DNA from: Pollenia angustigena
Lineage: Eukaryota; Arthropoda; Insecta; Diptera; Polleniidae
NCBI GenBank assembly: GCA_930367215.1
Contig: OV884057.1
Location: 201,799,621-201,863,620, forward strand
Direction: 5' to 3'
DNA length: 64,000 nt
In this document: positions 1-64,000 of the stretch, piece after piece
How the letters are laid out: the number at the start of each line of letters is the position of its first letter
Position numbering within the stretch: the stretch's first letter is position 1
Made by a program: the position numbers and the translations under genes
Notes under the pieces: generated by a model
The model's database searches: none
The model's input: the letters and a program-made list of their open reading frames with translations, nothing else
Told to the model about the DNA's origin: nothing

Positions 1-172
1 AAAACTAAATAAAACTGGTAAATATATTTTTTTTTAAATAAGAGACAACCGGTTTTGAACTTCGCTTTTCATAAGGGCCCAGAATATATGTACTTTATAG
101 GGTGTAGAATCAATATTGTATATACCTTTTTACCTTCGGTGAAGGGTTTAAACAGAGTAATTTTCGGGAATT

Positions 173-350
173 CAGGGGTCTAATCACTGCATTCGATACT
201 ATCGTATCGAATAAACTATTGAATTTTTTTGCATACGATAGACTCTGGGGTATCGAATGAAAACTCGATAAATGTAATATCGAGTTACTCGATGTCGAAT
301 GCTATTATTTCAAATTCAATACATTTCATTCGATATCGAGTTTCAAGATA
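173..350. mobile_element. Partial copy of the TCGATATCGA MITE
   Basis: It begins CAGGGGTCTAATCACTGCAT, as in the MITE at 14,175, and is followed by ATCGTATCGAATA, TATCGAATGAAAACTCGAT and CATTCGATATCGAG units. The matching right terminus is not visible and the unrelated repeat family resumes near 360. Confidence 0.5.
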
Positions 351-359
351 CCAAAATAA

Positions 360-1420
360 ATAATTTCGACATTTTGGTATATAAGTCATATACATAGGAC
401 ATATGGCAGCCCTAAAATTTAGGTTTTTATAAAAATTTTGATGTTTTTTATCCCATTTTTTATTTATTTTGCTCATAAATTGCCCATTGTCTAACCGATT
501 TGATAGTTTTATATACCGACGTGTTAAGGAAGAATTTTACCATTTACTTAAGTTATATGTATTTATATATAAACATTTAAATAAACTTGTAAATATGTAT
601 ATATTTTAACAAAGTTAATTATAATAAAAAGAGTAATTTTTGTGGATTCAGTATTTCGGTTATAACTCTGCCATTTTTTAACCGATTTGGCAGATTTATA
701 TACCGACGTGTTGAAGAAGAAATTTACCATTTACTTTAGTTATAAAGCTTGGACTCGGGGAGATCTATGGTTCCCGAAAGTGGGTATTTAAAAAAAAAAT
801 TAATTTTGGTAATAACTTTTTTGTATCTGAACCGATTTTCCCGAGTACTTATAAAATATGTTCTACTAAAAATTTCCGATATTTTGATATATAAGTCATA
901 TCCATAGGACATATGGCAGCCCTTAAATTTAGGTTTTTTGTACGGGAGGTACCACGCCCACTTCTCCAATCCCGCCCACATTTTGTAGGATGGTGTGTAT
1001 TGGCAACCTAAATATGTGTACCTAATTTGGAAACTTTGGCTCTTGCCGTTCTCAAGATATACAGAAATAAAAAAATACAACAACAACAAGGGATTTTTGG
1101 AAAAATTTTGAGGTAGTCGTGGTTTTTTGCTCATATCTCCGTCATTTTTGGACCGATCTGGCTGAATTTCAATAGCAAACGTAAACGGAGTATATGTGAC
1201 ATAAATATACATCAACCTAGTCCACATCATTTCTGGGGTTTTCGGAAAACCCATTTCAACATACACAAAGACAGACGGACAACCGGATTTGAACTTCGCT
1301 TTTCATAAGGACCCAGAATATTTATACTTTATAGGGTGTAGGATCAATATTGTGGAACATACAAACGGAATGACAAAGTTATATATACCCTCTTACCTTC
1401 GGTGAAGGGTATAAAAATGA
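360..1420. repeat. Dispersed repeat family with CCACGCCCA unit and GGGTATA end
   Basis: Recognisable parts are duplicated blocks (366-426 with 884-945, sharing GACATATGGCAGCCC; 495-550 with 675-735, sharing TATACCGACGTGTT), one CCACGCCCA unit at 953, an ACAGACGGACAACCGG motif at 1,271, AGGGTGTAGGATCAATATTG at 1,333, and the end CCTTCGGTGAAGGGTATAA near 1,396. The same 3' part occurs at 45-175. Related sequence is at 54,961-55,903 and 27,670-27,860. I do not know the family name. The open frame across this region on the minus strand is an accident of low complexity. Confidence 0.6.
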
Positions 1421-1640
1421 AATGATGTGTGTTGCTGATCGCATAACTTGAGAACGGCTTCACCAATTTTTTCTTTAAAATGATCGTCATGATCCAACTT
1501 AGGTTTTTACGGAAAGAAAATATTGCCCCGCCCACTTTAACGGCCACTTTTTTCGATTTACCTAAAATCAGAAAACGGCTCCATCGATCATTAGTAATCA
1601 GCTACCGAGCGAAGCCGGGGCGGCCTGCTAATATACTAAT
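1421..1640. other. Possible Helitron 3' end
   Basis: The motif ACCGAGCGAAGCCGGGGCGG followed by CCTGCTAAT ends near 1,631. Arthropod Helitrons end with a short GC-rich hairpin followed by CTRR and insert between A and T; here CTAA is followed by T. No 5' TC terminus or Rep/helicase coding is seen in the window, so this is tentative. Confidence 0.35.
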
Positions 1641-3300
1641 AAAATATTTAAGTCTTATAAAAAGTTCTTTAAAAGCTGTAATAAAAATTTTTTCCTATGC
1701 TTAATATTTTCACTTAATGAATAAATCACGTAAATCATGTCAGTTTTCGAAGCGTGAAACAAGCATTTTTCCGATCTCTTAAGCAGAGCTTCTATGCGGG
1801 GGATTCGAAACAAAGATCTGGTTAAAAAAAAAGAATAAGTTTAAAACACAATTATTTCGTACCTGGAACTTCATTTACAAGAACTTCAACGAATATTGAA
1901 CGATTAAATCTGCGTAAATTCCAATTTCACACATTGTGATTGTTTAAGAAGACTTAAAAATAAAACTACACCATTCATTTAATTTAAAACAAACAGATTT
2001 AAACTACATGCATCATAATCTGACATCGTTTTAAACTTTAAAGGCGTCCATTTATGGAAAAAAAATAATTAAAAGAGAGAAACATTAAGTTACAACAGAA
2101 ATATGAAAAAGAACTGGGCGTAACAGTTACGCGCGATTGAATACTTAAACAGTTCGTTAAAAATTTAATGCAAAATTTTTAAAAAAGAAAAAATATACAT
2201 TAATTTTTTTTCTTTTTTAAAAAATTGTTACAAAAAGAATAAGAACATTTAAAACCTTATGGTTTATAACTATTAAGAAGTCAAAAGAAACATGTCGAAG
2301 AAAAAAAATATCTTTTAAATGACTTCAACTTTTATAATTATTTCCAACTAAAAAAAAAATCAGAACATTTTCCAAATCATTTGCTAAAGCCTTTTTTTGG
2401 AGTTGCGATCCCTTAACAAAGCAAAAAGTTTGTCAACCCTTTTAAGAAAACTCTAAAATGTTGTAAAAAAGAAAAATTAAATAACAAAGAACACAAAAAG
2501 AACCCATTAAATGAAATAATGTGTAACGTTGAAAAACAAAAGTAAAATACATAAATACGAAATTATCGTCATCATCATGACAATTTTGTGGTATTTAAGT
2601 GTTGTTAACATGGAAAAGAAGGAGTCGAGTTCAGTGGAGTTGGAGTCAAGTCGAGTAGTGACAACTACGAAATAATTCCTCTCTTTTTTCTTTTTTTTTC
2701 TGTGTCTTGTGCAACATCAAAGCTGGTGGAGCAAAATTAAAGGGAGCCAGAAAACACACACAAGAGTGGAATAAAAAACAAAAATTACCATGGAAAACTA
2801 ACAGAATGAACTAAATGTTAAATGAAGTTAGTGATGGCAATGATTTATAGGAACATTGCACTTTCCAAGAATATGTAGAGTAGTAGCATGTGGTGATTGG
2901 GTGTGTATGAATGCATAAATTTATATGCACAAAGTTCTTGTTCTATTTTTGCCTGGACATGCAGAAGTACGATTTCATAAAGAGGAGTATAAAATATTGC
3001 ACAAAAAAGAAAAAGAATTGATTCAGAAAAGGCAACGCTAAGGATTTGCGGTTGCCTTTATTCAATTTTATTTATTATGTTAAAAGAAATTCCAAAACTA
3101 CATTCTTCGGGAGTTTTTCCATATGGAAACTCTACTACATTCTTAAGATGCCTGCTCGAATGCTATTGCAGTTTCAAAACTTTAACTGTCTTGAGAATGC
3201 ACTGACTGTTTCTAAAAAGATAAAACCACTTGCAGAACGAAGTAGGAGATTTTAGTTAAGGCATCTTAATTCCGGTGACTATTCGTTCTGTATTGTACAG
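1641..3300. other. AT-rich stretch, nothing recognised
   Basis: This stretch holds homopolymer A/T runs and a short GA-rich segment at 2,615-2,665. No TIR pair, exon or transposase similarity was noticed on either strand. Confidence 0.4.
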
Positions 3301-3309
3301 AACAGTACT

Positions 3310-3920
3310 GTAGGTTAGGTTAGGTTCCATTGGCAGCCGTGATCAAGCACAGCTTACGTGGGTCCCGTTGTGTTTCCATATCACACCATCTCCCATGAGT
3401 CCTATGTTATCTGGCTGCTAGTATTCTCATGCACCAGAGAGACAAGTTTTGTCCCCAAAGGCTCTTCGACAAACATTTCGAGTCTTAAATCTCCGAATGC
3501 CGGGCAATTACAGAGAAGATGTTCGGTTGACTCTTCCTCTTCCTCATCGCCGCATCTTCTACACAAGTCATTGTAAGGGAGCCCCAGCCTCTGGGCGTGC
3601 CTCCCAATGGGCCAGTGGCCGGTAATAACCGCAATTAGGTTTCTTAGATGATGTCTGGACAGCTGTAATGCCCGCCGTGTCCTTTTTTCAGCTATGATGA
3701 GCCAGATTTTCCCACAGGTAGTTTCATCGTGCCACCTCTGACTGGCAATAAGATGAAACTTGTGCGCTATAAGTTGCTTACACCTTGGGAGTGAAGCACC
3801 TACATTATATGTGGAACCGTCCCGATTCAAGATGGTACCTGCATACGCCATGTATGTCCCCATTTCCGGGGACCCAATTAAGAGTGACCAGTGAATGTCC
3901 CGCTATCTCCTATCTCCAGT
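3310..3920 (-). pseudogene. 3' fragment of an RNase H-bearing non-LTR retrotransposon
   Basis: Minus-strand translation begins in one frame with GHSLVTLNWVPGNGDIHG, similar to the end of a retrotransposon RNase H domain. It switches frame to read YNVGASLPRCKQLIAHKFHL and then LSRHHLRNLIAVITGHWPIG, RHAQRLGLPYNDLCRRCGDE and STEHLLCNCPAFGDLR, a Cys-rich C-terminal module (CxxC...H...C) typical of I/LOA/R1-like elements with RNase H. The 3' tail on the minus strand ends in AACCTAACCTAACCTA at 3,311-3,326. The upstream RT is absent, as expected for 5' truncation. Confidence 0.75.
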
Positions 3921-4086
3921 ACTGATGTAATACAGTTAAATATTATTTTAGCGGTTTAAAATCGTTTTTTGATTTTCGACAAATCATTATTTTGTAACTC
4001 GCCTAAGCTCTTTCTTATTTCCGATTCTCTAATTTTATTAAAGAACAACTTACGATACGAACATTTATTGAAATATAAATTTCCTT

Positions 4087-4400
4087 ACCCTGTGGCCACA
4101 CGATCAAGTTGTTCTTGATAGTCTTTTACATATACTGCTTGTCAAAATTTACATAAATTGAAAGCTGTGACGTAGGCTGCACTCAAATTGTAAGCAATTT
4201 ACTTTCAAGATGTCATCAAGAAAACAATTTAAAAGACAAACATGTAATCAGCTGTTAAATTGAAAGTAAAATTGCCAAACAAATGGAAAGGTGAAATCGT
4301 GGTCAATTTAAAAAATGTGAGTGTGTTAGTAAAAAAGTGAAAGTGTATTGCAAATTGAATGGAATTGAAAGGCAAAACTTGATCATGTGGCCACCAAGTT
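4087..4400. mobile_element. MITE with GTGGCCACACGATCAAGTT ends
   Basis: The inverted repeat CTGTGGCCACACGATCAAG (about 4,091) and CTTGATCATGTGGCCACCAAG (about 4,370) encloses roughly 300 bp of non-coding DNA. A target duplication was not identified. It interrupts the ACGATAT-repeat array described next. Confidence 0.55.
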
Positions 4401-5135
4401 AAGAAACCCCTTACGAAAATAAATTGTTTTACGATATTAAATTAAAAAAAGTTAATCTTTCGATGTTATAAGATATTTTTAAATTGCAAAAAGAATAAGA
4501 ATTTTTGCTAAAGAAAATTATACGATATAAAAATTATCTTGAAGAAATTCTTACGATATAAAATTTTTTTCAAGAAATTTTTACGATATTGAAATTTTTC
4601 TAGAGATATACTCACGATAATACGTTTTCTATAAGAAAATCCTTATTTTTTTAATTCTTTCGATATAAGCGCTTTTTATAATTCTTACGATATTATAACT
4701 AACCCTCCTGACTGTTAAGGTACGTTTTCAGTATAAAGATTTTCTTAAACAAAAACTTTCTTAAAGAAAATTTTACGATATAAAAATTTCTTCAAAAATT
4801 TTTGAAGAAATTTTTACGATATTAAAATTTTCCCTACGATATTACTTTAAGAAGATCCTTTTTTTAATCTTTTGCTATTAGGTTTTTTAATCTAGCGATA
4901 TTTTAATTTAAAAAAATTTTATGATATTAAAAATTTTCTTTAAGAAATTCTAACGATATAAACAATTAAGAAAAACCCTAATATTAATAATAACCTTAAA
5001 GAAAATCGTTTGATATTAAATTTATTTTAAAGACAATCTTACGATATAAACATATTTCTTACGATATTAAAACTTATTACCAAACAAACCCTAATGATTT
5101 TAGCATTTTCTTATAGAAAATCTTAAGATGCTAGA
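4400..5135. repeat. Degenerate array of TTACGATATAAA-type units
   Basis: Units such as TCTTACGATATAAAAATT and TTTTTACGATATT recur roughly every 30-60 bp, mixed with AAGAAATT spacers. The style resembles the interior of the Tigger-like arrays at 36.7, 62.5 and 26.0 kb, but the unit differs and termini were not found. Confidence 0.5.
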
Positions 5136-5716
5136 AATATTTAAATTAAGCACCAGGTTTTTCCCTTCTCCGATTCAAGTTGTACGTTTGTATGATGTCG
5201 TCCTTCTTAATTAAAGGGTGTTATTTGTGCTCTTTTTATTTTTAAGGGATAAAAAAAAACTAAATACAAAGCAAAAAAAATAAATCTAAAGTGTGTTTAA
5301 CTTTAATGGCTAAAAACGAGTACAAGACAAACTATGAAAACAAAGTAGGGGACCTTTTTCCACGGAACATTTTTTAATTATGAATCATGTGTCTCTTAAA
5401 AACTTTAGAAAAGGGGGAGTTTTAACAACAAAGCAACGAACAATAATTATAAATAATTGCTCTTGTAATAATAACGACAGAATTATCAGAATTGTTACAT
5501 AAATAAATCTCGCAATTTTATTCAATTACACTAAAAAGGTGCCTTTAATTGTTTGAGGGGCAACAAAAGTAAAGGTAAAAGCCATTTCTTTCGCTCTTAA
5601 ATTTTGGTTTATGTGTCATTTGTAAACAAAGAAATCAACTCTGGAACAAAACAGGGTTGCAAAATGCAAATACCAACAAGCAAGTAAGTGTGAAATTTAA
5701 CAAGTAAGCAGAATAT
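5136..5716. other. AT-rich stretch, nothing recognised
   Basis: No inverted-repeat termini, coding similarity or splice-flanked exon was noticed. It contains several A-runs. Confidence 0.4.
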
Positions 5717-6574
5717 CAAGGTTGGCAACCGAAACGAGTTTCGGTATCGGTACTTAAGCATGACTGTGTTTCAAAACGTAAGTTGAAAAGCAACTCGCCT
5801 TTAAAATTGCATTTTTCAATGCAACAGTGTAGAATCTTACAATGTTATCTGTCGCAAAGTGCACCAAAATAGTTATCGACACAATATTACATCGTCCTGA
5901 CTTGCAAATTTTGTTGCTGCAATTTTTAAAAATTCGGCTTTGAAATTGCATTAGTGTCCAGATTATAAAATTATAGTTTAGCAATTTTTGTATGTCTTTC
6001 CTCTTCTTCTTTTTATATTTTCTTTTTATATAAATGCACCTACACCCAACCTTAAGTTAAAAAGTGCGAAACAAAACAAAACAGAATTGCAGTGTACATA
6101 AAACTGAGTACCCCTCACCAATCTTCCCATCCTCACACCATAAACTCGGGACTGCTGCAACAAAAATTGCAAGTCTGTACGATGACTATGCAAACTGTGC
6201 ACCGTTTAACTTGTAGATATGCTTTTGACTTTGACCCCTGTTTGGGAACTCAGCCAATTTGTTATTTCGGTGAGGATTTTATATTTATATAAATTTCGGT
6301 ACACCCTTACAGACACGTTTATAACAAAACAAGACTGTTAAAAAACATAGAAGGAAGGGGTCTAAACGACTTGGATGACTTGGATTTTTAAAATGGTAGA
6401 ATTTTCAAAGGTATTTTTCTTTAAAACCGTGAAACCATTTTTTTGATTTGCAAAATTAATATGTACAATTAAAAATAAAATTAATTTTGCAGAATTAAAA
6501 TTTGTTTGCATCCGAAACGAATTTCGGTATTGGTGGTAAACTTTTTGTTATTCCGATATCGGTTGCCAACCTTG
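5717..6574. mobile_element. Aged hAT-like MITE, 858 bp
   Basis: The ends CAAGGTTGGCAACCGAAACG and, from the other strand, CAAGGTTGGCAACCGATATC enclose sequence with GAAACGARTTTCGGTAT motifs near both termini. The flanking octamers CAGAATAT and TAAAATAT match at six of eight. A small open stretch at 6,092-6,292 has no recognisable similarity. Confidence 0.62.
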
Positions 6575-7623
6575 TAAAATATTGAAAGACCTCAAAGAAA
6601 TCTAACAAAAAACTCAAAATCATTGGTAAATATTGCTTCTAAAACAAACTGGAAATTGTTTGTTCCTTTTTAAGAAAACGCAAAAAAAAAAGGAAAAACA
6701 TTTAAATTTTTTGCTTTGTTTATTTCGTTTTTGTGTAGAGCAAAGAGTAGAGTGCAGCAAAAATAATAAACTAGAAAGAACGAACCAACTAAAATGTCAA
6801 TAAGTTAAATCAAGTGCGAGTTTATACAGAGTAGTTGCACTAGATGATGGTTTCTTCTTCTGGTTAAAAACTTAACAAATAAGAAAGTTAAATCGGTCAA
6901 GCCCGACCATATGATTTCCTACAACACACAAATTTTCGAGAGAGTACCCTTTTTAAGACCCCATAGACCCCCGAGAACAAAATTATATTACGAGGTTAAG
7001 ATTCATGTAGAAGTTCTTTGTGTAAATTAAATATTTTCGCATTAAATTGATTTTTGGGTGGGGGTTTATATAGGCCCTATGGTCAATTTTGGACCTCCCA
7101 AAACAAAATTTGGACACGACATACATTAAAAAGAAAAATCAATCCATCCGTACTTAAATCAAGCCGAGGCGGTGTCAATAGTACGTTAAGTACGGATTTC
7201 CTTAAATCAAATACAGAAGGCTTGATTCAAGTACTGATTACTCAAGTGCACTGTACTTTAAATAATCCGATAACGAAATTGACTTAAGTAAAAGTGTGAT
7301 AAAAATTCAAGAATTTCTAAGTTGGTTTAATCGCGAATTGATGCTGAAAATAATTCGAAAGGTAGTTTTTTATTCTAAACTAAACACTTAGGCCTGGAAT
7401 AGAATAAAGTACTTGTAGTAGTAGCTGAAACTGGCGAATGCTCTGTAGCGCGACGAAGTTAAAAATTTCGAATTTTGCGCTTAAATTTCAACTGCAGCGA
7501 CTGCAACAACTAAGTATTCTGTTGACAGTACTTTGAAACTGCTGTTTTTCACTTTTGATAGCTTACAGCGCTATTTGTAACGTTGTACTACAGCGACTAT
7601 TCTGTTCCCCACTTTATCTCAGG
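6575..7623. other. Mixed repeat fragments
   Basis: At 6,880-7,060 lies the left end of the GTCGGTCAAGCCCGACCATA repeat family (also at 10.9, 12.1 and 49.6 kb). At 7,130-7,270 is sequence related to 37,330-37,610 (shared motifs CCGTACTTAAAT, GAATCAAGTACT and TCCGTACTTAAATCAAG). The 7,392-7,620 segment has TGTAGCGCGAC and ACAGCGACTATTCTGTT motifs near possible ends, but no convincing TIR pair. Confidence 0.45.
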
Positions 7624-7627
7624 GAAC

Positions 7628-7660
<33 letters not shown>
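7624..7660. repeat. (AG)n microsatellite
   Basis: About 18 perfect AG dinucleotides directly abut the left end of the DD41D mariner copy A. Confidence 0.95.
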
Positions 7661-7662
<2 letters not shown>

Positions 7663-7665
7663 GTT

Positions 7666-8964
7666 TCGGGTGATTTTTTAAGAGCTATAGGAAAGTTTAA
7701 ATAAAAAACAAATAAAATTCAGAAAAATGCATGAAATCTTTATTTGAATCGATAGTACGGTCCATATAATTCAATGTTTGAAGATTATTTCATGCAAATG
7801 TTGACCGTGACTGCGCCTCAAATGGTCCATCCGCTTAGTCCAATTTTGGCATACTTCCAACATTTCGGCCGGTATCTCATGAATAAATGCTTCAATGTTG
7901 TCTTCCAATGCGTCAATTGAAGCGGGCATGTGTGTATAGACATGAGCTTTAACATAGCCCCACAAAAAATAGTCTAAAGGCGTTAAATCGCACGATCTAG
8001 GCGGCCAATTGACCGGTCCCGAACGTGTAATAAAATGTTCACCGAACTCGCCTCTCAATAAGTCCATTGTTAAGCATGCTGTGTGGCATGTGGCACCGTC
8101 TTGTTGAAACCACATGTCATGCAAGTCAAGTTCTGCATTTTGGGCAAAAAAAAGTTGGATATCATCTCACGGTAGCGCTCACCATTCACAGCTACGATAC
8201 GATTCGCATCATCTTTGAAGAAGTACGGTCCAATGATGCCACCAGCCCATAAACCGCACCAAACTGTGACTTTTTCTGGATGCATTGGTAGCTCTTGCAA
8301 TGCTTCTGGCTTATCTTCACTCCAAAATTGACAATTCTGCTTATTAACGTACCCATTGAGTCAAAAATGAGCTTCGTCGCTGAACACAATTTTTCGATAA
8401 AAAAGTGGATCTTCGGCCAACTTTCCAAGAACCCATTCACCAAAAATTCTACGTTGCGGTCGGTCGTTCGGCTTCAATTCTTGCACCAGCTGTATTTTGA
8501 AAGGCTTCACACCTTAATCGTTCTGCAAAATTTTCCACGTTGTTGAGTAACAGACCCCCAATTGCTGCAAACGGCGACGAATCGATAATTGATGGTCATC
8601 ATCAACACTGGCCGATACAGCTGCAATATTTTCTTCACTTCGCAATCCACGTAAGCGTGTTTGTGGTTTAATGTCCAACAATGTAAATTTGGTGCGAAAT
8701 TCAGTCACAATAGCCCGAATAGCCGATTCAGTGGGTCGATTAATCTGACCATAAAATGGAAGAAGCGCGCGATGAACTTTCTTAACAGAGCACACGTTTT
8801 TATAATAAAATTCAATAATTTGCAAGCGTTGTTCGTTTGTAAGACGATTCATGGTTAAATTATAGTCCAAACTGAAGATGTTTGACAGTAAAAAAAAACA
8901 CGAAACGTGCGTCAGCTGATTAAACCAGTGTTACCAAAAAGATAATAGCTAAAAAATAACCCGA
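7666..8964 (-). mobile_element. DD41D mariner-like element, near full length, inactivated (copy A)
   Basis: A 1.3-kb element ends in matching inverted repeats TCGGGTGATTTTTTAAGAGC (7,666) and, from the other strand at 8,964, TCGGGTTATTTTTTAGCTAT. The minus strand encodes a Tc1/mariner transposase. The N-terminal helix-turn-helix begins MNRLTNEQRLQIIEFYYKN at 8,858; the first Asp is in FSDEAHF; the second is in WFQQDGATCHTA; the third is in DLTPLDYFLWGYVK. Forty-one residues separate the second and third acids, so this is DD41D type (rosa/Visitor-like as I remember the classification). Lesions are a TAA at 8,514-8,516, a TGA replacing a Trp codon at 8,361-8,363 just after EAHF, and a frameshift around 8,125-8,140. 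A second copy lies at 58.45 kb. Confidence 0.88.
7771..8858 (-). pseudogene. DD41D mariner transposase pseudogene (copy A)
   Basis: All three catalytic regions can be read but not in one frame. From 8,858 to 8,515 the HTH domains are open. After a TAA the same frame continues GVKPFKIQLVQELKPNDRPQ to the FSDEAHF motif and then a TGA. It goes on through NGYVNKQN, HPEKVTVWCGLWAGGIIGPY and FFLPKMQ. A frame change near LPKMQ then gives LHDMWFQQDGATCHTA down to HGQHLHEIIFKH at the stop at 7,771. Family length is about 340-350 residues and this copy spans that full length. It would need repair at three places, so it is not expected to make active transposase. Confidence 0.85.
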
Positions 8965-9251
8965 TATTATTAACTTCTTCTTATCGATAACACATGTTTA
9001 TTTCAAATTCGTTTTATTGTGCCCTTTGTTAACAGAAGAACTCGCAATTCTAAGACACCAGCAGCATGCCCGATTTGGTTTTCGTTACCATTCCACTTTA
9101 AAAATGTGATGTTTTCAACAAAATAATGTTAACAAATAGAATTTGGGAATTTTTGCTTTTTATTTTACTTTTTAAAAATGAAATAATTTATGTTGTTCTT
9201 CTTGTAGTGTTGTCTACACCAAACAAGTAAATCGTTTTTTACCAACTTGTG

Positions 9252-9402
9252 TAGCGTTGTTGAATGAAAAAACTCTTACTAAATTTAAGTTTTTTCCAAT
9301 AACTTTTAATACGACTAGTAAGAGTTTTTTCTAGTCGTACTTAAAGTTAGTGGAAAAAACTTAAATTAAGAAGGAGTTTTTTTTTTTCAACAACATACTA
9401 AT
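9252..9402. repeat. Hairpin (inverted repeat with about 65-bp arms)
   Basis: GTTGTTGAATGAAAAAACTC ... TTAAGTTTTTTCCA on the left pairs with TGGAAAAAACTTAA ... GAGTTTTTTTTTTTTCAACA on the right, around a centre containing CGACTAG and CTAGTCG. Similar sequence occurs at 33,925-34,010 (AGTGGGAAAAAACTTAAATT). Confidence 0.7.
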
Positions 9403-9478
9403 AAGAAATTTTTGTATGGCAGCTTTTGTCTAATATGGAAATATGGACACACATACTTTGATATTTGTATTTGCTGTA

Positions 9479-10475
9479 CACAGAAAAAATTATTGCCGAA
9501 TTATTTTCAAACAAACGCTTGTTTGAAAATTTTTTTAATTTCTACAAATTTTTTTACTGATTCGATTAAAATTTTTGTTTGAATTTTATTTAACCAACAA
9601 AAATGTTGACAACCATTCAAAAATATAATACACGCGTGAAACCAATCAAGTTTTCATAATTTTGTATGAAATATTTAACGCTTTTTAATGTTTACGTCTT
9701 TTTGCATTTTTTTATTTGATCGTAAGCAACACTTCCTAATGTGAAATATAAGAACTACAACAAAAAACACATACAGTCTATTTTTGGACACTTTAAAAAA
9801 GTACAACAGTAAGAAAGATGAAGAGGTTTGAAGTAAAAAAAAAAAAAAAAATAGCAGGTAAAAAACGTTTCACTCTTTTTAAACAACAGAAACAACAACA
9901 ACATTATAAGAAACAAAATAAATTTTTGGTTGGTTAAAAAAAAACCAAAATCCCGTATTCAATTTTTTCAAACTGTTTGCTTAAATACATCAAATACAAA
10001 AATATAATGAAGACGAAAAACATATGGAGTCGGTCTGTCGCCGTTTTTGGGTTACATTTCTTCTTCATTAGCAAAGGAAAGGATACAGCAACAGTGAGTG
10101 ATGACGAAAAACATTGTGTGTATAAATAAAGACTTCGTTCAAAAATTATTCCAACAAAAAAATGTGTCTCAAAGCCAGCCGGCCGCTCTGCTCTCTCTGC
10201 CATCATCTTCTAATACAGTGCCTGCTTGTGTGCGCATCATTGCTTGTGCAAAAACATGTTTTTTTTGATTTTGAAATTTAGTATATGAATTTCAGTAAAC
10301 TTTTTGTTTGATTCAGTTAAATTATTTGTTTGAAAATATCAGTGTTTTTTTTCAATAAACAAAATGCAAATAAATTGTTTGAATATGCGAATTTGTTTAT
10401 AGGACCGATTTCAGACAAAAAATTGTTTGATTCTACAAATTTTTTGTTTGAATTGGAAAAATAATTTTTTCTGTG
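9479..10475. mobile_element. 1-kb CACAG...CTGTG element, copy 1 (TA duplication)
   Basis: The ends CACAGAAAAAATTATTGCCG and, from the other strand, CACAGAAAAAATTATTTTTC are flanked by TA/TA. The right subterminal 240 bp contain about eight TTGTTTGA motifs, resembling transposase-binding arrays. No transposase is encoded. Three other copies are at 34,705, 35,519 and 41,656. CAC...GTG ends with 2-bp duplications suggest CMC-like affinity; this is an inference. Confidence 0.78.
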
Positions 10476-10506
10476 TACACAGCTTTGAAAGATTTGCAAA
10501 GTAACT

Positions 10507-10678
10507 GAGCAACCTAAATAAGAGCGTCAAGCGTTTTTTATCCACCAATATATTTTCAATAAAACAAACCGACCTAGCGATCGGTCTGTCTGAATTCGCG
10601 TTCTAAAGGTTTGTTTCGTATTAATTGTATGAAAATTAAAAGTTTTGACTTGAATAAATGTTTGACGCTCTTATTTAG
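10507..10678. mobile_element. Short MITE, about 165 bp
   Basis: The inverted repeat CTAAATAAGAGCGTCAAGCG at about 10,514 and GTTTGACGCTCTTATTTAG at about 10,655 surround a centre with the palindromic CGACCTAGCGATCGGTCTG. No coding; the duplication is unclear. Confidence 0.6.
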
Positions 10679-10924
10679 CTGGATCAGTACTGAAATTCTG
10701 TAACTTTTTAACGACAAAAAATTGTCGTTAAGTAGTCAAAATTCGTTAGCTAACGAAAATTGTCGTTAAGAGCTATTCTGTAATGAAATTTTAACAATTG
10801 TTATCGGCAAAAAAAGACGGTAGCTAACGACACAAAAAAAGTTCTTGTTAAATAATAACGACAACAAATGTACTGTTAACTGATTAAAAATATAGAGTAA
10901 AGTATTCAATTTTTAACACAAAAA

Positions 10925-11515
10925 AAGTAAGAAAGTATAGTCGATCAAGTCCGACTCTACATTGCAGTATTTGGGTGATCATGTTTTCTCCAAAAGAAGT
11001 ATGTTGTGAGGTTAATATTCACATAAGACATTTTTGTGCCAATATTATCTAAGTATCTACTACCATTATTCGTATGGGAGCTGGGTCAAATATGGACCGA
11101 TTCTAAAAAAAATTATTCTGGTGATTTATGTAGCTTGCGACAAAATATTTTTGGATCTTATTCAACTCAAATGTCTATAAAACAAATTGGCTATTAACAG
11201 GCACAAAACCCTATTCCGGAAAGAAGTTTTTAGTGGGATATTAAAATTAAATAACTGCTTCTCACCATTACAAAAAGGCTTCGACCTTGTGACAATAAAC
11301 GCATATGTACTAAATTTTATAATTTTACAAGATTATCTTGGACAGACTACCAGCAATCCTGATAGAAGGACGGGCTTCGTTAAATGGATTCTGACATTGA
11401 TTCTGAGTCAATCGATACACCAAAAGGCAGGCCCAGAACCTTTATTTAAATATGTTACACACATTCGTACAAACACATAATATCCTCTTCACATACAGTA
11501 GTGTAGGTATAAAAA
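10925..11515. repeat. GTCAAGYCCGAC repeat family, copy in tandem unit 1
   Basis: It starts AAGTAAGAAAGTATAGTCGA, runs through AATATGGACCGATTC, GCTTCGACCTTGTGACAATA and CATTGATTCTGAGTCAAT, and ends CAGTAGTGTAGGTATAAAAA. The same order occurs at 12,108-12,735 and, inverted, at 49,640-50,322. It appears non-coding and its class is unknown to me. Confidence 0.62.
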
Positions 11516-12107
11516 GTAAGAGCAGAAATGTTGTGCTAGAGTGGCTCAGTCACCTGGAAATTTTTCCCTATGTATAGAAAGACTTAAAACCAACATATTT
11601 GTTTAGAAATATAATCAATATTTACGCGTTTTCATTCATGTTTTGTTAAAATAATGCAATAAAGTAAATTTATTTTGTATTTTTTTATTAATTTTAAAAA
11701 ATTTTCACTTTGACGTTCTTTTATTTTTACCGATATTTGTCGTCAATATTTCTAAACAAAAATATTTGTTTATTTAAAATACAGAATAACAAATTCGTTA
11801 AAGTAACCGAGATTTCTCGTTAATTAACGATATCGGTAGTTAAAATAAAAAAGTTACAGAATTGAGGTACAGTACTGAAATTCTGTAACTTTTTAACGAC
11901 AAAAAATTGTCGTTAAGTAGTCAAAATTCGTTAGCTAACGAAAGTTGTCGTTCAGAGCTATTCTGTAATGAAATTTTAACAATTTTTATCGGCAAAAAAT
12001 GTCGGTAGCTAACGACACAAAAAAAGTTCTTGTTACATTATAACGACAATAAATGTACTGTTAACAGATTAAAAATATAGAGAAAGTAGCCAATTAACAT
12101 AAAAAAA

Positions 12108-12735
12108 GTAAGAAAGTATAGTCGATCAAGTCCGACTCTACATTGCAGTATTTGGGCGATCATCTTTCCGCCAAAAAGAGTATGTTGTGAGGTTAATATT
12201 CACATAAGACATTTTTGTGCCAAATATTATCTAAGTATCTACTACCATTATTAGTGTATTCGTATGGGAGCTGTGGTCAAATATGGACCGATCCAAATTA
12301 AATTTGTTCTGCTGATTTATGCAGGTTGCGACAAAATATTTTTGGATCTTATTCAACTCAAATGTCTATAAAACAAGATGGCTATTAATAGGCACAAAAC
12401 TCTATTCCGGAAAGAAGTTTTCATGTGGGGTATAAAAATTAAATAACTGCTTCTCACCATTATAAAAAGGCTTCGCGACCTTGTGACAATAAACGCATAT
12501 GTGCCAAATTTTAAAAAATTACTTTTTAAAATTGCGACCTGTAATTTGCGCACAAGGTTATCTTGGACTGACAACCAGCCATCCTGATAGAAGGACGGGC
12601 TTCGTTAAATGGATTCTGACATTGATTCTGAGTCAATCGGTATTCTAAAAGGCAGGCCCATAACCTTTATATAAATGTGATACACACATTCGTACAAACA
12701 CATAATACCCTCTTCACATACAGTAGTGCAGGTAT
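12108..12735. repeat. GTCAAGYCCGAC repeat family, copy in tandem unit 2
   Basis: It is collinear with 10,925-11,515, with a 30-40 bp insertion around 12,510-12,570 (AATTTTAAAAAATTACTTTT) containing the TTGCGACCTGTAATTTGCGC segment that is absent in unit 1. Confidence 0.62.
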
Positions 12736-13094
12736 AAAAAGTAAGAGCAGAATGTTGTGCTAGAGTGGCTCAGTCATCTGGAAATTTTTCCCTATGTATA
12801 AAAAGATTTAAAACCAACATATTTGTTTAGAAATATAATCAGTATTTACACGTTTTCTTTCATGTTTTGTTAAAATAAATGCAATAAAGCAAATTTGTTT
12901 TGTATTTTTTATTAATTTAAAAAAATTTTCACTTTGACGTTCTTATATTTTTACCGATATTTGTCGTCAATATTTCTGAACAAAAATATTTGTTTATTTA
13001 AAATACAGAATAACAATTTCGTTAAAGTAACCGAGATTTCTCGTTAATTAACGATATCGGTAGTTAAATTCAAAAAGTTACAGAATTGAGGTAC

Positions 13095-13549
13095 AGTAGC
13101 AAGAAAGCATTATTGTCGCTAATATCTGATTGGCTTTTGTGCTCTCGTCGCTGTGAAAGCACAAAGCTCCTTTGTTAAAGCTGGCCCATTGTTCCGATGG
13201 CTTGGACGTAATTGGTTTATGGGCTTAAGGAATATTCCAGAAAAAAGCTTGTATGGGGACCATGTGAAATTATGTACCGATCGTTATATCGGTTTTAAAA
13301 AGGATTCTGAGTCGATCGGTATATCAAAAGCTAAGTCTAGGACCAATATTTTTAGTGTTACACAAAGCACCACAAACGCATTATACTCTCTGCACTATTG
13401 TGGTTTCGGTCTAAAAACAAGTGTTAAATTTGAATTCCTTTCTTTTCAATCTTCTATTAAAATTGCATTTAAAGAAAAACAACAGCAATGAAAAAAAATG
13501 TGTGAAAACAATAACACACTAATGCACTCAAGGCACGTTTAACTGTGTT

Positions 13550-13590
<41 letters not shown>

Positions 13591-14023
13591 AAACGGACTC
13601 AAAACAATTGCCACAAATCACTGACAATTTCTTGACACTTGAGTATCTTTTCATAGTGCCTGCTGCCACAGTTGGCTAGATGATCTGTTCGTTGTTATTG
13701 TAAAATGTCAAAAATTATGCATTTAAGTGGTCCTTTTTCCAAAGACACATGTTTGTGTGTGAATTTTGATGACAAAATGTTGACGTTTGGTGTGAGTACT
13801 TTTCAGATTGCATTTATGACGCATATATCTCTTATGTCTCTTAGAAGTTTTAATCCATAGAAATGGAAAACAAGTATTATAATGACCCGGATACCAAAAG
13901 TTGTAATTTAAACAAATGTTTTGTAGAAAACGTTAGGAAATTGTCATTCAAATATCACAACATTCAAATGTTATTAAAGAAAACTTAAGAGAGAAATGAT
14001 TTCTTGTAGAGATTGTTGTGGAA
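13095..14023. other. Fragment of the GTCAAGYCCGAC family plus a poly-T run
   Basis: Sequence at 13,195-13,410 resembles the same repeat family (ATGGGCTTAAGGAATATTCC, CCGATCGTTATATCGG, GATTCTGAGTCGATCGGTAT). A T-run of about 41 bases lies at 13,549-13,589. The open frames here are repeat-derived or homopolymer artefacts. Confidence 0.45.
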
Positions 14024-14791
14024 CAGTGATGAAAAATTCAGTACTATGGTACTATTTTCAGTACTTTTTCCTTTCAAAAATACCACGGTACCCCCACCTC
14101 CGTTTTAGTACTCTTTTTTTGTTATGCTTCTTGGTTTAGAAATTAAGCTTTGATATTTTTTCAACATTGACAACCAGAGGTCTAATTACCGCATACGATA
14201 TCGAGCCAAATTGATCGAAATTCTTTATTTTGGTATTATGACTCTCGATATCGAATGAAATTTATCGTAATTTGAGATGATAGCAATCGATATCGAGTAA
14301 CCAAAGACGTTACTTCTCTCTAGTTTCCATTCGATATGTCAGTGCCCATCGTATGCAGGATAATACGATAGTTAACTCGATACGATAGCTTACTCGATAT
14401 CGAATGCGGTAATTAGGCCCCTGGGCTGTGGAGTCGCCAACAAAAAGCACTAACTCGACTCCAACCGCTGAAATTCCAACTCCGACTCCTAATTTAACCT
14501 TAATGCTAAATGTATATGAAATGGGTCATTATTTCACTTTAACTCTTTTTTTAATGCACTACCTTTTAAATGGTTAAATAAAGCAAGAAAATGATTGAGT
14601 AAAAATTTCGAACCAATATTTAAAATATTGATTCGAATATTTTTTTAAACTTTTATTTTGAAAAATGTTGGAGTCGGAGTAGCGAATTTTTTGTGGGTAC
14701 TTCTATGTTGTAAAAGAATACCAAAATTTTGAAAAAGTACTATTTTGCTTGGTGGTCAGTACCATTTAAATTTTTCAATTTCCCATCACTG
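14024..14791. mobile_element. hAT-like MITE (CAGTGATG ends) with nested MITE
   Basis: The start CAGTGATGAAAAATTCAGTA and, from the other strand, CAGTGATGGGAAATTGAAAA mark the ends, and the motifs AGTACTAT and GGTAC recur inside both. The flanking octamers TTGTGGAA and TTGGCGAG agree only at five positions, so the duplication is weak. Two further repeats lie inside: the 249-bp MITE at 14,175-14,423 and a segment beginning GGCTGTGGAGTCG with later GGAGTCGGAGTAG. Confidence 0.55.
14175..14423. mobile_element. Short MITE with CAG(A/G)GGTCTAATTACCGCAT ends
   Basis: The ends CAGAGGTCTAATTACCGCAT and, from the other strand, CAGGGGCCTAATTACCGCAT make a 249-bp inverted-repeat element. The interior consists of TCGATATCGA-like palindromic units. 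A related left end is at 173-350. The duplication is not clear. Confidence 0.62.
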
Positions 14792-16387
14792 TTGGCGAGC
14801 CATAAATAAAGCTTAGTGGAAATGTGGATGTCCAAACAATTGAACCGATTTGAATGCAAATTGATACCAAGATAAAATTTAATTTTGAATTTGCTCTAGC
14901 CTATTAGAGCAGAAAGGGATGAAATGGCTAAAATAGGGAAAAATGGAACCGATGTTTTTCAAGTAGCCCTTCACCCTGAATCCAAAAATTTTTTCGTACG
15001 AATTTCTGTAGTAACGTGGACATGTTCCAAAAAAGGATATTTTGAAAGTCAGGCTATCAGGGGGTAAACGTGGGTAAAAAGGGTAATTTTGGGGACTTTT
15101 TAATCAACCGCATTTAGATTGAAAAATTTGTAGTTTATTTATTGCAATGCTTAAACTATCACCAGGGACAAAGTCTAAAAAATTTTAGCTGAAAGGGGCG
15201 GGACAGGGTAAAAATTCGTACTTTTGCTACTTTTTGTAAGCAGACTTTCTGATATAATTTTGTAATCCTAAAACAACAATTAAGTCTGCATGAATTTTTT
15301 CGTCAACATTTCACAGAAATGTACATTTTTAAGGCTCACCTTCTTTTCTGCAATAAAAACAAGCAAGTTCAGCTGCTTGTTCATCTGTCAGAGTTGCCAA
15401 TAGCATAGTAATTAACACATTCTTTTATTAGTTATTTTGCCGGCTATCAAAGTAACCACCATAAATTGTCTAAAACAAAAATTGATAAATCGACTTTTGG
15501 CCGCAAAAGCTCTAGTAAAATATTTAGAATTTCGTTAAAAAAAAAATTTTAAATTTCCTTTCGAATATTTTGCAATATTTAAATTTTTTTGTTTTGCAAA
15601 ATTTAAATTTTGGCAAAGAAAACATTACGCATTTGAAATTTTCATATAAAATAATTAAAATGTGGTTAAAAATGTGTGCTTAAATATAAAAATTACTAAT
15701 AATTTAAAATCTTGTATAGAATACTGACAACTTACCATCAGTCAGTAGCAACGCAGACAGACATGTAAGTCTATTTTTTTCAAATTTTTTTTTCTCATCC
15801 CATTTTTTCCGGTACTCTTCCATTATTTTCTTTAACATGCAACAAAATTTTTGTGTAATTGTTATTTCAGTTGCATTTTTTCTTGTTGTTCTTGCTACGT
15901 ATTGCTGCCAGGATAATCTCTTTTATTCCACTTCTAAATACTCATGCACAATGCACATTGGAACAATGCAACATCAGACGAACCTGACATGTTTACCAAA
16001 TTGTTTCTCATGTTTTCGAGAGTGAGTTAATGTTTTTTTTTTTTGTTTTTTTTTTATTTCTTTTTCATCATCGTCTTGAAACATGTGACAATTGTCAATT
16101 GCATGTTGTCTAAATGTACATTGTTGCAAATGCAGTTGCAATTTGAAATGTTTCAAGTACTTTTTATTTTGAATTGAGTACGGAAAATGTGGTAAATAAC
16201 ATTGACGTTTGACAGTGGCAATTGTTCTTGTTGTGTGTTTCAAAGTGGTGAAGAGAGTGAAGGAGGAGATTTAGATTTAGTACAAGACAAATGTCATTTT
16301 CAATGTCATGTAAAGTGAGTGGCAATTTAAATATGTCTGCATTTAGTTGTTGGGAAATTTAAATTGGAAAACATTTAAGTGGATTTT

Positions 16388-16418
<31 letters not shown>

Positions 16419-16560
16419 GTATTTTGTTTTTCAAAATTAATCTAAATGTCAGTTTAGTTTAAGAAAATTGCATGCAATATGTCAACGTTAAATGTAATTT
16501 GACTTCAACCAGTACTTTTTGTAAAAACATACAGGGTCTTTCAAGGTTGAGATTCTTTTA
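14792..16560. other. AT-rich stretch, nothing recognised
   Basis: Apart from T-runs (16,030-16,060; 16,388-16,418) and a GTAAATTAAATT-rich segment near 15,540-15,700 I see no gene, exon or TIR pair. Confidence 0.4.
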
Positions 16561-16614
16561 AAAAGTTGTTTAATTGTTTTGGCGGATTTATTTTTTCAGG
16601 TACCAAATACAGAC

Positions 16615-18184
16615 CTGTACCCATGTTCTGTAACTTTAGTAAGAACTTCTCACATCGAAAATATGTGAATCAAAATATGCCATCGTTTCTCGAAAAGTTA
16701 GAAAAACAAATGTCAAAAGAGATTCCGTCGTTATACCGTGTTCAGATATACCGTTTTTATTGAGTCAATATTCGGTTAATTGACATAATTATCTTTCTGT
16801 TCACATTTACACAATTTAACTAACTCAATTAATATTACAGTTGTTTTCGGTTAATTGAGCCCCGCTTAATTGAGTTTCCCGTTTTATTGCACTAAAAATC
16901 ATGGAACGAAATCATTCAGTATAACTGTCTATGTAGAAATACCCGCTTAGTTGAGTTCCGTTTAATTGCGTTACCCGCTTAATTATTTCGAAAAATAAGA
17001 CCGCATTGCGAAAAACATGTGCAAATGTTTTGTTTAATTGTTTCCGTCTACTTAATGTCTTTTTGCTCCACAAACGTAAAAAATGATTTAGCGGCAGGAA
17101 AGTCATGTTTCTGTTATACATATAAATAAATGTTATATGAAAAAATAAAGAAATGAGTTTTATTTTCTATCTACACATGGGTGTATCGTTTTATTGCACA
17201 TCTTGCTCAATTAAGCGATTTTCGTTTTAATTGTGTCGGCGATTCAATTAACCGAGTATTGCTTAATTGAGTTCCCGTTTAATTGCGTCAAAAGTCGTGC
17301 ATTTTTAGAAACTCAATTAAGCGGAACTAACTGTACTACTACATACAACATTCAACGTAAACAAAAATGTACATGTATAAGAAAATGTAAACAACTTTTG
17401 ACATCTTTAAGGAATAAACATCTGGCTTTTGCGCAGATCTAATGAATGGGCCTTTTTATGTTGTAATTTCAGTTGCCAAATGTCGAAACACTGTTTAGTA
17501 AGTTGTGTTTTGCTTAATAAACACTGTAGCATTTTAATTTTACTCAATATGTATAACAATTTCGTATTAATTAAGCAATAACTAAATTGCAATTTTGTAT
17601 GGATAATTGAGCTCAATAATGGCATTTATATTACACTCGAAGCCGATGTTGAGAACGCCTGACACACATATCAATGAGGGCGATCAAAATTTACTAAAAT
17701 TGAAAAATTTTCAACCACGGCGGCGAAAATACAACCGTCGGCTATGCCAAATAGAGTGAATTGCAACTTTAATGTTTGTTGCTAACAAAATAGCTTTTCA
17801 AACATTCGTATATTTTTCAAACACGTAAAGAGCAAAATAATAATACAATGAACAAGTCTGCCAAAAACAAAATACTTACCGCTTCCGTGTTATTATTCAT
17901 TGAATTTTACATTTTAATCTTTTTTTTGTGTCGAAATTTATTCTCACCCCGTTTTTATTAGTGAGTTAAGTTGACAGTTCAAAGCTGGAGCTTTCTCACA
18001 AAAATTTTACAGACACAGTAAATTGGCGAGTAATTTCCTTACGTGACAGCTGTAATCGCCAAAAAGGTTACAGACGGAGTTAAGTGAGAAAAACAGTTGT
18101 TTGTTTCAATTTATGGCATTTTTGTATTATTTTTTACATTCCAATCGAAAAAATTCTCGACGCGGGAGTTAAAACACATGGGCG
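16615..18184. mobile_element. MITE with CCCATGTTCTGTAACTTTAG ends (copy A), interrupted
   Basis: The left end TACCCATGTTCTGTAACTTT (about 16,619) and right end GGGAGTTAAAACACATGGG (about 18,182) match copy B at 41,142-42,879. Shared interior blocks include CATCGTTTCTCGAAAAGT, CACTCGAAGCCGATG, ACAACCGTCGGCTATGCCAA and GTGAGAAAAACAG. Copy A is interrupted after GTCGTTA (about 16,735) by a 0.9-kb block containing a Tigger-like MITE. It is the empty-site reference for the 1-kb element that interrupts copy B. Confidence 0.72.
16743..17333. mobile_element. Tigger/pogo-like MITE with TTAATTGAG units
   Basis: The ends CAGATATACCGTTTTTATTG and, from the other strand, CAGTTAGTTCCGCTTAATTG bracket 591 bp with many TTAATTGAG/CTCAATTAA units (for example CGGTTAATTGAG, CCGCTTAATTGAG, CGTTTAATTGCG). 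TA follows the right end only. It is non-coding. Classification is by CAGT-type ends and repeat style. Confidence 0.6.
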
Positions 18185-18533
18185 CCGGAGTCATAAAGAT
18201 GACGAAATTTAGTCAAAACTGTTACCAACAGAATAGACATTTTTAAGACTGGATTTTTAAATTATGACTTTTATGCTAGGAAAATAAGCATGACTTTGAT
18301 TTTTTTTAAGCAGTGTGCGGGGGTAAATAATTATTTTTACACCGCTCCTCCAACAAAGTTCAACTAAGCAAAAATGTAGTAAAGAAAATCAGATTTCCGT
18401 CGGAAACTTTTTCTAAAACTGTGAACTTTTTTTAGGCCCAGAACGAATCAAGCTAATTTTAAAAACCCTCTTCTGTAGTAAAGAGTTTTCCAGTAAAGCG
18501 AAAGTAAATTAAAGCAAATATAGTGATTGATAC

Positions 18534-19379
18534 CAGTGATGCCAACTTTTTGAGAGCAAAAAGCACTTTAAAATTTAAAAAAGCACTATTTCGAACACAA
18601 AAAATCGTTAAAAAGCACTAAGTCATTTTAACAATTTAATTAAACACAAAAACGGCTTTGATTGGGGATTTCGATTTAAAATTTAATTAAAAAAATATAT
18701 TTACATTCGTATATAAACATTTTTAAATGTATTATTATTATCTTCAATAAAAATATCATCCAAATCACTTGTATCACCATCAGCTGAGTTTGAATTGGCC
18801 ATAAAACAGTTTTAAAGTACTCAAGTTACTCAACGCTCGTTATAAAAGCATTTTCTGTCAGCTGTTTTTAATTTATTAAACACTTTGCTTATACCAAGTT
18901 ACGGCTCTTTTTTTGTTTTCAAAGTCTTTGCGTCCTTTTTTAAGGTTTTCGACTGCATGTTTTCACAATCACAATTTCTCATATTTTCCAAGCCATTTTC
19001 TATTTTTGAAACAGTGTCTACATCTTTAAAAAAATGTTTACTGAAAACCAATACATCATTTTTATTATGAATTCTTAATATGTTGTCAACGCTAAAAAGT
19101 GTGACGTTTTGTAAAATTTCCAAATTGCTAGGAAGCCTAGCTCTAACCTCGTAAAAACCCTATCTTTTATCACTTTTTTTTCATTTGAAAACTTAAAATA
19201 TTTGCAGGCCTTATTAAAATTGTACCCCAAATAGCAAATCTCATCTTAGTCTTCCTCTTTATAATCGAAGTTTTAAAAATTTATAGAAAAAAATAAAAAT
19301 TGTAAAAAGCACTGAAGGCACTAACGAGAAATTGAAAAAGCACCAAGTTAGTGCCAAAAGCACTAAGTTGGCATCGCTG
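18534..19379. mobile_element. hAT-type element, 846 bp, perfect 8-bp duplication
   Basis: The ends CAGTGATGCCAACTTTTTGA and, from the other strand, CAGCGATGCCAACTTAGTGC are flanked by ATTGATAC at 18,526-18,533 and 19,380-19,387. The ends are rich in AAAAAGCAC motifs. A weak minus-strand open stretch at 18,899-19,123 is Lys/Asp-rich; I do not recognise it as a transposase, though it could be a relic. Confidence 0.82.
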
Positions 19380-19564
19380 ATTGATACCCTTTAATGCGTT
19401 TCCGCGTTTGTCTTTTGCTTCTTTTTTTATTTTTGCAATTCATCAATACTTTTTTTTTATTTATTTATTTAATTTTTCAAATTTCAAATTTTTTTTTTTA
19501 CATATTTTCACATTTTATAGCCAGTTTGCTTCGTTTTCAAAAAATTTTGCGAAAATGATTGGTA

Positions 19565-20000
19565 TTAAGCTTTCACATCGAAATTGTATTCGCATCGCAA
19601 TAGAGAATATCCCCCAACATCGATTAAAGCAAAATCTGGATAATGAAAAGTTTGAGACAAAACTATCTTGAGCGGTAGAGCGTTGTCAGAATGGAAGCTG
19701 CATGTCAAGTCGCGTAATTCGGGCGTATTTCGCTCAATGCTCACTTCAAACATATCGTTCTGCGCTGGTTCCCTAAGATTTTCTGGTGCGATTTCAGTAT
19801 CTTATAGTAGATGGGACAGTTTTTATCCCACCAAATATACAGCATTCTCTTAGATCGGCGTCATTGTGTTTTGGGTTGTTGAAAAACCCCATACTTTTTC
19901 TATGCAAAAATGACTTCATTTAATGCGTTTTAGCGACATTTTGAACAGACAAGCAAAATCATATTTCAACGTCTTATCGCTTTAGGTCTTTGTTCTTATA
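19565..20000 (-). pseudogene. Mariner-type transposase remnant (distinct from the DD41D family)
   Basis: Broken minus-strand frames read RMLYIWWDKNCPIYYKILKS (the ICIWWDxxGxxYYELL region of DD34D-type mariners) at about 19,850-19,780. An internal deletion follows. Then FHSDNALPLKIVLSQ (HDNARPH box) and HYPDFALIDVGGYSLLR (YSPDLAPxDYHLF box) lie at 19,690-19,590. Upstream, KSFLHRKSMGFFNNPK resembles the MVTGDEKWIxYDN region. Several frame changes and stops are present. Confidence 0.62.
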
Positions 20001-20231
20001 TGAATCTTGCTGAACGGGGTCCAGGGATTGGGGGTTGTGGTACGGCTATAAGCTGCGGGAAGGGATATCCTGCAAATCCCACTAAAGCGTGGATTTTTCA
20101 CAACTTGTGAGAGAGTTGCTACTCAACTGATTCTGTTAGCATTTTCGTAAAGCAGCGGAGCTTAGATAGCTCCAGCTCCTAAAAAAGAGGCGAGTTTTTT
20201 TATTTTGCCTATCATTACCCAATAAAAAATG

Positions 20232-20460
20232 GAGCTTCGAATGAAGCAGGTTTGTAAGGGAGAAACATAAAAGTTTCGCTTACCATTGCGCTAACTGAAG
20301 ACATGAATTTTATATGGCGAGTTCCCACTTTGAAGCAAAACTTTTTTGACACATATAGCGCATATAAAAATTGTTGGATGTAACGATCAGCTTTACACAC
20401 TAAATGTTTTGATACAGTTATTTTTAAGTATTCTCCCTTACAAACCTGCTTCGTAGTAAG
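20232..20460. repeat. Inverted repeat, 22-24 bp arms
   Basis: GAAGCAGGTTTGTAAGGGAG at 20,242 and its complement CTCCCTTACAAACCTGCTTC at 20,435 are separated by about 170 bp. They could be the ends or subterminal repeats of a MITE; no duplication was seen. Confidence 0.6.
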
Positions 20461-20731
20461 GGAATGCGGTAGCCCTTAAAATGCTATTTTATTTATAAAA
20501 GTTGTTGAGAGTTCTTTCACTTACTTTACTGCATTTATGTATGTCTTATTGCGTAGCGCATAATTGTGCGTTTATTTTTTTTAAATGTACTATCATTGCT
20601 TCGCAAAATCATAAAATTTATTGGGTATTGCTACCTGGCTATGTTGATTGCGCTCAGACTCGGCGGCGGTTGGTACACGCAGTGTTTGTCACCCAGTGGT
20701 AAGCATCCACCATGGAGTAGGCCCCAGGGCA

Positions 20732-21269
20732 CACACAGAAAAAAATCAATGTAAAATCGTCGAAAACAAGGTTGATTTTACCGTTTTCGGTAGTGATTTT
20801 GCTTCATAGTTGGCTTCATGTCAATTTGACATGATTTTACAATAACTTGCGAACAAGATTTCTTTTAAAATAACTATAATTCATGTTAATTTAACATTGC
20901 AGTAAAGTTAGAGCAAAATGTCATTCATATTGAAATAACAACCCGAAGCACGTTGAATGAAAGTTATTTCAAGTTGAAAAAACGTGAATTTCATCTAGAA
21001 TCAAATTGGTTTAAGTGCATGTAAATTTAACACGATAAACTTTTGATTTTAATATAAAACAGGTTTTTATGGATTCAATATTGAACAATGTTATTTTAAG
21101 AGTGAATAATATTAAATAAACGTGATTTAAGATTATTTTAATATTTTTTATATAAAATTAATATGAAATAATGATAAATTTAAATAAGACATACTTTTGC
21201 TGAAATTTACTATGATTATTGATCAACATTTCGCCATTTTAATTTAACATTGATATTTTTTTCTGTGTG
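20732..21269. mobile_element. MITE with CACACAG...CTGTGTG ends, 538 bp
   Basis: The ends CACACAGAAAAAAATCAATG and, from the other strand, CACACAGAAAAAAATATCAA are flanked by CA/CA. The interior has TTAACATTG and GTCAATTTGACAT motifs in both orientations. It shares terminus style and 2-bp duplication with the 1-kb CACAG family but not interior sequence. Confidence 0.66.
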
Positions 21270-21957
21270 CAGGTAATCATGTAAATTTTTCCCAGCTGCT
21301 TGAAAACGTCTCGAAATTGTTGCTTTGAGTGGCTTCCAATGTTAATGCAAGTTCGTTGTGAGTTTGACAACAATCTTTATAGAGTTTTGTATTTGTGGTA
21401 AGTTTTGGGTTTTGGTATGTAAAGACATATATAATATAACTTTATGACCAAAATTTTTGTAGAACATTTCATTCCCGCCCTCCCCCTTTTTCGGTGTGTT
21501 TTTTGCGATTTGTAAGAATAAAGCCAAAAAAATGCCGTTATAAGGGGGAGTTAGAGGGTTAATATGTTCCTCAAAAATATTTGCCATAACAATTTGAACA
21601 TACTTTACACCTTAGATATAAAGAAAACATAGTTTTATATACCGCTATGCTGTAAAAACAGGCCAAGGCTGGGAAACTTTAACCGTCTCTAAAATCTAAA
21701 ATGAGCAATCTTGAATTTGACTGGTTTATGGTATTTGTGTTAAGTTTTGGGCTTTGGTATGTTAAGACATATATAGTAACATTTTATTTTTTTGATAAAC
21801 GAAATTTTCGTGGGCACTAAAGAATTGATTTGTGATTTGATTTATAAAAAAACGATCAATTACAATCAATGAGTGAAAAAATACTTCCATGTGAAACATT
21901 CTTAATTTGTATCTTAGAAAATATTGCTGTTGTGTATATCTTAAAAAAAAAAAAACA
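21270..21957. other. Stretch with a 50-bp direct repeat
   Basis: GTATTTGTGGTAAGTTTTGG (21,388) and GTATTTGTGTTAAGTTTTGG (21,731), with their downstream GGTATGTTAAGACATATATA, repeat about 343 bp apart. Nothing else was recognised. Confidence 0.45.
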
Positions 21958-21965
21958 TTTTAAAG

Positions 21966-22394
21966 CAGTGTTCGAAAATAAACAGTACATTATTTAGCGT
22001 TCGGCTCACACACCGAAGAACGATATATATTTTTTTAGTGTTTGTGTAAACATACACAAACCTTTATACCGTTCGTAACTATTTTCAAAAAAGAACCGAA
22101 CATTATATAATGTTCGGTTCTTCGTTAAAAAACAGAACAATTGTAGTGATACTGTAGAAAAACATTATATTTTAATGTTCAATAAGGTTTTTTTCGTGTA
22201 ACGGAGTTTAATGTTCTCATCATTTGTTGAGTATGATGAAAACAGTATTATTTTTGTGTTCGAAAGATGACAAACAGGGAAACGTTATTTTTTTTAATGA
22301 ATTTCTACACAAACACTATTAGCGTTTGTGTTTTCCACAAATCTACCGAACCGAACATTAAAGAACGGTATTTAGTGTTTATTTTCGAACACTG
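21966..22394. mobile_element. hAT-type MITE, 429 bp (copy 1), with central perfect palindrome
   Basis: The TIRs CAGTGTTCGAAAATAAACA and, from the other strand, CAGTGTTCGAAAATAAACAC are flanked by TTTTAAAG on both sides (21,958-21,965 and 22,395-22,402). A 30-base perfect palindrome near 22,094-22,123 has half-site AGAACCGAACATTAT. The motifs ACCGAAC and AACGTTATT recur in both orientations. It is non-coding. Confidence 0.82.
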
Positions 22395-22402
22395 TTTTAA
22401 AG

Positions 22403-23619
22403 CATCTATGTTTTATCAATATTGGTTGACGATAAGTTAATTACAATCGTACGACAAAAAATTGATTCCGATTACTACAATGTTTGCTCTCCAAAATACC
22501 ATTTAACTTATTAAAGACACAAACCATGTGAAAAAGATAACCAATCTGTTGTGAGTCCCGCATTTTTAAGTTATACCCCTAACAAGCACATAAACAGTTA
22601 ATAAATGTTTATTTCAAATGTGTCTTAAGTTTGTAGTTAAAGAAGAAACTCGAAATTAAAATACCCTGTTTTACTTAGAAGTGTTTTAAAGTTTTTAAAA
22701 ATCGAAGATAGTACAAGTTAACACAAAATTTAGCACAAAAAAAGTTTTCAAATCATGTATTATGATTATGTGGTCATACATTTTAAACAAAAAAAGTCAT
22801 TTAACGGAAGCCGAACGAACCAACCTCAAAGCAATTTCTTTCTAAAAAGCGGAAAAATAGCGCAGAAACCATCCTCCCGCTTAATAATTTTTTAAGAATG
22901 CAAACATACCGCCTGAGATGTCCAAACCATAATGATGATGAGTGTGAATACCATGACCAAAGTGATATATGATGGGATAGTCAATCAGTCAGTCCGTCCG
23001 TCCGTCCGTCAGTCAGCCAGGCAAAATTCAATTCCTTTAAAACCAAAAAATAAAAACACATTTAACCAAGAAACAAAACAAATAAATTTGACTCTTTATA
23101 CACTTCGCTACTGTTTTTTCTTCTTCTTCTTCTTCCAAAAAAAAGGAAAAGAAACACCACAAGAAGACATTACAGACGACACCAGTGGAAAAGAATCTGC
23201 AAATAGATGGATGCAACATCATCAGCCATTTAATATGAGCAGACACAGACGTGTTGGGTAAATATGTATGTAAGTATGTGGTTCTGCTTCTTCTGCTGCC
23301 GTTAAAGTGGATAAAGGAAAATTATGTATGACTAAAAATAATGTACATTTGTATAAAATTTATTTATTTTTCTTTAGCATTTTTTTTTTTTTAATGTTCT
23401 TAAATATATTAAAGAAAAAATAGGAAAAATGAGGGAATCAAGAAGACATGTCTTTGCATGTATTATTGGAAATAATAAAAAAAAAAAATTTGTTGAGAAA
23501 TTCGTTGCGGTTATAAATTTAGGAGTTGTATTTTAGTATTATTTTTTTAATTTTGTAATGAAGTAAAAGAAAATTATTTGTTGTGCATAGAGTTTTAGTA
23601 AGGCGATCAACGACTGTCA
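22403..23619. other. Stretch with simple repeats, no convincing exon
   Basis: It contains GTCCGTCCGTCC (22,990-23,010) and a TTC run at 23,120. An open plus-strand stretch around 23,140-23,260 and a His-rich minus-strand stretch at 22,910-22,980 followed by GTATGT were examined as exon candidates, but neither has a proper acceptor with a matching frame. Coding similarity was not recognised. Confidence 0.4.
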
Positions 23620-23882
23620 TAAATACTCTACGAAACTGAGGCTCGAGCCGTGGAGCATTTAATAGTTACAAAACATATAAAAACAACTAAGCAGACTGCA
23701 TACGCCAGGGCTCTTGGAAACAAAAAACAAAAACCAGCACTACCAGATAAAAGGTTATGGCGCGTTGAAAGTTCTGCGAAGAGAACAAGAATTGGAGTTT
23801 AAGAGACTGGAAACGGGTAATATGGTCGATGAAACATGACGGCTGCTGGCACCTCGCTCGGTCGATTTGTAAAATTCGATGG
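23620..23882 (+). pseudogene. Tc1-like transposase remnant, upstream half
   Basis: Plus-strand frames give YARALGNKKQKPALPDKRLW, then after a shift KFCEENKNWSLRDWKRVIWS and MKHDG...ARSICKI, matching the middle of Tc1-type transposases. Coding ends abruptly at GATGG TA, where a 2.7-kb block is inserted. The rest resumes at 26,607. Frameshifts and a stop show it is dead. Confidence 0.68.
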
Positions 23883-23918
23883 TACAGTATTTATCGTATA
23901 TAAGAACATCTCGTATAA

Positions 23919-26001
23919 AGCCTGGTACTCAGTTCAACATTTCACGTGAAATGCTGTCAAAAAGCATATGAAAAAAACTTGTGCGGAATATCTATGAAAT
24001 AATGTTGATAGAGTAGTACTCTGTTCATTTTGTGAAAAAGTTCCGAAATGTTTCTGGCAACATTCTTTACAACTGCGAAATAATGTAAGCTGCATTTATT
24101 TCACGTGCAATTTCAAGCAAAACAAATAAATATGAGCTGATTATTTAAAAAGAAATAAAAAATTAATATAACACAACCGGTTACAGTTTTTTATCCATAT
24201 CAGCGTTGCCAGAAGAATTGGAAAGAAAATCTTGATTTGGCGAAAAAAAATCTTATTTTGAAAAGAACAAACTTAAAATTTTTGATAACAAGGGCAAAAA
24301 AGTAAAAATTATTAATTTTTTAAAAGAAAATACTTCTTATTATGGAAACTGTTTAAATTGAAATACGTAATTGCCGTATTTATACAAAATTAGATTTTAT
24401 GTTTAAATTGTGTTTTTAATTATATTTTCCATAATATTCTTTCTAAAAATACATTTTAAATCCATTAAATTTCTAATGAATAAGAACGTAAAAAAGTGCA
24501 TCAAAATAAATAACTTTCATCGAAAGTAAATTAATTCTAATATTATAGATGTATAAATTTTGGACAAAAAATTTTAGTTAGGGTGCTATGAAGCTCATAC
24601 ATCATAAGGTTTCTAAATTTTATATTATATTTTTCTATTATATATTTTGAGAAAATTACATTTAAAAAAACTTCATTGAAAAAATATGGATTTTTCTTAA
24701 TATACTCCAAATGGAATTGTTATTAAAAAAATGTTGGTAAGCCTTTTAAAAGATATTCTTAAGCACTTATGTATATATACTTTGTTTAAAAATAATCATA
24801 AACATGGAATATGGAATTTTCAATCCAAAAGCTTCTTAATTCTAGTATTCTCGGTAAATTTTCACCATTAATGTCTCCTCTTGGTCTGGGCAGACCACAA
24901 TTAGAACACCTAAAAAACCCAATGAAATAAAAAGTAAATAACTATAATTTTTTATTAAACGTATGCTTATTATGCTAGATTATACGAATTTATTATATTA
25001 TTTTAATATTTCATTATTTTATTTTACATGCAAGTCATCGAATATGTCGTTAATTTGGCACATTGCTTTTTCGGATCCACCACACATTTCATTTAAACCA
25101 GTTTAAATGAACATATCAGTTATAGAATTCATGTTTCTGTTCTTTTCTTATTTTGTCCAATTTGGTCTGGCCAAGAGGGTAATTTCATAGACTTTTACAT
25201 ATAAATAGAATTTCGTCCCACATGTTTGTCCCAATCGAATCCAAATTAGTTTCATTCGATTCCTCACGTATCATTTATAGAATTCACGCCCCGGTTTTTT
25301 TGTTATATTCGAAAAATATTGCAAGGAAAACCCAAATGTGGTTTGGCCAGGCCAAGACGGTAATCCTAGGATTAAGTTCATTAGTTTTACCTTTTGGTAC
25401 TAAATACATGAACTTTTTTTGTTCTTTAATAAATAAATCTTTATAAAAATAGGTTCTTCTTCACACAATTGTTTTTTTTATCAATATTCCCAATATGAAC
25501 AACCGCTAATCTATGATGCTATTTTAATATTTTGTATGCCCAGAAAAGTGTGCAAAATCAATAGACAACAAGCTGATATAATACCTCATTGTTTTAAAAA
25601 TTTACTGTTTAAAAAACTATAAAAAAAATTATGTATGTTGTACAAACTGAAAGTTAAAAATCTTTATTTCTTAAAATAAAAAATCTTATTTTGAGAAAAA
25701 AAATCTTCATATCTTATTTTGTTCAAAAAATCTTCAAAAATAAGATAAAATCTTAATTCTGGCAACGCTGATCCATATTTACTTTCTTTTTATTAAATTT
25801 TTTATTAAAAAAATAAATCTTAGTAAAATACATGTGAGGTTTGTTTACATTACGCAAAACAATGTCGCATACTTTACAGGAATAAAAACGTCAAATTGAA
25901 CAAACTCGCAAGATAGGTAACATTGATACATGTCAAAATTTTCGTGTGAAATAATAAATGTTGCTCAATATTTTTCACAAATTTGAACAGAGTACTAGGC
26001 T
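23919..26001. mobile_element. PIF/Harbinger-like MITE (TAA duplication), hosts a hAT element
   Basis: The TIRs AGCCTGGTACTCAGTTCAA and, from the other strand, AGCCTAGTACTCTGTTCAAA are flanked by TAA at 23,916-23,918 and 26,002-26,004. A 3-bp TWA duplication is typical of PIF/Harbinger. The body without the nested hAT is about 505 bp and has no coding region. Confidence 0.74.
24201..25770. mobile_element. hAT-type non-autonomous element, 1,570 bp
   Basis: The TIRs CAGCGTTGCCAGAAGAATTG and, from the other strand, CAGCGTTGCCAGAATTAAGA are flanked by a perfect 8-bp duplication ATCCATAT (24,193-24,200 and 25,771-25,778). The interior is AT-rich with a degenerate direct repeat around a TGGCCAAG/TGGCCAGG motif (25,160-25,390). 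No transposase was recognised. It is the innermost and so the youngest layer of the nest. Confidence 0.82.
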
Positions 26002-26606
26002 TAAGAACAAAACGCTTTTAAGAAACATTTTCAAAAATACCATGTCTTTTTAGTGATTTTTCTTACAAAAAAGGTTTCATATAAGAAAAACGCTTATAAG
26101 AAAAAAACTGATTAAAGAACATTTTTCTTAAACACCAAAACCACAAAATGTATAGAAAAAGAAATTATGTAAGAAACTTCCAACGGCAACACAGAATTTA
26201 TGTAGTTTGCATGGACAACGCTGTTTTCTGACAGTTTTACAACAAGAACAAAGTTTTTTTTACTTTTAATTTTAGATGAGCGAGCTGGTACTCATGAGAA
26301 GCTTTGTGTTTTTTGCCAATAAAAACAAAAGTTAAAATTGTTAAAGAAATACAAACGGTATAAAAAGAATTGCAAAAACATCTAAAATAGTGAAAAACTC
26401 TAAAGACATAGAAAATAATTATTTAAAAGTTAGAAATGTTAACAAAAAAAGAGACAGAAAACCAATATACATATGAAAGTCTTATGGCCATAGGTACTTA
26501 TATAAGAAATAAGTTTCTTATATAAAATAATTGTATATAAGAAAGAAACGCTTACAAGAAACTTTTTTCGTGGATTTTTTAAGTTTCTTATATCCGATAA
26601 ATACTG

Positions 26607-26941
26607 TATAATGAAAAAAGAAGATTACTTTCGAATCCTTGAAGACAATTTAGCCGATTTAGTGGACAGAAGGCGAAAGCGGTTTTTTAATAGAACGGGG
26701 ATCCAAAACATACGACTTAAAGCGCAATGCCCAGTTCATAACCCGATCGAAAATTTATGGACTTTTTGAAGAAACAACTTGCGCGATACGATAGTGCGCC
26801 TCAAACTTTAAATGAGCTTAGATGAGAGTACAAGCACAGTAGTCAAATATTTCGGAGCAAACAGTCGATAACTTGGCTAAAAGAATGCCAAGAAGCTTTA
26901 AAAGTGTTATTAAAGCAAATGAGTATGGAACAAGATACTTA
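26607..26941 (+). pseudogene. Tc1-like transposase remnant, downstream half
   Basis: The frame continues from the insertion point as TAATG, giving MKKEDYFRILEDNLADLVDR. It then goes to the CPVHNPIENLW block (equivalent to the DLNPIENLW Tc1 signature), FLKKQLARYDSAPQTLNELR, a stop, and WLKECQEALKVLLKQMSMEQ to a TAA. There are at least one frameshift at NLWTF and one TGA. The join GAT GGT ATA ATG across the insertion restores Asp-Gly-Ile-Met, which fits the family. Confidence 0.72.
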
Positions 26942-26959
26942 AAATTTTAATAAAACCCT

Positions 26960-27660
26960 AACGTTTTTTAAAATCCCGAATAAGTTTTATTATATTTAAA
27001 GCGTTTTAGTTCATTTTTAAAACTTAACAAGTTATCATGTATTCACATGTGCTCACATGTGCTCACCAATGTATTTGATTCTTACTCGTAGAAAAATCCG
27101 TAAGTGGTCTGCATATCCGAATTTTTTAACATTAAGGGTATATGTATTGTACTTTCCAGAACTTTATTTGACAACAAAACCTAAAGATCTTGAAGTTTCC
27201 CTTTAAAACTTTTTGGCAGACCTGGCGTTCGCAATTACATTTTGTACTTTGCCACTTTCATTTACAATTACATTTTTCTTATTCTAAAACAACCGGTTAT
27301 ATAGTAACATGAAGTCTTAAAATTGTTCCTAAATGGCAAAAATCATCAGAGGTTTTTTCTGCTTACCGTTCCGCGAATATGTATTTGATTGAAAGCTGTT
27401 TTATTATTTACAAGTTAAAACGGTTTGTAATTCAACACAAAAAGGTCCCAAAGCATTATCTTTATGATAGCATACAGCCTAAATGTTAAAAGAAACCTTG
27501 CTAAAATTGTGCGATCATTTCTTAGCATACAATTTAAAAAAATTTTAGAAAATCAATTAAATAAGCACGCTTTAAACGGAGCATTATAAATGTAATTATG
27601 AAAAGTTTTTAACGATTAAAACCTTCGAAGGGAAGCCATGGAAAGGATGCACTAACACTC
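26960..27660. other. AT-rich stretch, nothing recognised
   Basis: A short CACATGTGCTCACATGTGCT repeat lies near 27,044-27,063. No coding similarity or TIR pair was noticed. Confidence 0.4.
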
Positions 27661-27669
27661 TTAAAAAAA

Positions 27670-27860
27670 TCTATTTGTGCAACTTCTCCTTCTCCCATTC
27701 CACCAATATTTTTTCGGATGTTGTGTATTAATAACCAAGAACATTGTTCCCAGTTCGGAAAACTCGTATCTTGCCGTGCTCCAGATATACAGAATACAGA
27801 AAAGAACCAATCTCGCCGACATTTTGTCGGATATTGTGTATTGATAACAAAGATAATTGT
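27670..27860. repeat. Fragment of the CCACGCCCA repeat family
   Basis: Two degenerate units with TCGGATGTTGTGTATTAATA and TCGGATATTGTGTATTGATA, plus CCGTGCTCCAGATATACAG, match units at 55.0-55.6 kb. The repeat passes directly into LINE coding at 27,860. Confidence 0.6.
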
Positions 27861-28714
27861 TAATTATTGCAGATGACAGTAACATTTGCCATTCGTACTC
27901 ATATGAATGCAGACCAATGATGAATAATACGCTTGGCCGTGACCTTGACATAGTCTCGGTATGGGGTCGTGCAGATAGTGTCGATTTTATTTCCCGAAAA
28001 CCCCAATGTTGCGTGCTGACCCATAAACGCCCGACAAATTAAGGTGCCTCATCTGTATATTATATGGGTGGTATAATTATTGAGGAATACGAATCTTTTG
28101 ATGTTCTGGGCATGAGAATACAATGTGATGTCCGATGGACAGAACATGTATTCAAGGTGTCGAAAGAAGCATTCAAGTTCCTCACTTTTTAAAGACGGTA
28201 TAAGATGAACTTCACTCCATCTGATCTCCTTACTATTTATACCACCTTTATACGACCGCGTATGGAATACAACTCTCATGTGCGGGCCGGTGCTTCAAAG
28301 TCTATTTTGGAGCTTCTCGACCGGGTGCAGGAGAGGGCGAAGGTTCTCATTGGTGACAGAAGGGTATACAATTCTATTGATTCCCTTGAGCACTGTCGAA
28401 ATGTGGGTTGTATTTGCCTGTTTAATCGTTACTACAATGAAATATGTTCTGACGAAATTAGGGATGTGGTTCCCGAAACCCGAACGTTTGCTCGTAATAC
28501 ACGTTTTTCCTTAAGAAACCATCCCTATTGTGGTCGATTGGCTGGTGAATCGTACAACGCATTACAGAAAGAATTCGTTTTTTTCCGGACTGTTCGTATG
28601 TGGAATAATCTTCTTGCGGAAGTCTTCCCTTTCACTTACAACATGATTAAGTTCAAATCGAATGTTCACAAAAACTACTCCCTCTATCCTCCTTCCCACA
28701 ACCTATTTTCCTAG
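27857..28714 (+). pseudogene. Non-LTR retrotransposon reverse transcriptase, C-terminal part
   Basis: A single frame of 286 codons with two stops (28,040-28,042 and 28,190-28,192) starts at the RT catalytic box IADDSN (family form YADDS; 27,866-27,877). It reads through FDVLGMRIQCDVRWTEHVF, then TIYTTFIRPRMEYNSHVRAG (family: FIRPxxEYxSHVW), LLDRVQERAKVLIGD, LEHCRNVGCICLFNRYY, TFARNTRFSLRNHPYCGRL and FFRTVRMWNNLLAEVFPFTY to the stop at 28,714. This is the thumb/C-terminal half of a Jockey/CR1-type RT. The 5' part is truncated at the ADD box. The 3' end is near 28,790 with CTAACAGAAAAAAAAG. Confidence 0.82.
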
Positions 28715-29858
28715 TTCCAACAAAATGCAATGCATAGGAAGGGGTCATCCCCTGAGTGCTGATCCTAACAGAAAAAAAAGTAATATTATTGAGTTAAAAC
28801 ATTCTTAATAGTTGGAAGCCCTCTCTCCGAGGATACCATCGAATGATAACATCCAACCTTAATAATTCGGTTTGTATTCTGTTTAAATTTACTTTAAATA
28901 CCACGTTTTGGAAAATTATTCAAAATAAGCTCACGAGAATTACAACTAAGTCTTATTTGTTATGGGATTTAATGATTTTTGGGACGCCTTTTGCTTAAAT
29001 TAGGGGTAGTCGTTTTTTTCATATCTCAGTCATATCTCAGTCATTTAATAACGAAATTATGAGCCAATCTGGCTGAATTTTGATAACGAACTCAAACAGC
29101 CATAAGTATATAAATTTTTAAGTAGTTAAAACCCTCTGAAAAGTACCCCTTTATATAAAACCCAACCTTAAGACTTCTGTTTATGTAATTTTATGCTAAA
29201 ACAATATATCGCATTTTGAAAGATTTTTAAAAAGAAGCTCGTTACAATTTTCAATCCCTATTGTATTATGTTTTTAAACGATTATCAAAACATTAAAGGA
29301 TAGTCCTGTTAGAGTTCAAAAATATAAAAGAGGCCTTGGTTAGTTGTGCACTAACTACTAACCTTTAAATATGTTTGAATTAAAATTGTCAAAAAATTGG
29401 AAACCCTACGAGGAGAACCATCGAATTAGAACGTCTAATCTTGATAATTCAGTTTAAGTTCTATTTAATTTTGCTTTTAACCGTTTTTCGCCGACCGTTG
29501 ATTAAAATTACCAGCACTCTTAATAATTTTTTTTTTTTAATGCTTTGTTTTTCTTTTAGTTATCATTTCGTTATTTTCTTCAACATCGATCACAAGCAGT
29601 GTGGCGAAAAATGGATTAAATACCGCAGTTTTGGGAATAATTCACAAGCAGCTCGTGAGAATAACAACTCTTTTTTTTATGCGTTTTAAAGATTTTTGGA
29701 AAGCGTTTCAGTTTCGAAACCCTCCAAAGATAGCAGCTTTAAAAAGGTTAATCTCTGCCGTGATTCTTCTAATAGATTATAAGCAATTTTTTAAAGATCT
29801 TCGCAAGTCGCGCACTACATTCTTAAGTTTTTAAATGGTTTAGTTTGAAGGTTTAAAG
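28715..29858. other. LINE 3' flank and a diverged direct repeat
   Basis: After the LINE end, segments at 28,812-28,890 and 29,395-29,475 resemble each other (GGAAGCCCTCTCTCCGAGGA against GGAAACCCTACGAGGAGAAC, both followed by CCATCGAAT and TTCAGTTT/TTCGGTTT). This indicates an old duplication about 580 bp apart. No gene was recognised. Confidence 0.42.
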
Positions 29859-30406
29859 CCGTGTTCGAAAATAAACAGTACATTATTTAACGTTCAGCTC
29901 ACACACCCAGGAACGATATCTATTTTTTTAGTGATTGTGTAGACATACACAACCCTTAATACCGTTCGAAACTATTTTGAAGACAGAACCGAACATTATA
30001 TAATGTTATATGATGTTCGGTTCTTCGTTAAAAAACAGAACAATTTTAGTGATACTGTAGACAAACATTATATTTTAATGTTCTATAATGTTTTTTTCGT
30101 GTGTGTATTTTGTTTTTGTAAAAAATGTTTGGTTTTTTTTACCAGCCAAAAGGGACGAACCTAATGAGCCGAACCGAACACATGGAAGTTTGTGGATTTT
30201 AAAAAAACCCGAACGGTATTAAATGTTCACATCTTTTGTTGAGTTTGATAAAAACAGTAATATTTTTGTGTTTGAAAGATGACTAACATGGAAACGTTAT
30301 TTTTTTTAATGATTTTCTACACAAACATTATTAGCGTTTCTGTTTTCCACAAATCTACCGAACCGAACATTAAGAAACGATATTTAGTGTTTATTTTCGA
30401 ACACTG
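29859..30406. mobile_element. hAT-type MITE of the same family, 548 bp (copy 2)
   Basis: It is homologous to 21,966-22,394, starting CCGTGTTCGAAAATAAACAG and ending with the reverse of CAGTGTTCGAAAATAAACAC. The flanking octamers GTTTAAAG and GCTTAAAG match at seven of eight positions. Its central palindrome is extended by an extra TTATATGATG. About 120 bp of interior is present here but absent from copy 1. Confidence 0.8.
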
Positions 30407-31295
30407 GCTTAAAGTAACTGAAGACCCCCATAGGAATACCCCAGAAATATAGAAACCAACCATTAGGAATGTGGTTTTTATTAAGATATTTTGCTTGAGA
30501 GATCCCATTTTAAGGAATTACCTAAAAAGAAGCTAGCAAAAATTGCCATTGTTTTCAGATTTAAGGACTCCTTTAAATTTCGGAGCCCTACGAAAATAGC
30601 TCCAGCATGATTTAATTTTACTAAGAAAATTTTTATATATCATTATTTTACTGCAGTATTTTTTTAAAGTTCTTGAAATATTTATGCCGAGGAGTATCAA
30701 GTCTTCCCTACTTCCAGGCGTTACAAACCCCTTAACAAACCGTACATATTGAATTTCAATTGCCTGTTACATTATGACAAACCCAAAGGTCATAAAGTCT
30801 TAAATTAAATCCGTAGATTCTCCATAATGTTGTAAGTTGTAACAACACAAATAACGACAAGAACAAATGATGATTATATTGAGGTGGATAGAATGGAAAG
30901 ATCAAAAAAAGAAAAAAAATAACTTAACATGTATAAAAAGAAACACTTTTTTTGTGATGTATGGCACGCATTTCCTGCTTAAAAATACACATTGTAGTAA
31001 AAATAATTAACAAAAGTTTTAAAACAGAAACAGATGAGTCTTAAAAAGCATTAAAATAAACGCCAAAGTCAACGATGTGGTGTTTGAGTTAATTAGGGGA
31101 ATATTCCAAAACAAAAAACGATATTTTGAAACATTTAAAAATGTGTTTAAAAAACTATTATTGATTATTTTCAAGAAAATCTAACAAAGAGCCAGGTGGA
31201 TTACAGAAATAATGCTAATAGGCGATAGACATACACAAGTCTCTTTCAATTTGTATGTTAACTACATATGTTAAAAATTAGGTTCTTGAACTTAC
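30407..31295. other. Intronic stretch below the TH exon, nothing recognised
   Basis: AT-rich, presumably Btk29A intron. No SH3 exon, TIR pair or transposase similarity was seen. Confidence 0.4.
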
Positions 31296-31442
31296 TTGGA
31301 TTATTGTTGGTTTCACGCCAATGTGTTGCCGCTTGACAGCCAAATGTTGAACGACTGATGCCTTTACAGCAGGACCATCGTTTGCCAGACCAGAGACCAG
31401 GATGAAAACGATATGACTTAGGGGTGTTTGTATCTTCACAAA
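31296..31442 (-). CDS. Btk29A: Btk29A exon, TH-domain BTK zinc motif
   Basis: This 147-bp exon is bounded by a CTTTTGTAG acceptor and a GTAAGT donor on the minus strand. It encodes CEDTNTPKSYRFHPGLWSGK followed by RWSCCKGISRSTFGCQAATH and a polar tail. It carries the BTK (Tec-homology) zinc motif with exact family spacing: His, ten residues, Cys-Cys, nine residues, Cys. The Trp after HPGL and the GC before the last ligand are also in place. This motif packs against the PH domain and binds Zn. The exon starts in phase 1, matching the G left by the PH exon at 54,199. It ends in phase 1 after AAT AAT CCA A, so the gene must continue below this position, but I found no SH3, SH2 or kinase exon down to base 1. 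Confidence 0.9.
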
Positions 31443-31549
31443 CTACAAAAGAATACAAAGAATATAAAATGTTACATAAAAAATTTGTCAAGTATTTTAA
31501 ATATTATTATTTATACATTAATTTAATATAATAAAGGGTTTTCCATTAA

Positions 31550-32190
31550 TCGGTTTCTAAAGTAAAGTTAAATAAAACACACACAAAGCTATGATTTCGA
31601 TGAAACTTTAACTTCATTATAATACTTGAATATTGCCATTACAAAGGGAAAACCATGTGATTTGAATGGCCGCCTCCAGATTGGTTGCAGCGGTCGAACC
31701 TTTTGAGGTAGTGCTCGACCAATTTTTCGTGTCTCGCCGATACCTAGAAGAATGATGGTTTTCAGCGTTTGAAGATTATCCGCGTACACACGGTCTTTGT
31801 CGTAGCCCCACAGAAAAAAATTCTAACGGTGGCAAATCTCATACTCTTCACTGCCAATTGAAGACACCAAAACGTTAAATTGTGCGTTCTGGAAACTTCC
31901 CGTGCAATAAAGCCAAAATCGGTTGTGTGGCTTGTGGCACCGTCTTGTTGAAAGCAAATATATTTCAGTTTATAATCTTCAAATGCAGGCCAAAGAAAGT
32001 CAGCTACCAAACGTCCATAGCGCTCTGAGCCATGAAATCGTCAAATTCGGATTATCCGCCACACTTTCACTCCCAGTAGCAATATTTTCGGCATCATTGC
32101 AAAAATGCACCGGCCAGACCACATCTGTAACACTTCCAGTCTCTTCGAATTTTTTATATTCCTACCAATTCCTTGCACAGTAGATCGAGT
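31550..32190 (-). pseudogene. Degenerate DD41D-type mariner remnant beside the TH exon
   Basis: Minus-strand translations in several frames give family signatures in order: FEETGSVTDV and DAENIATGSESVADNP (N-terminal HTH side, 32,160-32,060), then ERYGRLVADFLWPAFEDYKL, CFQQDGATSHTTDFGFIARE (31,950-31,900), FFLWGYDKDRVYADNLQTLK after frame changes, and RFDRCNQSGGGHSNHMVFPL near 31,660. The FSDEAHF region is missing, so there is an internal deletion joining the N-terminal part to the catalytic centre. A candidate end at 31,534 (AAAGGGTTTTCCATTAATCG) has no clear partner. It lies only about 110 bp from the Btk29A TH exon, inside the intron. Confidence 0.72.
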
Positions 32191-32199
32191 ATGATGACC

Positions 32200-32566
32200 A
32201 TAAGATTTTGTTTGTTGTGCTTAATTCCCAATTTTCTTTCTTAAAAAATACACTGAAATTTGTTGTAGGAGGATAAGCTAGTTGCTATGCGTATTTCACT
32301 GGTTGCTTAGGCCAGATCATTGGGAAACCTTTACCCAAAAACCTTAGAAAAGCCAAATTTATTAGCAAACAAAACTGCAGAGTAAATGGGAATTACAATA
32401 ACCAAATTTTGTTTGCAACGATATCAAAACTTAAACAAAATACCAACAATAAGCACTGAGTTTATCTTTTCTTACATTCCCCACTACTATTGGTTGAAAT
32501 TCTCCCAAAACAATTTGATTAATTGAAAATTTTGTATTCCCAACAAATAATTTGATGGTAAGTTTT
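32200..32566. mobile_element. MITE family with GCTTAATTCCCAATTTT arm (left-truncated copy)
   Basis: It contains GTGCTTAATTCCCAATTTTC, GGATAAGCTAGTTGCTATGC, TTTCACTGGTTGCTTAGGCC and the right end AAAATTTTGTATTCCCAACA. The same order occurs at 43,496-44,600 and, as a compact palindrome, at 44,828-45,105. A fragment lies at 51,020-51,140. At 32,480 the sequence TTTCTTACATTCCCC is the empty site for the Harbinger-like MITE inserted in the 43.5-kb copy. Confidence 0.66.
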
Positions 32567-32694
32567 AACTTTCTGCGCGTTCTTCGGTTCTTAAACGATC
32601 CCTGTTCAAAAATGGCAAACCTTTCACTAAATAAATGATACTTCAGATGACAGATATTTAACAGCTGACATCCTTGCCAGATCGGCTTGAGCTA

Positions 32695-33557
32695 TTCGTT
32701 AAAGTGTTGACCCATTTATTATCCCAAAATCCCAAAAGAAATTCCTAATGAAAATATACCGCACAATTTCTTTATAAATCTATGAAAACGAATAATAATC
32801 GATACATTTTATGGCAACTGGTATAAAAGTATCCGGGAAATTTAAATGTATTGTTAATAAACTGTTGTACAAGGTGGCTTCAAAATCATCTCCATCTCAG
32901 AAGATTTGACATTTGTTAATTAAACAACTCCAAAATACACCTGGTTCCAACAGAATTGATATACTGCACGACCCACAACCGAAATTCTGATGGCCGCATT
33001 TCCTGGTGGCCAGATTTCTCGTTTGGGTGCTTTGCACTAGCCGGCATAAGCGCCCTATTTAACCGCTCTGGCCTTCTTTTTAAGGGGTTTATTAACTCAC
33101 GAGTCTATTTCACCAAGCCCCAGACTCTTGAAGTCCTAAAAAGAATATCCGTTGGAAATGCGGGTACCTATCGCCTGAAGTTCTGGCAGATAAAAAATGC
33201 CATTAATCGGACCCATATGTTAATCAATTATGGAGGCGATATAAATTTTCTTCTTAATTAAAAAAAAAAAAATTACACATCAAATACACACAATCCAAAA
33301 GCAAAACTAAAGTTACTTATTTGTTAAAAATATTTCATCCAAAGAACATTGATCGGGTGACAACAACTTTTGCGCCACCTTGTACAACATTTTATTAACA
33401 ATACATAGAAATTTCCCAGATACCTTTAAACCAGCTGCCATAAAATTTATCGATTTTAATTCGTTTTTAAAGATTTAAAGAAACTGTGCGGTACATTTTA
33501 TTAGAAATTTCTTAGACAAAGATTTTGGGATAATAAATGGGTCAACACTTTAACGAA
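32695..33557. repeat. Palindromic MITE with 175-bp arms, split at its centre by a mariner
   Basis: Left arm 32,695-32,869 starts TTCGTTAAAGTGTTGACCCA. Right arm 33,383-33,557 ends with its complement (TGGGTCAACACTTTAACGAA). Both arms are 175 bp, and other matching blocks are CCCAAAATC/GATTTTGGG and TAAATGTATTGTTAATAAA against TTTATTAACAATACAT. The outer ends are flanked by TA. Removing the mariner and one TA leaves TGTTGTACAACA as the dyad centre. The arms have drifted to roughly 75-85 percent identity by eye. Confidence 0.75.
32870..33382 (+). mobile_element. DD41D-type mariner remnant with TIRs and TA duplication
   Basis: The ends are CAAGGTGGCTTCAAAATC (32,870) and, from the other strand, CAAGGTGGCGCAAAAGTTGT (33,382), flanked by TA on both sides. 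Between them the plus strand preserves broken transposase sequence: a QQN...TARPTTEILMAAFPGGQIS region corresponding to the second catalytic box, TALAFFLRG for the LTAPDFFLWG box, then SRVYFTKPQTLEVLKRISV, NAINRTHMLINYGGD and INFLLN at the C-terminus. Only the last third of the gene remains, so it is a 513-bp internally deleted derivative. It sits exactly at the centre of a 175+175-bp palindrome. Confidence 0.75.
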
Positions 33558-34273
33558 TAGTTCAAATTTACCACAATAAAAAGTCAAAAGATCACGACAT
33601 GATGAAGGAGAAACTGTGAAATTCAACCACACCATAAAACTATGGAAAAAATATTATTTGAGTTGTTCTTCAGCAGTTGTTAAGAGGAAGGAGTTTAAAA
33701 GAACAGACTACAAGTTGGGAACAACCTTAACAAGACGTTACAACTACAAACCTGCTGCAACAAACCGTTAGAAAGGCCATGTAAATATTTTGGAAGGAGG
33801 CTATAAGTTTCAAGGAATTGATTCTTTTTTGGACTAGCTTTTTATTTTTTTTATTTTAGAATTTTACACTTGATTTAAGAAATTTCGGGATGGCTTTTTG
33901 AAAGTTGTCCTATTTTGGGCTGATTTAAGTACTTTCTTACTTAAATTAAGTTTGACTCGTACTAAAAGTAAGTGGGAAAAAACTTAAATTTGGTACGAGT
34001 TTTTTTTTGTGTATACGAATTATATTGGTATATGAGGGATTTCATGTCAAGTGACCCAAATTTTACATCGATGTCTTCCGATTTGGATGAGTTAGAGGGG
34101 GTCAAAGTTTGACATTTTGGCCATACAGGTGTTCTTTCTCATCCATGTAAATTATTACCAATTAATGTTAGCAAAATTTGTCCCAAGTAGCTTCGATAGC
34201 TATTTGATCAATCTTTTGAAAACATTTTTTTGTTTTTCTTTAAATTAAAAATTTTTTTTTTTTTGCGGGAATG

Positions 34274-34304
<31 letters not shown>

Positions 34305-34704
34305 TAAAGGAAAGCTTATGTCTTTTCCTTTAAGTAAGTTCTGGTCTGGTAGGAAAAAATTCAAAATAGTGCTGCATATACTAAAATTTGAAAAACCCTC
34401 GTCTTAGGTTAGATATTATTTTTTTTTATACATAATCCCAATCGCATCCCAAAAAGACGTTTGAGCAAAAAAAAAAAAAAAAAACATTCCGGATAAAAAA
34501 AAAATAAAAAAGTGAGCGTTTTAATCTCATATTTTTTATCACTGTTTGTAATAGAGACACTACAACAACACCACACAAGTAGTTAAAAAACGATTGGCTT
34601 GTTGTGTGTAGAAACAATAAAACAAGGCGAAAACACATTGTTTTCATGTTTAAAAAGTAAAATTGAGAACTCTTGCTTCTCATTTTGTTTATATTTTTAG
34701 GGAA
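33558..34704. other. Stretch with poly-T runs and a hairpin-family fragment
   Basis: 33,920-34,010 resembles the 9.25-kb hairpin (AAAAAACTTAAATTTGGTACGAG). T-runs lie at 34,248-34,262 and 34,273-34,301, and an A-run at 34,464-34,483. No coding was recognised. Confidence 0.42.
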
Positions 34705-36672
34705 CACAGAAAAAATTATTTTTTCAACTCAAACAAAAAATTTGTAGAATCAAACAATTTATGTCTGAAATCGGTCCTATAAACAAACTGGCATATTCAA
34801 ACAATTTATTTGCATTTTGTTTATTGAAAAAAGCACCGATTCTTTCAAACAAATAATTAAACTGAATCAAACAAAAAGTTAACTGAAATTCTTATAATTT
34901 TCAAACAAATAATTTTGTGGAATCAAACAAAAAAGTTTTTGCACAAGCAATGACGCGCAGCACACAAGCAAGCACTGTTGGACAAGATGAAGCGGAGCAG
35001 AGCGGCCAGTTGGCTGGCTTTGAGACACATTTTTTGTTGGAATAATTTTTGAACGAAGTCTTTTATTTATACACAAAAAGTTTTTTTTTCATCACTCACT
35101 GTTGCTGTATCCTTTCCTTTGCTAATGAAGAAGAAATGTAACCAAAAACGGCGGCAGACCGACTCGATATGTTTTTGTATTTGATGTATTTAAGTAAACG
35201 GGTTGAAAAAATTTAATACGGGATTTTTTTTTTTTAACCCACTTTAAACTAACCAACCAATTTATTTTGTTTCTTAAAATGTTGTTGTTGTTTCTGTTGT
35301 TTAAAAAGAGTGAAACGTTTTTTTTACCTGTTATTGTTTTTGTTGTTTTTTACTACAAACCTCGTCACGCTCTTTTATAATTTTTCTGTGTTTTTTGTTG
35401 TAGTTCTTATATTTCACATAAAGAAGTGTTGCTTACGAAGAAATAAAAAAATGCAAAAAAACGACAACATTAAGGAGCGTTAAATATTTCATACAAAATT
35501 ATGAAAACTTGAAACCAACACAGAAAAAATTATTGCCGAATTATTTTCAAACAAACGCTTGTTTGAAAATTTTTTTGATTTCTACAAATTTTTTTACTGA
35601 TTCAATCAATATTTTTGTTTGATTTTTATTTAACCAACAAAAATGTGGACAACTCTTCAAAAATTTAATAAGCGCGCTTTGGTTTGAAGTTTTCATAATT
35701 TTGTATGAAATATTTAACGCTCTTTAATGTTGTCGTCTTTTTGCATTTTTTTATTGATTGTAAGCAACACTTCTTTATGTGAAATATAAGAACTACAACA
35801 AAAAACACATGCAGTCTATTTTTGGACGCTTTAAAAAAGTACAGCAATAAGAAAAATGATAAAATAGCGTGACGAGGTTTGTAGTAAAAAAACAACAAAA
35901 ACAATAGCAGGTAAAAAAAATGTTTCATTTTTTTTAAACAACAGAAAAAACACATTATAAGAAACAAAATAAATTTTTGGTTGGTTTCAAAGTTGGTAAA
36001 AAAAAACAAAATCCCGTATTCAATTTTTTCAAATAGTTTGTTTAAATACATCAAATATAAAAATAGAATGATGGCGGAAAACATATCGAGTCGGTCTGCC
36101 GCCGTTTTTGGTTACATTTCTTCTTCATTAGCAAAGGAAAGGATAAAGCAACAGTGAGTGATGAAGAAAAACACTGTGAGTATAAATATGACTTCGTTCA
36201 AAAATTATTCCAACAAAAAATGTGTATCAAAGCCAGCCGGCCGCTCTGCTCTGCTTCATCTTCGCCAACAGTGCTTGCTTGTGTGCGCGTCATTGCTTGT
36301 GCCAAAACTTTTTTGTTTGATTCAGCAAAATTATTTGTTTGAAATTTATATGAATTTCAGTAAACTTTTTGTTTGATTCTGTAAAATTATTTGTTTGAAA
36401 AAATCGGCGTTTTTTTTCAATAAACAAAATGCAAATAAATTGTTTGAATATGCGAATTTGTTTGTAGGACCGATTTTAGACAAAAAATTGTTTGATTCTA
36501 CAAATTTTTTGTTTGAATTGGAAAAATAATTTTTTCTGTGAATAACGCGTATATTATATTTTTGAATAGCTGTCAACATTTTTGTTGGTTAAATAAAAAT
36601 CAAACAAAAATATTAATTGAATCAGTAAAAAATTTTGTAGAAATCAAAAAATCGACAATAATTTTTTCTGTG
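34705..36672. mobile_element. 1-kb CACAG element copy 2, split by copy 3 (AA duplication)
   Basis: The ends CACAGAAAAAATTATTTTTT (34,705) and ...AATTTTTTCTGTG (36,672) are flanked by AA/AA. It is inverted relative to copy 1. Its sequence breaks at GAAACCAA (35,518) and resumes at AATAACGCGTATATTATATT (36,541), exactly where copy 1 continues. Its net length without the nested copy is about 945 bp. Confidence 0.8.
35519..36540. mobile_element. 1-kb CACAG element copy 3, inserted in copy 2
   Basis: The ends CACAGAAAAAATTATTGCCG and GAAAAATAATTTTTTCTGTG are flanked by AA (35,517-35,518; 36,541-36,542). It is nearly identical to copy 4 at 41,656: short open stretches around 36,154-36,376 and 42,282-42,504 translate to the same residues. 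The element encodes no recognisable transposase. Confidence 0.82.
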
Positions 36673-36732
36673 AATGATGCTTGTGTTTTATAATTGAAAT
36701 TTTGTAAGGTGTAAAACGGGTTAGTAAATATA

Positions 36733-37262
36733 CAGTCAAATCCCAATAATTCGTACTCCGATAAATCGTAATTCCCGATAATTCGTAATAAGCTTTCGGT
36801 GCCTTGAAAAAATCTCGTTAATTCGAAAAAATTTCCATACATTTTGGTCGCCTCGATAATTCGTATTTTTTCAAATTCAATCTTCTTTACCTCTTATAAA
36901 TCGTAATTGTTTGCTAACTACCACTTATAACTCGTAATAAAAACAACAAAAACATGGAAAGAATGATTATCTGTTTACCACTATTTTATTTTTGCGTGGG
37001 TTTTTGCTTGTGTGTGGATTTATTTTCTTAATATCAGTTTGTTACATGAAAAATTTTTATGTATAACTTTTATATATTTTATTTTTAGCAACTGTTTTTT
37101 ATGTTTTTTAATCGTCTTAGTTAAAAAATTTAAAAACCCCATTTATTCGTATTTATTTTATTTTAACCACGTTAAGTCGACACGCCGCTAAATCGAAAAC
37201 CCCTATAATTCGTAAGAAATGGCCGGTCCCTTGCGATTACGAATTATCGGGATCCTACTGTG
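36733..37262. mobile_element. Tigger/pogo-like MITE with TAATTCGTAAT units
   Basis: The left end CAGTCAAATCCCAATAATTC follows TA. The right end from the other strand is CACAGTAGGATCCCGATAAT, followed outside by TA. The interior holds repeated AATTCGTAATT/CGATAATTCG units. No transposase was seen. TIR style and TA target are as in Tigger/pogo MITEs. Confidence 0.66.
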
Positions 37263-37629
37263 TATATCTATATGTTCCCATCGTTCCTATAAGGGGCATA
37301 GGGCCTCGGGTTAGTAAATCACTCATAAAAAACTTCTCCATCTTATTTCACTTTTGGTTTATTTTAAGTACAAATTCGGGATTGAATCAACTTTATAATA
37401 CTTGAATCAAGCGCATTTTCGGATTATTTTAAGTACGAATTTAGGATTGAATATGGATAAGTTAATTATTTTGCGATTGAAAATCCGTACTTAAATAAAT
37501 TTTTCTTTACTTGATGCCAGAAAATCCGTACTCACCGTACTATTAATACCGCTTCGGATTAATTTGATCACGGATGGAGTGATTTTTCTTTTCTTTTGAG
37601 TGTGCATTTTTTTTTTTTTTTTTTTATAC
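37263..37629. other. Fragment of the TCCGTACTTAAAT repeat
   Basis: Motifs GGATTATTTTAAGTACGAAT, AAAATCCGTACTTAAATAAA and CACGGATGGAGTGATTTTTC match, inverted, those near 7,130-7,270. A T-run precedes the MITE at 37,633. Confidence 0.45.
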
Positions 37630-37632
37630 TAA

Positions 37633-38087
37633 AGGTAGAAGTACATAACACGCGTTAGTGCGCGCGCGCTCTGTCGTCTTCTGTCAAAAAAGTTAGGCTA
37701 TTGTGTTTTCATAGAACAAGCTACATGCAAAATATTTTGACGCGTTTGCGCCAGAAAGTTGGTTAACTTTGAACTTTTTAACGCGTTGTGTGTTTTTGAC
37801 AAGTAATCAGCTGACAATAAAAATAATAATTTAACAAATTTGTGAATCATGAAAGAAAAACTTATTGAAGTGTTTAAAAAACACAATATTTATACAAAAA
37901 GAATAAATTTAATAAAATAACAAAATCTTGATATATTTTCGAACCCGTTTTTAATGCACAAATAAAAAACAGCTGACAGGAATGGCTTTTGTAACGCGTG
38001 TTGTGTAACTTGCATTTTTTGACGCGCTAAAGTTTATAAACGCACGATACTTGTCGACGAACTAACGCGTGCTATGTACTTCCACCT
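37633..38087. mobile_element. PIF/Harbinger-like MITE, 455 bp, TAA duplication
   Basis: The ends AGGTAGAAGTACATAACACG and, from the other strand, AGGTGGAAGTACATAGCACG are flanked by TAA at 37,630-37,632 and 38,088-38,090. ACGCGTT/AACGCGT motifs repeat inside. It is non-coding. Confidence 0.78.
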
Positions 38088-38330
38088 TAATTGATCCACA
38101 AAAGTAAATTGTCAAAAAAAATTATGGAAAAAGGCTAAACAGCTTTGTCAAACAATCTATTATCATAAGTACGTAATACAAAAATTAATCACACTAAAGG
38201 CTTAAAGTTTTGATAACTTTTTTTTTAACAGAAGAGACTGGCGTAATCGAAATCTGATATCAACAAAACTTGCAAAATAGATAAGATAAGGTCTTTTGTT
38301 CATATTGCATTGATATTAATTAAGCTCAAG

Positions 38331-39564
38331 TAGGGATTGCTGTTCGGTTTTAACCGAAACCGAAACCGCGGTTTTAAATGCCTAAAACCCGTAACTGAAA
38401 ACCGACAAAAAATCCTCGGTTTTAGCTTTAACTTTAACAATGTATTTATGCTTGAAGAAATTGCAAATTAAACATCATACTCGTACTTCCCTGCAAATAA
38501 TAGGACCAGTCCAAACACGCGTGTAAAGAGTAGTCCACAAGGGACCAGGACTGGTCCAAAAGTAACGCAGACGTATGAAAAAACCTGGTCTATTTAACAT
38601 TACGATGTCCTAGGAGAGGACCATATAACCCACCTTTGGACCACTAAGGAGTAGTTTTAAAACTACTCCATGGTATACTTTCGTTTAAAAACGAAAGCAT
38701 GTCGTTAAAAAACGAAGACATGTCGTCTCACTACAGACACTTTTTAACAATGACATGGTCCATGCTTGCATTACATCGGACCAGTCCATGGAGTAGTATA
38801 TTTTATTAAAATGGATTTGCAGGGTTAATATACAAAAACTTTATATATAACAGCCTTCAACAATGACAAGGTATTTCAAAATTCTTAAAATTCAAAATAA
38901 GTACTAAGAAGAACAAATGTTATCTTTATAACTCTTAAGTACACACCTTATTTGTGAGGCATAAACTGCCACCAGGGCCACTTGAATGTTGTATGGAGTA
39001 TCTTGTGGCTATAGAACAAACTCACACTAACGAACCCCTGGCCAAGGCTGGGACTACTTTTATATGTATGGAGTTTTATGGCTATAGCAGTAACATTTTG
39101 TTGGGAAATAAAATAATTTTTCGAAAAAACAGAAAAGGAAGAATTCTTATGTGTTGTGTATGCTTTTTTAAAAAGTTTAACTTTTGATTTTATTAACTGC
39201 AGTACATATATTATAGGGAAGGGCCTGACCAGGCCCAGGTGGATACAATATGCACAAAATTTTCATTTGGCCAATTGCGCAATTGAGGAATACATAAAGT
39301 TTCGTTCTAATATACTTAATAATTATATAAAAAAAACTAGAAAAAAGTCAAAAAATGCCTGGCCAAGCCCTGGTTTACACTTAAGGACGTATAAAAGTAC
39401 CTGAATTGAAACAAATAAAAAACTTGCAAAAAAATATATATATGTTTATGTATGACTTTAACTTTGATATTTTCAAAACCGAAAACCGAACCGAAACCGG
39501 CCGGTTTTAATCATTTTAAAAGCGAAACCGCGGTTTCACATTTTTACGGTTTTAGCAAACTCTA
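38331..39564. mobile_element. hAT-type element with GGTTT/AAACC-rich ends
   Basis: The ends TAGGGATTGCTGTTCGGTTT and, from the other strand, TAGAGTTTGCTAAAACCGTA are flanked by a perfect 8-bp duplication AGCTCAAG (38,323-38,330 and 39,565-39,572). Subterminal regions carry many ACCGAAACCG motifs and a CCGCGG palindrome. A smaller MITE is nested at 38,489-38,824. Two plus-strand open stretches at 38,954-39,404 are not recognisable and look fortuitous. Confidence 0.78.
38489..38824. mobile_element. MITE with CCCTGCAAAT ends, nested in the hAT element
   Basis: The terminal inverted repeat CCCTGCAAAT / ATTTGCAGGG encloses 336 bp rich in GGACCAGTCC and TAGTCCA motifs in both orientations. Both flanks carry TT, so the duplication could be only 2 bp. 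The superfamily is unknown to me. Confidence 0.62.
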
Positions 39565-39572
39565 AGCTCAAG

Positions 39573-40890
39573 CAAGGTCGTACAATTTTCAAAATTTCGT
39601 TTTCATCTCTGTGGGCAAATTCGTTGCAATCGATTCTTTTAAACACTCCAAAAATTTAAAATTGCTGTTGGGATTCATTTATTATTTCAGTCATTTTAGA
39701 CATTTCATTCCTTTAAAGTTTTCAACAGCAACAAGTGTAGAAAGGGAAACAAGACACACGACCAAAATTTAAAACCAAAAAAATCATAAAAATTCAACAA
39801 AAAATTTTTTCTAGAAAATATTTTTTTCAAAAACTTACCATTTGTAATTATCTTAAAAATGAAAAAGCAACAAAAAAAAATTCACTAATAAAAAACATAA
39901 CCTAAAAAAATTATAGTTAACTATGTATTGTTGCAATTGTTGTTGTTATTGCTGGTGGAGTACTACATGCAACACTGTTGTAGTGGGTAAAGCAGACAAT
40001 TGCAAATTTTTTAAGGTTATGTTAAGTTGTTTATGTTGTGCTTGTTTTTTGCCTGGTCTGATAATGGGTAGCATTGACCAAGGTCATGTTGTAGGAATAT
40101 AAATGTTGTTGTTTTTTTTTTTATTTAAGTAAAAATTCGCTATAGAAAGTTAAGTCGCTATTGGATTTTGAGCATAATTTTGTAGATCTTAAGACTTTGA
40201 CTTCGCTGTGGTGATTTTTTTTTATTAAATTATAGCAACATTTATTAGGGGATTCATTTGTAGTTAAATTTTTTTTTTTTTATTTATTTATTAAAGTGGT
40301 TTTTGTGGTTTAGATTTGAATTTAAAGCTTAAATTTGTTAAAATTCTGTTTTATGCTTTATGGTTTGCTTCAATTTGTTTGAAAACCATGTTTTATAAAT
40401 ATGAATATCACACCCTCCGTATTTATTCTCATCATTGCTATCATTATTGTCTAGCAAATGGGTGCTTCATTGCGGGGTACTTTCCTTAAAACAAAGTCTT
40501 GAGAGATAACATATTTTTCAATATGGACACCTTCAACAAAACTATTTTTGACGAACATTTTTAAACCTATTATGGTAAATATTATGGTTTAATTAGTGCT
40601 CCATTAAGGAGCCACAACCATATAATGGTTACCTCCAAACATGTTATGGTAAATAATAACAAAAACATGTTTAAAACTTATAATAGCATATTACAATAGG
40701 TTATTTTTCAAGCATAGCATGTTGTACTTGGAAACAAAGAAAATACTTAAGTTACTCAAAATGTAAGAACCAAACAATTATTATTTGTAATCAAATTATT
40801 GTCATATTTAACCCAACCCTGTTTAGAGGCAAACATATTGTGTTGATGCTTCGTGATTGAGGACTAATTTAACCATAAGAGAGTTTTTTA
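39573..40890. other. AT-rich stretch, nothing recognised
   Basis: It contains T-runs and a segment with repeated ATGTTATGGTAAATA and ACCATAATATG motifs (40,560-41,030), perhaps a decayed MITE. No coding similarity. Confidence 0.38.
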
Positions 40891-40892
40891 TG

Positions 40893-40976
40893 GTACACAC
40901 TATGAAAGTTTCCTTTAGATCGGAGTTCTCTTCCCCTCTCTTCTTCAAAGGAAAGAAAACTTTCATAGTGTGAACC
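40893..40976. repeat. Hairpin with CACACTATGAAAGTTTCC arms
   Basis: CACACTATGAAAGTTTCCTT and AAGGAAAGAAAACTTTCATA plus GTGTG pair around a 20-25 base pyrimidine-rich loop. A similar layout exists at 44.6 kb with unrelated sequence. Confidence 0.68.
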
Positions 40977-41141
40977 CAGACTTGCTTGTGACACTAAGAT
41001 GTTAAAGTTAACCATAATATGTTTTAAAATAGTTTAGTTGAAGGTGACTATATTGAAAAATGTGTGTTTCTGCGTGCGTTTTGAACTTTTCTCTTTCGAT
41101 TTTGTCGTTTCTCTTCGAAAGCAAAATTTTGCAATCCTGTA

Positions 41142-42879
41142 CCCATGTTCTGTAACTTTAGTGAGAACTTCTTGCATCGTAAAGATGCGAAACAAAATAT
41201 CCCATCGTTTCTCGAAAAGTGAGCAAAATGTGTGTCTGTAACTCATGTCGAAAACTATCAAAAGAGATTACGTCGTTACGTTATAAATGTCATAATATTG
41301 CACTCGAAGCCGATGTGACATGGCAGACGTTCAGAACGCCAGTAACACATATCGTTGACGGCGACCAAAATTTACTTAAATTGAAAATTTTTCAATGACG
41401 GCGGCGAAAACACAACCGTCGGCTATGCCAAATTGTGTAAAGAGCGACTTTAATGTTTGTTGTTTGCAAACGAGCTTTGAAGACATTCGTATATTTTATG
41501 AAAATGTTAAAAGCAAAATAATAAAACAATGAAAAATGTGCCAAGAATAAAATATTATTATTATTATTCTTTGCATTTTGCATTTTTAATTGTTTTTTAG
41601 TGTTCAAATTTTTTCTCGCCCCATTTTTATTCGTGAGTTTATTTGACAGTTCAAACACAGAAAAAATTATTGCCGAATTATTTTCAAACAACAGCTTGTT
41701 TGAAAATTTTTTTTGATTTCTACAAATTTTTTTACTGATTCAATCAATATTTTTGTTTGATTTTTATTTAACAACAAAAATGTGGACAACTCTTCAAAAA
41801 TTTAATAAGCGCGCTTTGGTTTGAAGTTTTCATAATTTTGTATGAAATATTTAACGCTCTTTAATGTTGTCGTCTTTTTGCATTTTTTTATTGATTGTAA
41901 TCAACACTTCTTTATGTGAAATATAAGAACTGCAACAAAAAACACATGCAGTCTATTTTTGGACGCCTTAAAAAAGTACAGCAATAAGAAAAATGATCAA
42001 ATAGCGTGACGAGGTTTGTAGTAAAAAAACAATAGCAGGTAAAAAAAACGTTTAATTTTTTTTAAACAACAGAAAAAACACATTATAAGAAACAAAATAA
42101 ATTTTTTGTTGGTTTCAAAGTTGGTAAAAAAAAACAAAATCCCGTATTCAATTTTTTCAAATAGTTTGTTTAAATACATCAAATATAAAAATAGAATGAT
42201 GGCGGAAAACATATCGAGTCGGTCTGCCGCCGTTTTTGGTTACATTTCTTCTTCATTAGCAAAGGAAAGGATAAAGCAACAGTGAGTGATGAAGAAAAAC
42301 ACTGTGAGTATAAATATGACTTCGTTCAAAAATTATTCCAACAAAAAATGTGTATCAAAGCCAGCCGGCCGCTCTGCTCTGCTTCATCTTCGCCAACAGT
42401 GCTTGCTTGTGTGCGCGTCATTGCTTGTGCCAAAACTTTTTTGTTTGATTCAGCAAAATTATTTGTTTGAAATTTATATGAATTTCAGTAAACTTTTTGT
42501 TTGATTCTGTAAAATTATTTGTTTGAAAAAATCTGCGTTTTTTTCAATAAACAAAATGCAAATAAATTGTTTGAATATGCGAATTTGTTTGTAGGGCCGA
42601 TTTTAGACATAAAATTGTTTGATTCTACACATTTTTTGTTTGAATTGGAAAAATAATTTTTTCTGTGAAGCGGGAACTTTTCTCACCAAAATGTTACAGA
42701 CACACGTTTTCTGTAAATTGACGAGTAATTTCTTTGCGTGACAGCTTGTACTCGCCAAAAAAAGTTACAGACACAGTTAAGTGAGAAAAACAGCTGTTTG
42801 TTTCAATTTATGGCATTTTTGTTTCATTTCACACATTTCAACCGAAAACTTTCTCGACGCGAGAGTTACAGAACATGGG
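41142..42879. mobile_element. MITE with CCCATGTTCTGTAACTTTAG ends (copy B), interrupted
   Basis: It starts ACCCATGTTCTGTAACTTTA and ends GAGTTACAGAACATGGG. Copy 4 of the 1-kb CACAG element interrupts it after GACAGTTCAA. Copy A (16.6-18.2 kb) has an uninterrupted GACAGTTCAAAGCTGG at that point. About 730 bp of family sequence remains on removing the insert. Confidence 0.74.
41656..42667. mobile_element. 1-kb CACAG element copy 4 (AA duplication)
   Basis: The ends CACAGAAAAAATTATTGCCG and ATAATTTTTTCTGTG are flanked by AA on both sides (41,654-41,655; 42,668-42,669). It has very high identity to copy 3, suggesting recent mobility. It carries the same subterminal TTGTTTGA array at its right end. 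Confidence 0.83.
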
Positions 42880-43490
42880 CACTGTTCAACAATTTGTAAT
42901 TAAAGAATGCAGTCAAAATTGGATACCATTTAAGAAAAGTTCCTCATTATAAATCAACCAAAAATTTTAAAATCTTAAAGCTTAACAATTTTTTTGTAGG
43001 TTGTTTAGTGGTTTAAGAGTCTAAAGTAGAAAAATCCTTAATTTTTTTTTTTTTTTTTTTTCTGTGGTACTAAATTGAATTTGATTATTTTTCTCCTCAA
43101 TATGTAAAATCAAATGTAGATATTCGAAAGTCAAGTATTTCTATTGCGCATCTCTGCGCCTGGGTATTTTTTTTTTTCTTGTAGGTGGTTTAATAAAATT
43201 TATTTAAATATGTAAATTATGCAAATAATGTAAAAATAAAATAGCATGAGGTAACAAAGATTAGAAAATTAAATTACATTAATTCTTGTTTTGTTTACTG
43301 TAAATCAAACAAAAAGAATTTAATCTTAACGGCATTACGGGCATAATTTACAGTAGATGGCAAAAATTATCGAACAAACTGAAAGAGAATTTAAATTTAA
43401 TAGGAATTTTTAACATTAACATTTTAACGTTAACAGCAAATACTAAAAAATCCTTTAAAAAAATAGTATAAAGATTTTATAAAATAATTA
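42880..43490. other. AT-rich stretch, nothing recognised
   Basis: T-runs are at 43,040-43,061 and 43,168-43,178. No TIR or coding signal was noticed. Confidence 0.4.
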
Positions 43491-43772
43491 CCACTAAAAG
43501 ATTTTGTTATTCGTGCTTAATTCCCAATTTTGTCTTGATAAAAACACTGAAATTTATTGTTGATGGGATAAGCTATTCCCATGCGCATTTCACTGGTTGC
43601 TTAGGCCAGATCGTCAGGAAACTTCATCCATAAAGATTTTAGAAAAACTAAAGATACTAAACCAAATAAAACTGTTAAACGTATAAGACTTATAAGCAAT
43701 AGTTCTACTTGTAACAATATCAAAGTTTAAACAAAACACATCAACAATAAACAGTGAGTTTATCTTTTCTTA

Positions 43773-44150
43773 TAGCCTATTTACACTTGAGCACATCTTA
43801 GAGGAATGCGTGGAAGATGTTTAAAATGAAAAAAACTTGTTTACATCTGTAACATCTTTCATCATACAAATATTTATTTTCACGTGTAAGAGCGAATAAA
43901 AACTAAATAAATGATATTACTGTCCTGCTCTTTTGTATTTTTTTCTAGTAATGGTAAAAAATTATTTGTTTTTTCTATTGATGACACTAAAATAATCAAA
44001 AGATGTTGAATGAAACAACGTGAGATAGGAACATCTTTCAAAGATGAAGAAAGATGTTGATTTTTAGCGCTGTGCAATTCTTATGGAAAGATGTTAACAT
44101 CTTTGCGATAAGATGGAAGATATTAGATGTGAGCAAGTGTAAAAAGCCTA
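43773..44150. mobile_element. PIF/Harbinger-like MITE, 378 bp, TTA duplication
   Basis: The ends TAGCCTATTTACACTTGAGC and, from the other strand, TAGGCTTTTTACACTTGCTC are flanked by TTA at 43,770-43,772 and 44,151-44,153. The interior repeats AAAGATGTT/AACATCTTT. The paralog near 32,480 gives the empty site TTTTCTTACATTCCCC with one TTA. Confidence 0.82.
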
Positions 44151-44165
44151 TTACATTCCCCAATA

Positions 44166-44560
44166 CAATTGAAGCACAGCCGCGAATAACGTTGTAAGCG
44201 ACACATTTTGCAAAAACGGTTTTCTTGCAAATAACCGTTAATCTTACTCTCTTACACAGTTTAAACATCAAATCAACCAAAACTATGCACCTTAACGCCT
44301 TCAAAATGGCATACAAAGTGTCAGCCAGTGGAAGAACATTGCAAGTTTCTAACAAAATGATGAAACCGAAATGGTTTTGCAGTGCGGAATTATGTTTTAA
44401 AAGCTTTTTGCATAAAAGTTTTTATTATCATTATTTGTATTAATAGGAAAAAAATAATTTTTAAAACAAATAATGCTGCCTGTCAAAAAACATTTTTTTG
44501 CTCTCCTGAAAAATTATTATTTTGTAACTTAAAACGTTATTCGCGGCTGTGCTTCAATTG
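44166..44560. mobile_element. MITE with perfect 28-bp TIRs, 395 bp
   Basis: The terminal repeat starts CAATTGAAGCACAGCCGCGA, continues ATAACGTT, and is perfect at the other end (44,533-44,560). The interior is non-coding. The host copy resumes at ATTGGAATTC, but the exact duplication is ambiguous because the ends are AATTG-rich. Confidence 0.75.
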
Positions 44561-44606
44561 ATTGGAATTCTTCCAACAATAATTGTAGTTGTAAGTAGGT
44601 TAGTGC

Positions 44607-44753
44607 CAATTCACACGTTGCAAGTCTTATTGATCAGCTTGCTACCTTATAGGCGAGAGAGAGTGAGAGAGAAACGTTTATGTTCCTCTCTTCACTCTCG
44701 TTATAAAGTAGCAAGCTGATCAATAAGACTTGCAACGTGTGAATTGGGACTTG
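44607..44753. repeat. Long hairpin, 44-bp near-perfect arms
   Basis: The outer arms run from AGTGCCAATTCACACGTTGC to GATCAGCTTGCTAC on the left and their complement from GTAGCAAGCTGATC to TGTGAATTGGGACT on the right, with one mismatch over 44 bp. An inner imperfect stem pairs GCGAGAGAGAGTGAGAGAG with CCTCTCTTCACTCTCG around AAACGTTTATGTT. Confidence 0.85.
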
Positions 44754-44827
44754 GACTTAAGGAAAAACAAAAACAACTTTCAAAAGCATGTTGCCAGTTT
44801 TTTTTAAGCAGTGCACTTGCCTGTTAA

Positions 44828-45105
44828 TTATCAAAGAAATTTTTTGGAATACAAAATTTTAATTTAAAAGATTTTGTTTTCGTGCTTAGTTCCCAATTCT
44901 TATTCTTGATAAAAACAATGAAATATGTTGTTGATGGGATAAGCGCATTTTAGTGGCCTAAGCAACCAGTGAAAAGCGCATAGGAACAGCTTATCCAGAC
45001 AACAATAAATGTCAGTGTTTTTATCAAGAATAAAATTGGGAATTAAGCACGAATAACAAAATCTTTTAAATTAAAATTTTGTATTCCCAAAAATTTCTTT
45101 GATAA
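44828..45105. mobile_element. Compact palindromic MITE, about 115-bp arms
   Basis: TTATCAAAGAAATTTTTTGG ... CAATTCTTATTCTTGATAAA is mirrored by TTTATCAAGAATAAAATTGG ... CCAAAAATTTCTTTGATAA. It belongs to the GCTTAATTCCCAATTTT family; the loop is only about 50 bp. It looks like a deletion derivative consisting mainly of two inverted left ends. Confidence 0.75.
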
Positions 45106-46082
45106 TATTTACCAATTTTATTTTTCGAATGTGTTCAAAAAATAACTTATTAAAAGAAATAATTCTCACATTCTATTGTAAAACATTTTAAAATTTGATA
45201 TTAATTGCTATTAGAATAAATAAAAGTAAAAAAGAATTCCATACAATTGCAATTATGTTTTCTTTTTAAAGCAACTCCTTTTAAAAACCAAACTTTTCAA
45301 AAGATTTCCAAACCTAATAAAATAAAAGTTATTTTATTAATACATTATAAAGGTCGAATTAAACACAATATAAGACTTCCAAAACTTTGTTCAAAATTTA
45401 ACCAAAACGCAATTTTTCGATCACTCAATTTCAAAAACGATTATTCGTTTGCAGCTTTGTAGATTTATATTTAAATATGAAATGTGCATTTATGGTTTTT
45501 TAAGGAAATTGATTTTAATTTTTGAAAAATAATAGTCAATGAAATGGTGCTAACCAAAAAATCACTTATATTTATTTTCACGCAATTCAGTGATCCATAA
45601 ATGTTTTGTTTTCTTGATTATACCATTTAGCTTTTATATATTCAAAAAATATAGAATTTTATGATAAATTAAAAAAAGATTATGGTTGTATCATGCAGCC
45701 TTTAAGAATTAACTTAATTTTGATTTTCGATGAAAAAATATAACGCAGCCCACCCCCACTTTCCCTCAAGCCGTTCATTTAGTAAAATGAAAGTTTAATT
45801 TCAATAACAAAAAAAAATTACTCTTTGAAGTTTCTGAAATTATTTATTATACTTTTAGGCCCTATACTTATTGATTACTTAATCAGTGATGCCAACTCTT
45901 GGGACAATAAACGCATGAAGACATATGAAAAACTCTTAAAAAAGAGCTAATTACAAAAAAGGACAGTTTTAGCACGTTTCTATGGCATTTTTTTCGAAGA
46001 CCTCAAATATATTTTTTAAGAAAACACCAAAAATTTTAAACATACAAATTGATTAAAAAATAATCACCCCTTATATAAAAGT
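45106..46082. other. AT-rich stretch with one hAT-like terminus
   Basis: CAGTGATGCCAACTCTTGGG at 45,891 looks like a hAT end similar to the element at 18,534. The reverse of AAGTGATGCCAACTTAGCCC lies at 51,155-51,174, but the flanks of the two do not match. Otherwise nothing was recognised. Confidence 0.4.
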
Positions 46083-46087
46083 CGGCG

Positions 46088-48072
46088 CACAGTGGGAAAT
46101 TTTACGAGAAGGCGGTCAAAATTCCATAACTTTTGACTGGATCGGCATTTTTTTATGCGATTTTTTTTGCTCGATAGGTGCGATGTTAGGCTTCAATTTG
46201 CATTTTCATTTTTTTGTTGAGTTTCGGTGTAAAAGTTGAATATTTCACATATGATTTTTTTATAATTTATCATTATTTCTCTTGTATTTTACAACTGATA
46301 CTTATTTTTTTTATTGTCGAACTTAGATCCTGTCAGAAAATGCCAATATTTGGCCCCTGTAAATTTTTTAGTCCCAATATTCACAGGGGCCAAAGTTTGG
46401 CTTTTTTGGGACGAGACGAGTTGTTATAAGGATAAAACTGAAAAGGAATATTTTGAAAAATGCCCAAATAGCATTCTTGGATCTGATGTGCACAACAAAA
46501 TAGTAATAAGATCTTCATTAGTACAACATATGGACATTTTTCTTGTGTTATGCTCGCGGAAGAACCTGTAGTCTTTGTTCCTATTTTCTTGCGCTTCTTC
46601 AGATAGATCTCCAATTGGTAGCATATTGTGTTGAACTATTTGTTCCCCATGGTATAAAATTTTATGAACTGTGATTGGCATACGTCTCCAAGAGTATTTT
46701 TTGTTATAAAGAATTGCTGTTTCATTTGCATACTGGCCAAATTTTTTTGCATTTATCTTTCTGCTACATGATATAACTTGTAAAATGATCTGGAATCGTC
46801 TTATTAATTCAAAATGTACTCCTGTGATAGATGCTGCAGTTTCTGGATCGGAAAAGAATCTCCTTGCAGTGTTTCCATCATTTGAATTTCCTTCTCCTTG
46901 TTTTGGCTGATCAATTATAAGGCCTAGGTGAAGCTATTTTTCTTGAATTTGTTTTTTTGTTTGCTTCCTTTTTTCCACATTTTCTTTGTTTTTTCTCACT
47001 GTTTCGCCTAAATCATAGCCCAATTTAAGAATATGCTCCATAAAACGAATTCTGGTATGAAGAGGGGACATTCCAAATTCGTATGCTTCATTGAAACTAT
47101 TGTCTTGTGATGGGGGTTGGCTTAATTGACTTGATGTCTTTTTGCATATGGTACAGCTTGACGAAGACTTTGTTTCGGTTAATGCTTGTGCAACTTTTCC
47201 ATCGATCATTGTAAGGAACATTTGAAAATTAATTTCAATGCATTGGTCATCAAATTTAAATATTGCCGGTTGAAGTTCTTTAATTTGATCTTTTATTTTT
47301 CGAACTTCTTCAGTTATGACATCTTTAGTTTCCTTTTTGTAAACAAACTTTATTGGTCTGCAATACTTTGTTGAAGAAGGAATTTCATTTTCTATACATC
47401 CATTTCTGTAACTCTACCGGTTGACGGCTCTAAGCCAACATAAATTTTTCTTAAACGTAATGGAACTAAAGATACCATGAATAAGTTAGCATCATCTTTA
47501 ATTTCAGTAATGTTTCCTTGCAGGACTTATTTTTTGAACCGAATATCTTACCTTGGGTCACAGAAATTGCTGTAGTGCGCAAGGCCGTATCCAGATGTGT
47601 GTACAATGGGGTATAGAAATGTAGGTAAGATTCTGGACTACAAGAGAGTATACATTTTTTTTTTGACGCGTTTTGACGGGCAGGACTTATGCTCTATAAA
47701 GTAGGAAATTTCCGGGAAATTTTGACATTAAAAAAAATAAATTAAATAGTTCTAGAGGTCGCAGAGTTTAATGCTTTAAACCACCAGCTAATAAAATAAA
47801 CTAATACACAAAACTTATTCTGTCAAAAAATCTTAAAAAACAAAAAAGTTATGAGCATTTCAACTTCAAAAATTGACTCAGAAATTGAAAACTATAACCA
47901 AATATTGAGAAAGTCCATTTCGGATCACCCTGTTCTCAATGAAATAGTTGACATAGGGTTGAAATTTTTTGGCTCCCGAGGTTTACTAGTATTTACTTTC
48001 ACATGAATAAAAAAATCGGAGAACATAAAAAAAAATAATTTTGGCCGCCTTCTCAAAATATGAACCAGTGTG
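46088..48072 (-). mobile_element. Transib-type (RAG1-like) DNA transposon, 1,985 bp
   Basis: The left terminus reads CACAGTGGGAAATTTTACGA. The right terminus, read inward on the other strand, is CACACTGGTTCATATTTTGA. A block at TIR positions 19-36 (GAGAAGGCGG, Y, CAAAATT) is the same at both ends except one base, and 28 of 36 terminal bases agree. The element is flanked by a perfect GC-rich 5-bp duplication, CGGCG, at 46,083-46,087 and 48,073-48,077. Five-base GC-rich duplications and CAC...GTG ends are hallmarks of the Transib superfamily, the relatives of RAG1. The left heptamer is identical to the V(D)J recombination-signal heptamer CACAGTG. The minus strand carries the remains of a RAG1-core-like transposase. 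The element is shorter than a full Transib and looks non-autonomous. Confidence 0.85.
46424..47540 (-). pseudogene. Decayed Transib / RAG1-core-like transposase (C-terminal part)
   Basis: Reading from about 47,540 down to the TAA at 46,424-46,426, the product resembles the RAG1/Transib catalytic core. An upstream piece (FMVSLVPLRLRKIYVGLEPS) is in a different frame. From 47,413 one frame runs through IPSSTKYCRPIKFVYKKETK, then MIDGKVAQALTET and SSCTICKK, to a TAG at 46,934-46,936. It continues in frame for 169 codons through NDGNTARRFFSDP, MPITVHKILYHGE, LSEEAQENRNKDY and CTSDP. Compared with RAG1 as remembered: the Asp of MIDGKV corresponds to D708, Cys-x-x-Cys (47,144-47,155) to C727/C730, His-Lys-Ile-Leu-Tyr-His (46,649-46,666) to H937/H942, and the Glu of QENRNK (46,586-46,588) to E962. 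The region holding the first catalytic Asp (D600 equivalent) is not visible. One stop and at least one frameshift make it non-functional as read. Confidence 0.82.
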
Positions 48073-48077
48073 CGGCG

Positions 48078-49639
48078 TCGACACAAGTCGATGGCACCGG
48101 AACAGTAATTGTGTTTTAAGGCCCTATTGATAATCGATTACTACTGACCGTCACTTGATGTTTTCTAAGGGTCTTTAAATTCGACGATGAGTATAATTGT
48201 TTCTGTTTTAGTCAACAGGAAATTTTGCGCCGACTCAAATGAAAGTTAGAGAAATTTTAAATCGAATGTGAACATATTTATTAAATATTTTTAAAATAAA
48301 AAAGTACAAATTTAAAAATAAAATTAAGCGCGAAAATTGCAAAAATTCAAAAAATATGCTAAAACAGTGAACATTTTGAATTTGCGGCGATTGCCTCAAA
48401 GAGCAACAAAGCTACAAGAAAATTCGGAAAAGTTTGCTAATTAGCAAATATTCCCAAAAATTTTTTTTATATTTTAAAGAAGCCATAAAATTGATCAAAA
48501 GTCCCTAAAACTATAAGGAATGGGAAAAATTCGGTAAAAATTGCTAAATTAGCGGAAATTCGCAAAAACTTGCTAACAGAGGCATGATAGCAAAGTCTAA
48601 TATTAATTAATAATCGCAAAAGCTGTAAAGAATCAGGAAACTTATAGTAAAAAAATCGTTTATTTCGCGTAAAACTGCATAATCGAAAATAAACTCTAAA
48701 ATTTATTTGAAATCGCCAAATCGGTTAAAAAATTAAAATATCGGCAAATAGCGTTAAAAATGAGCTATAATGATGAAGAACACATATGGGTAAAGCCAAA
48801 GTGTTGAACGTGACAGTCGTACGCATCAAAAATGCAATAACATTTTAAACATCAAATACTTTTACGTTCTCTTAACCCTTAAATTATAGCACTAAGAAAG
48901 CACTGTTATCTATGCTAAAGTTTATGGAGGGCGCGATTCTAGGCCAAAGATAATGGCAAAAGAAGTAGCGGTTCGAACGTGAAAAAAACAGAAGTAATTT
49001 TTGTGGCCATGTATAAAATGGCGTACTTCAGCGAAACCTGGGACAATTTTTTTGTCAAACTACTTTCAGAATTTTACGTAGCAATGTAACATTAAAATGT
49101 CTTGGTTTGATTTCAAAATCTTCTCCATTTGCTTTATTTTAAGCCAAAATCTGGGTCGATACGTGACATTTCGAACGTGAAATTTTTTCCGTAATAATTC
49201 AACTGAACAATGATGAAAACAAAATAAAAATTTACCGTTAATCCGAATAACATATTTCTCTTTGAACACTTCCTTAGATTACAGACCATGTAAGAAATTT
49301 TGCTTGGAATAATTTTTATCAAATATCACCTCTTTTAAGAAAGATAAATTTTAAAGAAAACATACAACAAAACATTCTCACATATAAGAAATTACGTTTG
49401 CACAACTTTGCAGTCTGATTGTTTATCTAAGTGAACAAATTTATGAGTAAATTTATAAACTTAGTAAAATCTAAATATTTCTCAATAACAATGTCGTAAA
49501 ATAATCAGCTTTTAATTTTAAATTTCCGGTCACGGTGGACCTTTTGACGGATATGCCCATATAATAGAAAAATATTTAGAGATGAAATTATTTTGTCAGA
49601 TTTTCAACGTCGACACAAAATTCTTAGTAAATACCAAAA
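48078..49639. other. AT-rich stretch with degenerate short repeats
   Basis: Between 48,340 and 48,760 variants of AAAATTCGGAAAAGTTTGCTAA and TTAGCGGAAATTCGCAAAAA recur; this may be the inside of a Tigger-like array. No gene was recognised. Confidence 0.4.
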
Positions 49640-50322
49640 TAACGTCGAAGTGGGTACCACAATAGTGGAGAGGGTATTATGCATTTGTGCTGATTTGTGT
49701 AACGCCTTAAAATAGTGGTCCTACCCCCACCTTAAAGTATACCGATATACTCAGAATCACTTTCTGAGTCGAACTAACGATGTCCGTCTGGCTGGCAGGC
49801 TGACTGGCAGGCTGGCTGGCTGGCTGGCTGGCTGTCCATGTAACCTTGTGCGCAAAGTACAGGTCGCAATTATGGAGATAATTTGATGAAATTTGGGTCA
49901 TAGGTTCTTATTGGCACAAGAACCAAGCCTATTGAAAATGGGCCGAATCGTAGGACCACGAGGGAAGATAGGGGGAAATTTCTTCCTCTCAGAAACTATC
50001 AAACCGATTTCAATGAAATTTAAAACATAGATAGATAGAACCATATCTATATGGACACAAAATGTATAAATTTTTAAAAAAATCGGACCACGAGGGGATA
50101 TAGGGGCAATTTCTGCCTCTCAAACAGATTTTAATGAAATTTAAAACATAGATAGATTCCACAAGGGGAGGCAGGGGGCAATTTCTGCCTCTCACAAACT
50201 TTCAAGCCGATTTTCATAGATAAATCCATATTTACATGGACACATAAGCATGATGTGTTTTTAAATACTGTAGTGTAGGGTATCATATGGTCGGGCTTGA
50301 CCGACTATACTTTCTTACTTGT
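49640..50322. repeat. GTCAAGYCCGAC repeat family, inverted copy with internal tandem units
   Basis: It ends GGGTATCATATGGTCGGGCTTGACCGACTATACTTTCTTACTTG when read left to right in pieces (for example ATATGGTCGGGCTTGACCGA). It contains a GGCTGGCTGGCTGG microsatellite (49,795-49,834), TTGTGCGCAAAGTACAGGTC, and two and a half tandem units starting GGACCACGAGGG at 49,954 and 50,087, with AATTTCTGCCTCTCA and ACATAGATAGAT blocks, period about 135 bp. Confidence 0.65.
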
Positions 50323-52150
50323 TTTATTTAATATAAATGTAAAAATAAAATCCATATTAGTTTGTTCTTAATTAAACAAAAACAACAACAATATAGCAGG
50401 TTAAAATAACGCGTACATTTTACGTATGATTATCTTTAGCGTATGTCATGATAAGATTATCTTTTAATGGTTAAATGAATGTCGACATCGACTTACATAA
50501 TAGGGCTGAATATTGAGTGTGGGGTTATTTAACATTCAATTCAATTAAGGTGAACCTAAACCTGAAGCTTTAGGTAGCATTTACACGCTTTTAAAATTGG
50601 CCATTGTTAAATAAAAGTTTCAGTTCTTGGTCACTCTAGTCATTATTCCATAAATCACTATATTTTTATATTGTATTGATTTCAAAGCATAACTTGCTCA
50701 ACAGCTACTGGGTATCTTGATCAACAACGATTAGTTTGTTTCGGACTATATTTAATATGAGTTAGGATCTTGCATGTATTCATCGAAATTTTATTTGAGA
50801 ATAATTCAGTCTTCTCAACTTCAGCGTTTGATTAGGGATATATTTATATATTCTTAAAGTTTAATGAATGAATTGTTACCAATTGCAAACTTATCCAAAA
50901 GTTATCCGTTCTATCAAAGTTTTTAAATTTCTAAAACTCTTGTCACAACTCGAGTTGTAGGCCAAAAATCAACAAATTTAACTATACCGGAGCAAAACAA
51001 AAACGGACTTATCAAAGTTATTTTTGGGAATACAAAATTTACTATTAATAAGATTTCTGTATGACGTGCTAAGTTCCCAATTTTTCATATTTGATAAATA
51101 CACTGAGATTATTTGTAATTGAAAAAGGACCGTAAATACGCGTTTATTAGTTTAGGGCTAAGTTGGCATCACTTTAATTTATATTAAGACAATAGAGAGA
51201 CAATTTATTAAAATTTGGCGTGAAAAAATTCATAGAAACAATTAAAAAAAAACAAGCCATGTCATTGTTAGCATAAGCAAATGTTTATTTTATTATTTTG
51301 TAGATAACAGAAGGAAGAATTATGTATACTAGTGTTCGCCTAATGGTCAAAATTCGACCATAAATTGTTATGTAAATATGAAGAAAAAACATAGTACATC
51401 TAAGTATGTATGAATTTACATGTTTTGATAATTTATTTTTTTCGTCAAGATGGATCGATTTGGCGAGGGACCAACCTCTAGTTCATATTTTATCTTCTAT
51501 GTTGTAAGTTAATTTAATTTTGTAATTTCAATATAAAAAATATTAGAAAATATAAATTGAAAAACAAAAACGTATCAAAAGCCTCCTTTATAGTTTGTTT
51601 CTTTGTCTAATTCCCAATGTTTCTTTGTCTAATTCCCAATTTTTAGGATTGATATTAAAACACATTTATGTTTAAAATCGTTTTAAATACAAAATTATTT
51701 TCTTCACTAAACAATTAAATGTACTTTAATTAACCGATGTGGTACATTTAAATTCATTTTAAGTTTCCATTGGAAAAACTTAGCAAGGTGGTCTCAATAT
51801 TAAACCAATACAACAACAACAACAGGCAAAGCAACAGCAGACAACTGTTTTTGAGGTCACCTTGTAAATAAATAAACTTTTTTATGATATTATTTTGTGT
51901 TTAATAGTGCTGCCATACTTTTAACTTAATTACATAAGACTTTTTAAACAAAACTCAAAAAATCAATCTGCTTTTAAATACGATTTGAGTTTATATGAAA
52001 ACTAACTTAATACTGATTTATGTGTAGTTTCAACTTACATTTAAAACAAAAACAAATTTCGAAATTTTGTTTTAAATATAAGTTGTTCTATAACCACCAC
52101 ATTAATTATTATCCTGAAAATTGGGAATAACATAAACGAAAATTAATCAA
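50323..52150. other. AT-rich stretch with a MITE fragment
   Basis: 51,020-51,140 is a fragment of the GCTTAATTCCCAATTTT family (GGGAATACAAAATTTACTAT, GTGCTAAGTTCCCAATTTTT). A duplicated TTTGTCTAATTCCCAAT lies at 51,603 and 51,625. Otherwise nothing was recognised. Confidence 0.42.
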
Positions 52151-52151
52151 A

Positions 52152-52325
52152 GTACCAGATGTGGAACGGAAAAGTAACAAAAAGCCCCTCTTACATATTT
52201 TTTTTACTGAGGACCATGCATGTTTATTTTTATCTTTTTAGGTCGAATATTAACAAAAATTTAAAAAGTACCAGATAAAAACAAAAAGTACCAACATTTT
52301 TTTTCTCCTTTAGTAGGTTCTCATG
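52152..52325. repeat. Direct repeat, left copy (about 170 bp)
   Basis: It contains GTACCAGATGTGGAACGGAA, GAGGACCATGCATGTTTATT, AAAAAGTACCAGATAAAAAC and AAAAAGTACCAACATTTTTT. The same motif order occurs at 53,469-53,645. It flanks a 955-bp MITE but is not immediately adjacent to it. Confidence 0.66.
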
Positions 52326-52512
52326 TACCTATAATATTATGTTTCTAAGTTCAATATAATACAATTTGAAAACATTATCACATGCAGCATGGAAAAGTCA
52401 AAAAAAGAAATTTAATTTCCCGTATTTCCCCTTTTTCATATATTTTTAACCCCATTGAAGTTCGGTTGACAAACAAAGAAAGAGTTCTTCTTAAATATTT
52501 TGCCTGTGACAA

Positions 52513-53467
52513 CACTGAAAGAAAAATGCTTCATATATTTAATGAATCATTTTCATAAAAAAACTTTCCTTGGGTAAATGAAAACGTTCATTGTCTAAAT
52601 GGAATTTCATAGTTATAATGAAGTATTTTCGTTAAAATCGCTTCATTGGATTTCGTAATTACGTTAAAAATTTTCATTGGATATATGAAAACTTAAGTTT
52701 GTCCAAGTTAAAAAAAAAATTTTAATTGGGAACATAAAAAAACAATAAACAAACATAACTATATTCAAAAATTAATACAAAATTATAGTTTCCTTAAAAA
52801 AATGTTTAATTGTTAATTAAAAAATGTAAGATTTAATAATTTCATACATCGAATGTTACCATGTATGCCAGTAAATTTATGAAATCAAAAAAATTTTTAT
52901 AAAAGCAACATATTTCAATAATTGCCTTCATAAATTTAAATTTTCATTATGACAATAAAAATGTCGTTATAGTAATGAAACAAAAACATTCAATCCACTT
53001 TCAATCAACGTTGTTATTGTTATTATGGACAATTTAATCTCATATTTACGCTCTCAATTGAGTAAAACACATAGTTTTTCAATAAAAAAAACTACACTGC
53101 CCCGGTAGACTAGCTGGTAGCGAGCTAGCCTATCAGCACCGAGGTTGAGGGATCGAATCCCGCCAGAGACAGAAAAAAAATAAAAAATAAAATAAAGTAA
53201 AATAAAAAAAAGAAAAGATAAAAAAAAATAATTAAAAAAAATAAAAAAATAAAATAATTAAAAAAAACAAAAAAAAAAATTTAACTTTATTTAAAGTATT
53301 CATCCAATGAATAATATTCATAGATCTAATGTAATGTTTCATTAAATCCTTTTAATGAAACAGGTTTCATCGATCCATCGAAGCGCTGCATAGGTTCCTT
53401 TTTAATGCAATTTTTCATGGGATTAATGTCAAAATTCATTGGTATTGCGAAGAAAATTCTTTCAGTG
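52513..53467. mobile_element. CACTGAAAGAA-ended MITE, 955 bp
   Basis: The ends CACTGAAAGAAAAATGCTTC and, from the other strand, CACTGAAAGAATTTTCTTCG are flanked by AA/AA. The interior is full of TTCATT/AATGAA motifs in both orientations. A tRNA-like sequence with an A-rich tail lies within it at 53,099-53,285. Confidence 0.68.
53099..53285 (+). mobile_element. tRNA-derived SINE-like insert (or retroposed tRNA) with A-rich tail
   Basis: The 73-nt head has an A box TAGACTAGCTGG (53,106-53,117) and a B box GGATCGAATCC (53,150-53,160), each one base off the polymerase III consensus, at tRNA-like spacing. A T-stem-like GGGATCGAATCCC hairpin is present. The acceptor stem does not pair well (GCCCCGG against CCAGAGA), so it is unlikely to be a working tRNA. 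It is followed by about 110 bases of A-rich sequence with T/G interruptions, the usual 3' tail of a retroposed Pol III transcript. A duplication around it was not identified. Confidence 0.62.
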
Positions 53468-53468
53468 A

Positions 53469-53645
53469 AAGGACCAGATGCAGAACGAAAAAGTACCTAA
53501 AAGCTCCTGCTTACATATGTATACTTATTCACTCAGGACCAAGCATGTTTAATTTAATCTTTATGGGCCGAATACAAACAAAAATTCAAAAAGTACCAGA
53601 TGAAAAACCAAAAGTACCAACATTTTTTACCAGGTTCTCATTCTC
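53469..53645. repeat. Direct repeat, right copy (about 175 bp)
   Basis: It contains GACCAGATGCAGAACGAAAA, AGGACCAAGCATGTTTAATT, AAAAAGTACCAGATGAAAAA and AAAAGTACCAACATTTTTTA, collinear with 52,152-52,325. Confidence 0.66.
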
Positions 53646-54198
53646 ATTTTTTTTTTTTTTTTGTTCTAGAAAGTGTATTTAGTAAATTTGAAGACTTCTG
53701 CTGGGATAGGATTAACTTTATCTAACAAAATTGATTTGGATAACATACATGGACGGTAGTCGTGGTGAATTTTTATGAAAGTCCATTTTGTTTTTCATAA
53801 CTCAGTCAATGTAATGCTCATTGCCAGTTTTCAATAATCTCAAATAACTCTTTATAGATTGCACAGGCAAGTGAAGCCCTCCCTAATATTTTTTATTCAT
53901 GTAATTTATTAATCAAATCAATCATCAAACTAACGGTTTTTAAATATAAAAAAATTATAAATTTTTTTTATTTCTTAATTAAAAATACCTTTTTTTAATG
54001 GAATTCAAATAAAAAAAAGTAATTTCTTTTGACATCTGCACACTTGTGTCTTAATCGAAAATAAAGATCTCAAATATCAACGCATTTCCTTTGTAAACCT
54101 AAAACTGTGATCCTTTTCTTCGTTTTTTTTTTTTTTAATCAAAAAAAAAAAGGTTAAAAAAACTCACTCTCTGTGTCTCCCTTCTCGCTCTTACTTAC
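53646..54198. other. Btk29A: Intronic AT-rich stretch next to the PH exon
   Basis: Immediately downstream of the PH-exon donor on the minus strand. No element termini were recognised; it contains several A/T runs. Confidence 0.45.
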
Positions 54199-54331
54199 CT
54201 TGTCTTATGGCACGTATCCAATCTAAACGTTCTTTTTCACTACTCGCTACCAAATACAAAGTATATTGAGGAACAGTACGTTGAGATTGATCATCGGAGG
54301 ACTCACAATAACCTACTTGAAAAGGAAAACC
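54199..54331 (-). CDS. Btk29A: Btk29A exon, C-terminal part of PH domain
   Basis: This 133-bp exon is flanked by a TTTTCGTTTAG acceptor and a GTAAGTAAG donor on the minus strand. It starts GFPFQVGYCES, has a polar insert (SSDDQSQRTVPQ), then reads YTLYLVASSEKERLDWIRAI. That last stretch is the final beta strand and the C-terminal alpha helix of a PH domain, with its invariant Trp (in DWI). The exon ends with a single G that pairs with TT at the start of the TH exon at 31,442 to give Val followed by Cys-Glu, so the splice phase matches. The intron between them is 22.8 kb. Mammalian BTK has a comparable FPFQVVY strand. I am confident that this is a Tec-type PH domain and fairly confident of Btk29A. 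Confidence 0.88.
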
Positions 54332-54458
54332 CTAAACGAAAACAACAAAAAAAAGAAGAGAAATAAAAACAAATTAAAAAAAATATTAAATTTAAATAAA
54401 TAAAAACTTTTAAATAAATACAAACAAGACAAATAAAAGAAATTTTTTTTTTACTTAC
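54332..54458 (-). other. Btk29A: 127-bp Btk29A intron between the two PH exons
   Basis: GTAAGTAAAAAAAA at the donor side and CGTTTAG at the acceptor side, with an AT-rich interior. The exons join in phase 0. Confidence 0.8.
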
Positions 54459-54554
54459 ATCCGGTGCAAAAGGATCGCCGCCCTCACCATTCACTGTTGC
54501 TATTTCAACAAGTCTAACACCTTTAACAGGTATACGACCACGTTCGCGACGACG
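54459..54554 (-). CDS. Btk29A: Btk29A (Tec-family kinase) internal exon, middle of PH domain
   Basis: This 96-bp exon encodes 32 residues starting RRRERGRIPVKGVRLVEIAT and ending GGDPFAPD. It is bounded on the minus strand by a TTTCATTGCAG acceptor and a GTAAGT donor, and is phase 0 at both ends. The content fits the middle of the pleckstrin-homology domain of insect Tec kinases: a basic strand, then an acidic Gly-rich loop before the FPFQV strand. The PH domain binds phosphoinositides and brings this cytoplasmic tyrosine kinase to the membrane. The following exon begins 127 bp downstream in the same frame (GAT|GGT) with GFPFQVGY. Bases are far more GC-rich than the flanking intron. The identification rests on recalled family similarity, not an alignment. 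Upstream PH exons were not found between 54.6 and 64 kb. Confidence 0.86.
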
Positions 54555-54960
54555 CTGCAATGAAATAAGACAAAAAAAGGAGTGAAAAAAAGCGAATTAA
54601 AATTTATGAAATACAAAAAAAATAAAAAAGATATTGGGATTAATTTATTGAGGGACCAGGTAAGGAAAAGAAAAAATACTTGTAGTGTAAGGAACTTGAG
54701 GCAAAATAACTATAAATACAATAAAAACAGAGAGTGCACGAACAAGTTTTTACAATACGCAAAAAAAAAAAGACATTTGATGATTTCATAGTTAAAAATT
54801 TTAAAATCTTATATAACAGAAATGTCAATAATAAACATAGTCACCATGAGGTCAAAGGTCGTTTATTTAGAAGTTTTGACTTTAAAAAAAATTTTTTAAT
54901 AAATTTTTACAAATGAAAAAAGTTATTAAACTGATTAAAAATTCTAAAACAAAATAAAAA

Positions 54961-55903
54961 CAAGTAAAAGTGCAAGGCAAGGCCGAGCCTTATATACCTT
55001 TTACCATGGTGTGATAAAAAAGTAATACAAAAACTGATCTTTAGGTATAAATAGATCTATTTTGTGCCACGCCCAGTTAACCAATCCCGTCCTCATTTTG
55101 TCGGATGTTGTGTATAGAGAACCAAGATGCTTGTGCCTTATTTGGAAGCTAAGGCTCTTGCTGTTCTCCAGATATGCAAAAATTGAATGTATTTGTACGA
55201 GTGGTGCCACGCCCACTCCTATAATCCCTCCCATCATAAGCCCATAGAGGATTTATGTACTGATAACGCAGCTATGTGTACCAAATTCGGATAATTGTTC
55301 TCTCACCGTTTTTTAGATATAAATAAATCTATTTTGTGCCACGCCCTCTTGTCCAAACCCTTTGTGTGGGATGATGTGTATTGATAAACAAGATGCTTGT
55401 ACCTAATTTGGAAACTTTGGATCATTCTGCTCTCCAGATATACAGAAATCTATTATGGTTTTTGTATGGGAAATACCACGCCCACCTCTACGATCCCGCC
55501 CAAATTTTGTCGATTGTTGTGCATTGATAACCAAGATGATTGATCCTAATTTGAAAACTTTGGCTCTTTCCGTTCTTCTGATATAAATAAAATAAAATAA
55601 AAAACAACAACATGCGATTTATAGGCAAAATTTAGAGGCAGTCGTGGTTTTTTGATCATACCTCAGCCATGTGTGGACCGATCAGGCTTAATTTTAATAA
55701 CAATTTATTCCACACTATATGTGACATAAATATTTAAATACCTGGTCACTATTATATAGGGCGTCTTCGGAAAGCCCATTTCAACTGACACACGGACAGA
55801 CGGACATCGTGACTTGAACTTTTTTGGTCTAGGATCAATATTGTAGGAATTTAAAGCGGAATGACAAACTTATAAATACCCTTTTACCCTGGGTGAAGGG
55901 TAT
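54961..55903. repeat. CCACGCCCA repeat family copy with four tandem units
   Basis: Units begin at GCCACGCCCA (55,067), GCCACGCCCA (55,205), GCCACGCCCT (55,337) and ACCACGCCCA (55,475), so the period is about 132-138 bp. Each unit has CGGATGTTGTGTATTGATAA-like, CCTAATTTGGAAACTTTGG-like and CTCCAGATATACAGAAA-like blocks. The right end has GACACACGGACAGACGGACA, TAGGATCAATATTGTAGGAA and ACCCTGGGTGAAGGGTATAA. The family name and coding basis are unknown to me. Confidence 0.68.
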
Positions 55904-56591
55904 AATGAAACTTAAAAGTCTACACTTTTGACCCGTCAGGCCAAAGGTCGTTTTTTTCTTACCAGGTCGTTTAAAAGAAATTTATAATATTTAAGACGAA
56001 ATAGGCCCTCAACAACTAAACTGTCAGCGTTTATTTCTTTTATATATTATTAAAGAAACTTAAAATTAGCAACTTTGGGTCACTAAGGTCAAAGGTTATA
56101 GACTAAATAATTAAAATTTTACCACCAAACACGTATCCAAATAGTTAATGAGTAAGTTTTGAGTAATAGGACCAGTTGAGATCTGATGACTAAAAACAAG
56201 AAATTATTGAAACTTTTCTTTTATCAGGTCACAGGTCAATTTTTAAACATCAATGCTCTTCTTTATTTAGAAAATTTGCTAGAAATTTTTTAGCTTTGGG
56301 ATATATAAAACTAACAGAAACAGAAACTGTCGTAAGCCCTAAAAAATTCCGCCTTTTAAGAGCGAACCTGAACATTCCGCGATATCGGCAAGGCATCCTT
56401 TACTGGTTTCTAGACAAGTGCTTTTATTAGTTGCTAAATACCCAAAATATAGAAACTTATGGTTTTAGACAAAAGGCTTCCTGCCTTAAATCGGCTTGGT
56501 GCTTCTCCTATATTTGTTGAGGGCCATGAATGCCTTAAAATGCATTTTATTGTTATTATGGACCACCTTTGGCGTCCGCTAAAGAATTTCA
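55904..56591. other. Stretch upstream of the PH exons, nothing recognised
   Basis: It carries several AGGTCAAAGGT/TCAGGTCACAGGTC-like motifs between 55,935 and 56,230 but no coding exon or TIR pair. Confidence 0.4.
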
Positions 56592-56935
56592 CACTCATAG
56601 AAAAATGCATCTTCATATTGATGATGCCCTAACATCAGAGTTGGGACATCAATGTTATTACAATCAGTGAGGCAAAAAGAGACATCAATCCAATGATGAA
56701 CGTCTTCATTAAATTTTGTTAAATTTTATGCATCTTCTATGCTATGACTACAGTGACATCAATTGGATGAAACATTATTCTCATGTTTAAATAGTAAAAT
56801 AAGAAGCTAAAATGTCCATATTCTATTTGTTTACATTATTTAGTTTAATTCGCAAAATTTTTAAAGTAGAAGGATAACGAAAACCACGTTGGCCATGCTG
56901 CTGTGTCTTATAATTGAGAGTTTTTCATTAAATTA
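56592..56935. mobile_element. Left part of the same CAC MITE family (copy 3)
   Basis: From CACTCATAGAAAAATGCATC the sequence follows copies 1 and 2 through TTGATGATGCCCTAACATCA, the GACATCAAT motifs, and GAACCACGTTGGCCATGCTG to TTATAATTGAGAGTTTTTCA. Similarity ends there, so the right half is missing. Confidence 0.65.
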
Positions 56936-58449
56936 AACACATTTTTGGATTAACCATTAACACATTTTGGCTTAACCATCTACGGGCTCAAAACTATAAT
57001 ATCGGAATTTTTTTCTAAAATTCTTGCAGTCTTGAAATTTAGAATAACGGTGTATTTTGATACTCCTTAAAGACGTTTCATTGGTTTTAGAAACCCACCA
57101 TGACCTTCATCCATTCAAATTTTTTTATAAATTTAAATTTTCGAAATACTAACGGAATTCTGTTACACTTTCAAACGTTACAAGCAATTTTTATTCATTT
57201 TTTTTTTTTTTTTTTTGTTATTTAAAAAAAGGCAAAATCCTGAAGAGGCAAATGATTTTTCTAGAGAAGTACTTTGCTTCCTCAATAAAATGCCATTCAA
57301 AATAATTTCTAAGCGAAATTTTTGTAAATAATCCAAGGAATTAATGCTAATCACAACGTATTTCTAACCACAAAGTAAAGGAGTACCATGGGGCCTGACA
57401 AAGTAGAACTAATTTAGGTTCCAAGCACTGCTTTTAAAACTATTTGTCTTATAATTATCTAATATTTTATAGAAAAAAATGCCAAAATGTTGGATATATT
57501 TAGTTCTTAAATTAAAGTTTTTGGTTTATGTTCTCTTGAGGAGTTCTCGGTACTCCACAAAATGGGTTTTTTAATTGTCTTCAAAAAGAATCTTAATTAA
57601 AAACTTCTTGCCACATTAATTAATCTTCTGGCACACTCTTTAAACAAGAGGCAATAATAAAAATTATCCAGGAATTATAAAACTCAAAACCCAAATAAGT
57701 TCCTTAAGTACTTTTTTCACCTTCACTCATACTTTTTTTTTTTTTTTTGGTGGGGAGGAGACACTTATTTAAGTTCTTCACTTAAGTTTCCTCAAGTGTT
57801 TATGCAAGAGAAAACAATAAAAAAAAAGTGAAAACAAACGAACAAAAAAGTTGACATTTTTTCACACACATTATACAACATACTGGGGCAAACTTACGTC
57901 AAACGAGGTTTAAAGTTTCCTTTTTTTTTTTTTTTTTTATTAAGTTTCTGAAGTGTTTGTTCTGTTTCATAAAATATTAAATAGCTTTGGGGGAATAATA
58001 CTTAATTCCTCAGCGTGAATTACAAGTGTTAACAAGTGTAATATTTAGTTGTTGTTTATTATTTTTTTCTTACTTATTTTATTCTTTAAGTTGTTGTTGC
58101 TTTAGTTGCAAAAATAGGTTACCAAAGAACAGTCGTCAGTCAGCAGCACACATGTTGCCCAAACACGTCAACGACATGCAATAACAATCAACAACATGTT
58201 TTAAGGTTTCTTAAAGAGTTTAGCCAAACGTTTCTTTTGCAGGGAATTAAGAATAAAATGCCACTAGGCAAAATCTTTGAAAAGTTGTTAAAATAAAATT
58301 TAAAGATTTTTATATAGAAATTATTAAGTAAGGACCAGCAAACATTTTAGATGAAATTTAAGTAATTCAGCAAAAACAAGCGATAGTTTTAACTTTACTT
58401 TGGCAAATAGCTCTATTGTCAACTTTCCTTTCCTAAGTGCCAAAGGTGA
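56936..58449. other. AT-rich stretch, nothing recognised
   Basis: T-runs are at 57,199-57,216, 57,731-57,748 and 57,920-57,938. No PH-domain first exon or promoter could be identified. Confidence 0.4.
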
Positions 58450-59363
58450 AACTATTATCTTTTGGCAAGACTGGTTTAAACAGCTGACGCACGTTTCGTG
58501 TTTTGTTTCACTGTCAAACATCTTGAGTTTGGTATATAATTTAACCATGAATCGTCTTACAAACGAACAACGCTTGCAAATTATTGAATTTTATTATCAA
58601 AATGCGTGCTCTGTTAAGAAAGTTAATCGTGCGCTTATTGTGTTCAGCGACGAAGCTCATTTTTGGCTCAATGGGTACGTTAATAAGCAGAATTGTCGAT
58701 TTTGGAGTGAAGATCAGCCAGAAGCATTTCAAGATCTACCAATGCATCCAGAAAAAGTCACAGTTTGGTGCGGTTTATGGGCTGGTGGCATCATTGGACC
58801 GTACTTCTTTAAAGATGATGCGAATCGTAACGTAACTGTGAATGGTAAGCGCTACCGTGAGATGATATCCAACTTTTTTCTGCCCAAAATGCAGAAATTG
58901 ACTTGCATGAGATGTGGTTTCAACAAGACAATGCCACATGCCACACATGACGCTTAACAATGGACTTATTGAGAGGCGAGTTCGGTGAACATTTTATTAC
59001 ACGTTCGGGACCGGACAATTGGCCGCCTAGATCGTGCGATTTAACGCCTTTAGATTATTTTTTGTGGGGCTATGTTAAAGCTCATGTCTGTACACACATG
59101 CCCGCTTCAATTGACGCATTGGAAGACAACATTGAAGCATTTATTCATGAGATACCAGCCGAAATGTTGGAATGAGTATGCCAAAATTGGACTAAGCGGA
59201 TGGACCATTTGAGGCGCAGTCACGGTCAACATTTGCATGAAATAATCTTCAAACATTAAATTATATGGACCGTACTAACGATTAAAATAAAAATTTCATG
59301 CATTTTTCTGAATTTTTTTTTTTTTTTTTTTAACTTTCCTATAGCTCTTAAAAAATCACCCAT
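58450..59363 (+). mobile_element. DD41D mariner-like element, internally deleted (copy B)
   Basis: This is the same family as the element at 7.67 kb, in the opposite orientation. The start region (CAGCTGACGCACGTTTCGTG, then MNRLTNEQRLQIIEFYYQN) and the right terminus (CCTATAGCTCTTAAAAAATC at 59,339) match copy A. The left-most 20 bases are poorly conserved. An internal deletion of roughly 385 bp, relative to copy A, joins NRALI directly to VFSDEAHFWLNGYVN near 58,640, removing the second HTH region. The catalytic FSDEAHF motif is intact here, including the Trp that is a stop in copy A. The frame breaks near KMQKLTCM (58,891), and a TGA at 59,173-59,175 interrupts EMLE*VCQNW. It is non-functional. 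Confidence 0.87.
58547..59260 (+). pseudogene. DD41D mariner transposase pseudogene (copy B)
   Basis: The reading frame from 58,547 is open to 58,957, but only because of the deletion and a frame change. The second segment (MDLLRGEFGEHFITRSGP at 58,960 and CDLTPLDYFLWGYVKAHV) holds the third catalytic Asp. The QQDGATCHTA box is split by the frameshift and a premature stop region around 58,905-58,957. The C-terminus RMDHLRRSHGQHLHEIIFKH follows the stop at 59,175. The shift near LPKMQ sits at the same site as in copy A. Confidence 0.82.
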
Positions 59364-59954
59364 TAGAAAGGAGGGATCAAATTGATCTTTGAAATGATTC
59401 ATATTAAGCCTTCTTTTAACAATTTTCTTAATTAAGATTTAGAAGCATCTGACATTGAACTTCTGTATAGAAAAATTCCATTCACTAAATACAACAATGT
59501 TGCACTTTTTTGCTTTCTTAAAAATTATTTAATCGCGATCTCTTTGCCCATCAACCAACAACAATTTCTTATAAGCCCACCAAAATTGCCTTTTGCGAAT
59601 AAATATTTTGTAACTTAATATTAATGAAAATATACAGAAATTATATAAATTTAACTACATTATAAAGGGTGGCGCATAAGTAACATTATGGTCGCCAAAA
59701 AAAAAAGCCATAGTTGTACGAGCTGTGGTTCCATTTTGTTGGAACCATAATTCTGGGGTTGTTCACTAACTTGGTGTTGAATTCTATTCCCATTAACCGC
59801 AACTTGTTCGTCGTTTAAGAAAAAAGAAGGTCCAATGATCTTTCAACAATTATTCTTGGATTTGGAGTGCCCCATATATTTATTGACGTAATCAATGAGA
59901 TAAAAATGGGCCTCATCGCTCATTATTCGGCACTTTCATAGGAAAATGCATCTT

Positions 59955-60664
59955 CACTGATAAAAAAATGCATCTTCATATTGATGATGCCCTAACATCA
60001 GTATTGTGACATCAATGTTACTACAAATGGCATCAATGATGCAAAAAGTAACATCAATCCAATGACTAACGTCTTCGTACAATTTTGTTATTTTTTACGT
60101 GTCATCTATTTTATGACTATAGTGACATCAATTCGATGCCACATTTTGTATATTATTAACATTATTTTCATGATTACAATGTATTATAAGAAGCAAAAAT
60201 TCCTACATTCTATTTTTAAAATTACTTAGAATGATTCGAGAACCATATGGGGCATGGTGCTGGTGCCTTATTATTGAGAGTTCTGCAGTAAACAAAGGTC
60301 GTAATTCAACAAACGTGAAGCAAACATATGTAACAGGTAAGTAAATAATAATATTCTCTCACTTTGACTTAAGATAATTCCAATGACTTTGACCTAATGA
60401 CAAACTGTCATTAAATTGATGCTAATGTGTCCATTCTCCGATGCTACTGCGTCATCGCACTGAGGACATGTTCGTCATTTCTGTGATGCCGATGTGTCAT
60501 CCTAGTGATGACATAATTTCATTTCGACCCTGATGACACTTTGGCCAAGTGATGTTAAGGTTGACATCACCATGATGAAAAGTGTCATGGGGTCAAAAAC
60601 GAAGACACTTGTCATAGTACTGATATCAAAATACATCAGCGTTATGACGCCTTTTCTATCAGTG
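59955..60664. mobile_element. CAC...GTG MITE, intact 710-bp copy (copy 1)
   Basis: The ends are CACTGATAAAAAAATGCATC and CGCCTTTTCTATCAGTG, flanked by TT/TT. The body is made of short motifs around GATGAC, ACATCA and TGATGTC in both orientations, which gives a strongly self-complementary character. No coding capacity is seen. CAC...GTG termini with a 2-bp duplication recall the CMC (CACTA/Mirage/Chapaev) superfamily, but that is an inference. Related copies lie at 59,931-61,798 and 56,592-56,935. Confidence 0.66.
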
Positions 60665-61239
60665 TTCATATAAATGATGCCCTAACATCAGAATTGTGAA
60701 ATCATTGTTATTAAAAATGGCATCCATGAGGCAAAAAGTGACATCAAACCAATGACGAAAGTCATTATAAGACTTTGTCATATTTTATGCATCATCTTTG
60801 GTTAGACTACAGTTAAATCAATATGATGCTATATTTTGTGTATTATTAACATTATTTTCATGTTTAAAAAGTAAAATAAGAAGCGAAAATTCCCATATTC
60901 TATTTGTTTACTTTATTTAGTTAAATACATCAAATTTTCATAGTAGAACGATGACAAAAACCATAGCGGGCATGCCGATGTTTCTTATAATTGAGAGTTC
61001 TTCTGTAAACAAAGGGCGGGATACAACAAAAATGTGTAACGGGTAAGTAAATAATAACATTCTCTCACTTTGACTTGACTCAATTTAATGGCAAACTGTC
61101 ATTAATGAGTCCTTTCTCCGATGTTACTGAGTCAACGCACTGATGGCATGTTTTATTAAACTGACTCCGATTCGTCATTTCTGTGATGCAGATGTGCCAT
61201 TCCATTGATGACATAATTTCAATATTTGACCGTGATAAC

Positions 61240-61660
61240 CATGGCTGCCGGACTTGGGGATTTATCCCCAAAGTTGGGGATTTCATGCGAGCAAAAAGGA
61301 AAGTCATTTGGAGATTGGGAACTTTTTGGGGATTTAAAAAAAAATTCGGGGATTTTTTGGGGATTTTCCACATTTTTAATATATTTTCCTTCATAATTAA
61401 GATAACCATTTTCTTTAATTTAAGTGTGTAATCTTGAGTGATTCTTTTGAAAAAGAAGAATTAAAACAAGAATCTAAAACCGTTAACACATACAATTTTT
61501 GACAATTTTCAAAAAAAATTTTCTTACTATTTTAAAAAAAAATTAAATTTGGTCAGAAAAAAACAAAAAAAAAATATTAACTTTTTAAGGTTTTGTTTTT
61601 TAATTTGGGGATTTTTTTTAAATTTTTTGGGGACAAGGAAAAAAGTATCTAGCAGCCCTG
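61240..61660. mobile_element. hAT-like MITE nested in the CAC MITE
   Basis: The ends CATGGCTGCCGGACTTGGGG and, from the other strand, CAGGGCTGCTAGATACTTTT form short TIRs. The flanking octamers GTGATAAC and CTGATACC agree at six of eight positions, compatible with an aged hAT duplication. The interior contains TTGGGGATTT motifs in direct and inverted form. The uninterrupted copy 1 of the host MITE shows the empty site. There is no coding capacity. Confidence 0.58.
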
Positions 61661-61980
61661 CTGATACCAATTTGCCCAAGTGATGTTAAGGCTGACATTA
61701 CAATGTTGAAAAGTGACAGGGGGTCAAAAACTAAGACACTTGTCGTAGTACTAATGTCAAAATACGTCATCAGCATTATGACGTCTTTTCTTTCAGTGTA
61801 TGATCTTTGTGTCTGAATAATCGATTGAAGACTTTAAAAAAAAAATTTTAATAGCTGAAGTTCTTTTTTCCGTGCTGAGTTTTTCCATTATAAATTTCCC
61901 AGTTAATTCTAAAAAAAAAAAACACATTTGCAGAAATTTAATAACTTATCAAATCATAACGTTCATTGTGCACCACCCTG

Positions 61981-62469
61981 TATTTATTACAACGAGTCTG
62001 CATACGAGAAGAGTACATGATAAATGTAACATTAATTGACTTTCACTTCCTTTCAATTTCAATTTAAATTTATGAAATAAAACAACTTTAAAATGAACAA
62101 ACTCTGCTGTAGGAATGTACAAATATTCGTGATAATGTTGATTTAATTTGCTGGAAAGAGCATTAATGGAAGTTTATTTAAAACGAAAAAAATATATATT
62201 TTTGAAATGTGTGTTAAATTTTTTGACAATTTTTTCTTGAACACAATTTCTTTTATGCGACGACGATTAAATGGAATAATTTATGAATATATTTTTTGTT
62301 TTTTGGGTTGATTAGCGTGACTGACAATAAAATGAGTTTAATTGAATTGAATTCTTTTGAAAGGGAATTGGGAATTGTAACATTGAGATTATAATTTTTT
62401 GTCATGAAAGCAAAATTGAGAAACTAGAAACGAAAACTTTTCAAGTTTCTATAAAAAATTTTACGATTA
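61981..62469. other. AT-rich stretch, nothing recognised
   Basis: No exon, TIR or transposase similarity noticed. Confidence 0.4.
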
Positions 62470-64000
62470 CAGTAAAACCTCCCATAATCGGCCATATTTT
62501 GGTGATCCAAGCTGTTCATTATTCGAATCTTCAATAGCAAATTTTAAAAATCGCAAGATTATTTAAAAAACAATTCTATAAACCATATAAACTACTGTTG
62601 GAACATTCTATAGAACATTCTACGATTATTTAAATTATTTAAATTTAAAGATTACTATAAACGTCTCAAGAAAATCTTACGATTATTCGTATTTTAAAAC
62701 AAAAAAATTACAATTATTCGAAAATTCAATACAAAATTTTACAACTATTCGCATTTGCTATAGAAAACTTAGAGAGTATTCGTATTGTGCAAACAAAAAA
62801 TTTGATTATTTGAATATTCAATATTAAATTTTGGAACTATTTGAATTTTCTATAAGCAATTTTACGATTATTCCAATTTTCAATAGAAAATTTAACATTA
62901 ATTCAAACTTACTATAGTAAATTTTACGATCCTCTTCAAGATTTTGCGTTTGTTAAAATTTTGTATATGAAATTTAACGATTGTTAGAGTTAAGCTGGGA
63001 TCACACGATTGCCGCAAATGCACCAATATGGCACAATTTTGATTGTGCTTTATTGACGCACAATAAAGAAATTGCACCAATCAAATATTCTGAAATCACA
63101 CGGTTGCCCTGTTTTATACTAATTTAATTGCCGCTAGTTGGTACAAAGTGAAATGGGTACAATAATTGCCGCAGCACAGTCACACGATTGTTCTTACTTG
63201 ACAACTGCGAAAACAGCTGTTGTGGTAGCTTTTTCATTTGTTTGGAAGTTATAGTTGGTATGTTCATTAAAAACGAAAAATTTGTTCATATACGTAGGTA
63301 CCTTTTATACAATTTTTTGTTAAATAGTTTTATTTGAAATATTTTAAGAAAAATTTATGAAAATCCAAAAATTAACAAATTAAATAATTAAATAATATTC
63401 ACACTTAACAGCTACATAGTACATATAGCAAAAATTAAAAAAAACTAAAATGCTTAATATATACATAAATACATATTTATCTTTATTACTTACTAAAGGA
63501 AACACAAAAATGTAAAATTTATTAAAAAAAGGCAAATATTGGCGCGAATTGTGTTGTTTGATTGCCGCACAAGAAGGCAATAAATATTGGTGCATTTTTG
63601 TTATTTTTATTGACGCGCGGTTGCATAGCAAACAGTCACGCGATTGCCGCACCAGGGTTGCATTTGATTAGTAAAAGTAAGCACAATATTGTCCTCGATT
63701 GGTACAAGAGCCAATTGGTTGTGCAGTCACACGATTGGTGTATTAAAAAGTGTGAAAAATGGTGCATTGCGGCAATCGTGTGATCCCAGCTTTAGAGATT
63801 GCTAGAGAAAGTTGTGCAATTATTAAATTTATCTAAAGAAAATTTAATTCGTTTTCTATACAAAATTTTACGATAAATCAAATTTTCTATATACAATTTA
63901 CCGGTTGATTAAAATTTGATTAGAAAATAAAACGATTATTTGAATTCCTATAGATAATTATTCGAATTTTTTATAAAAATTTAACGATAATTTTAATTTT
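62470..64000. mobile_element. Tigger/pogo-like element with ACGATTATTCG units, runs off the window
   Basis: It starts CAGTAAAACCTCCCATAATC after TA at 62,468-62,469, a Tigger-style terminus. Inside, degenerate units such as TTACGATTATTCGAATTTTC and CTATAGAAAATTTTACGATT repeat. The array is interrupted at 62,993-63,791 and resumes to the end of the window; the right terminus is not included. Confidence 0.62.
62993..63791. mobile_element. PIF/Harbinger-like MITE, 799 bp, TTA duplication
   Basis: The ends AGCTGGGATCACACGATTGC are the same 20 bases at both termini, flanked by TTA at 62,990-62,992 and 63,792-63,794. The motifs TCACACGATTGCCGCA and TGCACCAAT recur several times in both orientations inside. 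An open minus-strand stretch at 63,380-63,652 is not recognisable as a transposase. Confidence 0.83.

Follow-up and report, generated by a model that had tools for sequence, protein, structure and literature searches.

The window, by which we mean the whole 64,000-nucleotide stretch of DNA that was analyzed, comes from the cluster fly Pollenia angustigena (Polleniidae), in agreement with the preliminary description, which was made from the sequence alone and took its host to be a fly. ND2 of the mitochondrial contig is 100% identical, after rounding, to records of both P. angustigena and P. rudis. The window carries an internally deleted Transib element, with the following features:

46088-48072, minus strand (that of the transposase remnant): Transib element of 1985 bp, internally deleted, recognized by its ends, its transposase homology and its copies elsewhere in the genome
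46083-46087, no strand: left copy of the target-site duplication, CGGCG, read directly from the sequence
48073-48077, no strand: right copy of the target-site duplication, CGGCG, read directly from the sequence
46088-46123, plus strand: terminal inverted repeat at the gene-3' end, CACAGTG + 11 bp + GAGAAGGCGGTCAAAATT, found at 441 genomic sites when up to 3 mismatches are allowed
48037-48072, minus strand: terminal inverted repeat at the gene-5' end, CACACTG + 11 bp + GAGAAGGCGGCCAAAATT, found at 445 genomic sites when up to 3 mismatches are allowed
47495-48036, minus strand: 5' non-coding part of the element, 92-95% alike with five compared copies
47395-47494, minus strand: short transposase piece (DANLFMVSLVPLRLRK...) directly after the lost first Asp, recognized by comparison with fuller copies
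46937-47413, minus strand: middle transposase remnant, found with phmmer, with the second catalytic Asp (47201-47203) and C-x2-C (47144-47155)
46478-46933, minus strand: C-terminal transposase remnant, found with phmmer, with H-x4-H (46649-46666) and the catalytic Glu (46586-46588)
47490-47494, minus strand: main deletion junction, where the 5' non-coding part is joined to position 882 of the reference frame of copy L026; about 1.4 kb is gone
46478-46480, minus strand: second deletion junction; about 250-260 bp of the fuller copies is gone, including 123 nt of the coding end
about 47011/47012, minus strand: 15-bp deletion (5 codons) in the middle remnant, from the alignment to fuller copies
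46934-46936, minus strand: in-frame stop TAG, codon 486 of the L026 reference frame
47387-47394, minus strand: stop TAG at codon 328 (47392-47394), then loss of 1 bp from an A run, from comparison with the L026 frame

The coordinates of the element, its perfect CGGCG duplication and its inverted ends were as first described, and an inverted-repeat search recovered the same pair of ends. The two 36-bp ends are identical at 28 of 36 positions, a score that was equaled or exceeded in 2 of 200,000 trials with pairs of 36-mers drawn at random from the window. The matches are distributed as the preliminary description had it, with a shared 18-bp block in register (17/18) after a heptamer (6/7) and a non-conserved spacer (5/11). 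The termini had also been described as CAC...GTG starting with CACAGTG, which is true of the left end and not of the right end, which reads CACACTG. An imperfect hairpin (46337-46406), with 31-nt arms that are 84% complementary and an 8-nt loop, also lies in the non-coding stretch on the gene-3' side of the element.

Database comparison with phmmer bore out the homology expected of the coding part: the frame at 46424-46933 matched 6pqn_A with an E value of 1.7e-45, and that at 46934-47413 matched the same chain with an E value of 7.3e-22. We take PDB 6pqn to be the Hztransib transposase; the entry itself says only 'putative DNA-mediated transposase'. Because both window pieces match 6pqn with the residues in question aligned, we regard the remnant's second Asp, its Cys and His pairs and its Glu as real and as homologous to those of Transib transposase. 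C-x2-C and H-x4-H are present in our alignment A1 as well as in the 6pqn alignments of the window pieces. In the catalytic triad, the second Asp and the Glu are kept and the first Asp is deleted. Counting along the 6pqn alignments with a constant offset of 17 leads to D126, D225 and E436, the same catalytic residues as are given for Hztransib in PMC6941560. The RAG1-type residues named in the preliminary description (Asp of MIDGKV, CxxC, HxxxxH and Glu) are all present, but split over two frames, 46937-47413 and 46424-46933. The coding span claimed for them, 46424-47540, holds in part: the match to the family frame covers 46478-47494, and the remainder lies past the two deletion junctions. Reading 46424-47540 in frame 1 was rejected, this frame being wrong and riddled with stops.

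With the main deletion, nucleotides 1-881 of the L026 reference frame are lost, the first catalytic Asp included, and, relative to copies L014, L022 and L026, the two sides of its junction overlap by 5 bp, which would fit end-joining or aborted gap repair. The element had been called degenerate, and, carrying two stop codons, one frameshift and three deletions, it is so damaged that it could be moved only in trans. Judged from its reading frames, the window copy is dead and encodes no working enzyme.

Recovery of other copies through the ends, as had been proposed, was successful: the end patterns occur at the hundreds of genome places given above, and the reversed patterns, used as a control, at 0 places for both ends. 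With the whole element as query, 84 matching places were obtained (best 40 of 1795 candidates scored), and 20 copies were fetched, drawn from the 40 scored rows and mostly the best of them. Both ends were recognized in 10 of the 20, the other 10 being without both under the pattern used. Seven of the 10 bounded copies are 3.3-4.5 kb long and three are 1.9-3.0 kb, and all 10 have identical 5-bp flanks. When the window element and a further copy, L061, are added, all 12 elements for which both ends were found show identical 5-bp flanks, representing 11 distinct sites, 10 of them CGNCG and one CGAAG. Likewise, the five bases before the gene-5' end are CGNCG in 25 of 30 cases (the first 30 of the 445 ends). 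CGNCG is a stated Transib target in PMC4735498. A Transib match, copies with the same termini and 5-bp duplications around the examined copies are thus all in place for the element first described. Some ends deviate: CATACTG is found in L010 and L018, and CACGCTG in L014. The flanks of L010 and L018 are alike (100% over 177 bp, 99% over 672 bp), so these two represent one insertion, duplicated. Both lie in a 33-kb stretch, C5:92913000-92946194, that holds three near-equal Transib copies, and their having the same flanks within that stretch points to a local segmental duplication.

On these grounds, namely the transposase homology, the D-D-E triad found in the family, CxxC and HxxxxH, the CGNCG 5-bp duplications and the CAC ends, we assign the window element to the Transib superfamily. 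The strong Hztransib match, the heptamer-like ends and the 5-bp duplications uphold the identity first proposed for it.

Coding capacity is best preserved outside the window. The 609-aa frame of L022 (P0066) matches 6pqn with an E value of 1e-105, is homologous over residues 124-601 and aligns at all three catalytic positions; the match starts ahead of the first Asp (SKWGCDGSSG) and ends close to the C terminus. The preliminary description had suggested looking for an N-terminal half that retains the first Asp; such a half exists in other copies (KWGCDGS; L022 and L061), and has been deleted from the window copy. A protein search of the genome gave at least 87 transposase matches (best 72 of 11,841 candidates), among which one alone, in L061, has 678 open codons without a stop. 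L061 is 3808 bp long, has both ends with CGGCG on each side, retains the first Asp and encodes 677 residues from the first Met. The catalytic D, D and E are all present in L022 and L061. L061 reads MIDGT, in place of the DGK found in 9 of 9 site-spanning sequences of alignment A1, so that it may be active but need not be. According to PMC4411706, a genome typically carries a single autonomous Transib copy, or a few at most. The intact copies found here do not contradict that statement, because there is one uninterrupted frame among the at least 87 matches.

The 20 fetched copies differ from their majority sequence by 0.48-1.80% (mean 0.94%), and the window copy by 1.28%. This low divergence is partly a selection effect because the 20 copies were mostly the best of the 40 scored rows; older copies are under-represented in the sample, and the matches of the protein search reach down to 70% identity. 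Single-change codons over 21 sequences comprise 65 synonymous and 247 non-synonymous changes, which by rule of thumb, rather than against a computed expectation, corresponds to roughly unconstrained change. We conclude, with little room for doubt, that a Transib family expanded recently in Pollenia angustigena and that the window element is a dead, internally deleted copy of it. A further reading, which we entertain as a possibility without expecting it to be the case, is that the family is still moving, with at least one uninterrupted copy that codes for the enzyme, deletion forms mobilized in trans, ends by the hundred and several dozen coding copies.

The RAG1-like DDE transposase of the family would bind the CAC-starting ends of the element, would, by analogy with published Hztransib work, cut at the heptamer border by nicking and hairpin formation, and would insert at CGNCG targets, leaving 5-bp duplications; the deleted window form would have moved with transposase supplied by other copies. 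The main junction and its 5-bp overlap are common to the window copy and L009, which lies 1.2 Mb away. L009 carries a CGACG duplication of its own, and comparison of the 1.3-kb flanks on either side of it with the window flanks revealed no similarity. Since this junction recurs in L009 beside foreign flanks and a separate duplication, it is probable that the deleted form transposed at least once, in trans, after losing the enzyme.

Ends were also paired: 99 gene-5' and 100 gene-3' perfect ends were taken, and partners were sought within 8 kb. The resulting 54 pairs include 13 of 1.90-2.00 kb and 26 of 3.0-4.6 kb. One junction, 650/2711 of L026, recurs in 9 of 30 sampled gene-5' ends (L032, L037, L042, L043, L045, L046, L051, L056 and L058), and 7 of these 9, the 7 in which the far side was reached, contain 435-524 bp of interior without an L026 match. 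This approximately 1.95-kb form is an amplified non-autonomous Transib, distinct from the window copy; it was rejected as the source of the window copy, the two having different junctions. Short MITE-like copies were rejected as well, a second end within 1.5 kb being found for 0 of 30 sampled gene-5' ends; the shortest of the 54 pairs, at 1242 bp, does fall under that limit.

The window copy may itself be a member of a working non-autonomous line that was moved, and perhaps amplified, by the transposase of others, and on balance we incline, if only slightly, to this reading. Both of its ends are intact, its main junction recurs in L009 amid unrelated flanks and with a separate duplication, and the approximately 1.95-kb form demonstrates that another deletion form was clearly amplified (one junction in 9/30 gene-5' ends, 13/54 pairs of 1.90-2.00 kb). 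However, the window junction is shared by L009 alone among the 20 fetched loci and occurs in none of the 30 sampled gene-5' ends, some of which are interrupted before that point, so this deletion form is rare. Moreover, L009 holds about 729 bp that is absent at that place from the window copy and from L026, and the sharing of the junction could also stem from gene conversion.

Relatives outside Pollenia were sought with the C-terminal piece of the window and with P0066, for the latter considering the best 120 of 782 matches above the cut-off, from 7707 candidates. The nearest among the matches listed are P0001, a 202-aa fragment filed under the moth Eumeta japonica that is 86% identical over 91% of the C-terminal piece of the window, and P0067, a 487-aa fragment that is 83% identical over 70% of P0066. 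The full-length relatives P0068-P0073 (673-679 aa) are 57-59% identical over 97%, and the two of them that were aligned, P0068 and P0071, have the same catalytic motifs. Hztransib of Helicoverpa zea (6pqn) has a homologous transposase, as its match to P0066 and the three aligned catalytic positions indicate, but by identity it belongs to a separate family, the Helicoverpa armigera protein P0146 being 41% identical to P0066; the window copy differs further in having no first Asp. A recent horizontal entry of the family into the cluster fly, for example from or to Lepidoptera, would account for the 86% identity of the Eumeta japonica fragment and for the low divergence among the examined copies. 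P0001, however, lies on a 16.5-kb contig and may stem from a parasitoid fly that contaminated the moth assembly, and we consider such a transfer conceivable but somewhat improbable.

V(D)J recombination signals have the consensus heptamer CACAGTG and a nonamer. The left end of the element equals this heptamer, whereas the right end, CACACTG, differs from it. The best nonamer-like match lies at a spacer of 21 on both ends and reaches 6/9 and 5/9; a score of 6/9 also turns up in 32% of 46-mers drawn at random from the window when the same range of spacers is searched. A V(D)J-like arrangement of heptamer and nonamer with 12/23 spacers was therefore rejected, the spacer being the same on both ends and the nonamer at chance level, and the layout reminiscent of a recombination signal in the preliminary description is less well borne out, one end departing from the heptamer and the nonamer match being no better than chance. 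The spacer layout is within the published range, since PMC8355894 gives symmetric 20-22-bp spacers for Transib ends.

The proposed relation to RAG1 stands, through the Transib match with RAG1-type residues. The core of vertebrate RAG1 resembles the C-terminal remnant in that H-x4-H and Glu align in a phmmer comparison; it differs in that RAG1 chains reach an E value of 0.039 at best with 46424-46933 and in that no RAG2-like gene was found among the frames described below. The Pfam RAG1 profile (PF12940) gave 14.4 bits (E 0.01) with the C-terminal piece, which is under the curated cut-off of 25 bits, and naming the element by this profile was rejected on that account; among the P0066 matches at E values up to 1, Pfam RAG1 was absent. 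That Transibs in general have heptamer-like ends, 5-bp duplications and RAG1-type residues is already in the literature (PMC4411706, PMC8355894 and PMC6941560, among others), and the accepted link between Transib and RAG1 is unchanged by this element.

We consider it exceedingly improbable that the element belongs to the RAG-like (RAGL/ProtoRAG-type) transposons, with their RAG1L-RAG2L pair, and so stands nearer the direct V(D)J ancestor. In favor of this reading, the DDE, CxxC and HxxxxH plan and the CAC ends are shared, and P0066 weakly matches amphioxus RAG1L (6b40) with an E value of 0.00076; against it, the E value for Hztransib is 1e-105. Besides its two transposase pieces, L026 (3721 bp) has 7 frames of at least 60 aa, the longest of 94 aa. 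A Pfam scan found no kelch or PHD domain in 6 of the 7, the remaining one (4691-4879, 62 aa) reaching outside the element, and membership in RAGL was rejected for lack of a convergent RAG2-like kelch-PHD gene in the 6 of 7 frames scanned, a search by frames of at least 60 aa that would miss a gene of short exons.

Judged by protein relatives rather than by a Repbase or Dfam consensus, what is new here is at most the family or subfamily; the superfamily is a known one. No description of a Transib of Pollenia was found in the open-access literature, and the words 'Transib', 'transpos' and 'repeat' do not occur in the P. angustigena genome note (PMC11437293). The number and youth of the copies are mildly notable, the many broken ones above all, the element being otherwise ordinary for a well-known superfamily. 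What it adds is a Transib family of Polleniidae that is both large and young. With so many near-identical copies, the ends, the choice of target and the non-autonomous derivatives that go with a RAG1-like transposase could be studied in bulk. Were the family still moving, it could serve as a naturally occurring model for an active RAG1-like enzyme and the unequal ends on which it acts.

Other open frames in the window also resemble mobile elements. A frame of 200 aa at 58355-58957 (plus strand) is presumably a fragment of a mariner-type transposase, and those at 3402-3902 (minus strand) and 28193-28714 (plus strand) look to us like pieces of non-LTR retrotransposons. Elsewhere in the genome, two full-length nuclear matches to COX1 (C1:83922913-83924253 and C1:83944034-83945374) lie about 21.1 kb apart, and both have the same 466-codon frame and 11 TGA codons as the mitochondrial contig. 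The mitochondrial genome is 21.01 kb long according to PMC11437293, and because the spacing of the two matches is near that length, the pair may derive from whole mitochondrial genomes inserted recently, in tandem, into nuclear DNA.
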